A DNA stretch of 51,757 nt from Opitutales bacterium (GTDB lineage: Bacteria; Verrucomicrobiota; Verrucomicrobiia; Opitutales; Seribacteraceae): contig JAQWWZ010000043.1 of the NCBI GenBank assembly GCA_029254745.1, forward strand, positions 1-51,757, written 5' to 3'. Positions 1-51,757 of the stretch are shown piece by piece (the stretch's first letter is position 1; every line of letters starts with the position of its first letter). The notes beneath the pieces are model-generated. The model searched no databases, was not told the origin of the DNA, and saw only the letters and a program-made list of their open reading frames with translations. The position numbers and the translations under genes are program-made.

Positions 1-396
1 CGCACTCCTCACCCCGATACCTTTGTCTTCACCCCATATATCCCGAAACAACTCACTACAACCATTTATAATTTGTGGGTGTTGGCTGAAATTACTCGGG
101 GCATTGACCATGCCTAAAATTTTGACCACTTGGCACACTCGATTTAAGCTTCCCAACTCAGCTTTTACCGTTGCCAATATATTAAGCCCAGCCTGCCTGG
201 CTGCAAAAGTTGCTTGTTCTTGCGTGAGGTCAACACCCACACAACCAGAAATCATACTGCCATCAAAATTAATCGGTAAATGACCAGAAAAATAAGCAAG
301 ATCACCATCTAAAAAAAGAGGCTTGTATAGTCCTGCGGCCACGGGCCTGGATGGAAGTTCAATGCCCAGGCTTATCATTTTCTCATCTATATTCAT
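1..396 (-). CDS. RidA/YjgF-family protein (partial, C-terminus beyond window)
   Basis: The minus strand reads open from an ATG at 396 to the window edge, giving 132 residues without the C-terminal end. The translation starts MNIDEKMISLGIELPSRP and contains YFSGHLP, an ARQAGLNILATVKAELGSL helix and VNAPSNFSQHP. This matches the RidA/YER057c/UK114 subfamily of about 150 residues. RidA enzymes hydrolyse reactive enamine/imine intermediates of amino-acid metabolism; this longer subfamily is less well characterised, so the substrate is unknown. It is divergent from the GDSL esterase gene with about 100 bp between the starts. The family call is firm; the function is inferred. Confidence 0.85.
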   Translation of the reverse strand, partial: MNIDEKMISLGIELPSRPVAAGLYKPLFLDGDLAYFSGHLPINFDGSMISGCVGVDLTQEQATFAARQAGLNILATVKAELGSLNRVCQVVKILGMVNAPSNFSQHPQIINGCSELFRDIWGEDKGIGVRSA

Positions 397-500
397 ATCC
401 AAATAACTACATATTTTAGGTTCGATTCAAAGGAAATTCCATTACAAATTTGATATTTCCGCATTGCTTACTTTCCGAAATTGGTTTCGAAAGTAAGGCT

Positions 501-1262
501 ATGAAAAATAGCATAGATTTAATAACCCGAAGGAAACTCATTGGGACCACTGCCCTTGCATCCTTCACATTCCCGTTTATAGCATCTGCGAAAAACCAAA
601 AAGAACCAAAGTTACCAACCATAGAATTATCAAGAGCACAGACTATTCTCTTCCAAGGTGACTCAATCACCGATGCGGGTAGAAATAGAAAGCAACAGGA
701 CGCCAATCAACAGTATGCTCTTGGGAAAGGTTACGCATGGATGGCCGCAGTTAGTATCTTAGTACAAAACCCTAGCTTAAATCTTTCGATTCATAACCGT
801 GGTGTCTCGGGAAACAAAGTTCACCAACTTGCAGCAAGATGGGAAAAGGACTGCTTATCCATCAAGCCAGATATCGTAAGTATTCTCATTGGTGTTAATG
901 ATATTTGGCACGGACTAAATGGACGGTATGATGGGACAGTACAAACCTATGAAAAGGACTATGACCTACTCATTGCCCGCACTAAGGCCAAGTTACCTAA
1001 GGCCAAGATTGTAATTTGTGAACCCTTCGTGCTGAAATGTGGTGCAGTGAATGACAAATGGTTTCCAGCCTTTGATCAATATCGGAAAGCCGCTCAAAAG
1101 ATGGCCAACAAATACGGCACCATATTTGTCCCTTTTCAAACCATGTTTGATGAAGCTGTTAAGTTTGCTGAGCCCAAGCACTGGGCAGGAGACGGTGTAC
1201 ATCCAAGTGCTCAGGGTGCTGCCTTAATGGCAAACTTCTGGACGCAGTGCGTTCTTTCCTAA
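501..1262 (+). CDS. Secreted SGNH/GDSL-family esterase (lipase/acetylesterase-like)
   Basis: A 253-residue protein when started at the ATG at 501; the longer open frame from 450 would put extra residues before a clean export signal. The N-terminus has a twin-arginine-like TRRKLIG followed by a hydrophobic run ending near residue 30. SGNH blocks are visible: GDSITD (nucleophile Ser55), a block II glycine in GVSGNK, GVNDIW as block III, and GDGVHPS with the Asp231/His234 pair near the C-terminus. The spacing fits rhamnogalacturonan-acetylesterase-like GDSL hydrolases. It probably deacylates sugars or polysaccharides outside the cytoplasm; the substrate is inferred only from the family. The next gene, trhO, follows after 30 bp in the same direction. 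Confidence 0.88.
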   Translation: MKNSIDLITRRKLIGTTALASFTFPFIASAKNQKEPKLPTIELSRAQTILFQGDSITDAGRNRKQQDANQQYALGKGYAWMAAVSILVQNPSLNLSIHNRGVSGNKVHQLAARWEKDCLSIKPDIVSILIGVNDIWHGLNGRYDGTVQTYEKDYDLLIARTKAKLPKAKIVICEPFVLKCGAVNDKWFPAFDQYRKAAQKMANKYGTIFVPFQTMFDEAVKFAEPKHWAGDGVHPSAQGAALMANFWTQCVLS

Positions 1263-1292
1263 GACCATAATAGCCCCTGGATCACTACAAAC

Positions 1293-2216
1293 ATGGAGCA
1301 AACAATCCTTACCTTTTATAAATTTGTAAACTTCCCGGAATTTGCTGATTGGAAGACCACTCTTCAGGAAGAAGGAGCAAGGCTAAATATAATAGGTACG
1401 ATTATTTTGGCAAAAGAAGGCATAAACGCCACTATTTCTGGTAGCAAAGAACACACCTCCCTTTTTTTAGATACAATAAAGGCAGACCTCAGGTTTTCTG
1501 ATCTACAAGCCAGAAAATCTTTCTCTGTCAGAAAAACCTTTTACCGCCTGAAAATATTCTTGCGGGATGAAATCGTCACTCTTGGCGACGATACTATAAA
1601 TCCCAACAAAGATGTGGGTAAGTATATTGAGCCAGATGCATGGAATCAACTCATTGACGACCCTGAAGTCCTACTTGTCGACACACGTAATGACTACGAA
1701 GTAGCTATCGGAACTTTTGCTGGCGCGGTAAATCCAGAAACGAAAACTTTTCGTCAATGGGATGAATATGTGAAAGAAAACCTTGACCATAAAAAGCACA
1801 AAAAAGTGGCGATGTTCTGCACGGGCGGAATTAGGTGCGAAAAGGCTTCTGCCCACCTACTTCACCATGGTTTTGAAGAAGTGTACCACCTCAAGGGGGG
1901 TATTTTGAATTACCTTGAAAAGGTACAGCCTGATGAGAGTAAGTGGGAAGGAGAATGTTTTATTTTTGATCACAGAGTTTCTGTAATACACGGGCTTAAA
2001 GATGGGCAAAGCGAGCTTTGCTTTGGATGCCGGTGGCCACTTTCGGAAGAGGACTTGCTTTCGGATCAATATGAATTTGGTGTATCCTGTCCTAAATGCG
2101 ACGACTCTATCAGCGAAGAAAAAAAGAACAGTCTAAGAGAAAGACAAAAGCAAATTAATCTAGCCAACTCTCGAAACCGATCCCACCTTGGACAAAAAAT
2201 GCCTCGAAGTGAATAA
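1293..2216 (+). CDS. trhO: tRNA uridine(34) hydroxylase, rhodanese-like
   Basis: A 307-residue protein with the TrhO (YceA) arrangement. An N-terminal ferredoxin-like domain (TFYKFVNFPEF; LAKEGINATISG, residues 39-50) is followed by a rhodanese domain (VDTRNDYE near 129) with the active-site loop FCTGGIRCEKA, Cys176 and Cys182. A C-terminal cysteine-rich tail has CFGC and CPKC pairs (243-246 and 266-269) that could bind metal. TrhO hydroxylates U34 of tRNA to give ho5U, the precursor of cmo5U. It acts in the cytoplasm and is usually monocistronic. Length and motifs agree with the family. No Shine-Dalgarno motif is seen before the ATG. Confidence 0.95.
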   Translation: MEQTILTFYKFVNFPEFADWKTTLQEEGARLNIIGTIILAKEGINATISGSKEHTSLFLDTIKADLRFSDLQARKSFSVRKTFYRLKIFLRDEIVTLGDDTINPNKDVGKYIEPDAWNQLIDDPEVLLVDTRNDYEVAIGTFAGAVNPETKTFRQWDEYVKENLDHKKHKKVAMFCTGGIRCEKASAHLLHHGFEEVYHLKGGILNYLEKVQPDESKWEGECFIFDHRVSVIHGLKDGQSELCFGCRWPLSEEDLLSDQYEFGVSCPKCDDSISEEKKNSLRERQKQINLANSRNRSHLGQKMPRSE

Positions 2217-2268
2217 GTTAACAGGATCCCTTGCATGAGAAGAAAACCTTGTGTAAATTCAAACCTAA

Positions 2269-3363
2269 ATGATTAGATCCGAGCCAGTAAAGCCTAACCT
2301 CGATCAAGAAGTAACTGACCTCAATCTCCCAACAGCGTGGAAGAGTGGTTCATTGAAATACGGGGAGTTAAAGATGTTGGCTGAAGGTGGTACAGCCAAG
2401 CTTTTCCTGACCAAGGACAAAAATTTAAACCGCACGGTTGCTTACAAAACCTTACATACTGACCTACGAAAATCCGACGTGGAAACCAAGAGGTTTCTTA
2501 GAGAAGCCCGGGTAACTGCAAACATTCAGCACCCTGGCACCCTCCCCGTCTATGAACTTGGTCGCGACCGGGAAGGTCAGCTTTTTTTCACCATGAAAAA
2601 AGTAGATGGTCGGGACCTTCGAAAAATCCTTCAAGACTTGGCCCAAGAAGTACCTGAAGTTGTCGAAGCATTTCCCCTGCCCCGTTTGCTTGATATATTA
2701 ATTCAAGTCTGCCAGACCATGGCATTCGCCCATGATTTAGGGGTTATCCATCGTGACTTAAAACCGGCCAATATAATCATCGGGAAATTTGGTGAAGTGT
2801 ATGTACTGGACTGGGGATTAGCAAAAGTAACGGGGACAGCATCCATAATTGACAAAGATGTTCAGCCTGAACCCGAAAAAAAAGACTTACAGTTAACGCC
2901 GGTTGGTCGCCACTATGGTACCCCTATGTATATGTCGCCAGAAATTGCCCAGGGGGATGAAAGTGTGGATGCCCGATCCGATGTTTTTTCCTTAGGTATT
3001 ATTTTGTATGAAATGCTCACCCTCAAATCGTTTGTTGAAGGAGAAGACATCATAGAAATCAAACAGAAGTTGCTCGAAGAAACTTATCCCCTGCCCCGGG
3101 AAAGAGCATCACAAATGTTTATCCCCAAAGACCTCGAAGCAGTTTGCTTAAAAGCTTTGAAAAAAAGACGGCACAAACGATATCAATCCGTAACTGATTT
3201 ACTTTCTGACCTCCAAAAATACAGACATGGGGAGGAAGTATCTGTCTATTGGTATTCAGGTTGGGAGAAACTTGCCCGATGGAATCACCAAAAAGCTTAT
3301 TGGCTAGTAGCAGGCCTTGCGGGTTTAACAGGTGCTGCAATCCATGCGCTGTTTGGAGGGTAG
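2269..3363 (+). CDS. Membrane-anchored Hanks-type serine/threonine protein kinase
   Basis: A 364-residue protein with a kinase domain at about residues 30-325 and one C-terminal membrane segment (about 342-362), so the kinase would face the cytoplasm. The glycine-rich loop is AEGGTAKLF, the VAYK lysine is Lys60, the catalytic loop is HRDLKPAN (Asp163), the metal motif is DWG (181-183) rather than DFG, and the activation-segment end is GTPMYMSPEIAQ. DWG is common in planctomycete/verrucomicrobial kinases. There is no large extracellular sensor domain after the membrane segment, which is short compared with PASTA kinases. It is convergent with the cyclic-nucleotide-fold protein at 3373-4974, with only 9 bp between stops. 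Substrates are unknown. Confidence 0.93.
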   Translation: MIRSEPVKPNLDQEVTDLNLPTAWKSGSLKYGELKMLAEGGTAKLFLTKDKNLNRTVAYKTLHTDLRKSDVETKRFLREARVTANIQHPGTLPVYELGRDREGQLFFTMKKVDGRDLRKILQDLAQEVPEVVEAFPLPRLLDILIQVCQTMAFAHDLGVIHRDLKPANIIIGKFGEVYVLDWGLAKVTGTASIIDKDVQPEPEKKDLQLTPVGRHYGTPMYMSPEIAQGDESVDARSDVFSLGIILYEMLTLKSFVEGEDIIEIKQKLLEETYPLPRERASQMFIPKDLEAVCLKALKKRRHKRYQSVTDLLSDLQKYRHGEEVSVYWYSGWEKLARWNHQKAYWLVAGLAGLTGAAIHALFGG

Positions 3364-3372
3364 CAGGAAATT

Positions 3373-4974
3373 CTACAGGTCAGGAAACAAACTTCCACCT
3401 TTTCCAATTTTCTTAACTCTACAATCCTTACAGACACAGTTATCACCGTGATCGCTGGTGTCGACTTTCTTAGCCTTGGAACTAGAGCCCATTTCCAACA
3501 TATTTTCGGGCTGTTGGGGATTGCTTGCTTTTCCTTTTACAATAGTCGGGGCCAGAGATAAAGGGGAAGTTTTGCTTTTAGCAGGACTGGGACCAGTGCT
3601 TGGTAAAACAGTACGAATTGGACTAACCGCTTTTTTCTTTGGAGCTACTAGCAAGGGGTTCACAGGACCGCGGTCTACATTTGCATGTTCTTGATATTTG
3701 AGTACGACAAGGTCGATAAAGTTTGAATTTATCACGCGGATCGTTGCCAAAAATTTGTCACTTTTCTCCTGGGCTACAACTAGAAAATCAGAGGACTGGG
3801 GGTGATACCCTTTTGCACGAACAGACCTTCCGACCTTGACCGGAATCTTCACCATTTGGGCTGCATCCTGCAGTGTGATATCTTTTTCTTTTATTTGTAA
3901 TGCAAGTGGAAAAACTAAAGTTGTATGGGTCTTTGACCATGCCAAGGCTTGATCGACCAAGGATTGAGAAACGACAGGTTCTGTTGGTTCAGTTATCTTC
4001 GCAGCTGGTTCGACTTTAACACGCTGAGCCCGCACAATATCATCTTTAGCCTCGGATAGTTCTCGCTCCTTAGTGCGCAATTGATCTTTCAACCCCTGGA
4101 CATCGTCCATCGATCTCGAGATACTTAAGGCAAGCTTCTCTTTCTCATCTTCTAAAGTCTTACCATGGTCAACCAAGATTTGATTTTCGTCTTCAAGCTT
4201 CTTTTTAAGACCAAGATAAAATTCCTCATTAGCTTCCAGTTTCTTAACCTTTTTCGATAAAGTAATCGCCTCTCGAACCGATGAATCGTCCATGGAAACC
4301 AAAAGTCCAACCATGCCCAATGTACTTAATACAGCCACCACCGTCGCGGCAATCGTGAACAAACTGGATGATTTTTTTACAGCACTTCCTTTAAAAGCAT
4401 TCTGCATGTTGGCCACTTTGCCCTGCATTTGAAGAAGAGCTTGGCCATTTCCTGATCCCGCGGAAGAGGCTTGCTGTAATTGAGCGAGCGAGGATTGTAA
4501 TTCCCTCCCCATATCAACTACTTTTTTATTCCCGTCAACGAGTCGCCCGGACAAGATGCTTGCTACGTTAAGGCAAAGCTGCCCCCCTGCAACGCCGTGC
4601 TCCCCAATAAATCCAAGAAGGCGTTCATGATCGAAACGCCATAAAATGGTTTCGCCAATAGACTGAACATTTGCAGATGCAACGCCTCCGCTAAGAAAAG
4701 CCATTTCTCCAAAAGCTGCACCAGTCCCTAATGTGGCTATCTGTTGGGTCTTACCCTGGTCGCTAACTTTGGTAATAGCAACCTCACCAGACACGACCAT
4801 GTAAAGGAATCGCTGCTCATGCCCATCTGAAACCAAAGTTTCATCTTCTGCGAGAATCCACTCTCCCCCAAAACGGAGAGCTTCCATTTCTGGAGCCCCA
4901 ATATTTGCACACAATCCACTGGTAGGTAGATCGTACCCTGCTTCCAAAACATCTTCGCGGTGCAATAGCTTCAT
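3373..4974 (-). CDS. Cyclic-nucleotide-binding-fold membrane protein with coiled coil
   Basis: A 533-residue protein. Residues about 30-145 form a CRP/CNB-type beta-roll, seen in VVSGEVAITK and FGEMAFLSGGVASANV. The phosphate-binding cassette lacks the arginine that normally contacts the cyclic phosphate, so cNMP binding is doubtful. One transmembrane segment follows (about 206-230), then a charged coiled coil (about 240-315), a compact region with KVGRSVRAKGYHP, a Pro/Ser/Lys-rich linker, and a C-terminal CVCKDC cysteine cluster that may bind zinc. There is no helix-turn-helix, so it is not a transcription factor. It may be a membrane sensor or scaffold, possibly related to the convergent kinase gene; that link is only positional. 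Confidence 0.75.
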   Translation of the reverse strand: MKLLHREDVLEAGYDLPTSGLCANIGAPEMEALRFGGEWILAEDETLVSDGHEQRFLYMVVSGEVAITKVSDQGKTQQIATLGTGAAFGEMAFLSGGVASANVQSIGETILWRFDHERLLGFIGEHGVAGGQLCLNVASILSGRLVDGNKKVVDMGRELQSSLAQLQQASSAGSGNGQALLQMQGKVANMQNAFKGSAVKKSSSLFTIAATVVAVLSTLGMVGLLVSMDDSSVREAITLSKKVKKLEANEEFYLGLKKKLEDENQILVDHGKTLEDEKEKLALSISRSMDDVQGLKDQLRTKERELSEAKDDIVRAQRVKVEPAAKITEPTEPVVSQSLVDQALAWSKTHTTLVFPLALQIKEKDITLQDAAQMVKIPVKVGRSVRAKGYHPQSSDFLVVAQEKSDKFLATIRVINSNFIDLVVLKYQEHANVDRGPVNPLLVAPKKKAVSPIRTVLPSTGPSPAKSKTSPLSLAPTIVKGKASNPQQPENMLEMGSSSKAKKVDTSDHGDNCVCKDCRVKKIGKGGSLFPDL

Positions 4975-5031
4975 TTCAGGTCAAACCATAGTAGGTAATT
5001 CCTACAAAGATCAAGGAAAAGAAATCATCAA

Positions 5032-5445
5032 TTAATGACAACATTTGCCATATTTTTTTAGTCGCCAAAAGTTATATGGCCAAGCAGCCAAAAAACCAGC
5101 TCCTAAGGTAAACGGAAGTATCTTGAGGGTAATCATTGGCTCCCCCATCATCGCAAAGTCTGCGACATTCATCGCAATTTCCATCAGAATCATGGAAATC
5201 AAGCTCATCCCAATCGCGGTTGTGAAAGCACGCTTCGGTCCCATTTGTCCCCAGAGAATAATGGTTTCAAGTACAATGCTTGTGCCAATCCCTGAAACCA
5301 TAGCTATCACCCAGACGGTGCCCCACATTTCTTCAGGTATTCCGGAGGGTGCATAATATCTTTGAAATAAGTAAATAGCTCCTAAGTCACCGATGGCACA
5401 ACCGATGAGGCACGCGACAGTATTTTTAGCAGACTTTGCAAGCAT
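5032..5445 (-). CDS. DUF4396-like integral membrane protein
   Basis: A 137-residue, strongly hydrophobic protein with about four membrane segments: CLIGCAIGDLGAIYLF, VWVIAMVSGIGTSIVLETIIL, AIGMSLISMILMEIAMNVADF and LPFTLGAGFLAAWPYNFW. It ends in KKYGKCCH. The acidic/methionine positions in the third helix and the His/Cys tail resemble DUF4396 proteins, whose function is unknown and which sometimes sit near copper or heavy-metal genes. There is no such neighbour here. It lies 33 bp downstream of the DNA methyltransferase on the same strand and may be co-transcribed with it. The family assignment is from memory of the pattern. Confidence 0.6.
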   Translation of the reverse strand: MLAKSAKNTVACLIGCAIGDLGAIYLFQRYYAPSGIPEEMWGTVWVIAMVSGIGTSIVLETIILWGQMGPKRAFTTAIGMSLISMILMEIAMNVADFAMMGEPMITLKILPFTLGAGFLAAWPYNFWRLKKYGKCCH

Positions 5446-5478
5446 CGTTTGTATTAACTCAATGAAAAAAAGGGGAGG

Positions 5479-6444
5479 TCAAGCAGTATATAATGCTTTA
5501 GGGGTAACTACAGATTGCACAGCTTTAAAAATTTGCCTCACAACAGGTACCACTACCGAATTACCAAATTGCTTATAGCATACATTTGGGCGATGGTGGA
5601 GTTTAAAACTCTCAGAGAAGCCCATTAACCTTTGACATTCAATTGGATGCAACCTGCGTATCTTACCGTCAATTAAATACATTCCTGTCTTTGCCCCGAT
5701 CCCACCTCCATAAGCCGATAGGGTGATCGCATGCCCTTTTGCGCTGTAAACACGCTCACCTTGCCCCCCTTTACCCACGGTCCCAATTCTAAGCGGTCGG
5801 TTTTCCACCTTTTTCGGCAATTGAGATTTCAGGGTTAAGTCTGCACGCTCGATCATTAAGCTTTCTAGCCTAGCATCTCCCCTGGTAAGCAAAATTTCTT
5901 CCAAGGAAATCTTTTTGCCTGTTCCTGAAGGAAAAGAAAAGTCAATAATCTCTAAATCTTTTCGAAAACAGACAAAATAAATTCGTTCTCTTTTTTGAGG
6001 CACTCCAAAGTCAGAAGCATTAAGAATTTTGTAATGTACATGGTAATTCGCATTACAGAGCAGTTGCAGAGTTTGCTTTAGGGTTTCTCCATCTGCATGA
6101 CTGCGATAGTTTTTTACATTTTCCAACACCAAAACGGGAGGTTGATGCGAATGAGCAATCCGTAAAATCTCATAAAGTAAAGTACCTCTTGCATCTCCAA
6201 AACCTTCTTGATTCCCTGATATACTAAAGGGTTGGCAGGGGAAACCTGCACACAAAATATCATGGGCAGGGATGTCGGTCTCCGGAATTTGAGAAATGTC
6301 ACCCTTCGGACATTCATCATAATTTATTTCGTACGAGTGACATGCATCTTTATCGATATCGGAGGAGAATACGCACTCATGACCCAAGCTAATTAAAGCC
6401 TGTCTGAATCCCCCCACCCCGCAAAACAAATCGAGAAAACGCAT
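5479..6444 (-). CDS. Orphan DNA (cytosine-5) methyltransferase, M.HhaI-like
   Basis: A 321-residue C5-cytosine methyltransferase with all key motifs: DLFCGVGGF (SAM binding), GFPCQPFS with catalytic Cys70, LENVKNY (108-113), QKRERIY (150-156), and motifs IX-X at the end (YKQFGNSVVVP). The target-recognition segment, VGKGGQGERVYSAKG through TLSAYGGGIGAKTG (about 223-254), is nearly the same as in M.HhaI, including the Gln and Arg of GGQGER and the Thr of ITLSA. Recognition of GCGC or a close variant is therefore likely. No restriction endonuclease or Vsr gene adjoins it: upstream is an isomerase and downstream a membrane protein. It is probably a solitary enzyme, regulatory or left over from a lost restriction system. 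Confidence 0.93.
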   Translation of the reverse strand: MRFLDLFCGVGGFRQALISLGHECVFSSDIDKDACHSYEINYDECPKGDISQIPETDIPAHDILCAGFPCQPFSISGNQEGFGDARGTLLYEILRIAHSHQPPVLVLENVKNYRSHADGETLKQTLQLLCNANYHVHYKILNASDFGVPQKRERIYFVCFRKDLEIIDFSFPSGTGKKISLEEILLTRGDARLESLMIERADLTLKSQLPKKVENRPLRIGTVGKGGQGERVYSAKGHAITLSAYGGGIGAKTGMYLIDGKIRRLHPIECQRLMGFSESFKLHHRPNVCYKQFGNSVVVPVVRQIFKAVQSVVTPKALYTA

Positions 6445-6519
6445 CGGTGCTATTTATGGGCTAACCATGAGGTAACAGGTTTCTAATAAAAAGCACGAAG
6501 AATTTACAACAAAAAGATA

Positions 6520-7461
6520 TTAAATATCACAAAGTTCTACAGCTTCTGCCAGTCCTTTGACTGGGTCACGAGTAGGTATAAATTCCTGCCCGATATACCC
6601 CTTGTAGCCAATCTCTAAAAGGGCTTTCATAATGGGAGGATAATTGATCTCTTGCTTGTCATCAAGTTCGCCACGCCCTGGGTTCCCAGCAGTATGAACA
6701 TGTCCGATAAAATCACCACACTCTCGGACTCGTTGGATAATATCCCCGTCCATAATCTGCACATGATAAATATCAAAGAGTAGCTTCACCCTGGGTGAAC
6801 CCACTTTTTTAACAATATCGAGGCAATAGTCCATGTGATCACCCTGATAGCCTGGGTGGCCTTTATTTGGGTCTGTCTCGTCTCGTGAATTCAGCATTTC
6901 CATGCATATGGTCACCCCTTTTTCTTCAGCATAACCAGCCACTTTTTTAAGGCCCTCCACACAATTCATGGCTCCTTCTTCCCGAGAAAACTTTTCCTTG
7001 TAGCCAGTGAAAGCAATAACATTTGGGCAACCAAATTGGGCAGATTCGTCGATGGCTTGCTTCGTCAATTGTGACAGCCAACCATGATAGTTAGGATTAT
7101 TGAATCCCTTAACAAAAGGCTTTCCAGGCACAGGTATACCAGAAATTGCACAGGTCAGACCGTATTTCTTCAAAACCGGCCAATGCTTAGAGTTAATAAG
7201 TTCAACACTTTGGCACCCTAAGCGTTGAGCCTGCACACAGGTCTCTTCAACGCTCCAATAATCAGCAAAGCACCATGAAACAACCGACTGTTTAAGACGC
7301 CCATTTCTAACACCTCTCTTATTTCCTTCAGGACTGTCCCCAAAAGCTACAGAACCATTCAACGCCCCCAAGGCAACCCCCGCACCCAAGCCTTTAAACA
7401 ATCCACGCCGCGTGGTGACCTGGGTAGGTCCTGGTTTTTTTTCTATATTTACTCTTTTCAT
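6520..7461 (-). CDS. Secreted TIM-barrel sugar isomerase (hydroxypyruvate isomerase-like)
   Basis: A 313-residue protein if started at the ATG at 7461, preceded by GAAAGG at normal spacing; ten more in-frame codons lie upstream. A twin-arginine signal (TTRRGLFKGLGAG) precedes a xylose-isomerase-like/AP-endonuclease-2 barrel. Metal- and substrate-site segments are visible: ICMEMLNSR, LLFDIYHVQIM, FIGHVHTAGNPGRGE and GYIGQEFIP. This pattern fits hydroxypyruvate-isomerase-like epimerases, which interconvert small sugars or sugar acids. Tat export suggests a periplasmic role in carbohydrate breakdown. The exact substrate cannot be read from the sequence. Confidence 0.88.
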   Translation of the reverse strand: MKRVNIEKKPGPTQVTTRRGLFKGLGAGVALGALNGSVAFGDSPEGNKRGVRNGRLKQSVVSWCFADYWSVEETCVQAQRLGCQSVELINSKHWPVLKKYGLTCAISGIPVPGKPFVKGFNNPNYHGWLSQLTKQAIDESAQFGCPNVIAFTGYKEKFSREEGAMNCVEGLKKVAGYAEEKGVTICMEMLNSRDETDPNKGHPGYQGDHMDYCLDIVKKVGSPRVKLLFDIYHVQIMDGDIIQRVRECGDFIGHVHTAGNPGRGELDDKQEINYPPIMKALLEIGYKGYIGQEFIPTRDPVKGLAEAVELCDI

Positions 7462-7520
7462 TGTAGGCCTTTCAACTCCTCTCCCTGCCAAGCATGATCA
7501 ATGCTGTTCATCATACAAAA

Positions 7521-7865
7521 TTATCTTTTCCAAAAAACCATCGATAAAAGTAACCCAATAAAAGCACCGGCAGCGTCTGCAGCGGCATCCCAGACATCGG
7601 GCGTGCGTGCATGATCAAGCCAATCCTGGAAACATTCATCACCGACGCCAAAGCAGACGCAGAAAGCCAATAAGGCCCAAGGGAAACCGGCTCCACCACG
7701 ACCAAACGCACCCCAACCTAAAATGCCCATAATCCCATATTCCACCATGTGCAGAGCCTTATCCGATACGGTAATTCCACCATCGGGTATATCTCCCGGG
7801 CTCATACTTGAAACATAGAGAACTAAACCGCAATATAGTCCAAAACTAATCTTCCACTTATCCAT
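7521..7865 (-). CDS. VanZ-like family membrane protein
   Basis: A 114-residue protein when started at the ATG at 7865 (MDKWKISFG); the open frame extends upstream without protein-like character. VanZ-family features are DKALHMVEYGIMGILGWGAFGR, with the conserved His, and DECFQDWLDHARTPDVWDAAADAAGAFIG, with the typical Q..(X)GR.....D...N.(L/A)G pattern in modified form. About four membrane segments are present. VanZ itself gives low-level teicoplanin resistance, but most family members have no known function and this is not evidence of resistance. It lies downstream of no obvious operon partner; the isomerase follows on the same strand. Confidence 0.85.
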   Translation of the reverse strand: MDKWKISFGLYCGLVLYVSSMSPGDIPDGGITVSDKALHMVEYGIMGILGWGAFGRGGAGFPWALLAFCVCFGVGDECFQDWLDHARTPDVWDAAADAAGAFIGLLLSMVFWKR

Positions 7866-8101
7866 TTCTTTTTTTTTACTATCTGGCCTTTTATGGCAAT
7901 GGAAATTTCTATTTCTCTTGGTATGTAAAATTGGAATTTGATCAACACCTCCCACCAACTTCTCTTAGTGATGATAAACCCTGCAAAGAAACTTGAAGAT
8001 CATTACCTATTTCATCAGCAAGACGAATTTTATATAATATATCGGAAAGTTAAAATTTTGAAAAAGTTGTCTTCATAAGCCTAACCGTGTACAAGAACAT
8101 T

Positions 8102-8431
8102 ATGAATCCATTTATCGCGATGAACCGTTTCCAAGTTGTAAGTGGCTATGAAAAAGAATTTGAAGCAATCTGGAAGAACCGAAACACCTACCTGGAAAAG
8201 GTTCCAGGCTTCCAACAATTCAACCTTCTGAAAGGCCCTAATCTTGAAGGTTTTACACTCTATGCTTCTCACACTCAATGGGATTCAGAAAGTCACTTTG
8301 AAGGTTGGACTAAGTCTGAAGCGTTTCGAAAAGCCCATGAGGGTGCCGGCTCACGGGGCCATTTGTACATGGGTCACCCTCACTTTGAGGGCTTTGAAGT
8401 AGTAAAAGGTACGAGGGTGACAAGCACATAA
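8102..8431 (+). CDS. Antibiotic biosynthesis monooxygenase (ABM) family protein, HmoA-like
   Basis: About 109 residues forming one ferredoxin-like ABM domain: AMNRFQVVSGYEKEFEAIW, NRNTYLEKVPGFQQFNLLKG, YASHTQWDSESHFEGWTKSEAF. The Asn in the first strand, the Trp in HTQWDS and His in RKAHEG fit the residues of haem-degrading IsdG/HmoA-type members, so haem breakdown or quinol oxidation is possible. A GTG at 8087 opens the frame, but the ATG at 8102 gives a family-typical N-terminus and is preferred. It is monocistronic, facing away from the VanZ gene. Confidence 0.85.
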   Translation: MNPFIAMNRFQVVSGYEKEFEAIWKNRNTYLEKVPGFQQFNLLKGPNLEGFTLYASHTQWDSESHFEGWTKSEAFRKAHEGAGSRGHLYMGHPHFEGFEVVKGTRVTST

Positions 8432-8521
8432 CTTATGATTGCCTCACTTTCTTTTATTCCCTTCCTCAGCATTTTTTTCTCGTTCTTGACAAAACCCACA
8501 CACAGAACATCTAAGTAATAA

Positions 8522-9844
8522 ATGGAATTCATGGTGTACGGTCTTGCTGGGTTTGGAATTGGAATCGGAATTCTTGTTTTTTTCCTTATTCGATCCCGCA
8601 GGGAATCTTCAGCGCTGCAGACTCACATAGCAGAAAATTATTCCCTAGGCGAACAGCTCATTCGCTCCAAGAAAATAGAAACTGAATTGAGGGCAGAATT
8701 GAAACAATCTGATTTTGAAAGAATCAAGCACAAAACCATTAATGAGGAATTAAACAGAAAACTAGAAAAACAACTTGATGATCAAAAGGAGGCAACTGAA
8801 CAGATGCAGGAAAAGTTCGAAAATCTTGCCAATAAAATTCTCGACCAGAAGAGTGCAAAATTTACTGAATCCAATAGACAAAACATAAAGTCCTTACTTG
8901 AACCCCTTGACAAAGACCTGCGAAATTTTCGAAAAAAAGTCGAAGACATTCATGAAAAAGATCTGAGTCAACATGCATCACTCAAGGAATTCCTGAGTAA
9001 TTTACAGAATACACAGTCTCAGTTGAGCGAGGAAGCCCGAAACTTAACCACTGCATTAAAAGGAGATTCTAAAAAGCAAGGTGACTGGGGAGAATTCATT
9101 CTTCAAAGGACACTGGAAGCCTCTGGCTTGGTAAAAGGCCTGGAGTTCTCCATGCAAGAAAGCTTCGATCGCCAAAGGCCAGACGCCATTATTAGGTTAC
9201 CCGAAGACCGGGCAATTGTAGTCGACGCAAAAGTATCCCTAACCGCATATGAGCGCTCCATTGGAAGCGATGACCCAGAAGTTAAAAAGCAGGCTGAGAA
9301 GGAACACCTCCAATCCATTAAAAAGCATGTGGATGAGCTAGCCGAAAAAGATTACTCCGCCATTGAACAGATTAATACCCCTGACTTTGTCTTACTCTTC
9401 ATTCCTATTGAACCGGCATTTGGAACCGCCCTATCTCAAGACCCAGACCTTTATCAATACTCTTTTGACCGCAAAATCGTTTTGGTTACATCTTCCACAC
9501 TCATGGCCACGATTAAAACGGTGGCAAATCTTTGGAAATTGGAAAAGCAAAACAAGCATGCTCATGATGTCGCCCGGCGGGCGGGTTTACTTTACGATAA
9601 ATTTGTAGGTTTTCTTTCCAACATGGAAGAAGTGGGAAAAGTATTAGGTAAAGCAAGCGAGGCCCATCATAAAGCAATAAGCCAGCTATCAAGTGGTCCA
9701 GGGAATCTGGTCGGCCAAGTTGAAAAACTTAAAACTATGGGCATCCGAACCAAAAAATCTCTTCCTGCTTCTTTTGCTAATAATATTGAATCCGATCCTG
9801 ATCAGGAGAAACCTCCTGAAGCTGAACAACTGCCTTTGCTTTAA
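8522..9844 (+). CDS. rmuC: DNA recombination protein RmuC
   Basis: A 440-residue protein with an N-terminal membrane anchor (about residues 4-25), a long coiled coil (about 30-175) and the RmuC nuclease-fold core: GDWGEFILQRTLEASGLVKG, RPDAIIRLPEDRAIVVDAKVSL, FVLLFIPIEPAF, then LVTSSTLMATIKTVANLW and a closing helical segment. RmuC limits inversions between short repeats in E. coli. The PD-(D/E)xK-like residues are present (the Asp of RPDA and the DAK motif). The gene is alone on this strand and is followed by about 600 bp without a recognised gene. Confidence 0.95.
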   Translation: MEFMVYGLAGFGIGIGILVFFLIRSRRESSALQTHIAENYSLGEQLIRSKKIETELRAELKQSDFERIKHKTINEELNRKLEKQLDDQKEATEQMQEKFENLANKILDQKSAKFTESNRQNIKSLLEPLDKDLRNFRKKVEDIHEKDLSQHASLKEFLSNLQNTQSQLSEEARNLTTALKGDSKKQGDWGEFILQRTLEASGLVKGLEFSMQESFDRQRPDAIIRLPEDRAIVVDAKVSLTAYERSIGSDDPEVKKQAEKEHLQSIKKHVDELAEKDYSAIEQINTPDFVLLFIPIEPAFGTALSQDPDLYQYSFDRKIVLVTSSTLMATIKTVANLWKLEKQNKHAHDVARRAGLLYDKFVGFLSNMEEVGKVLGKASEAHHKAISQLSSGPGNLVGQVEKLKTMGIRTKKSLPASFANNIESDPDQEKPPEAEQLPLL

Positions 9845-10450
9845 ACTTTTAAATCTTTTCCATTTTTTATCCCTCAAGAAAAAATAGACTCATATCTTTC
9901 AGCCGTGGGACCCAAATTAAAAAAATCAGTCAGGCCCTCTACTTAAATTTACGATTCGGGAAATTGGTAAGGATTACGATACCGCTCTGCCTTATGCTAA
10001 AAGCAATCCGTTTGGTTTAGTATTTTTTTTACCATTGATAAAATCAAAAGGCGCAAACTGAATTGATTACAGTGAGTGACATTTTGTTGAAAGATGCGCG
10101 CTTACACATCAGGACACTTTTTATTTATCGTACCGGGATTATGCTGCTGCGGGCCAAATAAAGACTGCTTCCCCCGAGCTAGAAAATTTTTAGAAACCAA
10201 AAATAAATGGAACCCGGATATTACCTTCGGTTCAGGCTTTCTCAGGCATTTAGAACGAATATAAAGGATAGCTTACTCTTCCACCTCTGGCTTTTAATGG
10301 AAGCAAAAATACAAAGTAGTAACGATTCAGTATATTGAAACATTATTTGCAGCGATCAGGTTGCCTTAAATAAAATTTAAAAAAAAGGGATAAAATTCAC
10401 TTGTCGTTCGATATATTGCTACTCAAGATTAATATTTTACAGTTTTGCCT
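9845..10450. other. Long intergenic stretch, no recognised gene
   Basis: About 600 bp between rmuC and the first DUF1501 gene. An unclassified 56-codon frame (ATG at 10094, stop at 10264, plus strand) has a hydrophobic start followed by CCCGPNKDCF, but no ribosome-binding site and no family match that I recognise. Another frame shows protein-like fragments (GKDYDTALPYAKSNPFGL upstream, LSYRDYAAAGQIKTASPELE downstream) broken by stops, which could be remains of a dead gene. The promoter of the five-gene run at 10451-22356 should lie at the right end. Nothing here can be called with confidence. Confidence 0.4.
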
Positions 10451-11770
10451 ATGAAGTTTTCACGCAGTTCAGACTTACCATTTCATTTTTCTAGGCGGAA
10501 TTTTATGCACGTAGGTCTACTTGGGGGGCTGGGCCTCTCCCTCGGTGACTTTTTACAAATGAAAGCTGAAGGCGCCCAGAAGCTTTACAAATCCATGGAA
10601 GGCCCCGCCAAAAATGTCATCCACATTTATTTACCTGGAGGTATGGCACACCAAGAGTCCTGGGACCCAAAGCCGTATGCTCCCCTCGAATACCGCGGCC
10701 CCTTTGGAAGCATAAAAACTAAAATCCCTGGCGTTCAGTTTAGTGAAAACTTTCAGGAATCTGCAAAAATTGCAGATAAGCTTACGATATGTAGATCAAT
10801 GACCCATGGTGAAGCTGCCCATGATAGAGGGACTCACAATATGTTCACTGGTTACAAACCGAGCCCGGCTATAAAATTCCCTAGTTTTGGGTCCGTTGTT
10901 TCCCACGAGCTGGGAAGTCGTAAAAATTTACCCCCTTATGTTTGTATTCCAAGAGTTCCGAATGAATTTGCGGGCAGTGGTTACCTGAGCTCTTCCTTTG
11001 GGCCTTTTAGTGTCGGATCAGATCCAGCAAAGAAAGAATTTGAAGTCCGGGATCTCTCCCTGCCAAAAAATATTTCTGACCATCGATTTGCAGACAGAAA
11101 AAATCTTTTGAAAATGGTTGATGCTCATTTCAGGTCTAAAGAAAACTCAGATGGGCTTGATGCGATGGACAAATTCTACAAAGACGCCTACTCACTGATC
11201 AATTCCAAAGAAGCGAAAGAAGCCTTTGATTTGTCTAAAGAAAACCAAAAAGTTAAAGAAAGATATGGCAAGAATGAGGCTGGTTTACGCATGCTACTTG
11301 CCCGAAGACTTGTAGAATCTGGCGTCCGCTTTGTTTCACTCACTTACGGAGGTTGGGACCATCATCAGAATATTGAAACTGGCTTTAGCCAACAAGCACC
11401 CCAACTAGACAAAGCATTTGCCACCCTCATTAGCGACCTTGATGAACGGGGCATGCTTGACAGCACCCTCGTCATACTCTCTTCAGAATTTGGCAGAACC
11501 CCAAAAATCAACAAAGACAATGGACGTGATCACTACCCCCGAGTTTTTAGCGTTGCTCTCGCTGGCGGTGGCATAACACGAGGAAATATTTACGGTTCAT
11601 CCGACGCCTTTGCCACAGCACCAGAAGACAACCCTCTTTCAGTCGAAGATCTCGCATCTACCATTTATGATCGAATCGGTATTGTTGCCGACAAAGAACT
11701 TATGGCTCCCGGAGGCCGACCGATGGAAATTGTGGACGGTGGTAAAGTAATCAAAGAAATTTGCGCGTAA
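10451..11770 (+). CDS. DUF1501 family protein (sulfatase-fold, Tat-exported)
   Basis: A 439-residue protein starting at the ATG at 10451. The signal is twin-arginine type (FSRRNFMHVGLLGGLGLSL). DUF1501 features run through the protein: VIHIYLPGGMAHQESWDPKP, CRSMTHGEAAHDRGTHNMFTG, SSEFGRTPKI, and GRDHYPRVF with a metal-site-like His. DUF1501 proteins share the alkaline phosphatase/sulfatase fold and nearly always pair with PSCyt1/DUF1549/DUF1553 proteins in planctomycetes and verrucomicrobia, as here. Their reaction is unknown. It leads a run of five same-strand genes with gaps of 60 bp or less, and so is probably the first gene of an operon. Confidence 0.92.
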   Translation: MKFSRSSDLPFHFSRRNFMHVGLLGGLGLSLGDFLQMKAEGAQKLYKSMEGPAKNVIHIYLPGGMAHQESWDPKPYAPLEYRGPFGSIKTKIPGVQFSENFQESAKIADKLTICRSMTHGEAAHDRGTHNMFTGYKPSPAIKFPSFGSVVSHELGSRKNLPPYVCIPRVPNEFAGSGYLSSSFGPFSVGSDPAKKEFEVRDLSLPKNISDHRFADRKNLLKMVDAHFRSKENSDGLDAMDKFYKDAYSLINSKEAKEAFDLSKENQKVKERYGKNEAGLRMLLARRLVESGVRFVSLTYGGWDHHQNIETGFSQQAPQLDKAFATLISDLDERGMLDSTLVILSSEFGRTPKINKDNGRDHYPRVFSVALAGGGITRGNIYGSSDAFATAPEDNPLSVEDLASTIYDRIGIVADKELMAPGGRPMEIVDGGKVIKEICA

Positions 11771-11829
11771 AAATTGAGCCTTCCTCTCTCGTTCACACCA
11801 CTTTCAGTGCTGACTTCAGCCAAAGCTGT

Positions 11830-14262
11830 ATGAGTAAAATCTCACCTTTCATTTATTTCATCCTCCTAACCACAGCTTCCTTCACCTTTGGCAGTGAGCC
11901 TATCATTGATAGCTTGCTTCCGCGCGGGGGACAAAAGGGCACAGACCAGATTATTCTCATAAAAGGAAAACGATTAGCGGACACGACAAGGTTTCTTTTT
12001 TATAAACCTGGGCTATCCGTAACTGACATCCAGCAAACCAACGGGAAAGAGGTTGGAGTCACTTTTAAAATCGCACCCAATGCACCTCTCGGACAGCATG
12101 AAGTTCGGTTGTGCACCGACAAAGGAATAAGTAATCTCGTAACCTTTTGGGTTGGCCCTTTTGAGAACCTGAAAGAGGTTGAGCCAAACTCATCTTTTGC
12201 AACTGCACAGCCGATTCCGTTAAACTTCACGGTCAATGGTATTTGCCTAAATGAAGATGTTGATTTTTTTGAAATTAATGCGACCAAGGGTGAAAGAATT
12301 AGTGCTGAGATTGAAGCCATTCGCTTATCTGGTCCTCTTTTTGATCCCTTCCTAGCGATTCTCAACGACAAACGCTTTGAAATTGCTACTAATGATGACT
12401 CTGAACTTCTACTTCAAGATAGTACGCTGAGCATCCTTGCTCCTTATGATGGGGTTTACAGAATTGAGGTAAGGGACTCTTCCTACAAAGGAGGTAAAGC
12501 CTTTCACTACCGCTTACATGTTGGCACTTTCCCCCGCCCCCTTGTTGCTTTTCCCGCAGGCAGCCAATCCGGGGTTGCACGCGAATTTAAATTTCTTGGG
12601 GACCCTACTGGTGATTTCGTAAAAAATATAACTATTCCATCCACATCTGATTCACTTTTTGCGTACCACCACCAGGAAAATGACTTATTTTCACCCAGCC
12701 CAAACCTGCTGCGCATAACCCATTACCCTTCTGTTGAAGAAAGAGAACCAAACAATCTCATGAAAGAAGCAACGATCACGAAGTTAACTCTTCCACTCGC
12801 CTTCGATGGTGTGATCGAAGAGGAAGGCGATATGGATTACTTTCGTTTCTCGGCCAAAAAGGGAGATCGGTTTTACATCCGAGCTCACGCCCGCTCGATT
12901 GCATCACCTTTAGACCCAGTACTAAATTTATATCATGAAAATGGAAAGTCTATACGGGGTAATGATGATGCTGATAAAGGCCCTGATAGCCTCATTACCC
13001 AGACTTTCCCCAAGGATGGAGAGTACATTCTTCGCATCCGCGACCATTTGGGCCGAGGCAGCCCAAGGCATGTCTACCGAATAGAAACTGACCGTATTAC
13101 AGCTAAAATTTCAGGTTTGATCCCAAAGTTTGGAAATCGCGATTCTCAGTCCCGCCAAATGATACCCGTCCCGCAAGGTGGTAAGGTGGCAACAGTACTT
13201 TCATTGAATAGGAAAAATTTTAGTGGGGCTATTGAACTGATAGCCGGAAATCTCCCTCCGAAAGTTTTCATGACAGCTCCCCATACCCCAAATAATCTTA
13301 ACACAGTCACCCTTCTTTTTGAGGCATCTCCTGACGCACCCAAATCAGCGACTCTTTCTAATGTAAGATTAATTCATAAAAACGAGAACAAAGAAAAAGA
13401 AATTTCTGGAGAATTCAACCACCAGGTAGAACTCGTTTATGGCCCGCCCAACAACCAATGCTACTATGACTCCAGCTTTCATAGACTCCCTGTTGCTGTG
13501 GTTGATCCCGTTCCCTTTGCAGTAAAATTACACCCGCCCAAAACACCCATAGTCCAAGGCGGTTCGATGAATCTTAAGGTCGAGATTTTTAGAGATGCCA
13601 ACTTCACTGAAGATATAACTGTAAAGATATTAGCCCGCCCTACCGGCTTAGGAGCCCGATCCAGTATCAAAATCAAAGGCACTCAGTCATCTGGCTTTTA
13701 CCCCCTTACGGCCAACGGGAATGCTGAAACAGGCAGGTGGAAAATAGCAGTCCAAGGCGAAGCGAAAGGACAAGGTGGAGGATCATTGCTTGCAGCTTCT
13801 GACTTTATCGAGCTCGATATAGAAGAACCCTATGTTCAGGGTAAACTTAACATGTCAGCCATCCAGAAAGGGAATAAAGGAACCGTTACCTGCATCCTTT
13901 CTATTCTCAGACCTTTTTCCGGTAAAGGCCAAATTGAGCTTAAGGGCTTACCTCCATTAACCACCTGCCCGCCCCTTTCATTTGATGGAAACACATCGCT
14001 GGTTTCTTTTCCGATAGAAGTCTCAGAAAAAGCACAACCAGGCATCACTAAAAACCTTTTCTGCTTTGCCAAAATTCCTTTTCAAAACTCCATGATTGTT
14101 CAAACTGTTGGCCAAGGCGGACAGATCCGGATAGACCATCCCCCTCCAAAAGCAAAAACTACATCAAGGACACCAATAAAAGAGTCAACATCTCAAACAA
14201 AAACCAAGGCAATCAGCCGACTCGAACAGTTGAGGGCAAAAGCCACAAGTCCAGCAAACTAA
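11830..14262 (+). CDS. Secreted PPC-domain protein with TIG-like N-terminus
   Basis: An 810-residue protein from the ATG at 11830, which gives a signal peptide (MSKISPFIYFILLTTASFTFG). A TTG at 11761, overlapping the previous stop, is possible but would bury the signal. The domain order is an IPT/TIG-like beta-sandwich (PIIDSLLPRGGQKGTDQIIL), two bacterial pre-peptidase C-terminal (PPC) domains marked by EVEPNSSFATAQ with DVDFFEI and by EEREPNN with DMDYFRF, then a long region of Ig-like strands and a Lys/Thr-rich tail. PPC domains normally follow secreted proteases, but no protease domain is present. It is probably an extracellular binding partner of the flanking DUF1501 and cytochrome-like proteins. 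Confidence 0.85.
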   Translation: MSKISPFIYFILLTTASFTFGSEPIIDSLLPRGGQKGTDQIILIKGKRLADTTRFLFYKPGLSVTDIQQTNGKEVGVTFKIAPNAPLGQHEVRLCTDKGISNLVTFWVGPFENLKEVEPNSSFATAQPIPLNFTVNGICLNEDVDFFEINATKGERISAEIEAIRLSGPLFDPFLAILNDKRFEIATNDDSELLLQDSTLSILAPYDGVYRIEVRDSSYKGGKAFHYRLHVGTFPRPLVAFPAGSQSGVAREFKFLGDPTGDFVKNITIPSTSDSLFAYHHQENDLFSPSPNLLRITHYPSVEEREPNNLMKEATITKLTLPLAFDGVIEEEGDMDYFRFSAKKGDRFYIRAHARSIASPLDPVLNLYHENGKSIRGNDDADKGPDSLITQTFPKDGEYILRIRDHLGRGSPRHVYRIETDRITAKISGLIPKFGNRDSQSRQMIPVPQGGKVATVLSLNRKNFSGAIELIAGNLPPKVFMTAPHTPNNLNTVTLLFEASPDAPKSATLSNVRLIHKNENKEKEISGEFNHQVELVYGPPNNQCYYDSSFHRLPVAVVDPVPFAVKLHPPKTPIVQGGSMNLKVEIFRDANFTEDITVKILARPTGLGARSSIKIKGTQSSGFYPLTANGNAETGRWKIAVQGEAKGQGGGSLLAASDFIELDIEEPYVQGKLNMSAIQKGNKGTVTCILSILRPFSGKGQIELKGLPPLTTCPPLSFDGNTSLVSFPIEVSEKAQPGITKNLFCFAKIPFQNSMIVQTVGQGGQIRIDHPPPKAKTTSRTPIKESTSQTKTKAISRLEQLRAKATSPAN

Positions 14263-14269
14263 GAATAGA

Positions 14270-17125
14270 TTGAATCGCCGACATCACACTCTTTATTGGA
14301 TTCTATTTTCCTCACTGATTGTTCATTTTTCAATCAGCAAAGAAAATAGTAGGTTTCGTGAAACAAAGAAACCCTCCTCTCTCACACTCCAGAAAAAAAC
14401 TTCTCCGACTTCTTTCTTTCGTGAAAAAGTAGGCCCTATTTTCGAAGGTCATTGCATTGAGTGCCACGGACCAAAGAACTCAAAAGGTGGACTTCGACTT
14501 GATACCAAAAACTTGGCAATGAAAGGTGGGATTTCTGGATCCGTCATTACTCCCGGAAATTTATTGGATAGCCTGATCATTGAACGCACCCACCTTGACC
14601 CTACTGATGATGATGCGATGCCCCCAGATAATCACCCCCTTTCTGCAGGTCAAAAAAACATTCTTAAGCAATGGGTGCAGGAGGGTGGATTCTGGCCTAA
14701 GGGGCAGCCATTAAAAGCACATTCAGAAGAGCAACTTGCTTTACGAGCCAACGCAGCCAACAAAAAACTACTGAGTCTTGAAGCGTTCCCCTCATCCATC
14801 AGCCTACACCATGCAGAGGATTTTAATTCTTACACCATTCTTGCCAAATATGCAGATGGCGTAAGCCGTGATGTGACCTTTGAATCATCTTTTACGATAA
14901 AGGGTCCTGAGATTATAAGAATTCAGGACGCCACCATTTTCCCAACTTCGAATGGTAAAACCAAGCTAGGAGTGAACTACCGAAATCTCAAAATAGATAT
15001 ACCTATTTCAATTGACGACTATGAGAAAAGCAGGGGGATAAGTTTTAATTTGGATGTAATGCCAATCTTCATGAAAGCAGGTTGTAACACCGGCTCTTGC
15101 CACGGATCTGCACGCGGACAAGACCGCTTCATGCTCTCTCTATTCGGCTATGACCCAGCAGGAGATTATTTCCGAATCACCCGGGAACAAGGTACCCGAA
15201 GAATCAACCTCGCTCTTCCTGAAGAAAGTATGCTCTTAGAAAAAGCCATAGGTGCAGTGCCTCATACTGGAGGGAAGCTTTTCGATAAAAAAAGTAACCA
15301 CTGGCAGACCTTACACAACTGGCTGAAAGCCGGTGCACCAGAGGATTCAGAGAAGGTAGCAAGACCCGAACGAGTTGAGTTATTCCCCCCTTCCCTCCTC
15401 CTCGAAGGGAACGGAGCAACCCAACAACTAACTGTACTTGCACACTACTCCGACGGAACCACACGCGATGTCACTCCCTTGACTGTATTCCAGTCAAATA
15501 ACATACAATCGGCAGCAGTCGATAATGGAGGTGAAATCACAGCGGGTAAACGGGGTGAGGCATTTGTCATGGCTCGCTTTAATGTCTTCACTGTGGGAAT
15601 TCAAACCATTGTGATTCCAGAGGGACTGAATTACAATCGCCCCAAAACTGAAGAGTTTACCTATGTGGACACCCTGGTCCACAACAAGCTAAGCAAGTTA
15701 CGGATCACTCCTTCTCCATTATGTTCGGACGAAGTTTTTATAAGGCGGGTATATTTAGACATCACGGGTATGTTGCCGGGTATAGAAGAGCTCACAAAAT
15801 TCCTGCAGGACAAATCCGCCACGAAGCGAAGTCTTCTGATTGATCAACTCCTTGAACGCAAGGAATTTACTGAGCTTTGGGTCATGAAGTTTGCAGAACT
15901 CTTACAGATTCAGACCGATGCAAATGAAGGAATGAGCTACAAGGCGACCCTTCTTTACTTCAACTGGCTAAAGGACCGCATTGCCAACAATGTATCTATG
16001 GATCAAATCGTGAAGGAGTTAATCACTTCCAAAGGTGGTACTTTTGTGAGCCCCCCCACCAATTATTATCAAGTAGAGCGAGATAATCTAAAAATTGCTG
16101 AAAATGTTGCTCAGGTATTTATGGGCATGAGAATTCAATGTGCACAATGTCACAATCACCCATTTGACCAATGGACCCAGAATGATTACTACTCCTTTGC
16201 ATCTTTTTTTAGTCAAGTGGGAAGAAAGCGGGGTGCCGATCCCCGAGAACATGTTATTTACAACCGCAAAAATGGGGAAATCAATCATCCAGTTCACAGG
16301 AAGCCGCTTCCTCCGAAGTTCCTTGGCGGTCATACCCCTGAAATCCCCAAAGATGTTGACCGTAGAGAAGTGCTTGCGAATTGGCTCGCTTCGCCCGAAA
16401 ACCCATACTTTGCCAAAAACTTGGCAAATCTTGTGTGGGCCCATTTTTTTGGTCAAGGTATCATTGAACCAGTCGATGATGTTAGGGTTTCCAACCCACC
16501 TGCAAACCCAGAACTCTTAGATGAACTAGGGCGTCGATTTACCGCCTACAAATATGATTTTAAAAAACTGGTAAAAGATGTTTGTAATTCCAGAACTTAC
16601 CAACTGTCGACCCAATCCACTCAATCAAACCAAGATGATCGACGAAACTTTGCCCGGGCAACCATGAGACGCCTACGCGCTGAAATCCTGCTGGATGCAA
16701 TATCACAAGTTACGGAAACCAAAAATAAATTCCCGGGACTCCCTCGCGGTGCGAAAGCTGTGCAGATTGCAAATGGTAAAGTTAATAATTATTTCCTCAC
16801 TACTTTTGGCAGGGCAAAGCGAGAATCCGTGTGCTCTTGCGAGGTGGTCATGGAACCAAGTCTATCCCAGGCTCTTCATCTCCTTAATGGAGAAACTACA
16901 AATAAGCGTATTACCCAAGGTAAAGTAATCTCAAAATTTCTTACAGAAGGTCAATCTGCAGAAGAGATTATCCGATGGTTATACCGTCGATGCTACTCCA
17001 GGAATCCGACGCCTGATGAGCTCAGTAATCTTGCTCAAACTATTACCTCTGGAGACGAAGAAAAGGGCCTAATCGATATTTTTTGGGCCCTGTTAAACTC
17101 CAAGGAATTTATTTTTAATCACTAA
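14270..17125 (+). CDS. PSCyt1/DUF1549/DUF1553 secreted protein with two Ig-like domains
   Basis: A 951-residue protein opening at TTG 14270, 8 bp after the previous stop; no nearby in-frame ATG precedes the signal segment, so TTG is probably the true start. After a hydrophobic leader comes a planctomycete-type cytochrome domain with CIECHGP, two BIG2-like domains (ISLHHAEDF..., VELFPPSLLLEGN...) with a CNTGSCHG motif between them, DUF1549 (DTLVHNKL; FIRRVYLDITGMLP) ending in CAQCHNHPFDQW, and DUF1553 (REVLANWLASPENPYFAKNLANLVWAH). CIECH and CAQCH are classic CxxCH haem-binding sites; CNTGSCH has a wider spacing. The protein is likely periplasmic and redox-active. Its substrate is unknown. Confidence 0.9.
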   Translation: MNRRHHTLYWILFSSLIVHFSISKENSRFRETKKPSSLTLQKKTSPTSFFREKVGPIFEGHCIECHGPKNSKGGLRLDTKNLAMKGGISGSVITPGNLLDSLIIERTHLDPTDDDAMPPDNHPLSAGQKNILKQWVQEGGFWPKGQPLKAHSEEQLALRANAANKKLLSLEAFPSSISLHHAEDFNSYTILAKYADGVSRDVTFESSFTIKGPEIIRIQDATIFPTSNGKTKLGVNYRNLKIDIPISIDDYEKSRGISFNLDVMPIFMKAGCNTGSCHGSARGQDRFMLSLFGYDPAGDYFRITREQGTRRINLALPEESMLLEKAIGAVPHTGGKLFDKKSNHWQTLHNWLKAGAPEDSEKVARPERVELFPPSLLLEGNGATQQLTVLAHYSDGTTRDVTPLTVFQSNNIQSAAVDNGGEITAGKRGEAFVMARFNVFTVGIQTIVIPEGLNYNRPKTEEFTYVDTLVHNKLSKLRITPSPLCSDEVFIRRVYLDITGMLPGIEELTKFLQDKSATKRSLLIDQLLERKEFTELWVMKFAELLQIQTDANEGMSYKATLLYFNWLKDRIANNVSMDQIVKELITSKGGTFVSPPTNYYQVERDNLKIAENVAQVFMGMRIQCAQCHNHPFDQWTQNDYYSFASFFSQVGRKRGADPREHVIYNRKNGEINHPVHRKPLPPKFLGGHTPEIPKDVDRREVLANWLASPENPYFAKNLANLVWAHFFGQGIIEPVDDVRVSNPPANPELLDELGRRFTAYKYDFKKLVKDVCNSRTYQLSTQSTQSNQDDRRNFARATMRRLRAEILLDAISQVTETKNKFPGLPRGAKAVQIANGKVNNYFLTTFGRAKRESVCSCEVVMEPSLSQALHLLNGETTNKRITQGKVISKFLTEGQSAEEIIRWLYRRCYSRNPTPDELSNLAQTITSGDEEKGLIDIFWALLNSKEFIFNH

Positions 17126-17162
17126 ATATGTTTGGCTGTCTAAGATAATTTTTTCTCCCACC

Positions 17163-19997
17163 ATGCCCACTTTTTTCTTTCCAGTATTTTTTCCCATGCT
17201 CGTAGTGCTTGGTACCATTCCTGAGAAGCCAAACTTTCAAGACGACATTTTACCAATACTCGACCAGTCCTGTAATTCTTGCCACAACCCTGAGAAAGCA
17301 AAAGGCAGTCTGGTCATGACCAGTCTTACTGCACTAATGAATGGAGGAAGTTCCGGTAATATTGTAGTTCCTAGAAATAGTAATAGTAGTGCTCTCTATC
17401 TACTCGCTGCACACGAGAAAGAACCTCACATGCCACCGCGTGGACAAGCCATTGAGGAAGAGCAGCTCAAGCTGATTAAAATATGGATAGATCAGGGCTT
17501 GCGGCCAACCGCTTCCGGGGAGCCCATAAAGGAAAAGATACATGTTGCCCTGGAATTAAAAACTAAAGACTTCGGCAAACCAAAAGGTCCGCCTCCGATG
17601 CCGAAAAACTTAAACCTTGAGCCTTTCCTGATTACCGAAAGAGGGTTTACCCCATCCGCAATGGAGACCTCGCCATGGTCTCCGCTCATCGCGATCGCAT
17701 GCCCAAAACAAATTCTGATCTATCACACCGAAACTTTAGAACTTCAGGCCATACTACCCTATCCTGAAGGATTTGCTGAATCTCTTGCATTTAGTAAAAA
17801 TGGATCATTGCTTCTAGCAAGTGGAGGGAAAGGTGGGAAAAGCGGAAAAGTGGTTGCTTGGGACATCCAATCAGGCCAACGAATGATTACCCTTGGGCAG
17901 GAAAAGGATTCAATTTTGACGACAGATATCAACCCAGATCAGTCATTGATTGCTATTGGAGGCACATCGAAAATCGTAAAAGTCTTTGATCTTGGTTCCG
18001 GAGAAGTTCTCTATGATATAAAAAAGCACTCCGAATGGGTAACCCAAGTAGCGATTTCACCCGACGGTATCCTGATGGCGACGGGAGATAGAAATGGTGG
18101 GCTTCATATTTGGGAAGTTGAAACTGGGAATCCATTTTACACTCTTTCTGGACATCAGGCAGAAATTACAGATTTGAGCTGGAGATCGGATGGAAACATC
18201 CTTCTTTCTTCTTCCGAAGATGGAACCTTGCATATGTGGGAAATGATAAGTGGCAAAAAGGTCAGGGATTGGGAGGCACACCCCAAAGGAGTCCTCTCAG
18301 CCCACTTTGATAAGAAAGCAAACATTATTTCCTCTGGTCGGGATAGAAAAGTAATCTGCTGGAATAATAACGGGAATGAAATCAGAACGATTTCAGGCTT
18401 TAAAGATATTGTTACAGAATCCAGATTCTCACAAGATGGACAAAGGCTTATAGCGGCGGACTGGATCGGGAACATCACAGTGTGGGATCCATTGGATGGC
18501 AAGCAATACGGTTCATTACAAAGTAATCCACCGTCCATAAAAAAACGTATTCGTGCCTACGAACTAAAACTCTCGCAAGTGCAGCAACAGGTAGTTGAAG
18601 AGCGAGATAAAACACGCCCCCTTCTCAATACGGCTCGACAAATAGAAAGCCAAGTCACGCAAAACAAGCAAAAAAAGAAAGACTTGGCTCTCCGAATCTC
18701 ACTACTTGAAAAAAGCAACCACACCCTCAAAATCGATATACAAACGCAGGCAAAAAAACTTACTCAAATCACCAGCCTTATCAACTCCACCATTTCTCAA
18801 ATCAATAAGAAAGAAAGCGAAATCAAACAAGTCTCTGCAAAGATTGGGAAAGAAAAGAGGCTACTTAAAGAGCTTGAACTCAGTAAAAAAGAAAGAGCAA
18901 GCACGATTGCGGCCCTACAAAACTCGTCTCTACAAATCCTTCCAAAAAATGCTGACAAAAATAAGAGTTCATCTCAAATCCGGATAACTGACCAAATCAG
19001 TAAAAGGAGAAATGAAATCAATGGAATCAATCTTACATTAGCTGACAAAATTAACTTTCTACGGGAAATAACAGAAAAGGAAAAACAATTACTCCTCCAA
19101 AAACATGACCTTTCGAACTCACTCTCTCAGATGAAATGGGAAAAGAAGAGTGTACAGAATTTACATGGCACCATTTCCAAAAACATACAAGCCAAGGGAA
19201 AAGAGATTGATCAACTGCAAGTCCTGTCCCGTTCGACCATGGCTCAGTTGAAGATCCTGGAAAAAAAATCAGTTTCAAACAAGCAAAACACAAAGGAAGC
19301 CCTAGCCCTTATCAAAAAAGCAGAAAAGGAAACTCAATCGCTCCATTATAATATCAAGAAGTGGAAAGCTGAAAAAATAAATAATCAAAGACACAAAGTT
19401 CTCGCCACAGTTCATGAAATAAAAGATCGGATTGAGTTACAAAACAGACGGCTAACTGATGTAGAAAACACCCGCAACCTAGCTTTGCAGGAACTCGAGC
19501 GAAAAGCAGAGCAATTGCTCAATTTGCCCAACAATATAACAAAAGCGAGGGAAGAAATAACAGCAAAGCAGGAACTTTTTGAAGAAAGCATTACCAAAGG
19601 AAATGACTTAGAAAAAAAGCAGGCAAGTACTATAGAATTAATCAAACAGACCGAGGGATTCAAGAAGAAGGATACCTACGAGGATGAGACTATCTCGCTC
19701 TCAAATTTAAGAAGGAAGCTCTCTCAAATTACATCCGACCTTAAAAGCCAAAAGGAAGAAACTACGCTTGCTTCTACTGACAAAAAACACGCTGAAAAAG
19801 TCCTGCACGGGTTGATGAGCCAACTAGGCAACCTGCCAGCCATTATCAAAGATAAGAAAGTTGATTACCAGTCTGCCCTAACTTCGCTCAACCAAATCAA
19901 TAAAGAGATTTCTACACTCCAAAAAATGGAACAGGAAAAACATAAGCAAGCACAAGCACTTCTTGACGATTACCAACAAGCTTTACCTAAGGGGTGA
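17163..19997 (+). CDS. PSCyt1-WD40-coiled-coil secreted protein
   Basis: A 944-residue protein with three parts. A leader peptide is followed by a planctomycete cytochrome C domain (QSCNSCHNPEKAKG, with a candidate distal Met in PHMPPRG). Residues about 155-460 are WD40 repeats, visible as recurring units such as DIKKHSEWVTQVAISPDG, LSGHQAEITDLSW and DWEAHPKGVLSAHF with terminal W-D pairs. The last half (about 465-940) is almost wholly charged coiled coil rich in Lys, Glu, Gln and Leu. It lies 37 bp after the DUF1553 gene, and its end overlaps the open frame of the next gene. The coiled coil could form an oligomer or a long spacer in the cell envelope; that is inference. Confidence 0.85.
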   Translation: MPTFFFPVFFPMLVVLGTIPEKPNFQDDILPILDQSCNSCHNPEKAKGSLVMTSLTALMNGGSSGNIVVPRNSNSSALYLLAAHEKEPHMPPRGQAIEEEQLKLIKIWIDQGLRPTASGEPIKEKIHVALELKTKDFGKPKGPPPMPKNLNLEPFLITERGFTPSAMETSPWSPLIAIACPKQILIYHTETLELQAILPYPEGFAESLAFSKNGSLLLASGGKGGKSGKVVAWDIQSGQRMITLGQEKDSILTTDINPDQSLIAIGGTSKIVKVFDLGSGEVLYDIKKHSEWVTQVAISPDGILMATGDRNGGLHIWEVETGNPFYTLSGHQAEITDLSWRSDGNILLSSSEDGTLHMWEMISGKKVRDWEAHPKGVLSAHFDKKANIISSGRDRKVICWNNNGNEIRTISGFKDIVTESRFSQDGQRLIAADWIGNITVWDPLDGKQYGSLQSNPPSIKKRIRAYELKLSQVQQQVVEERDKTRPLLNTARQIESQVTQNKQKKKDLALRISLLEKSNHTLKIDIQTQAKKLTQITSLINSTISQINKKESEIKQVSAKIGKEKRLLKELELSKKERASTIAALQNSSLQILPKNADKNKSSSQIRITDQISKRRNEINGINLTLADKINFLREITEKEKQLLLQKHDLSNSLSQMKWEKKSVQNLHGTISKNIQAKGKEIDQLQVLSRSTMAQLKILEKKSVSNKQNTKEALALIKKAEKETQSLHYNIKKWKAEKINNQRHKVLATVHEIKDRIELQNRRLTDVENTRNLALQELERKAEQLLNLPNNITKAREEITAKQELFEESITKGNDLEKKQASTIELIKQTEGFKKKDTYEDETISLSNLRRKLSQITSDLKSQKEETTLASTDKKHAEKVLHGLMSQLGNLPAIIKDKKVDYQSALTSLNQINKEISTLQKMEQEKHKQAQALLDDYQQALPKG

Positions 19998-22356
19998 GCA
20001 GAGCATTCTTTCGTTTGCCATCCCCTGCTTACTCGCTTCAATTATCTCAGTGTATATAAATCCTTATACTTGGTTCCTGCTTACCCTGCATGGGGTTGGC
20101 CATCTTTTCCTGTTTTTTCCTTTAGCAGCACAATCACAAGAAAGCAACAGTACCCACCAACCTTCTGCTTTGGGCATGACTCCTGGCACGAATACTTTCC
20201 AGCATTTGGCAGCTTCAATCAAGCCGTCGGTTGTTATGATTGAGAGCGTGAATCGAGTTGGTCGAGAAGGCGGTAGAGGGACCGGTTTTGTCGTTGCAGA
20301 AAACGGGTTGATCGCGACTAACTTTCATGTCATCGGAGAACACCGAGATTTCAGGGTCCGATTTGCAGATGGTAAAAGTTTTCGTCCCACTAGCATTATA
20401 TCCGTAGACCGTGCGCAAGACTTGGTCTTATTTTCGATTGATGCCTACAACCTAGTCCCCCTACCTCTTGGGGACTCATCAACTCTCAAAGCTGGCGAAA
20501 CCATCCTCTCCCTGGGCAACCCATTGGGGTATAGCTTTAGTGTCAGTCGTGGGGTAATTGCCGCAATCCGTGAATTAGAATTTGGGGATGGGCGCCCCAT
20601 GATTCAAGTGGCAGTTCCTATCGAACCAGGCAGCAGCGGAAGCCCGGTGATTAATTTAGAGGGAGAGGTCGTCTCTATTTTATCAATTAAATCGGGCGGA
20701 GCGATGGGCTTCGGGGTCCCTGTTAATATATTAAAAAATCTAATCGGCGAAAATTCAAAACCGATTCCTTTCGATAAGTGGCTAACTATTGGCAACTTGG
20801 ATAAATTACAATGGGAAGCGATGATGGATGGTGCATGGAAGCAAAGAGCAGGTGAGATTAGGGCTACTGGATTCGGTAATGGATTTGGTGGTCGTATGTT
20901 ATGCCTTAATCAAATCGGGTTAATCGCCGCACCTTTCGAGTTGGAAGTTGAAGTCAAACTTGATGATGAGAGTGGTGCGGCAGGCCTTGTTTTTTGCTCG
21001 GATGAAGCAGGTTCTCACTATGGATTTTATCCAACAAACGGATCGCTCAGACTCACTCACTTTGCGGGACCGAGTGTGTACAACTGGAACATTCTTAAAA
21101 CTGTTGAAAGTCAGGCTTACTTACCTGGAAAATGGAATCACATTCATGTTAAGTTTGAAGATAATGGTCGTATCATTTGCTCGGTAAACAAGGAGGTTGT
21201 GATTGATGTATTAGATTTTGAGAAAACAGGCGGGCTTGTTGGAATTTGTAAATTTCGTGAACCCACAGCCACTTTTCGTAATTTTCGTTTTGCTAAAAGA
21301 TTTCCAACAGAAAAAGTCAGCTCAAAATTGCGTGATAAAGTGCGTAAGCTTACTCGTGATCTTTCCCTACATCCACATGTAAAAGAAAAAGAAGTAGAAC
21401 AGATTTTAGAAATTGGAGAAATAGCACCGCAAATTCTTGAAGATTATTCCGAAGAACTAAGGCAAAAATCAATTAAAATTGAATGGCTAGCCCAAGAAGT
21501 TCGGGAACGATTGGTCATCGCAGAACTGGTGAAATCTCTTAGCCATGCAGATGATAATTCTATCGACCTGCTAAGGTCTGCCCTGCTTATAGCTCGCATA
21601 GACAACGAGCATTTTAATCTCAACGACTACCTTAAAAGGGCTGACCTCTTGGCAGATAGTATACAGGCAATTTTCCCCAAAGAAGCTAACGACGAACAAA
21701 GAATCAGAATTCTTGTGCAACAGCTCTTTTCTGAAATGGGATTTCATGGAAGTACTCTCGATTACCACCATCGCTCAAATAGTTATATAAACGAAGTTAT
21801 AGACGACCGTGAAGGCCTGCCCATAACTCTTTCTATTCTGTTCATTGAATTGGCCAACAGGCTAAATTTAAATGTTTCTGGATTGAGCATTCCCGGGCAC
21901 TTTTTAGCGATATATAGAGAACCATCATCCAATAACGATCTAGGCAAAAATAAGCGACAAGGGGCAAAAGAATTAATCATTGATTCTTTTGGGGGGAAAA
22001 TCATTAACCGAAACCAAGCGGCAAAGCTTTCCGGTTTTAAGCTCAAAGATCTCGCATTTGAACCATGTGCAAAGAAAGACATCATTAAAAGAATGCTTCA
22101 TAATCTAGTACAGATTGCTGAAAGCGAAAACGACCCAGTATCCCAACTTAGATACCTCGGAACCATCTTAGCTATTTCTCCCGATGACCGTTATTCCCGA
22201 GCCCAACGGGCAATGCTTTTATATATTTCAGGTAAGCTTGAAAAGGCCCTCACAGACATCGACCTTCTTCTTGAACAGTATCCTGATAGTCCAGAAAATG
22301 AACCCCTCCGAATCATTCGCGAAAGACTATTAGAACAAGGAGCCGCTGCGTTTTAA
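19963..22356 (+). CDS. HtrA-like serine protease fused to LamG-like and SirB1/TPR regions
   Basis: Up to 797 residues; the start is uncertain. TTG 19963 overlaps the upstream gene by 35 bp and GTG 20050 is an alternative; no early in-frame ATG precedes the membrane/signal segment (about 15-57). A trypsin-like protease domain (about 80-262) has the triad His122 (ATNFHVIG), Asp153 (AQDLVLF) and Ser225 (GSSGSP). No PDZ domain follows. Residues about 285-445 resemble a concanavalin/LamG or DUF1080 sandwich (FELEVEVKLDDESGAAGLVF; PGKWNHIHVKF). About 480-797 matches SirB1 (transglutaminase-like core2: DDREGLPITLSILFIELANRL, PGHFLAIY) with a C-terminal TPR pair. It closes the five-gene run and may process or stabilise its exported partners. 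Confidence 0.82.
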   Translation: MTITNKLYLRGEQSILSFAIPCLLASIISVYINPYTWFLLTLHGVGHLFLFFPLAAQSQESNSTHQPSALGMTPGTNTFQHLAASIKPSVVMIESVNRVGREGGRGTGFVVAENGLIATNFHVIGEHRDFRVRFADGKSFRPTSIISVDRAQDLVLFSIDAYNLVPLPLGDSSTLKAGETILSLGNPLGYSFSVSRGVIAAIRELEFGDGRPMIQVAVPIEPGSSGSPVINLEGEVVSILSIKSGGAMGFGVPVNILKNLIGENSKPIPFDKWLTIGNLDKLQWEAMMDGAWKQRAGEIRATGFGNGFGGRMLCLNQIGLIAAPFELEVEVKLDDESGAAGLVFCSDEAGSHYGFYPTNGSLRLTHFAGPSVYNWNILKTVESQAYLPGKWNHIHVKFEDNGRIICSVNKEVVIDVLDFEKTGGLVGICKFREPTATFRNFRFAKRFPTEKVSSKLRDKVRKLTRDLSLHPHVKEKEVEQILEIGEIAPQILEDYSEELRQKSIKIEWLAQEVRERLVIAELVKSLSHADDNSIDLLRSALLIARIDNEHFNLNDYLKRADLLADSIQAIFPKEANDEQRIRILVQQLFSEMGFHGSTLDYHHRSNSYINEVIDDREGLPITLSILFIELANRLNLNVSGLSIPGHFLAIYREPSSNNDLGKNKRQGAKELIIDSFGGKIINRNQAAKLSGFKLKDLAFEPCAKKDIIKRMLHNLVQIAESENDPVSQLRYLGTILAISPDDRYSRAQRAMLLYISGKLEKALTDIDLLLEQYPDSPENEPLRIIRERLLEQGAAAF

Positions 22357-22382
22357 AAGACCTCCTCACAAAAAAAGCCCAA

Positions 22383-22967
22383 TTACAAAGGAAAGATATC
22401 ATCTTCAGTAAACTTTCCAGTTGTTTCTCCGTCTGGGCCTAATGAAAAAATTTTATAACCCCCTGCATTGTCTTTTCTGGGATACTCGTACTGATACTCA
22501 TTACCCCAGGGATCAAGAAAGCTTGGGTCTTTTGATAAGATGTTGGATATCCAAATTTTCAAGGAATTGCCATCATTGTGAGAAAAGTCTGGGATCTCAG
22601 CTTCATCGAAAACAGCTGTATCAAAACCAAGTAATCCAGCTGGTAATGTAGCACGATTGGGTGGAACTTCCAAACCACCCATTGCATTATGAAAGCCAAT
22701 CATAGATAGAAACAAACATTCCCCCGGCGTACAAACCGCTTCAGGGCAATTGGGGAAATCTCCAAACTCTCGAAAATAACTAGTTATCCCAACCTCCAAG
22801 GCTGACAGCTCTAAGTGAGCTTTTTTTTCATTTTGCTTTTCCTGTACATATGAAAAACCTACCAACAAGGTACTCAATAAAATCCCAATGATTAAAAGAA
22901 TCACCAAAAGTTCTATCAAACTGTAACCAGGATCCCTTTGCTTTCTCAATCGACACCCCCACCCCAC
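22383..22967 (-). CDS. GspG-like type II pseudopilin
   Basis: A 194-residue protein with a prepilin signal: a short basic leader, then DPG, cleavage, and YSLIELLVILLIIGILLSTLLVGF, with Glu at position 5 of the mature chain. The C-terminal part DPWGNEYQYEYP followed by YKIFSLGPDGETTGKFTEDDI is the calcium-binding major-pseudopilin pattern of GspG. The middle (residues about 60-130) is longer than in classic GspG and has several Cys residues (FPNCPEAVCTPGEC). No gspD, gspE or gspF genes are nearby, so it is a stand-alone pseudopilin, as often seen in verrucomicrobia. Its start overlaps the end of the TPR gene by 22 bp, implying coupled translation. Confidence 0.85.
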   Translation of the reverse strand: MGWGCRLRKQRDPGYSLIELLVILLIIGILLSTLLVGFSYVQEKQNEKKAHLELSALEVGITSYFREFGDFPNCPEAVCTPGECLFLSMIGFHNAMGGLEVPPNRATLPAGLLGFDTAVFDEAEIPDFSHNDGNSLKIWISNILSKDPSFLDPWGNEYQYEYPRKDNAGGYKIFSLGPDGETTGKFTEDDIFPL

Positions 22968-23473
22968 CCCAGTTGAAGTAGAGCCTTATGGACCGGCTTC
23001 AGGTCTTCATCTGCCAACGCCATCACTTTATATTTCTGATCACGTTGAACAGCCTCTTTCAACAAATCAATACATTCTTTTGGACTTTTTAAAAGTGATG
23101 CATAACAGGCTAGGTTGTAGCGAATAATCGCACTTTCATTGTGCTTCACCAATCCATCTAACAGTATTTCCCTGGCACTCTCTACAGATTCCGACCGTCT
23201 GGTGGCATAGGCTTCAGACACCCACCACGCTTCTTCCTCAGGAAACTCATGGCGCAGGCTCCTGGCGAAAGATTGCATCATACTCCAATCTGCAATCTCC
23301 TGATGCAGAAAAGTAAGCAGTGCCTTCTTTTGCTTAGACCAGGGCATGATGTCAGGAACTGCACGCAGTTCTAGTTGCACATCATCAAACATTTCTAAAT
23401 CAAAAAAACCTTGAGCCCTTTTTAGGTGCACAGGAGGAGCCAATTGATGAGGAGGTAAAGGCAAGTCACTCAT
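22946..23473 (-). CDS. Small TPR-like protein
   Basis: A 175-residue, mostly helical protein without a signal peptide. Repeat-like helices are seen in AQGFFDLEMFDDVQLELRAV, ILLDGLVKHNESAIIRYNLACY and KECIDLLKEAVQRDQKYK. The last two resemble TPR units (N..LACY.A.L and A..L..A...D). It ends with a glycine-rich VD tail just after overlapping the pseudopilin start. It might be a cytoplasmic adaptor, perhaps unrelated to the pilin. No more specific family is recognised. Confidence 0.7.
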   Translation of the reverse strand: MSDLPLPPHQLAPPVHLKRAQGFFDLEMFDDVQLELRAVPDIMPWSKQKKALLTFLHQEIADWSMMQSFARSLRHEFPEEEAWWVSEAYATRRSESVESAREILLDGLVKHNESAIIRYNLACYASLLKSPKECIDLLKEAVQRDQKYKVMALADEDLKPVHKALLQLGWGGGVD

Positions 23474-23514
23474 CGTTGCCCAAGCTTATCGATCTAAAAA
23501 ACAGACGGATTTTA

Positions 23515-24054
23515 TTAGTTGGCAATTTCCCAAAACTCCACTTCTCCCCATTGATGGCCCCATCCGTCATAAGACGGCGTGATTCGAAAATATCTTGCCT
23601 TAATCGCCTTTAAATCAATTTCTGCCCAAGCGGCTTTCCCTTTTTCAGCCACGAAACCAGAATACTCATTGAAAAGCATAAAGTTTTGATTATCGAGACT
23701 TACTTCAATCTTTACCTTGGAAAGCTCCTGAACTCGATCCCATGGCTGGTAATATATACGAATAACCCCGATTCTTTTGGTGGAGCCTACATCAAAGATA
23801 AAGGTTGGGTTTTTCTTCATCCATACACTCCATGAAGAGCGCCACCCATTGGGGGGTAATTTACCATCTACCAAGCTTTCGACCCCATATCTACCCGCAT
23901 CCGATGTTGGAGACACAGAAGTTTTCACATCTTGTACAGGACAAAGCACAAAGCTTCTAGAATCTCCGGGAAGAGAACGACTTTGTCCATAGGTAAAATC
24001 AAAATTACCGCATGTAAGACCTATGATAAAAAGCAATCCATTTCTAAGTTTCAT
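23515..24054 (-). CDS. Secreted discoidin/F5-8 type C-like domain protein
   Basis: A 179-residue protein with a signal peptide (MKLRNGLLFIIGLTCG...). The remainder is a single beta-sandwich of the coagulation factor 5/8 C-terminal (CBM32-like) type: YGVESLVDGKLPPNGWRSSW at the start, IFDVGSTKRIGVIRIYYQPWD, VKIEVSLDNQNF, then ARYFRITPSYDGWGHQWGEVEFWE. Such domains bind glycans or surfaces. No catalytic domain is attached, so it is probably a binding module by itself. It lies between the LysR gene (59 bp upstream) and the TPR gene, all on the minus strand. Confidence 0.82.
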   Translation of the reverse strand: MKLRNGLLFIIGLTCGNFDFTYGQSRSLPGDSRSFVLCPVQDVKTSVSPTSDAGRYGVESLVDGKLPPNGWRSSWSVWMKKNPTFIFDVGSTKRIGVIRIYYQPWDRVQELSKVKIEVSLDNQNFMLFNEYSGFVAEKGKAAWAEIDLKAIKARYFRITPSYDGWGHQWGEVEFWEIAN

Positions 24055-24113
24055 ATTCTTTTTTTGTATGCATTTGAATCTACATGCAAGAAAACAACTT
24101 TTTGGGAAAAAAC

Positions 24114-25040
24114 TTACCTCTTTTTACTTACCATCCAATGACAGCCTGATTCTTCTCCAATTTTAATAAAAATTCGTTCTGCTTTGTTAAGTATCCTTCC
24201 TCTCCGAACAGAAATGCCCCAAGTTCTTGTAAGTTTTGGGAATCCTAGGGATAGACTATTTAATTCTCCTCGACTACACTCTTCCTCAACTGACCATGAT
24301 GCCATAACGCTTATACCCATCCCAACTTTTATAAGTTCCTTGGTGGCTTCTGGGCTACTCATTTCCATGAATGAGTTTAATTTTACACCTTTCTCATTTA
24401 GGTAATCATTTAAAGCACGAAAAGTATAACTTGAACGATTATAAAGTATGAAATTTTCGGCAACCGCTTGGTTCCAATCTATCTTTCCCGTTTGACTCCA
24501 ACGATGATCGGGGAGAACAACGAGCCGTAATTCATCTGAAAAACAAGGCACAAAATCAATCTCGCTACTTTTGACCGGTTCCAAGGTGATAGCTAAGTCA
24601 ATTTCACCTAAGTTTAGCATTTCAAGACACTGAGGGGTATCTTCAGCTTTGACTTCAAACCGACATTTGGGGTGAGCTTCTTTAAATTTTGCTAAAATAG
24701 GAGGTAATAAAAAACGGCATGCTTGCTCACTCGCTCCTAGCCGTAACCTGCCAGACCCGAACTTTTCAAAGCCGTTCAATTCCTGACGTAATACCTGCAT
24801 CTCCCCAAGGTAAGGTCGAGCAAACCTAAGTAACCGATCTCCGGCTTCCGTAATGGAAAACTTTTTTCCCTGTCTGCGAAAAAGCTTACAACCTAGCTCC
24901 TCCTCCAGCGACTTCATCGAGTGACTAACTGCTGACTGAGTGAGAAAAAGTTGCTTCGCTGTTTCAGTAAAACTTCCAGTTCTACAAAGCACTTCAAATG
25001 CCTCTAATTGTCTGCTTTCTAATAGACTGCTTCTTTTCAT
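24114..25040 (-). CDS. LysR-family transcriptional regulator
   Basis: A 308-residue LysR regulator. The winged helix-turn-helix is at residues 8-67 (LEAFEVLCRTGSFTETAKQL, TQSAVSHSMKSLEEELGCKL), followed by a linker helix and a periplasmic-binding-like effector domain from about 92 (GSGRLRLGASEQACRFLLP). No characteristic effector-site sequence identifies the ligand. It is divergent from the secreted protein at 25147, and a perfect inverted repeat lies between them at 25085-25105. The discoidin, TPR and pseudopilin genes lie downstream on its own strand. Confidence 0.93.
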   Translation of the reverse strand: MKRSSLLESRQLEAFEVLCRTGSFTETAKQLFLTQSAVSHSMKSLEEELGCKLFRRQGKKFSITEAGDRLLRFARPYLGEMQVLRQELNGFEKFGSGRLRLGASEQACRFLLPPILAKFKEAHPKCRFEVKAEDTPQCLEMLNLGEIDLAITLEPVKSSEIDFVPCFSDELRLVVLPDHRWSQTGKIDWNQAVAENFILYNRSSYTFRALNDYLNEKGVKLNSFMEMSSPEATKELIKVGMGISVMASWSVEEECSRGELNSLSLGFPKLTRTWGISVRRGRILNKAERIFIKIGEESGCHWMVSKKR

Positions 25041-25084
25041 TTATTCGAGTTCTTTGCATTTCATGATCCAATTTCAATCGTAGC

Positions 25085-25105
25085 AGAAAAATGAACACTT
25101 TTTCT
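25085..25105. promoter_or_regulatory. Inverted repeat, possible LysR operator
   Basis: A perfect 7-bp inverted repeat, AGAAAAA-N7-TTTTTCT, lies between the divergent LysR gene (start 25040) and the secreted-protein gene (start 25147). Size and position fit a LysR-type regulator site, although the arms are AT-rich and could arise by chance. Confidence 0.35.
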
Positions 25106-25146
25106 ACTTCTTACAGCTTGTCGGATTAAGAGAATTCCATACGCTA

Positions 25147-26139
25147 ATGATCATGTTCCGAATCATTACCCACATCATCAGTACCACTTTTATTCTTTCA
25201 GTTACATCTACTTTATTTTCTCAAGTGCATCCTAAAGAAGCACTAGGTCGTAAAGTTTTTGACTCGTTTAGAAATCAAAATTTTAAAAGTCTTTATAATT
25301 CATCTATCTTTTCCTTACCAGAGGAGAACTTTAAGTTTCTGGTCGAGAATATTCGCAATCAATCACTGCGTAATGATCTAATCAAAATCCATTCTATCCC
25401 TTTCCCTCCTGAAGCTATCACCGCACAGCAAAGGTGGGCTGTAGCATTTCAGCATAATTGGAGAAATGAATGGCGTCATATTTCCCGCTTTACTCCAGAC
25501 CGAATTCGTGAACAAGCCATGCTTCCTATCCTCAAAGCAGTCCACGAACATGACATTCAATGGAAAACCGTACAACTCGTTGCCATAGAAATTCTACTTC
25601 CGGTCATTTGGAAAAATGGACGCTTTGACATCAAAGGCGATCCTGATCTCGATGAAAACTCTACAAGCTCTAGAACTTTATACATCGACCGTAACCTTAA
25701 CTACCGACTTAGACCCGACAGCTCAACCTATGCAAAAGCCTTTATGGTCGGCACTGATCCAGAGGATTCAGACTTAGCTTACAATCGTGGTATTTTAGGA
25801 AATGGCAATGGCCAAGGTGACATACTCATTCGCTTCGACCGATCCACTCCGGATGAACTTTTTTACTTTTGTCCTGACCAGAAAGCAGCAGGCGGGTCAG
25901 TAAAAGTATTGGATTACCATCACACTGATCGTCCCAACCAAAGGCATGATTTATTGCTAACATTTGCCTACGGTTCCCCTTTGGAGGCTTTTCAAATCAT
26001 GATCCCTGAAGTCATCACAAACCTTAGGCCCAATCCTAATCCTGCTCTCGCTCCATTGCCAGACTTACCTATTTTTTGCGAACGCCCACATTGGTTAGGT
26101 CCCGCTTCCCTCCCTCGAGGTTTACAGTTTCCTTACTAA
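25147..26139 (+). CDS. Secreted protein of unknown function
   Basis: A 330-residue protein with a signal peptide (about residues 1-26, ending LFSQ). I do not recognise the family. Residues 27-140 are helical and Arg/Asn/Phe-rich. The later part has Asp/Gly-rich segments (DPEDSDLAYNRGILGNGN, DILIRFDRSTPDELFYF, CPDQKAAGGSVKVL) and a proline-rich stretch NPNPALAPLPDLP near the C-terminus. It is divergent from the LysR gene and so may be its target. It converges with the MORN-repeat gene, 10 bp away. Confidence 0.7.
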   Translation: MIMFRIITHIISTTFILSVTSTLFSQVHPKEALGRKVFDSFRNQNFKSLYNSSIFSLPEENFKFLVENIRNQSLRNDLIKIHSIPFPPEAITAQQRWAVAFQHNWRNEWRHISRFTPDRIREQAMLPILKAVHEHDIQWKTVQLVAIEILLPVIWKNGRFDIKGDPDLDENSTSSRTLYIDRNLNYRLRPDSSTYAKAFMVGTDPEDSDLAYNRGILGNGNGQGDILIRFDRSTPDELFYFCPDQKAAGGSVKVLDYHHTDRPNQRHDLLLTFAYGSPLEAFQIMIPEVITNLRPNPNPALAPLPDLPIFCERPHWLGPASLPRGLQFPY

Positions 26140-26149
26140 AAACGATTGC

Positions 26150-26704
26150 TCACTCTTTGAGAACCTCAATCAGTTCTCCTTTCTTAAACTTAATAATTCG
26201 CTTGGATGCACCTTCCTCTGTCCAAGTGCTCATGATCCCCTCAGCAAGACCATCAAACCAATGGCTTTCTTCCTTAAGAATCCCATTTTTGTACCAAAAT
26301 CTTTCCATCCCATCCTTTCTGCCCTTCAAGAAACTGGCTTCTGCCCGGGGTGAACCGTCAGGAAACTTTTCCACAACCATCCCGGTGTAAGGAATCCTTT
26401 CAACATCAAAATGCCAAAGACCCGTCTTCTTGTCCTTGACCATTCTCGATCCATTTTCACTTCGAATCTTCAACGAGAGGCGAGCATTTTCCCACCGTAA
26501 GGATTCAATCTTTGATTCTAAAAGTTTTACTTTATCTCGAATCACCAAACTGCTTTGTTGCTTTTTGGGGGCATCATTTGATTCTGCTGAATCAGAACAG
26601 CTGATTTGCAGAAGAAACAATAACAGAACCAAAAATCGTACGAGGGACACACCATATCGGTTACAACCCCAACTTGAAAAGTGCAAGCGTCTTCCGCACA
26701 TCAT
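26150..26704 (-). CDS. MORN-repeat (YwqK-like) lipoprotein
   Basis: A 184-residue frame. A hydrophobic leader ends in the lipobox LQISC, so the product is probably a lipoprotein. A GTG about 18 codons in (near 26650) would give a more usual signal length and may be the real start. After a short coiled coil (KVKLLESKIESLRWENARL) come MORN-variant repeats: IPYTGMVVEKFPDGSPRAEASFLKGRKDG, MERFWYKNGILKEESHWFDGLAEG and MSTWTEEGASKRIIKFKKGE. Such YwqK-like repeats are common in Bacteroidetes and Verrucomicrobia and of unknown role; the database label 'antitoxin' is not supported here, since no toxin gene adjoins. Confidence 0.8.
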   Translation of the reverse strand: MMCGRRLHFSSWGCNRYGVSLVRFLVLLLFLLQISCSDSAESNDAPKKQQSSLVIRDKVKLLESKIESLRWENARLSLKIRSENGSRMVKDKKTGLWHFDVERIPYTGMVVEKFPDGSPRAEASFLKGRKDGMERFWYKNGILKEESHWFDGLAEGIMSTWTEEGASKRIIKFKKGELIEVLKE

Positions 26705-26722
26705 GAAGAACTAGAATAAAAA

Positions 26723-26798
<76 letters not shown>

Positions 26799-26969
26799 AT
26801 ACAATTTGAATGCGTTTAAAATGAAGGTGTTTCAATAAAAGTTTTTAAATTAAACCTAAACGGTGCCAAAAGTGAACATAATGTAAATCAAAAAACAACG
26901 ACCTACCCCTGAAACCTAGCCTGCTAAAAACGAGAAATATAGCACAGGGAAAATACAAGAAGGGAAGAC

Positions 26970-27845
26970 TTAAACAGAACGGTGAATGAAGCCGGCTGGA
27001 GAGACTCCATAGAATTTTTTGAAAGTACGGGAAAAATGATACGGATTTTCAAAACCAAGCTCATAGGCAATTTCCTTCACTAACCTTCCTGACTTGAGCA
27101 GGAGCGAAGCGGCATGCTCCATTTTCATCCGAACAAGGCAACCGTAAGGAGGTTCCTTGTGAAAATGTTTAAATACCCGAGAAAGATAAGCGGGGTCCAA
27201 ATGAGTTTCTTTCGCCAGCTGATTCATCGACTCTAACCGCAGATAGTTTTCCCGCAAGTGCAGGAGCACCCTCTCATAAGTACTCCAAGCTCGGGATTCT
27301 CGAGCCGGCTGGCTATTAATTTTCTCCGCAACCTTTAGCAAAAGAACCCGCAGGAGATTGATACAAATTTCTCCAGAAACCAAAGACTTATTTGCGGTAT
27401 TTAGAAGAATGAGCTCAAAGAGCTCAGAAAGCTCTAGGAAGTTTTGCAATCGGACAAAAGCAGATTCCATCAAAAAGAAATTTGATTGAGAAACCGCATA
27501 ATCTTTTCCCGAAAAGGCGATAAAATATTTAAGCATGGGCCGGCGGTTATAATTCTCAATCCTGTGAGACACTCCCTTTTGATAAAAAAACAATGAACCG
27601 GGAGACAGGGGATGATCTACACCATCGAGCACCACCTTACCCTGCCCTTCCACCACTAGTTCCATGACTGAGAAACTAACTCTGGCCCGATCCACGGTAT
27701 AGCCAGGCAAACAACGTTCGCATCCAACACTTACGATATTAAACAGGTGTTCGTTTTTGGGTAGTCCCAGAAAAAACTGGCGGGCATCCGCTACTAGATC
27801 TGCAAAGTGAATATGAGATTTCTGCATTTTTGACACAATATACAT
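26970..27845 (-). CDS. AraC-family transcriptional regulator
   Basis: A 291-residue regulator with an N-terminal cupin-like arm (ELVVEGQGKVVLDG, LSPGSLFFYQKGVSHRIE) and a C-terminal double helix-turn-helix (about 190-288): MNQLAKETHLDPAYLSRVFK and VKEIAYELGFENPYHFSRTF, ending in FYGVSPAGF. This layout fits regulators of sugar use. A second ATG six codons in is an alternative start. It is divergent from the second DUF1501/PSCyt1 pair with about 270 bp of AT-rich DNA between them, so it probably controls that pair. Confidence 0.92.
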   Translation of the reverse strand: MYIVSKMQKSHIHFADLVADARQFFLGLPKNEHLFNIVSVGCERCLPGYTVDRARVSFSVMELVVEGQGKVVLDGVDHPLSPGSLFFYQKGVSHRIENYNRRPMLKYFIAFSGKDYAVSQSNFFLMESAFVRLQNFLELSELFELILLNTANKSLVSGEICINLLRVLLLKVAEKINSQPARESRAWSTYERVLLHLRENYLRLESMNQLAKETHLDPAYLSRVFKHFHKEPPYGCLVRMKMEHAASLLLKSGRLVKEIAYELGFENPYHFSRTFKKFYGVSPAGFIHRSV

Positions 27846-28115
27846 ATGTCAAATATAGATATTCTATAGTCAATAATATATATTCCTAAAATCATTAAAT
27901 TGAACTATTATATAACGAATGATTTATAAATTTTGCTCGCACACCCTTTCACCATAGATAGATAATAATTGATATGCAAGTTAGTGAAATAGAAAACCAA
28001 GCCCTGACGCCGAAACCAACCGTTACCCCACCCATACCCGAAAAGAAATTTGGTTCCTTGCGAGTTTCTTGATTGCGAAATAGAAAATAGTAAAAGAATT
28101 TTTAATAAACTGCCC

Positions 28116-29543
28116 ATGCACTGTAACAACTTCCTACATCAACCGACTAACCGGCGGGATATGCTTCGCTGGTGTGCCAACGGCTTTGGAGCAGTCGCCC
28201 TCACAGCTCTGAGTGCAGAAGGTCGATCGCCAATCCTTAACAATCCCCTCGCACCCAAGCCCACTCATTTTCCACCCAAGGCAAAAAGTGTAATTTTTCT
28301 TTACATGGATGGTGCCCCATCCCAAGTCGATACTTTCGATTACAAACCAGCCCTGGCAAAATACCACGGTCAGGATCCAACCAAGGCAATCGGCAAAATT
28401 GAACCTACTCAATTCGACAAAGTGGGGAAAGTACTTCAAGCACAATGGGATTTTAAACAGCATGGGGAGTGCGGGCATTGGATTAGTTCATTATTCCCCC
28501 ATCTATCAGGAGTGGCAGACGACTTAGCCATGATTAAGTCGATGACCTCGCCTTTTTCTGAACATACCTTTGCAAATTTCTTCCTGCATACAGGGTCACC
28601 TTTTCAGGGAAGGCCTAGTATGGGTTCATGGTTCGGGTATGGTTTGGGTACGGAAAACCAAAATCTTCCAGGTTTTGTCGTTCTAAATGGTGGATTGATT
28701 CCTCCCGGTGGACTTGACTGTTTTGGCTCAGGTTTTCTTCCCGCTTCTTACCAAGGGTCTGTCTTTTTGCCCAATTCCAATCCCATTGCCAATGTAAAAC
28801 GGGTCGAACCCAATGACGCTCTACAACGCAGCAAGCTAGACCTTATTCGTGGCCTCGACGAGTCCACCCTTGCAGACCTACAAGGAGACCCACAAGTGGA
28901 AGCTGCAATCCGTAATTACGAAACTGCATACCTCATGCAAAGCTCGGTTCCCGAGTTAACTGACTTCCGAGGAGAAACCGATGCAACCAAAAAACTTTAC
29001 GGTATGGATTCTACTTTCAAAAATACCGTAACTTTTGGCAAACAATGTCTCATTGCCCGCAGACTGGTTGAGCGTGGAGTTCGTTTTATCGAACTTACCT
29101 GCCCTGGAGGAAATGGGGACAGATGGGACCAACACAAAAATTTGATAGACGGACACAATAAAAATTGCCTGACCATCGACCAACCAATCACTGGACTAAT
29201 TAAAGACTTAAAAGCAAAAGGAATGCTTGATGAAACCTTGATCGTTTGGGCAGGAGAATTTGGACGAACCCCATTTGCCCAAGGTAGTAATGGGCGCGAC
29301 CACAACCCTTACGGGTTTACCATTTGGATGGCAGGGGGAGGCGTAAAGGGGGGAACCAGCGTAGGTCGAACTGATGACTTCGGATATAAAGCAATTGAAG
29401 ATAAATGGGATATCCATGATATGCATGCAACCATGCTTCACCTGCTTGGTATCGAACATACCAAGAGCACATTTCGTTTTAGCGGGAGGGATATGCGCCT
29501 GACCGATGTACATGGGCATGTCATCAAACAAATTCTTGCTTAA
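28116..29543 (+). CDS. DUF1501 family protein (second copy)
   Basis: A 475-residue protein from the ATG at 28116; a longer TTG frame from 28050 adds 22 residues before the Tat signal (NRRDMLRWCANGFGAVALTAL). DUF1501 landmarks are VIFLYMDGAPSQVDTFDYKP, MIKSMTSPFSEHTFANFF, NLPGFVVLNGG, WAGEFGRTPFAQ and GRDHNPYGF. It is a different subgroup from the gene at 10451: longer, with a more typical core. It is 12 bp upstream of the 1240-residue PSCyt1/DUF1549/DUF1553 gene and probably forms a two-gene operon with it under the divergent AraC regulator. Confidence 0.93.
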   Translation: MHCNNFLHQPTNRRDMLRWCANGFGAVALTALSAEGRSPILNNPLAPKPTHFPPKAKSVIFLYMDGAPSQVDTFDYKPALAKYHGQDPTKAIGKIEPTQFDKVGKVLQAQWDFKQHGECGHWISSLFPHLSGVADDLAMIKSMTSPFSEHTFANFFLHTGSPFQGRPSMGSWFGYGLGTENQNLPGFVVLNGGLIPPGGLDCFGSGFLPASYQGSVFLPNSNPIANVKRVEPNDALQRSKLDLIRGLDESTLADLQGDPQVEAAIRNYETAYLMQSSVPELTDFRGETDATKKLYGMDSTFKNTVTFGKQCLIARRLVERGVRFIELTCPGGNGDRWDQHKNLIDGHNKNCLTIDQPITGLIKDLKAKGMLDETLIVWAGEFGRTPFAQGSNGRDHNPYGFTIWMAGGGVKGGTSVGRTDDFGYKAIEDKWDIHDMHATMLHLLGIEHTKSTFRFSGRDMRLTDVHGHVIKQILA

Positions 29544-29555
29544 CCTTTTACACAA

Positions 29556-33278
<3,723 letters not shown>

Positions 33279-33754
33279 TTAAATCCTGGCCCAACTTTCC
33301 TTGTACAACAGGTCTCCCTTGCTGGTGGTCCAATCCGAGGAACGCATCCTACCCTTAGGTTTAGAATTATTATAGAGGCATGCTGTGGAATATTTCCACT
33401 TTCAAAAGCCAATCTTATTTCCATATAAAGCCAAGCAATAATGGTTCGCTCACTCTTTCTCCATCTGAAATAAAGTGCTTTTTGTATGGGAAGGAACTAG
33501 GTCTGTCACTCTCAGCAACCTCTTAATGAACTTGAGTCTATTCGCTGTATTAAAATAACTTGAGGTTACCTCTACGGTTTTATACGAAATTTAGTAAATT
33601 AAAAGAACCTTGATCTTTGCGAATGCTTGGTATCCAAAAGTGCATTTAAATTGTGACTGCAAGAGAATAAGATTGGATCAATTACTCCTCTAAGTCTATG
33701 CTGATATGAACAAGTAAAATTGGGCAAAAGAAATGACCCGCTCAAATTTAAACT
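33279..33754. other. Intergenic stretch, no gene seen
   Basis: About 475 bp with stops in all frames and no recognisable protein. A 6-bp perfect hairpin, GTGGAA-TAT-TTCCAC at 33385-33399, could be a weak terminator for the upstream operon but has only a short T run. The promoter of the DUF6172 gene should be near the right end. Confidence 0.4.
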
Positions 33755-34060
33755 ATGAAAAAAACATTTACCTTAACCCACGAAAAAATCAAGTACCCTC
33801 GGATGATTGAGTCCGTTCGAGCGGAAGTGCGTAAATATATAAAAAGAAGTCGCAGGAAAGAATTACCAAAAGGAGTTGATTTTTGGGACTTTGGGTGCAG
33901 ATTTGGGGCAAGTGAAGGTGAAGCCAAAGATATTCATGTTGCAGAAATTGATAAGTTTATCAGTGAAGCAGAAAAACTTGCACTCCCTTCGCTGTATTTA
34001 GAAATTCTCCCTAAGCATGGGCATCGCCTAAAAAAAGAAAAAGCTACACCAAAATCATAA
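33755..34060 (+). CDS. DUF6172 family protein
   Basis: A 101-residue basic, soluble protein: MKKTFTLTHEKIKYPRMIES, EVRKYIKRSRRKELP, GVDFWDFGCRFGASEGEA, IHVAEIDKFISEAE, YLEILPKHGHRLKK. This series matches what I recall of DUF6172, a short family of unknown function found across many proteobacteria and verrucomicrobia. No catalytic motif is evident; the conserved VDFWDF and HVAEI segments probably define the fold. It converges with the flavoprotein gene, with 21 bp between stops. Confidence 0.8.
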   Translation: MKKTFTLTHEKIKYPRMIESVRAEVRKYIKRSRRKELPKGVDFWDFGCRFGASEGEAKDIHVAEIDKFISEAEKLALPSLYLEILPKHGHRLKKEKATPKS

Positions 34061-34081
34061 GGTAAAAACGGAGCCTTTTTA

Positions 34082-35806
34082 TTAGGTTGGACAAGAATAT
34101 GATTTGGCCAAAGCTTCAGCCACTTTTATGCCATCTATAGCGGCACTCATAATGCCTCCTGCATATCCCGCACCTTCTCCCGCTGGATACAAACCACAAG
34201 TATTAACCGACTCAAAAGCAGACGAGTCCCTCTCACCATTTCTACGAATCCGAATAGGGGCACTGGTACGGGTTTCAACTCCGGTCAGCAAACAATCCGG
34301 CTGATCGAAGCCCTGTATCTGCTTTCCAAATGCTGGAAGAGCTTCTTGTATTGCCTTGGTTACATAAGGAGGGAAAAGAGGAGGACATTCCGTTCCACTA
34401 AGATCAGTCAGTAAAACCCCTGGCTTGTAGGATGGTTCAACCGTACCAAGGGATACACTGGCTTTCCCAGCTAAAAAATCACCAACTAATTGACCCGGGG
34501 CAAAATAGTTTTCTCCTCCCAGCTTGAAAGCAAGCGTTTCGATCTCTCGCTGAAAACCAATACCCGCCAGGGGATTTGTGATATCCGCACCGAAATCTTT
34601 AGGTTCGATCCCTACAACAACCCCGGCATTTGCATTTCTCTCAAGCCTTGAGTACTGGCTCATTCCATTGGTTACTACCCTCCCTGCCTCGGATGTTGCG
34701 GCAACAACTGTTCCACCGGGACACATACAGAAGCTGTAAACACTCCGCCCATTTTTGGCATGATAAACTAATTTATAATCAGCAGCCCCCACATGCTCAA
34801 CAATCTTTTGTGGGTGTCCAGGAAAACGATCATCACTTCCAAATCGAGCTCGGTCAATTAAGCCCTGAGGGTGTTCGATTCGGAAACCAATAGAAAAGGC
34901 TTTAGGTTCGATAAAAACTCCCTTTGCGTGCAACATCTCAAAGGTATCACGGGCACTGTGTCCTATCGCTAAAATCACCCGGGAAGACTTAATCTCATCC
35001 TTCTTTCCAGTTTCAAGGTTGTATGTCTTTACGCCCGTGATTCTGCCCTCCTCACGATACAGTTCTTCAACCCTGGTGGAAAATCGAATCTCTCCACCCA
35101 GACGTTCAATTTCGGCACGTAAATACTCCACTATTTTAACCAAACGGAAAGTTCCCACATGGGGTTTACTCACATAAAGAATTTCCTCAGGTGCACCACC
35201 TCTCACCATCTCTTCCATCACCTTCCTACCCAAATACCTTGAATCTTTTACTTGGCTCCATAGTTTTCCATCCGAAAAAGTACCAGCTCCACCCTCACCA
35301 AACTGGACATTGCTTTCTTCCTTAAAATCCTGCTTACGCCAAAAACCCCATGTATCTTTGGTTCTTTCCCGCACCGCTTTACCACGTTCTAGAACTAACG
35401 GTTCCAAGCCAAGCTGAGCTAAGGTCAATGCCGCAAATAAACCACAGGGACCAGTCCCGATGACAACTGGACGCTGATAACCATCAGCCCGAACATAAGA
35501 CGACCCCTTAGATGGAGAGAACACCGGTTGGTAAACCATGTTTGGAGCTCGTTGAAGGCGGTATTTCTTTTCGAGCATGGTAACATCCACACCAGTGGAA
35601 AAGCATAAATCCAAGGTGTAGATAAAGTGGATATTAGTCTTTTTCCGAGCATCATATCCACGGCGATAGACATAAATATCCTTTATTTTTTGATCCTCTA
35701 ATTGAAGCAAGGAAAGAACTGCCTGACGGATTGCTTCCGGCTTATGGTCAAGAGGGAGCTTTAAGTTTGATAATCGGTGAGTATGCACGGCTAGGACTTT
35801 TAGCAC
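34082..35806 (-). CDS. FAD-dependent oxidoreductase, COG2509 family
   Basis: A 574-residue flavoprotein. An N-terminal alpha/beta domain (residues 1-105, with IKDIYVYRRGYDARKK) precedes a Rossmann FAD site VVIGTGPCGLFAALTLAQLG with the following acidic LVLERG. Typical COG2509 segments are FGEGGAGTFSDGKLWSQVKD, KPHVGTFRLVKIVEYLR, VILAIGHSARDTF, SFCMCPGGTVVAATSEAG and the C-terminal GLYPAGEGAGYAGGIMSAAIDG. The family is widespread; the electron donor, acceptor and substrate are unknown. It is monocistronic. Confidence 0.9.
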   Translation of the reverse strand: MLKVLAVHTHRLSNLKLPLDHKPEAIRQAVLSLLQLEDQKIKDIYVYRRGYDARKKTNIHFIYTLDLCFSTGVDVTMLEKKYRLQRAPNMVYQPVFSPSKGSSYVRADGYQRPVVIGTGPCGLFAALTLAQLGLEPLVLERGKAVRERTKDTWGFWRKQDFKEESNVQFGEGGAGTFSDGKLWSQVKDSRYLGRKVMEEMVRGGAPEEILYVSKPHVGTFRLVKIVEYLRAEIERLGGEIRFSTRVEELYREEGRITGVKTYNLETGKKDEIKSSRVILAIGHSARDTFEMLHAKGVFIEPKAFSIGFRIEHPQGLIDRARFGSDDRFPGHPQKIVEHVGAADYKLVYHAKNGRSVYSFCMCPGGTVVAATSEAGRVVTNGMSQYSRLERNANAGVVVGIEPKDFGADITNPLAGIGFQREIETLAFKLGGENYFAPGQLVGDFLAGKASVSLGTVEPSYKPGVLLTDLSGTECPPLFPPYVTKAIQEALPAFGKQIQGFDQPDCLLTGVETRTSAPIRIRRNGERDSSAFESVNTCGLYPAGEGAGYAGGIMSAAIDGIKVAEALAKSYSCPT

Positions 35807-36088
35807 TCACCACCACTCATTAATGAGCAGATCGATTGACATGACAGGTTTTGCCTCATGCCTAAAAACACGGCACTTGAAAAATTATTGGGCTCATTAG
35901 TCCGAGAAAAGAAAGGGAGTAAGCAAAAATTAAAATATTCCATAGATTGGTTTAGATTTAGCAAAATTTGCATATTGGAGTCGTCTGTATTTTGTTCAAC
36001 GATGTTTTTTGGAGGATGCCAAAAGGCATCGCAATTTATACTAGATTCAGGTTTGATCCTTTCCTTATTGTCTCTAGCATACACCTAT

Positions 36089-36877
36089 ATGAATAGCCAC
36101 GAAATTGATTACGAACTTATCGGAGATGACATGCAGATTCTGGAGATTGAGTTGGATCCTGGAGAGACAGTAATCGCAGAAGCTGGTGCCATGAACTACA
36201 TGGAAGAGCATATATCCTATGAAGCAAAAATGGGCGATGGATCCCAGCCCAACCAAGGACTTTTTGGTAAATTACTTGATGTAGGGAAACGGGCACTTAC
36301 CGGTGAATCTATTTTTATCACCCACTTTTCCAATCAGGGCGTTGGAAAACGAAGAGTAAGTTTTGCGGCCCCATACCCGGGGCAGATTATCTGCATAGAC
36401 CTCCCCCTGCATCAAAACAATATCCTTTGCCAGAAAGATTCTTTCCTCTGTGCGGCTTATGGAACCCAGGTCAGTATTGCTTTTCAAAAAAAGTTAGGAG
36501 CCGGTTTTTTTGGAGGGGAAGGTTTTATTTTACAAAAACTAGGAGGCGATGGAAAAGCATTTATTCACGCTGGAGGCACGGTTGTAAAAAAGGAACTACA
36601 AGGGGAAACTCTACGAGTTGACACTGGATGTATCGTCGGCTTTGAGGAAAGTATTGAGTACGACATCCAAAGAGCCGGAAACCTCAAGTCGATGTTCTTT
36701 GGTGGCGAAGGACTTTTCCTCGCAACCCTTCGTGGGACCGGCACGGTATGGCTCCAGAGTCTACCTTTTTCAAGGCTTGCCGACAGAGTGCTTCAACATG
36801 CTCCAAGTGTAGGAGGTAAAAGCCGAGGTGAAGGGTCCCTGCTTGGTGGACTTGGTCGATTGGTAGATGGTGACTAA
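36089..36877 (+). CDS. AIM24/TIGR00266 family protein
   Basis: A 262-residue protein from the ATG at 36089, which matches the usual family start ([33 protein letters not shown]). The open frame continues 77 codons upstream (to 35858), but that part is unlike the family. Characteristic segments are [86 protein letters not shown]24 homologues form a double-stranded beta-helix; the bacterial role is unknown. It is divergent from the flavoprotein gene. Confidence 0.9.
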
Positions 36878-37745
36878 CTTCCCGTTGTTTTTACTAACTC
36901 TCAATCTTTTAGTCCAAAATTTGCCATGGTTCTAAGGTCTGCTCGGATTTTTTTCCAAGGCTTCTCTTTGTTTCTGGGTGAATCTGAAAATAACCCTAAT
37001 GGTTACGGGGAACCTTGAAGTTTTTTCTAGAAGATGAAGGTTTAATTGCATCCACCTCAGAACTTACTCTTTCTAGAAGCAGTTCAAGTATTCAAGATTG
37101 GGTATCCATCTCACAGGACTCCCCTGAGATCTGTGTAATCAATCGTGCCTTCAGTGAGGCTCACATCTCTGATTTGCCTAAACTTAACCCCCACTTTGCT
37201 TCCAATACCAGCCTGCCCGTACAATTCTTGACTCTGGTAAAAATGATCTAAAGTACAATAATCATGCTTCTCAAATTTTTGAGGAAGTTGAATTACTTTA
37301 CTTTTGCCAAATATCATCAGGGGCACCTCAAAAACATCTCAACTTCACCTCTCCTTCAAGCCCTCACCCAAAAAAGAGTCTACATAGCACGCTTACCGAA
37401 CTCTGCTTGCCAGAATTGAAAACTTTTCCACCCACCCTAGACCTTATTACCTACATCGAGCATTTCCCAACCCTACTCTAAGCAGATCAAAATTCCTATT
37501 CAGGGTTCAGGGATGCCGACCTTCTCCATATCAACTGAGCTGGCTACAAGTGCTGTAAACGACTCATTCGGTCTACATTTGGCTTAGCCAATTGATTTCG
37601 CTCCCGAGGAAAATTGCCACCGCAAGGCTGTATACCAACGGGCTGTGAGTAATTCACGTTACTGCACGCTTGACTGTCCAAGCCTAGGTTGTGCTAGGGT
37701 GAGACTTTCTATTGTTTATCATAACCCGTTTATCCTCCAATTAAT
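36878..37745. other. Long gene-poor stretch
   Basis: About 870 bp between the AIM24 and LemA genes with no recognised gene. Two overlapping short frames, 78 codons on the plus strand (37015-37251, TTG start) and 71 codons on the minus strand (37111-37326), have no family resemblance. The minus-strand one (KFEKHDYCTLDHFYQSQELY...) is somewhat protein-like and may be a gene remnant. An imperfect hairpin (CTTCTCAAA/TTTGAGGAAG) lies near 37265-37288. The LemA promoter should be at the right end. Confidence 0.4.
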
Positions 37746-38339
37746 ATGTTTGTTACCGTTATTGTTCCCGTCGTCGTACTCTTGGTTATCGTCCTTATCA
37801 TCGTTGGTATCTTCAACAAACTCGTAACCTTGAAAAATCGCTTTGAAAACGCTTTTTCTCAAATTGAAGTTCAATTACAGAGACGGTATGACCTCATTCC
37901 AAATTTGATTGAGACCGTCAAGGGTTACATGGCCCATGAAAAAGAAACCTTAGAAGCGGTTATACAGGCACGTAACCAAGCCCAATCTAGCCTCAAGAAT
38001 GCGTCTCAAAACCCTGGGGATGCGGGGGCGATCGCAAGCCTAGCCGGTGCAGAAGGTTTACTAGGTGGTTCCTTGGGTCGAATCTTTGCTTTATCGGAAA
38101 GCTACCCAGACTTAAAAGCCAACCAAAATATGGCGAATTTACAAGAAGAGCTAAGTTCCACAGAAAATAAAGTTGCCTTTTCCAGGCAGGCATTCAATGA
38201 CGCTGTCACGGCCTACAACACCTACAGGCAAACCTTCCCCCCGGTTATTTTTGCGGGTATATTTGGACATAACCAAGATGCAACCCTGCTTGAATTTGAG
38301 AGTGAAAAGGTCAAGGACGCCCCCAAGGTTCAATTCTAA
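37746..38339 (+). CDS. LemA family protein
   Basis: A 197-residue LemA protein. An N-terminal membrane segment (VTVIVPVVVLLVIVLIIVGIFN) precedes the helical bundle with the family hallmark LKNRFENAFSQIEVQLQRRYDLIPNLIETVKGYM, then ARNQA and YPDLKANQNMANLQEELSSTENKVAFSRQAFNDAVTAYN. LemA proteins often sit next to M48 metallopeptidases (HtpX) or TPM-domain proteins and are thought to serve in envelope stress. Here the M48 gene starts 47 bp downstream on the same strand, so they are probably co-transcribed. Confidence 0.95.
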   Translation: MFVTVIVPVVVLLVIVLIIVGIFNKLVTLKNRFENAFSQIEVQLQRRYDLIPNLIETVKGYMAHEKETLEAVIQARNQAQSSLKNASQNPGDAGAIASLAGAEGLLGGSLGRIFALSESYPDLKANQNMANLQEELSSTENKVAFSRQAFNDAVTAYNTYRQTFPPVIFAGIFGHNQDATLLEFESEKVKDAPKVQF

Positions 38340-38386
38340 GAGACCGCCTGTTTCCTACTTCTTTCATGATCGATCTTTCCTAGGCC

Positions 38387-40339
38387 GTGGACTTCTTTAC
38401 CGAACAGGATAAAGCCCGGGCAAATAGCTCGAAACTCGTTTTTCTCTTTTTACTGGCTGTTGCTTGCATTATCGGTTGCCTATTCTCTTTTGTTTCTTTT
38501 GTCGGAGCTAATTACAAGGAGATCGCCGAGTTGGCTTGGTCCATGGATTTATTTCTAATGGTTGCTCTCAGTACAATGATTGTAGTTGGAATCGCGACCC
38601 TTTTTCGTATCTACTTTTTATCTGGAGGCGGAAAAGTTGTCGCAGAATCTCTTGGAGGAAAGGTAATTCAGCCAAACACATCCGACCCCCTTGAAAAACG
38701 GATCTTAAACCTAGTAGAGGAAATGGCAATTGCTTCCGGTACTCCGGTGCCCCCAGTCTATCTGTTGGCAGAAACTGGCATTAACGCATTTGCTGCCGGC
38801 TATTCACCAGCAGATGCAGTAATTGGTATAACCCGTGGTTGTGTGAAAAAACTCAATCGCGACCAACTGCAAGGAGTAATTGCTCACGAATTCAGCCATA
38901 TTCTCAACGGAGACATGAGGATGAACATTCGTCTAAGTGGTATCATTTTTGGGATTGTATTCCTTGCCCACATTGGAAGGATTATGATGAATATTGGACT
39001 TCCTTCTAGGCATCACAGGCGTAAAAGAAATGAAGGGGGAGATCAAGGAGGAATGGCTTTGATTGTAATCGGTGGTGGGCTTGTAGTCATTGGATTAATC
39101 GGTGGGTTTTTCGGTTCTCTACTCAAGGCCGCAGTGAGTAGGCAAAGAGAGTTTCTGGCCGATGCATCTGCGGTTCAATTCACCCGCAACCCGGAGGGCA
39201 TAGCTGGTGCTCTCAAGCGAATTGGCGGCCTCTCTGCTGGCTCAAAGATCCAAGCTAGTCAGGCTGGTGAATACAGTCATTTCTTTTTTTGCTCTGCTCT
39301 TTCCAGTATGTTTGCCACTCATCCCCCTCTGCCCATTCGGATCCGTAGAATCGAGCCAAACTGGAGTAATGAATTCCCTGATACAAATAAGATATCTGAG
39401 CGCACAGATAGCGCATTGGCATTGAAAAGCGGATTTGCGGGTAATCTTAAAGTGGATGGAGTAACTGAACATCAAGTGGGTGTTACTCAGGTCTCAACTC
39501 CCAATATTGAAGGGGTTTCTAGAGATTCATTTATTCAATCATTCAAAGGTCCTCAGCGTCAACAAATTCAACAAGCCAAATCCCTCCTTCAACAAATCCC
39601 AACCAACCTTCTTGCCCAGACAAAAGAGCCTTCACATTGTCGGTGTATTCTTTTCTCTCTATTGCTTGATGCAAAAAGACCATCAATTTACGAACAACAG
39701 ATTAAAACTATAAGTCTTCAAACAGATGAGGATACGGCCAATCTCACCCGTCAATGTTTCCCCAAGGTTCAAGGCTTGAGTTATGAACTTAAATATATTC
39801 TCGTTGAAGAATGTGCTCTTGCTTTCTCTCTGTTTTCTGCAAAACAGGTGAATGCATTCAACTCTCTAGTCAATGACTTGATTTTAGCTGACAACCAAAT
39901 CGATCTTTTTGAATGGAGTATTCAAAAAATGATTGAAAGTCAGATCGTTCAAAAGTCTCAACGCATAACAATATCTCCTCATGGCTTTGCATCCCTAAAA
40001 AGCCGACTTAATGATTGCAAAGTTTTTCTTGGCGCACTGGCTCACTTTGGAAGTGAAGGTAACCAGGCCGCAAAAGCTTTCGAAAAAGGTTTTCGTAGAT
40101 TGGATAGAACAAAGCCCGCCACACTTCCTTTGCCTGAAAAATGTATGCTTGAATCCATGAACAAGGCCCTTCCGAAACTTGCTCAATTGAGTCCACTTGC
40201 AAAGCGAGCCTTTCTCGAAGCATGTGCCGAAGTTGTTGAGCATGACGGTGTTTTGTCCAATGCTGAAATACAAATTATTCGCGGACTGGCTGCTGCAATT
40301 TCCTGCCCTCTTGGGCCAACCTCGGTATCCCAAGCCTAA
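38387..40339 (+). CDS. M48-family membrane metallopeptidase with long C-terminal extension
   Basis: A 650-residue protein starting at GTG 38387. Two N-terminal membrane segments (about 17-40 and 54-79) precede an M48 peptidase domain with HEFSH at 167-171 (zinc ligands His167 and His171, catalytic Glu168) and a later glutamate in SRQREFLADASAVQF as the third ligand. Two further hydrophobic segments lie within it. Up to about 340 residues it matches HtpX-like proteins. The last 280 residues are an extra, mostly helical part ending in AFLEACAEVVEHDGVLSNAEIQIIRGLAAAI, which looks TerB-like. It probably acts in membrane protein quality control with LemA. Confidence 0.9.
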   Translation: MDFFTEQDKARANSSKLVFLFLLAVACIIGCLFSFVSFVGANYKEIAELAWSMDLFLMVALSTMIVVGIATLFRIYFLSGGGKVVAESLGGKVIQPNTSDPLEKRILNLVEEMAIASGTPVPPVYLLAETGINAFAAGYSPADAVIGITRGCVKKLNRDQLQGVIAHEFSHILNGDMRMNIRLSGIIFGIVFLAHIGRIMMNIGLPSRHHRRKRNEGGDQGGMALIVIGGGLVVIGLIGGFFGSLLKAAVSRQREFLADASAVQFTRNPEGIAGALKRIGGLSAGSKIQASQAGEYSHFFFCSALSSMFATHPPLPIRIRRIEPNWSNEFPDTNKISERTDSALALKSGFAGNLKVDGVTEHQVGVTQVSTPNIEGVSRDSFIQSFKGPQRQQIQQAKSLLQQIPTNLLAQTKEPSHCRCILFSLLLDAKRPSIYEQQIKTISLQTDEDTANLTRQCFPKVQGLSYELKYILVEECALAFSLFSAKQVNAFNSLVNDLILADNQIDLFEWSIQKMIESQIVQKSQRITISPHGFASLKSRLNDCKVFLGALAHFGSEGNQAAKAFEKGFRRLDRTKPATLPLPEKCMLESMNKALPKLAQLSPLAKRAFLEACAEVVEHDGVLSNAEIQIIRGLAAAISCPLGPTSVSQA

Positions 40340-40449
40340 GAAGTCAAAGTTCGCTTGCTATTAACTTACTTGTATTAAAAAAAAAGATTGGTATCTGAAG
40401 CTATTTATATCCCCATTAATCGGGTTTAGATGTCTTAACCACTGCAGTC

Positions 40450-41181
40450 TCAAGCTAGTTTGTCTCCCAACCAGGAAATAACCGCTTCGGCCATAAGCTC
40501 TTCCCCCTCTCCGGAAAACACATGATTCGCACCCGGGATTTCGATGAGTTCCTTTGGTTCATTTGCAGCAGCAAAAATTTCTCTTGAATCCTGGATCGGA
40601 ACCACATCATCACTATCACCATGAACCCATAACCAAGGAACTTGCACAGTTGAAGCTAGGTTTAATACCGACGAAATTTCATACATGTCATTCTTAAATT
40701 TTGATGAAAGTGGGCATTCCGGCTCCTCCCACATACATCCTTTATCTGGGATCTCCTCTCCAAACTCCCGTCCATAAAAGGCTTGGCTATTGACCATACC
40801 AGCCAATGAAATCAAATTACGGATCCGCTCATCACTAGCGGCGGCAAGCACTCCCACAGCTCCCCCCATACTGTGTCCCGCATAGGTAACCTTATACCCA
40901 TTCGCCTCAGCTACCGTGATCACCGCCTTGAGGTCTTCCACTTCTTTGGAAATGGTACTATCTCGAAAATCGCCCTCCGAACCACCATTACCGGAAAAGG
41001 AAAAACGTAAGACCGACAGACCTTCATTTTCCACGGCTTCCGCCAAAGAAACCACAAATGGACGGTCCTTGTTGCCGGTTACCCCATGCCCGATGATCAA
41101 AAGATCACGGGTGCGGGAATTTGCATCATGGAAAGTGTAATCCAAGATTTCTCCTTCGGAATTGGTAATGATCTCATTCAT
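40450..41181 (-). CDS. Alpha/beta hydrolase
   Basis: A 243-residue alpha/beta hydrolase. The nucleophile elbow is GHSMGG (Ser104), the acid is in HGDSDDVVP (189-194), and the histidine is His220 in ANHVFSG. The oxyanion region is GHGVTGNKDR, followed by RFSFSGNGGSEG, as in the serine aminopeptidase/S33-type hydrolases of the Hydrolase_4 group. No signal peptide, so it is cytosolic. Its substrate (ester or peptide) is unknown. It is downstream of the DUF5069-like gene on the same strand but separated from it by a likely terminator. Confidence 0.88.
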   Translation of the reverse strand: MNEIITNSEGEILDYTFHDANSRTRDLLIIGHGVTGNKDRPFVVSLAEAVENEGLSVLRFSFSGNGGSEGDFRDSTISKEVEDLKAVITVAEANGYKVTYAGHSMGGAVGVLAAASDERIRNLISLAGMVNSQAFYGREFGEEIPDKGCMWEEPECPLSSKFKNDMYEISSVLNLASTVQVPWLWVHGDSDDVVPIQDSREIFAAANEPKELIEIPGANHVFSGEGEELMAEAVISWLGDKLA

Positions 41182-41234
41182 GGGCTATGGCATAATTTAT
41201 CCACCTACAATTGGCAAGGTATCAGGGATGAAAG

Positions 41235-41265
41235 AAAGGAGCTTTTCCAGAGGTACAGCTCCTTT
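41235..41265 (-). terminator. Hairpin terminator after the DUF5069-like gene
   Basis: A perfect 9-bp stem, AAAGGAGCT/AGCTCCTTT, with a 13-nt loop. Read on the minus strand it is followed by a T-rich CTTTC tract. It sits 16 bp after the stop of the 41281-41727 gene. Confidence 0.65.
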
Positions 41266-41280
41266 ACTTACAGCAAAGTA

Positions 41281-41727
41281 TCAAGACACTTGGGCAATTT
41301 CCACAGCGTGAAACGCCAACCAATCATCTAAATTATTAAGATTGATAGCATCCTTAGGACAACCATCGGCTAATCCATTGGCGGAAAGAATATCTTGGCG
41401 GGTGGCATCATCATGAATGTAACCGGTAATGGATCCATTTAAGTCATTAATTGTTGCGGCATCGAGTTTCACCCCAGGTTGGTCCGCTATCCAAGCTTCA
41501 AATTGTGGATAGGTGGGCTTTGTATCCGTAATGAAAGAACGAACTGCATCAACACTCAAGCCAAGGGCATCGATAACCATGGCGTCATATCCTGCTCCAA
41601 TTCCCGGATAACCATCGGCAATCTTTCCAGCTGCTTCCAAAGAAACTTTCTGCCAGAGACGAGGGAGGTGAAGAACACCATTGGGCCCGGCAGTACCGGA
41701 ACTGATAAGGGGAACAATTTTAGACAT
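41281..41727 (-). CDS. DUF5069-like protein
   Basis: A 148-residue soluble protein: IPLISSGTAG-like VPLISSGTAGPNGVLHLPRLWQKVSLEAAG, a GYPGIGAGYDAMVIDALGLSVDAV stretch, KPTYPQFEAWI and a closing helical segment. The order 'hydrophobic LHLPRLWQK, then a Gly/Tyr segment, then LGL' is what I recall for DUF5069, a verrucomicrobia-rich family of unknown function. No enzymatic motif is seen. It precedes the alpha/beta hydrolase on the minus strand and is divergent from the dehydrogenase at 41893. Confidence 0.65.
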   Translation of the reverse strand: MSKIVPLISSGTAGPNGVLHLPRLWQKVSLEAAGKIADGYPGIGAGYDAMVIDALGLSVDAVRSFITDTKPTYPQFEAWIADQPGVKLDAATINDLNGSITGYIHDDATRQDILSANGLADGCPKDAINLNNLDDWLAFHAVEIAQVS

Positions 41728-41892
41728 AATTTATTTATTTTGTAGGTTAAATTAAAGGCCAAGAAAAGGAGATTATGATCAAAAAGATCAAAATATACTA
41801 AGAATAGATTCGACATGTTCAGCATGCGAAGCATCAAAGGTAAAGACTCTTTTTTATTCCAGAACCTAAAATTTAGAAAGATACCTTACTCT

Positions 41893-42792
41893 ATGAACTC
41901 CCAGAAAAAGAAAATTAGCTTCGTCGGCGTTGGCCGTATGGGGGCCAACATGGCCCGCAACCTCAAGGACAAAGGATACAGCATTTGTTGTGTCCATGAT
42001 GTAAATCAGGACACAGCCTCGGCCCTCGCCCAAGAAATTGGCTGTTCTCATGCTTCCTCCCTGGCCGAAGTTACCGCGCAGTCCGATATTGTACTCACCG
42101 TAGTCACCAACGACGACGCTATGGAATCCATCTTTTTTGGTGCAGAGGACAATCTCTTTCAAAACGCCCATGGCACCCTCTTTATCAACTGTGCCACCCT
42201 CTCCCCCGCCATGCATATAAAGTTGGAGACCGCCGCAGCCAAAAATGGATCAACCACCCTGGAAGGTTGCATGGCTTCCAGTATCACCCAAGCACGTGAA
42301 GGTACCCTCTACCTTATGATCGGTGGCCAAAAGGAAATTTTTGACCAAGCCAAGGACTTGCTCGACGATCTCAGCATTAATCTCCGCTTTGTGGGCGAGG
42401 CTGGGAAAGCGGCCCAGGTAAAGGCCCTGGTCAACATGGTCATGAACATCAACACCGCTGCCCTCGCCGAAGGCTTGGGTATTGGGGATGCTCTAGGACT
42501 TGATTTGGAAATGCTGTGCGAAATCTTTTCCCAGACCGGGGCAAATTCACGGGTTTTGGAAACCGATGCCGAAGATATGCTAGGTCGGGATCACGAGTGC
42601 TACTTCTCCGCTGAACACGCCGCCAAGGATTCGGGTATTGCCATTGCAGTTGCTGAGGAAGCCGGCATTAAAGTACCCCTGGCCAAAGCTACCCTCGCTC
42701 AATATGAAAAGATGGTAACCGTCGGACTTGGGGATCTTGACAAATCAGGCGTGGCCGAACTCACTTTTAAAGGCCGAGGATCAGGTAACTGA
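41893..42792 (+). CDS. NAD(P)-dependent beta-hydroxyacid dehydrogenase-like protein
   Basis: A 299-residue protein from the ATG at 41893 (26 further codons are open upstream). The Rossmann motif is GVGRMGANMARNL. The substrate-binding segment reads EGCMASSITQAREGTLYLMIGG, where 3-hydroxyisobutyrate dehydrogenases usually have DAPVSGG. The catalytic-lysine region GEAGKAAQVKALVNMVMN is kept. It therefore belongs to the 3-hydroxyisobutyrate/glyoxylate (GLYR1-like) reductase group, with an altered substrate loop. Base composition appears richer in G and C than its neighbours. The true substrate may be glyoxylate or succinic semialdehyde. Confidence 0.88.
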   Translation: MNSQKKKISFVGVGRMGANMARNLKDKGYSICCVHDVNQDTASALAQEIGCSHASSLAEVTAQSDIVLTVVTNDDAMESIFFGAEDNLFQNAHGTLFINCATLSPAMHIKLETAAAKNGSTTLEGCMASSITQAREGTLYLMIGGQKEIFDQAKDLLDDLSINLRFVGEAGKAAQVKALVNMVMNINTAALAEGLGIGDALGLDLEMLCEIFSQTGANSRVLETDAEDMLGRDHECYFSAEHAAKDSGIAIAVAEEAGIKVPLAKATLAQYEKMVTVGLGDLDKSGVAELTFKGRGSGN

Positions 42793-42898
42793 AACACCCG
42801 TGCCTTTGGTTACTTTTTTTCACAGCTAACGATCGGATTCATTTTTCAAGAAAACGCCCTTGGTTATAAGTATCGTTTCTCTGGGAGGAACAAGCCTT

Positions 42899-45193
42899 TC
42901 ACTCTTTCTGCAAACTAAGACGAAAGCCTACCGTCCCTCCAAACTTTGCATAATGACCACGTGCAGCAGACCGAACATAAAACTTCGAACTGTTCCAGGA
43001 ACCCCCTCTTTTTTTTGAGTCGCTACACCACTCTAGTATGTTGCCATGCATATCATAAAAACCCCAATTATTTGGAGGATATAAGCCAACCACTTTAGGT
43101 CCAAAACGATGAGCCGTTCTGTAGTTAGCAAATTCTGGCTCAATCTGGTTTCCCCATTGGTAACTGGTTGCAGTGCCAGCCCTACACGCATACTCCCATT
43201 GAGTCTCACTCGGTGCACAATAAAGCCAATTCTTGGGGAGTCTTCCCTTTTTTCTTTCTGTTTCCGTTAATTTGTTACAGAAATCCAACACATTATTCCA
43301 GGTAACATTCAATGCAGGGTTTTCATCTTTTTTATAAGCACCATGTAAACTTTTACCCGTTAAATCCCGAAACTGTTTCTGAGTCACTTCATACTTACCT
43401 AAAAAGAATCCACTATGTAAAGTTATCTTTTTTTGATGTTCATCCTCTCCCCTACCTAGTTCAGTTTTCGGACTTCCCATCATGAAAGTCCCTGGGTTAC
43501 ACCAAATCATTTCCAATCCGATGCAGGGAACTATCCAAGGCTTTCCTTTGACCGGTATTTCGCCAGCTTTCGAAGGGGCTTGCTTCAGGCAAAGGCGAAA
43601 GCCTGTTTTTCCTCGGTAGGAAAGATTCTTTTTTAATCTTCGAGCAATTCTCGAATTTACATGGTTATCTACGAAAGAATTACCTCGATCGACCCTGTAT
43701 TTACTTTCCACCAATGTAATGGGATCTTTTTTCGCAATGGCTGATAATGGCTGATAATAATCGATGCAAAACTCAGCGACATTCCCCAACAGGTCATAAA
43801 ACCCCCATGGATTCGAGGGATATTGCCCTACTGGGGTTGTTTCCCCAACCCCAGCATATTGATAATTTGCATGACTTGGCCCGATGGCATTACCCCAATA
43901 AAAAGTGCTATCAGTCCCCGCTCGACAGGCATATTCCCACTGGGCTTCCGTGGGTAAGTCATAGTTCCAACCCTCGGGTAAACGGCCTGCTCTTTTCTCA
44001 GTAAGACTCAATTCCTGGCAGAACCTCTTTGCTTGGTCCCAACTTATATTCTCCACTGGTCGCTTGGGTCCAAAGTACTTACTCGGTGAGGTGCCCATAA
44101 CTGTTTTCCACTCCTCCTGGGTAACTTCAAACTTCCCCAGAAAAAAGCCCTGGGTCAAGGTGACTTCATGGCGGGTTTCATCTTGGTTTCTGCCCTTTTC
44201 CTTGTTCGAACTTCCCATAAAAAAAACACCGGGCTCACACCAGTTCATTTCCAGTCCGATCGAAGGCACCGTCCAAGGTCTACCCTCCATGATGGCAGTG
44301 GCTGTATCCCCACTTTTCCCATCTGGGACAAGAAAAGAGTATCCACCGATTAAAACGATCACAACGATGGCAAGCCCAAGCCATAGACCCAACTTGGTTT
44401 TCTTAGGCTGAACCCTTTGCCTATATGAGACTGGTGATGTGGAAACCGTATTTACTTTTTTCTTCCCTGCACCTTCACCCTTCCCCTTTGCCCCAACCGA
44501 ACCATGGGGCTCCATCTTTGCAAATATGGTGGCGGCAGCAGTGGCAGGTCTGGAGCGGATTTTTTTCTTTTTCTTACCCAGTAATTGGTCCAAAGCATCC
44601 CTTACTTTTTTCTGATACCGATCCCCCGGCAATTTATACTTTAAAATGGCCTGCAAATCTCCCATTCGTAATCGCAAACCGGGAGGTAAAGCAGATTCCT
44701 CCATATGAACAGCCAGAAAAAGTTTATCCTCATTAAGAGCCAGATTGATTTCATTTCGGCAATTAACCGAGGCGGTTGACCGGGGTGAGATAAAAACAAG
44801 AAACACCGAACATCCAATAACCGCATTGGCAATTTCCTCGGGCCATTCACTGCTGGCTTCAATACCTTCATCATACCAAACATGATAGCCTGCATCATTG
44901 AGCTGACTTATCTCCTTAAAAACCTCAGCGCTGTCCCTATGGGCGTAACTTATAAATATATAGGGCTCATCCCCGTGGTACGCCTCGAATGGGGGAACCA
45001 TGTATCGACCCACACTATGACCGACTGTGACCTCTTTGATCTTGGGGATTTCTTTCACCGTGATCCAATCCTCACACCCATCATACCAAGAAGGGTCATC
45101 CATTTTGACATAACCCGCGTTGATCCAGCCCTGTACATCCTCGATCTGGTAGGGACCGACTTGAGTCCCATTGAGCATAAGGTAGAGATCCAT
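42899..45193 (-). CDS. GYF-TIR-transmembrane-FGE-FGE multidomain protein
   Basis: A 764-residue protein. Residues 1-50 are a GYF_2 (DUF4339-like) domain (LMLNGTQVGPYQIEDVQGWI). Residues about 77-205 are a TIR domain: YIFISYAHRD, HVWYDEGIEASSEW, CSVFLVFISPRSTASVNCRNEI, where Glu148 aligns with the NADase glutamate of catalytic TIRs. A basic linker and one membrane segment (about 268-289) follow. Two formylglycine-generating-enzyme-like domains cover about 308-536 and 552-763, with LPTEAQWEYACRAGT and its twin, WGFYDLLGNVAEFC, and RGGSW intact only in the second (RGNSF in the first). The FGE domains may be binding modules rather than enzymes. The gene stands alone. Confidence 0.92.
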   Translation of the reverse strand: MDLYLMLNGTQVGPYQIEDVQGWINAGYVKMDDPSWYDGCEDWITVKEIPKIKEVTVGHSVGRYMVPPFEAYHGDEPYIFISYAHRDSAEVFKEISQLNDAGYHVWYDEGIEASSEWPEEIANAVIGCSVFLVFISPRSTASVNCRNEINLALNEDKLFLAVHMEESALPPGLRLRMGDLQAILKYKLPGDRYQKKVRDALDQLLGKKKKKIRSRPATAAATIFAKMEPHGSVGAKGKGEGAGKKKVNTVSTSPVSYRQRVQPKKTKLGLWLGLAIVVIVLIGGYSFLVPDGKSGDTATAIMEGRPWTVPSIGLEMNWCEPGVFFMGSSNKEKGRNQDETRHEVTLTQGFFLGKFEVTQEEWKTVMGTSPSKYFGPKRPVENISWDQAKRFCQELSLTEKRAGRLPEGWNYDLPTEAQWEYACRAGTDSTFYWGNAIGPSHANYQYAGVGETTPVGQYPSNPWGFYDLLGNVAEFCIDYYQPLSAIAKKDPITLVESKYRVDRGNSFVDNHVNSRIARRLKKNLSYRGKTGFRLCLKQAPSKAGEIPVKGKPWIVPCIGLEMIWCNPGTFMMGSPKTELGRGEDEHQKKITLHSGFFLGKYEVTQKQFRDLTGKSLHGAYKKDENPALNVTWNNVLDFCNKLTETERKKGRLPKNWLYCAPSETQWEYACRAGTATSYQWGNQIEPEFANYRTAHRFGPKVVGLYPPNNWGFYDMHGNILEWCSDSKKRGGSWNSSKFYVRSAARGHYAKFGGTVGFRLSLQKE

Positions 45194-45317
45194 TAATACT
45201 AATTGAAGAGAATAGTTGTTCTATTGTAAAGCATGAGTTGTAAGTCACATTCGGCCAAAATACCGAAAAGATAGCCTAAAAAAAAGGACAGGGCTCATAT
45301 GATTATCAATTTATTTC

Positions 45318-45945
45318 TCAATTCGTACCAAAAATGCGGTCACCGGTGTCGCCGAAGTCTCCGGCGATGTAACCTTGCTCATCAAGTTTTTCATTAATTG
45401 AGGCGGTATAAATTGAGACATCGCGATGTCCCTTTTGGATACAGGCAACACCATCAGGAGCTGCGTCGACGGAGAGAAGGAAAATAATGGTTCGACCCTG
45501 CTTCTTTTAGCGGGGTTACAGCCGCCACCGATGAGTTTCCTATTGCCAAAACAGGATCCACGGCAGTCACTAGGCAATATTCTAATTAATCAGGAACTTT
45601 ACAGCAGTATTCAACAGGTTTGAGGGTTTTTCCATATCGGTATAACCTGACGAAGCCAACCTGGGCAGCAGGAATCAATTTAAGGATGCCGTTGCGTAAA
45701 CCGTTACCAGCTCACATGACCGAAAAAGGCTATATTTTCACCTGCTTACAAAGGGGTCGTGGTCTGACAAAACAAGGTTTCAATCGATACTTCCTGCAAA
45801 GAAAGATCACGGGGTACCTCGTAGGTTATAAGCAACGAGATTTCTCTGAGTAACTGACGAAAGGATGAAATCGGAGTTTGCCTACGCGTCACAGGAGTTA
45901 ACCGGTGTTGCACGTGCGGAAGGTCGGTGGATATAGGTTCTTCAT
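45318..45945 (-). pseudogene. upp: Uracil phosphoribosyltransferase pseudogene
   Basis: The minus strand from just after deoA encodes recognisable UPRT pieces in several frames: HVQHRL and FRQLLREISLLITYEV, then RDLSLQEVSIET; after a stop (TAA, 45746-45748) AGENIAFFGHV; after a frameshift near 45710-45715 [20 protein letters not shown] and [13 protein letters not shown]; a second stop (TAA, 45586-45588); then AVDPVLAIGNSSVAAV, the PRPP-loop region; a frameshift near 45477-45490; then VDAAPDGVACIQKGHRDVSIYTASI and GYIAGDFGDTGDRIFGTN, the family's C-terminus, ending TGA at 45318-45320. An early frameshift is also possible. At least two stops and two frameshifts make it a clear pseudogene, lying 2 bp after the deoA stop. 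Confidence 0.93.
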
Positions 45946-45947
45946 TT

Positions 45948-47255
45948 CTAAACAATGGTTTCTACAATAAGATCATGTAACTTCACCGGATCTGGTGAAA
46001 ATTCAAAAGCCTGTGAAAGTAAGGTTTTAGCCCGGTCTATGCCTTGCCTGGATGAGGCATGGATTCTCAGTAAAAGATCTCCTTTCCCCACTTTTTGCCC
46101 GATTCCTGCAAATTGATCGAGCCCCACCGAAAAATTAAGGACTTCCCCAGCTTTCTTTCGACCTCCACCCAGTTCAATAATCGTTTGCCCAAGAATTCGC
46201 CCATCCACTTTTGACACATAGCCCGCAATCGGGGCCAGAAAATCAGCCACTTCACCTGCCTCCCCTAGATAGTGAGGGGCCCGGTCAATAAAGTCATGGG
46301 GGCCACCCTGGGCATGGATCATACCTGCCCAGACTTCGACGGCCTGCCCATTGGCTAAAGATTGCCGCAGTGCTTCCCTCCCGCTGGCAATGTCCGATGC
46401 TAACCCCGATGTCACCAATAAATTTGCCCCAAGGGAAAGAACCACGTCGAGCAGTCTGTCTTGACCTTTCTCATTCTTTAAAAGTTTGAGGGCAGACTTT
46501 ACCTCCAAAGCATTGCCAGCCGCGTCTGCCAGGGATTCATTCATATCTGTCAACAAGGCTGTGGTCTTACAACCCGCTCCATTAGCGACCGAAACCAAGG
46601 ATTGAGCAAGCTCTCTGGCCTCCGCCATACCTGTCATAAAAGAGCCACTCCCCACCTTTACATCCAGGATTAAAGAATCTAGGCCAGCTGCCAGTTTTTT
46701 AGAAAGAATGGAAGAGGTAATTAGGTCTAAACTCTCGACCGTACCGGTAAGGTCCCGAATGGCATAAAGTCTCTTATCTGCCGGGGCGATCCCCTCTCCA
46801 GCTCCAACAATCGCACACCCAACCTCGGCGATAATTCTTTCAAATTCCTCACTTCCCACCTCAGTTCGGTAACCTGGTATAGATTCCAATTTATCAAGAG
46901 TTCCTCCTGTATGCCCGAGCCCTCGACCTGAAACCATGGGTACATAAGCACCACAGGCAGCAAGTAAAGGTGCCAAAACCAGAGAAACATTATCTCCGAT
47001 GCCACCCGTTGAATGCTTATCTATCACAGGACCTGCCACCTTCCACTTCTGAACATTCCCCGTATCCCTCATAGCCAAAGTGAGGAATACTCGCTCCTCT
47101 TGACTCAACCCATTCAGACAAACTGCCATGGCAAAAGCTGCGGCTTGTGCATCACTTACTAACCCACTGGCTAAGCCCGCAGAGAATTCATCTATTTCAT
47201 CTTTACTCAGGCACACTTTGTCCCGCACTTTGCTTATTATTACAGACAAACTCAT
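45948..47255 (-). CDS. deoA: Thymidine/pyrimidine-nucleoside phosphorylase
   Basis: A 435-residue protein with the family layout. The phosphate-binding KHSTGGIGD is at 80-88 and the signature SGRGLGHTGGTLDKLE at 109-124; later GSFM, TALLTDMNESLADAAGNALEV and the C-terminal beta domain with RAPHYLGEAG. It splits thymidine or uridine with phosphate to the base and (deoxy)ribose-1-phosphate. Its start overlaps the end of cdd by 4 bp (ATGA), so the two are translationally coupled. The downstream partner, upp, is dead. Members of this group can accept both thymidine and uridine; which is not decided here. Confidence 0.94.
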   Translation of the reverse strand: MSLSVIISKVRDKVCLSKDEIDEFSAGLASGLVSDAQAAAFAMAVCLNGLSQEERVFLTLAMRDTGNVQKWKVAGPVIDKHSTGGIGDNVSLVLAPLLAACGAYVPMVSGRGLGHTGGTLDKLESIPGYRTEVGSEEFERIIAEVGCAIVGAGEGIAPADKRLYAIRDLTGTVESLDLITSSILSKKLAAGLDSLILDVKVGSGSFMTGMAEARELAQSLVSVANGAGCKTTALLTDMNESLADAAGNALEVKSALKLLKNEKGQDRLLDVVLSLGANLLVTSGLASDIASGREALRQSLANGQAVEVWAGMIHAQGGPHDFIDRAPHYLGEAGEVADFLAPIAGYVSKVDGRILGQTIIELGGGRKKAGEVLNFSVGLDQFAGIGQKVGKGDLLLRIHASSRQGIDRAKTLLSQAFEFSPDPVKLHDLIVETIV

Positions 47256-47584
47256 AAGGAACCAAAATGGTCAGGGTTGAACGAATCAGAAAGTAATTCA
47301 CCTGTGGTTCGCTGCAAACTCTGTCCCGATAAGTTTACTTCGAGCACCAAGGTATCAGCGTGAGGAAATTCAGCCAACTCCTGCCGACATCCCCCACAGG
47401 AGGTGATCAACAGAGTACCGTTCGCAGCAATAGATATCTCCTTCGCTTGCCTGGCTCCTGCCTCGGTACAGAGCCCTTCCGGGCAAGCTGCATTCTCAAC
47501 AATACACCCAGCAAAGTCATGTCTAAAGACAGATCGTAGAGCCGCACCCACCTTAAAATTTGAGTAAAGTGAGTGGATATTCAT
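47252..47584 (-). CDS. cdd: Cytidine deaminase (shortened)
   Basis: A 110-residue protein with the zinc motifs of homotetrameric cytidine deaminases: YSNFKVGAAL (7-16), GCIVENAACPEGLCTEAG with Cys39 and catalytic Glu41, and the second ligand pair SCGGC (Cys63, Cys66). It is shorter than the usual 130 residues or so, because it lacks the N-terminal helix and about a dozen residues between CTEAG and SCGGC. An out-of-frame ATG upstream (MSDLTRKLQPFT, then stop) resembles a normal cdd start, so a frameshift may have clipped the N-terminus. It deaminates cytidine to uridine and feeds deoA, which it overlaps by 4 bp. Activity is uncertain. Confidence 0.82.
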   Translation of the reverse strand: MNIHSLYSNFKVGAALRSVFRHDFAGCIVENAACPEGLCTEAGARQAKEISIAANGTLLITSCGGCRQELAEFPHADTLVLEVNLSGQSLQRTTGELLSDSFNPDHFGSL

Positions 47585-47703
47585 GTGAATGGTTGTAGCT
47601 TTCTTGTTAGGTCACTCATGATATCTAAGATTGAAGTGCTTACGGCAAAAGATCAAGCCTTGCAAGCAGATGAAAATCATCCAATAATTCAGATTTTAAC
47701 CCA

Positions 47704-48678
47704 ATGAGTTTACCTAAAAGTCCACCCCCTATCATCCGAAACCCAGGGACAGCGCTTGATCTGGATTGGGTCTTCGCGGTGCAGGCAAATACATCAGCCA
47801 TCGAAAGGCGTTGTAAATCATTGCCGGCAAGAAGATCAGTCAAAAAAGATAACCAAGCAGCTTGGTTACTCAAAGCTGTCTCGTGTATCGACCTCACGAC
47901 CCTTTCTGGTGATGACACTGAGAACCGCGTACGCAGGCTTTGCCGGAAAGCAAAATATCCAGTACGCTCCGACCTTCTTTACTCCTTGGGCTTTCAGCCC
48001 AATTCAATCACTACTGGAGCCATTTGCCTATATCATGAAATGGTTTCAACTGCAGTTACAGCCCTCAAAGGAAGCGGCATCCCAGTCGCCGCAGTCTCCA
48101 CCGGATTCCCCGCTGGCCTTTCCCCTTACGCCTTACGCTTAGGGGAAATAGGCGAATCGGTAAAAGCGGGAGCCCAGGAAATAGATATTGTCATTTCCCG
48201 CCGTCATGTACTCTCACAAAATTGGCAAGCCCTGTATGAGGAAATGAAAGATTTTCGGGATGCTTGTGGAGAGGCTCATGTAAAAGCAATTCTTGCCACT
48301 GGAGAACTTGGGACTCTTCGCAATGTGGCTCGTGCATCGCTAGTCTGTATGATGGGCGGGGCAGATTTTATTAAGACTTCCACGGGGAAGGAAAAGGTAA
48401 ATGCTACCCTACCGGTAAGCCTTACCATGTGTCGCCAGATTAGGGATTACCATGAAAAAACAGGCTACATGGTTGGCTACAAGCCTGCCGGCGGAATATC
48501 CAAGGCAAAAGATGCCATCACTTACCTTTCGCTGATCAAAGAAGAACTGGGGGATCGATGGCTCTACCCCGACCTTTTTCGATTTGGCGCTTCCAGTTTA
48601 CTTGGAGATATTGAACGACAACTCGAACATTTTATAACCGGTCATTATTCGGCTGATTATCGACATGCAATGGGATAA
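47704..48678 (+). CDS. deoC: Deoxyribose-phosphate aldolase
   Basis: A 324-residue DeoC of the longer type. It has LTTLSGDDT near 65, VAAVSTGFPAG, EIDIVISRR, and the active-site segment FIKTSTGK with Schiff-base Lys224, plus GYKPAGGIS with Lys260. It cleaves 2-deoxyribose-5-phosphate to acetaldehyde and glyceraldehyde-3-phosphate. It is divergent from cdd across 119 bp, and the aldehyde dehydrogenase gene begins 3 bp after its stop, fitting coupled removal of acetaldehyde. A phosphopentomutase, needed to link deoA to deoC, is not in the window. Confidence 0.95.
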   Translation: MSLPKSPPPIIRNPGTALDLDWVFAVQANTSAIERRCKSLPARRSVKKDNQAAWLLKAVSCIDLTTLSGDDTENRVRRLCRKAKYPVRSDLLYSLGFQPNSITTGAICLYHEMVSTAVTALKGSGIPVAAVSTGFPAGLSPYALRLGEIGESVKAGAQEIDIVISRRHVLSQNWQALYEEMKDFRDACGEAHVKAILATGELGTLRNVARASLVCMMGGADFIKTSTGKEKVNATLPVSLTMCRQIRDYHEKTGYMVGYKPAGGISKAKDAITYLSLIKEELGDRWLYPDLFRFGASSLLGDIERQLEHFITGHYSADYRHAMG

Positions 48679-48681
48679 ACA

Positions 48682-51054
48682 ATGAAAGTTAAAGACATTT
48701 TAGAAACAATGGACTACGGAGAAGCCCCGGAGAGCCAAGATATTGCTCTCGAATGGTTGAAGAAAAATAATGCCAAATTTGGCTTATTTATCAATGGAGA
48801 GCGTAAATTAACCACAAGACGAAAATTTTTTGAGACTCGAAACCCGGCAACCGGCAAGTCCCTTGCCTCCATCTGCCAAGCCGAGCAAAAAGATGTGGAT
48901 GAAGCCATGCAATGTGCCCGAAAAGCACAAACTAAGTGGAGAGAAATGGGGGGGAATGCCCGAGCTAAATATTTGTATGCACTCGCTCGAATCGTGCAAA
49001 AGCATGCCCGCTTACTTGCCGTGGTCGAAACCATCGATAATGGAAAACCGATTCGAGAAAGCCGAGATGTGGATATCCCACTTGTCGCTCGGCACTTTTA
49101 TTTCCATGCCGGAGCAGCCCAACTTATGGAAAAAGAGATGCCCCTCCACCAACCACTTGGGGTGGTTGGCCAAGTCATTCCATGGAACTTCCCTTTACTC
49201 ATGCTTGCCTGGAAAATAGCTCCTGCCCTTGCCATGGGCAATACCGTGGTCATCAAGCCCGCGGAATATACTTCTCTCTCCGCCCTTCTTTTTTCAGAAC
49301 TTTGCACAGAAGCGGGTTTACCAAAAGGAGTGCTCAACATTCTCACCGGTGATGGTCGCGTGGGGGAAATGATTGTAGCCCACCCAGAAGCTGACAAGAT
49401 AGCTTTTACCGGTTCTACAAATGTGGGGCGAAAAATTAGGATAGCCACAGCAGGTCAGCAAAAAGAGCTTTCCTTGGAGCTTGGGGGCAAATCTCCCTTC
49501 ATCGTATTTGATGACGCAGATATTGATAGTGCGGTAGAAGGCCTTGTCGATGCAATCTGGTTTAACCAAGGTCAGGTTTGCAGTGCTGGGTCTCGTCTTT
49601 TTGTGCAGGAAGGAGTGGCTCAAGTTTTCCATAAAAAACTCAAAGCAAGGATGGATAAATTGAGGGTGGGTAACCCTCTTGATAAATCGATCGATATTGG
49701 GGCCATTATTGACCCTACTCAACGAGATGCCATTTCCCTATCTGTAGAAAATGGTTTAAAAGAAGGGGGGAATCTCTATGTGGGAAAAAATAAGCTACCA
49801 GATACAGGTTGCTTTTACCCACCTACCCTGATCACAGACGTTGATCCTGTAAGTCCTTTAATGCAGGAGGAAATCTTTGGCCCAGTTCTTGCGAGTACGA
49901 CTTTCCGGACCCCATCGGAAGCTGTCGCATTGGCCAATAACACAAGATATGGATTAGCTGCTTCTATTTGGACTGAAAACATTAACCTCGCCTTAGATAT
50001 TGCCCCCCAAGTCATTTGCGGTGTGACCTGGATCAATTCAGCCAATCAATTTGATGCGTCAACAGGATTTGGGGGAAGAAGGGAAAGTGGTTTTGGTCGT
50101 GAGGGAGGTTGGGAAGGTCTCTATGCCTATGCCAAGCCCTGCCACAGCCCCAGTAAGCCATTGGGTAAAATAGAGGCCAAAAAAGGTGAATCATATCCAG
50201 AAAAAAATGAAATTGACCGGACTCCAAAGCTTTTTATTGGCGGAAAACAGGTGCGATCAGACAGTGGATATTCCTATCCCATATTTTCGAATGCTGGCAA
50301 AGAAATCGGACTGGTTGGACGGGGAAACCGAAAAGATATACGCAATGCGGTCGAAGCAGCAAGTGCAGCCAAGGACTGGGGGAAAAAAACCACTCACTTG
50401 CGAGCCCAGATCATTTACTACATCGCAGAAAATCTCTCAAGTCGCAAAAATGAATTTGCAGAAAAAATTTCAGCCATGACAGGTCGAGTCCATGAATCAG
50501 CGAAAGAAGAGGTTAATCATTCGATTGATCGGCTTTTTACCTACGCGGCTTGGGCGGACAAATTTGATGGAGCAGCACATGGAGCTCCCGTTCGAGGGGT
50601 TGCACTTGCCATGAATGAACCCGTTGGGGTAATTGGCATCATTTGCCCAGACGAGTGCCCCCTCCTAGGCCTTATTTCTCTCATTGCACCTGCCATAGCC
50701 ATGGGTAACCCCTGTGTAGTTATACCCTCCGAACCTTTTCCATTATCGGCCACCGACCTCTGCCAGGTATGGGAAACCTCTGATCTTCCCAATGGAGTAA
50801 TTAATTTGGTTACAGCCAAACACCATGAAATCATAGACCCCTTAGCTGGGCATATGAATGTTGATGCTTTTTGGTATTTTGGCTCTTCTGGACTTTCCTC
50901 CAATGTCGAAAAGATTTCCGCTAGTAACCTCAAGCGAACATGGGTAAATCAAGGTTTGCAGCGAGACTGGTCTGGTCACCTAGAAGGAGAGGGAAAGGAA
51001 TTTTTAAGGCAGGCCACCGAAATCAAAAATATTTGGATTCCTTTTGGCGAGTAG
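48682..51054 (+). CDS. Tandem aldehyde dehydrogenase (two ALDH domains)
   Basis: A 790-residue protein made of two ALDH-superfamily domains. The first (about 25-500) is complete: PWNFPLLMLAWKIAPALAMG, FTGSTNVGR, Glu266 in ELGGK, Cys300 in GQVCSAG, and EEIFGPVL. The second (about 510-790) is shorter and keeps only the cofactor-side part (PKLFIGGKQVRSDSG; PVGVIGIICPDECPLLG; PAIAMGNPCVVIPSE) with no catalytic Cys region, so it is probably structural. This double form is often encoded beside deoC and oxidises the acetaldehyde released by it. The stop of deoC and the start here are separated by 3 bp, which implies an operon. Confidence 0.93.
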   Translation: MKVKDILETMDYGEAPESQDIALEWLKKNNAKFGLFINGERKLTTRRKFFETRNPATGKSLASICQAEQKDVDEAMQCARKAQTKWREMGGNARAKYLYALARIVQKHARLLAVVETIDNGKPIRESRDVDIPLVARHFYFHAGAAQLMEKEMPLHQPLGVVGQVIPWNFPLLMLAWKIAPALAMGNTVVIKPAEYTSLSALLFSELCTEAGLPKGVLNILTGDGRVGEMIVAHPEADKIAFTGSTNVGRKIRIATAGQQKELSLELGGKSPFIVFDDADIDSAVEGLVDAIWFNQGQVCSAGSRLFVQEGVAQVFHKKLKARMDKLRVGNPLDKSIDIGAIIDPTQRDAISLSVENGLKEGGNLYVGKNKLPDTGCFYPPTLITDVDPVSPLMQEEIFGPVLASTTFRTPSEAVALANNTRYGLAASIWTENINLALDIAPQVICGVTWINSANQFDASTGFGGRRESGFGREGGWEGLYAYAKPCHSPSKPLGKIEAKKGESYPEKNEIDRTPKLFIGGKQVRSDSGYSYPIFSNAGKEIGLVGRGNRKDIRNAVEAASAAKDWGKKTTHLRAQIIYYIAENLSSRKNEFAEKISAMTGRVHESAKEEVNHSIDRLFTYAAWADKFDGAAHGAPVRGVALAMNEPVGVIGIICPDECPLLGLISLIAPAIAMGNPCVVIPSEPFPLSATDLCQVWETSDLPNGVINLVTAKHHEIIDPLAGHMNVDAFWYFGSSGLSSNVEKISASNLKRTWVNQGLQRDWSGHLEGEGKEFLRQATEIKNIWIPFGE

Positions 51055-51487
51055 GCTACGAACACCATTTATAAGGTTTCCAAAATAACCCAAAGCTTTG
51101 AATAGTGGGATAGGCTCGTAAAGAAAGGGGGTGACAATTCTACCCCGACGCCTAATACAACTATTAATATCCGCGAGAAAAACCTTCTCTGTGGTCCATC
51201 CCTCAAGGCCTCTTGATGGTAGAGCGCGTAATTTAACTTAGTCCAACAAAAGTGGTTGATTAAGTAACCTGTATAAAAACAAATAACTAAATAAAATAAA
51301 TTGTTTCTGTTTTTACGTATTTTTTTACTTTGCAGTGCTAAGTAAGGATATAGCAAGTATCTCTTTAATTACAATATTTCACTCATTTTATCAGTATTAT
51401 TATACAAATTCATCTTTTATTATATTTTAATGAAATATGTTATATTTTATAATTAAGACATTTTCCCAATTCCAATACTAGTCCCTT
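51055..51487. other. AT-rich intergenic stretch with probable promoter
   Basis: About 430 bp before the last gene. The right half is very AT-rich, with several TATAAT- or TATATT-like hexamers between about 51410 and 51460, so the promoter of the gene at 51488 probably lies there. No gene is evident; a 95-codon minus-strand frame (51069-51356) has no protein-family resemblance. Confidence 0.4.
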
Positions 51488-51757
51488 ATGAAAAGTCTCT
51501 CTAAAAGCTTATCCGCCCTTCTAATTTTTTTGTGTTGTAACACTAGTAATGCACAAACCATCATTCCTGCAGGCTTGGGTTCGATGAGTGTAACGCAACC
51601 ATCCCGGGAGACTGCCACCCTTACCGGCCAGCTTCTTCGCACGGGCGGGCAGAACCCAACGGTAAAGATACGCTGGGGAGATGAGGACCGTGGAACTGCA
51701 GTCACGCCCAGCACCGCCTGGGATAATGAAGTCACTGTTTCGACCAATCAGGCAGCT
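51488..51757 (+). CDS. Secreted surface protein (partial, N-terminal 90 codons)
   Basis: The start of a longer protein cut by the window edge. It begins MKSLSKSLSALLIFLCC, a signal peptide ending near NAQ. After it comes SVTQPSRETATLTGQLLRTGGQNPTVKIRWGDEDRGTAVTP, a segment like the repeated 'DTGGQNPTVTIYWG' Ig-like units that I recall from large adhesin- or LamG-containing proteins of verrucomicrobia and planctomycetes. The cysteine pair in FLCCN might be a lipobox, but spacing is poor. A role in cell-surface attachment or polymer binding is only inferred. Confidence 0.75.
   Translation, partial: MKSLSKSLSALLIFLCCNTSNAQTIIPAGLGSMSVTQPSRETATLTGQLLRTGGQNPTVKIRWGDEDRGTAVTPSTAWDNEVTVSTNQAA

Follow-up and report, generated by a model that had tools for sequence, protein, structure and literature searches.

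Can a bacterium join, within one protein, a sensor outside the cytoplasmic membrane to a TIR domain inside it? Known bacterial TIR proteins mostly sense intracellular events, and the question is raised by a gene at positions 42899-45193 of the stretch of Opitutales DNA analyzed here (51,757 nucleotides in all, hereafter the window). Our preferred reading, to which we give a probability of roughly 55%, is that this gene encodes a one-protein outside-in receptor in which a periplasmic pair of FGE-type domains would sense and the TIR domain would cleave NAD+.

Domain Architecture and Membrane Topology

The interval 42899-45193 is filled by one 764-codon open frame on the minus strand, with its start at 45193 in the ORF scan; the plus strand over the same interval is full of stops. 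An earlier note on this DNA had placed a 764-residue protein here, and the frame stands with its strand corrected to minus. The product is laid out as a GYF_2 domain, a TIR domain, a linker, a transmembrane (TM) segment and two FGE-type domains, all encoded on that strand, and its Pfam matches lie far above chance, with GYF_2, TIR_2 and FGE-sulfatase each exceeding the curated cut-off. The GYF_2 domain (PF14237; residues 4-50, 45044-45184) scores 31 bits against a cut-off of 25.8. The TIR domain, with a PFxAY lead-in (residues 68-205, 44579-44992), is delimited by Pfam and an AF2 model, and TIR_2 itself matches residues 79-183 at 67.3 bits (cut-off 28). Behind a variable, Lys/Arg-rich linker (residues 206-268, 44390-44578) and the TM segment (residues ~271-289, 44327-44383), the FGE-sulfatase match falls into two stretches, 43592-44248 and 42959-43513, with 217 bits in total. 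The first is FGE-type domain 1 (FGE1; residues 316-534), of C-type-lectin fold, identified by Pfam, the structural model and C-terminal motifs; the second belongs to FGE-type domain 2 (FGE2; 42902-43513), which reaches the C-terminus and was identified by Pfam and C-terminal motifs. The combination of these four domains and one membrane segment in a single protein, as the earlier note had described it, is thus borne out by Pfam and hydrophobicity.

Residues 271-289, between the TIR domain and FGE1, are the only hydrophobic segment outside the domains (mean Kyte-Doolittle value 2.42). Five Lys or Arg residues and no Asp or Glu flank it on the N-terminal side, with two Lys or Arg and three Asp or Glu on the C-terminal side. 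A strongly positive N-terminal side is also found in most relatives of the window protein, and many members of the TIR subfamily have a TM segment after the TIR domain; in most of them it is the flank toward the TIR domain that carries more positive charge. Since the N-terminal side is the positive one, the TIR domain is predicted to lie in the cytoplasm and the FGE pair in the periplasm. The picture of a surface-sensing FGE pair with a cytoplasmic TIR domain therefore keeps its predicted sidedness, with "surface" replaced by "periplasm" in this diderm. An FGE domain is in itself no proof of an outside location, because a second TIR protein encoded in this genome (L064, 494 aa) combines a TIR domain of the same subfamily with an FGE domain and has neither a GYF domain nor a TM segment, which makes a cytoplasmic location probable for it. 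We dropped a potential disulfide pair within the FGE domains as evidence on topology, the pattern being limited to one clade.

A Conserved Front Half and Variable Outer Halves

Relatives identified by name are uncultured Opitutales and Opitutia MAGs (Verrucomicrobiota). Of 92 relatives, only members of the window's own family have the complete GYF-TIR module, and 388 genomes drawn from the phylum gave no intact full-length match besides the window's genome. A survey of the GYF-TIR-FGE architecture, for which the earlier note had called, shows GYF-TIR-TM to be a family-wide module rather than a one-off: within this one Opitutales family the front half is conserved and outer halves are exchanged. 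Following the shared GYF-TIR-TM, the window protein carries FGE-FGE, L047 FGE-LamG-FGE, L048 FGE-LamG-LamG, L050 a single FGE domain, and L051 an FGE domain followed by two Ig-like domains. At L052-L059, GYF-TIR is followed by a second GYF domain before the TM segment and by an LRR-like outer half, a reading by eye in the sister genus g2, where Pfam finds no LRR in the outer halves. The outer regions of L060 and L061 have no assigned domain. Two GYF-TIR-TM genes with different outer halves stand in tandem at L060 (4997-8520, minus strand).

L047 shares the site of the window gene, the flanking deoA, deoC, aldehyde-dehydrogenase, 3-hydroxyisobutyrate-dehydrogenase-like, hydrolase and protease genes being 77-94% identical, which implies that a LamG cassette has entered or left the gene between FGE1 and FGE2. 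The TIR domain itself behaves as a cassette, since in genus g2 a gene syntenic with those for GYF-TIR-GYF-TM-LRR-like proteins encodes GYF-GYF-TM-LRR-like without a TIR domain (L063, 5773-6981, minus strand). An empty site is found in G011 (L179), which has the same neighbors and no GYF-TIR gene. Three relatives are interrupted: L047 by an in-frame TAA within LamG at about 8896, L049 by an in-frame TAG between the TIR domain and the TM segment (7475-7477), and L056 by a change of frame near a run of C at about 6970. Decay, assembly error and on/off switching are all candidate explanations. In the window, the stretch that separates deoA from the TIR gene (45194-45947, minus strand) holds a decayed remnant of upp (uracil phosphoribosyltransferase), broken across all three frames, upp being intact in L047 and L179, and the cdd gene (47252-47584) looks frameshifted near its start.

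The window gene, TIR domain included, is under strong purifying selection, as measured by dN/dS against L047, its nearest syntenic ortholog. The TIR domain differs by one amino acid in 138 residues and has a dN/dS of 0.013, below all six neighboring genes compared (0.04 to 0.19). Values for the other parts are 0.098 for GYF, 0.134 for FGE1, 0.171 for FGE2 and 0.49 for the linker. The higher dS of FGE2 than of FGE1 (0.90 against 0.36) hints at a separate history.

Beyond this family, the TIR subfamily matched 418 loci in genome contigs, of which 80 were kept, with hosts in Planctomycetota, Bacillota, Chloroflexota, Gammaproteobacteria, Lokiarchaeota and other groups. Among the 75 members scanned for domains, LRR_5 was found in 15, GYF_2 in nine and FGE in eight, along with TPR and others. 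Single examples include TIR-TM-LRR_5 (L113, 1854-3548), TIR-TM-DUF6273 (L086, L096), TIR-TM-trypsin (L090) and TIR-Lcl_C (L084); L113, L086, L096 and L090 are clostridial and other relatives and belong to a wider set of membrane TIR proteins. In two Lokiarchaeota proteins (L136, L141), the same TIR subfamily sits at the C-terminus, at 43-44% identity.

Genomic Context and Possible Defense Function

TIR NADases are known from immunity, and the protein may act against phages or competitors as a death switch, in which case it would be a membrane-bound relative of Thoeris, SPARTA or the conflict sensors linked to DGRs. Envelope damage or a periplasmic phage or predator ligand would then activate the TIR domain, with NAD+ collapse and cell death to follow. 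This is one possible outcome of the receptor reading and does not exclude it; we consider it rather unlikely. In its favor, FGE/CLec domains are the parts that putatively sense antigen in VMAP, iSTAND and DGR conflict systems (PMC7159879; PMC10907252), the gene is present or absent at a fixed site within the genus, and the outer halves are exchanged. Against it, no defense gene adjoins at any of the nine loci examined, where the sole PADLOC matches, near relatives of the gene, were ClpB-like and endonuclease-III-like. The window gene stands among housekeeping genes, and PADLOC matched no defense family in those adjoining it, in agreement with the earlier note. Plasmids held no relative at E 1e-10, and the phage collection and IMG/VR gave one distant match each. 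In the sister genus g2, seven of eight genomes keep the gene; where its position was examined, it occupies a single site surrounded by housekeeping genes, unlike a defense island. We rejected a mobile defense island on the PADLOC results, its few matches being housekeeping genes, and fixed chromosomal sites of this kind lean toward a resident sensor. The genome, 96.5% complete, also has no match to the reverse transcriptase model RVT_1, which does match in three control genomes; nothing therefore points to DGR diversification of the FGE domains, and we rejected it.

No downstream reader is encoded adjoining the window gene. A Thoeris-type partner was sought across the genome by profile search: SIR2_2 had no match, and STALD had none either, a weak result given that no control genome matched. 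The gene for the soluble TIR-FGE protein is near-universal in the family. Immediately upstream of it lies a gene for a 652-residue TPR-S and guanylate-cyclase protein, and this gene pair (L064, 5708-9157) is conserved across the family. TPR-S, a sensor domain by its Pfam description, is matched in 38 of 42 family genomes, most with a TIR-FGE match within ~2 kb on the same contig. The pair is possibly a TIR-to-cyclase signaling unit, and one may speculate that TPR-S reads a TIR product and could thus also serve the window receptor.

The TIR Domain and Its Active Site

Residues 1-212 were modeled with AF2 from a 71-row alignment (mean pLDDT 85), and by structure comparison the TIR domain matches those of SARM1, SPARTA and AbTir at Z 14-17, which answers a check proposed in the earlier note, the comparison of this domain with catalytic TIRs. 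A profile alignment equates E148 with AbTir E208, D108 with D167 and S82 with S140; in AbTir numbering, chain position 78 plus 130 gives E208, and the same offset fits the letters at S140, D167 and R151. All three AbTir residues are needed for NADase activity (PMC11374754). Glu148 (44750-44752), the putative catalytic residue, thus occupies the position claimed for it. It is invariant in all 71 sequences, from many phyla, as are D108, E109, W106 and W117, and S82 is kept in 67. Of the outcomes that the earlier note had named as fatal to its reading, a TIR domain lacking the NAD pocket and FGE domains predicted to be cytoplasmic, neither was seen. Judged from these residues, NAD cleavage by the window TIR domain is likely.

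One point relevant to the product escaped the earlier note. Where the WxxxE motif has its Trp (AbTir W204), the window protein has Asn144 (44762-44764), and Asn stands at this position in 65 of the 71 subfamily sequences. In AbTir, W204 is required for production of 2'cADPR and W204A weakens activity, whereas TcpC does not need the corresponding residue, W240, for NADase activity (PMC11374754; PMC10937652). Because a residue needed for 2'cADPR in AbTir is replaced, the product may differ from that of AbTir, and 2'cADPR is the less likely prediction.

The same data can be read without any NAD chemistry, with a TIR domain that only self-associates, as in MyD88 and TLRs, and passes its signal to partners, for example through GYF. 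The fold resembles the TIRs of receptors and adaptors (Hydra TRR-2 at Z 17.1, IL-1RAcP and MyD88) as closely as it does NADases, the WxxxE Trp is gone, and the GYF domain suggests a protein partner. A scaffold would have no need of E148, D108 and, almost always, S82, which are conserved across phyla, and we regard this reading as quite unlikely.

The FGE-Type Domains

Both FGE-type domains lack the Cys pair of FGE: at its site, after the RGGS motif, RGNSFVDNHVNSRIARR and RGGSWNSSKFYVRSAAR contain no Cys. The tandem model has a pLDDT of 77.5, good in FGE1 and poor in the C-terminal third of FGE2. The best match of the FGE1 model is TvpA (2y3c), a DGR variable protein (Z 31.4 over 226 residues), followed by PvdO at Z 29.6 and FGEs at Z 25-26. 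Because the catalytic pair is missing and TvpA is the best fold match, both domains most likely serve as binding domains, in line with the ligand-binding role that the earlier note had given to FGE-like folds.

Such binders might sense nutrients or the cell envelope, for example sulfated polysaccharides, with periplasmic FGE, LamG and Ig domains binding glycans and a TIR product tuning metabolism or the sulfatase arsenal. The outer domains are of glycan-binding type, the genomes hold 36-110 sulfatases each, and four of six loci in the window's genus (L048, L049, L051, L056) have sulfatase genes next to a GYF-TIR gene or no more than ~3 kb away. With sulfatases so common, this proximity is weak evidence, a lead noticed after the fact (p roughly 0.02, for a test picked once the data were known), and no sulfatase adjoins the window's own gene; we think this role improbable. 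That the domains are enzymes, for sulfatase maturation or EgtB-like, with the TIR domain incidental, is extremely improbable: the Pfam family name and the sulfatase-rich genomes would fit, but the absent Cys pair argues against sulfatase maturation, a binding protein outranks FGE as the fold match, and TIR-TM would be superfluous for an enzyme.

Proposed Mechanism and Comparison with Known Systems

In the outside-in receptor that we favor, the two catalytically dead FGE/C-type-lectin-fold domains would bind a ligand, glycan or protein, in the periplasm, and the protein would then cluster through its single membrane helix. Clustering would bring cytoplasmic TIR domains together to form a composite active site, in which Glu148 and Asp108 would cleave NAD+, giving an ADP-ribose product, local NAD loss or both. 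The N-terminal GYF domain may recruit a proline-containing partner or help to position the TIR domain. The output may be either cell death against an attacker or ordinary signaling.

The window protein shares with the TIR NADases AbTir, SARM1 and SPARTA TIR a predicted fold, the catalytic Glu, Asp108 and Ser82, and differs from them in its NxxxE motif and putative membrane receptor architecture. Thoeris ThsB offers a weaker likeness, ThsB_TIR matching at 20.6 bits, just below the cut-off of 21.2, and the window gene differs in having no adjacent ThsA. The likeness to the FGE/CLec sensors of VMAP, iSTAND and DGR systems (Thiohalocapsa DGR targets, TvpA) lies in the ligand-binding domain. The window protein differs as a membrane-spanning single protein, with no reverse transcriptase in its genome and no vWA, MoxR, STAND or NACHT partner seen adjoining. 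Such binders are sometimes combined with TIR in conflict systems (PMC10907252; PMC7159879), so the combination is already known; in the literature searched, we found no paper joining "TIR domain" and "FGE-sulfatase", which does not prove novelty. What stands out is the single-span receptor with exchanged outer halves, together with the NxxxE motif.

A broader proposal, which we hold tentatively, is that these proteins form a family of bacterial single-span receptors in which exchangeable ectodomains (FGE/CLec, LamG, Ig, LRR) drive, from outside, a near-invariant NADase consisting of GYF-TIR or TIR. They would be a prokaryotic counterpart of TLRs, signaling through NAD chemistry, and for want of the cyclization Trp their product would be something other than 2'cADPR. 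If true, bacteria would have an outside-in TIR receptor in the form of membrane TIRs whose periplasmic sensors (lectin-like, Ig or LRR) can be changed, a TIR subfamily across many phyla would carry an altered active-site motif, and the origin of the Toll-like layout would become open to test. There is no evidence for common descent of the architecture. The window protein runs in reverse order, with the TIR domain N-terminal and the sensor C-terminal, has FGE (in relatives LamG or Ig) instead of LRR, keeps the catalytic Glu and adds GYF. As in animal Toll and Toll-like receptors, however, one membrane span would join an extracytoplasmic recognition module to a cytoplasmic TIR domain, and in the subfamily relative L113 the module behind the TM segment consists of LRR_5 repeats.
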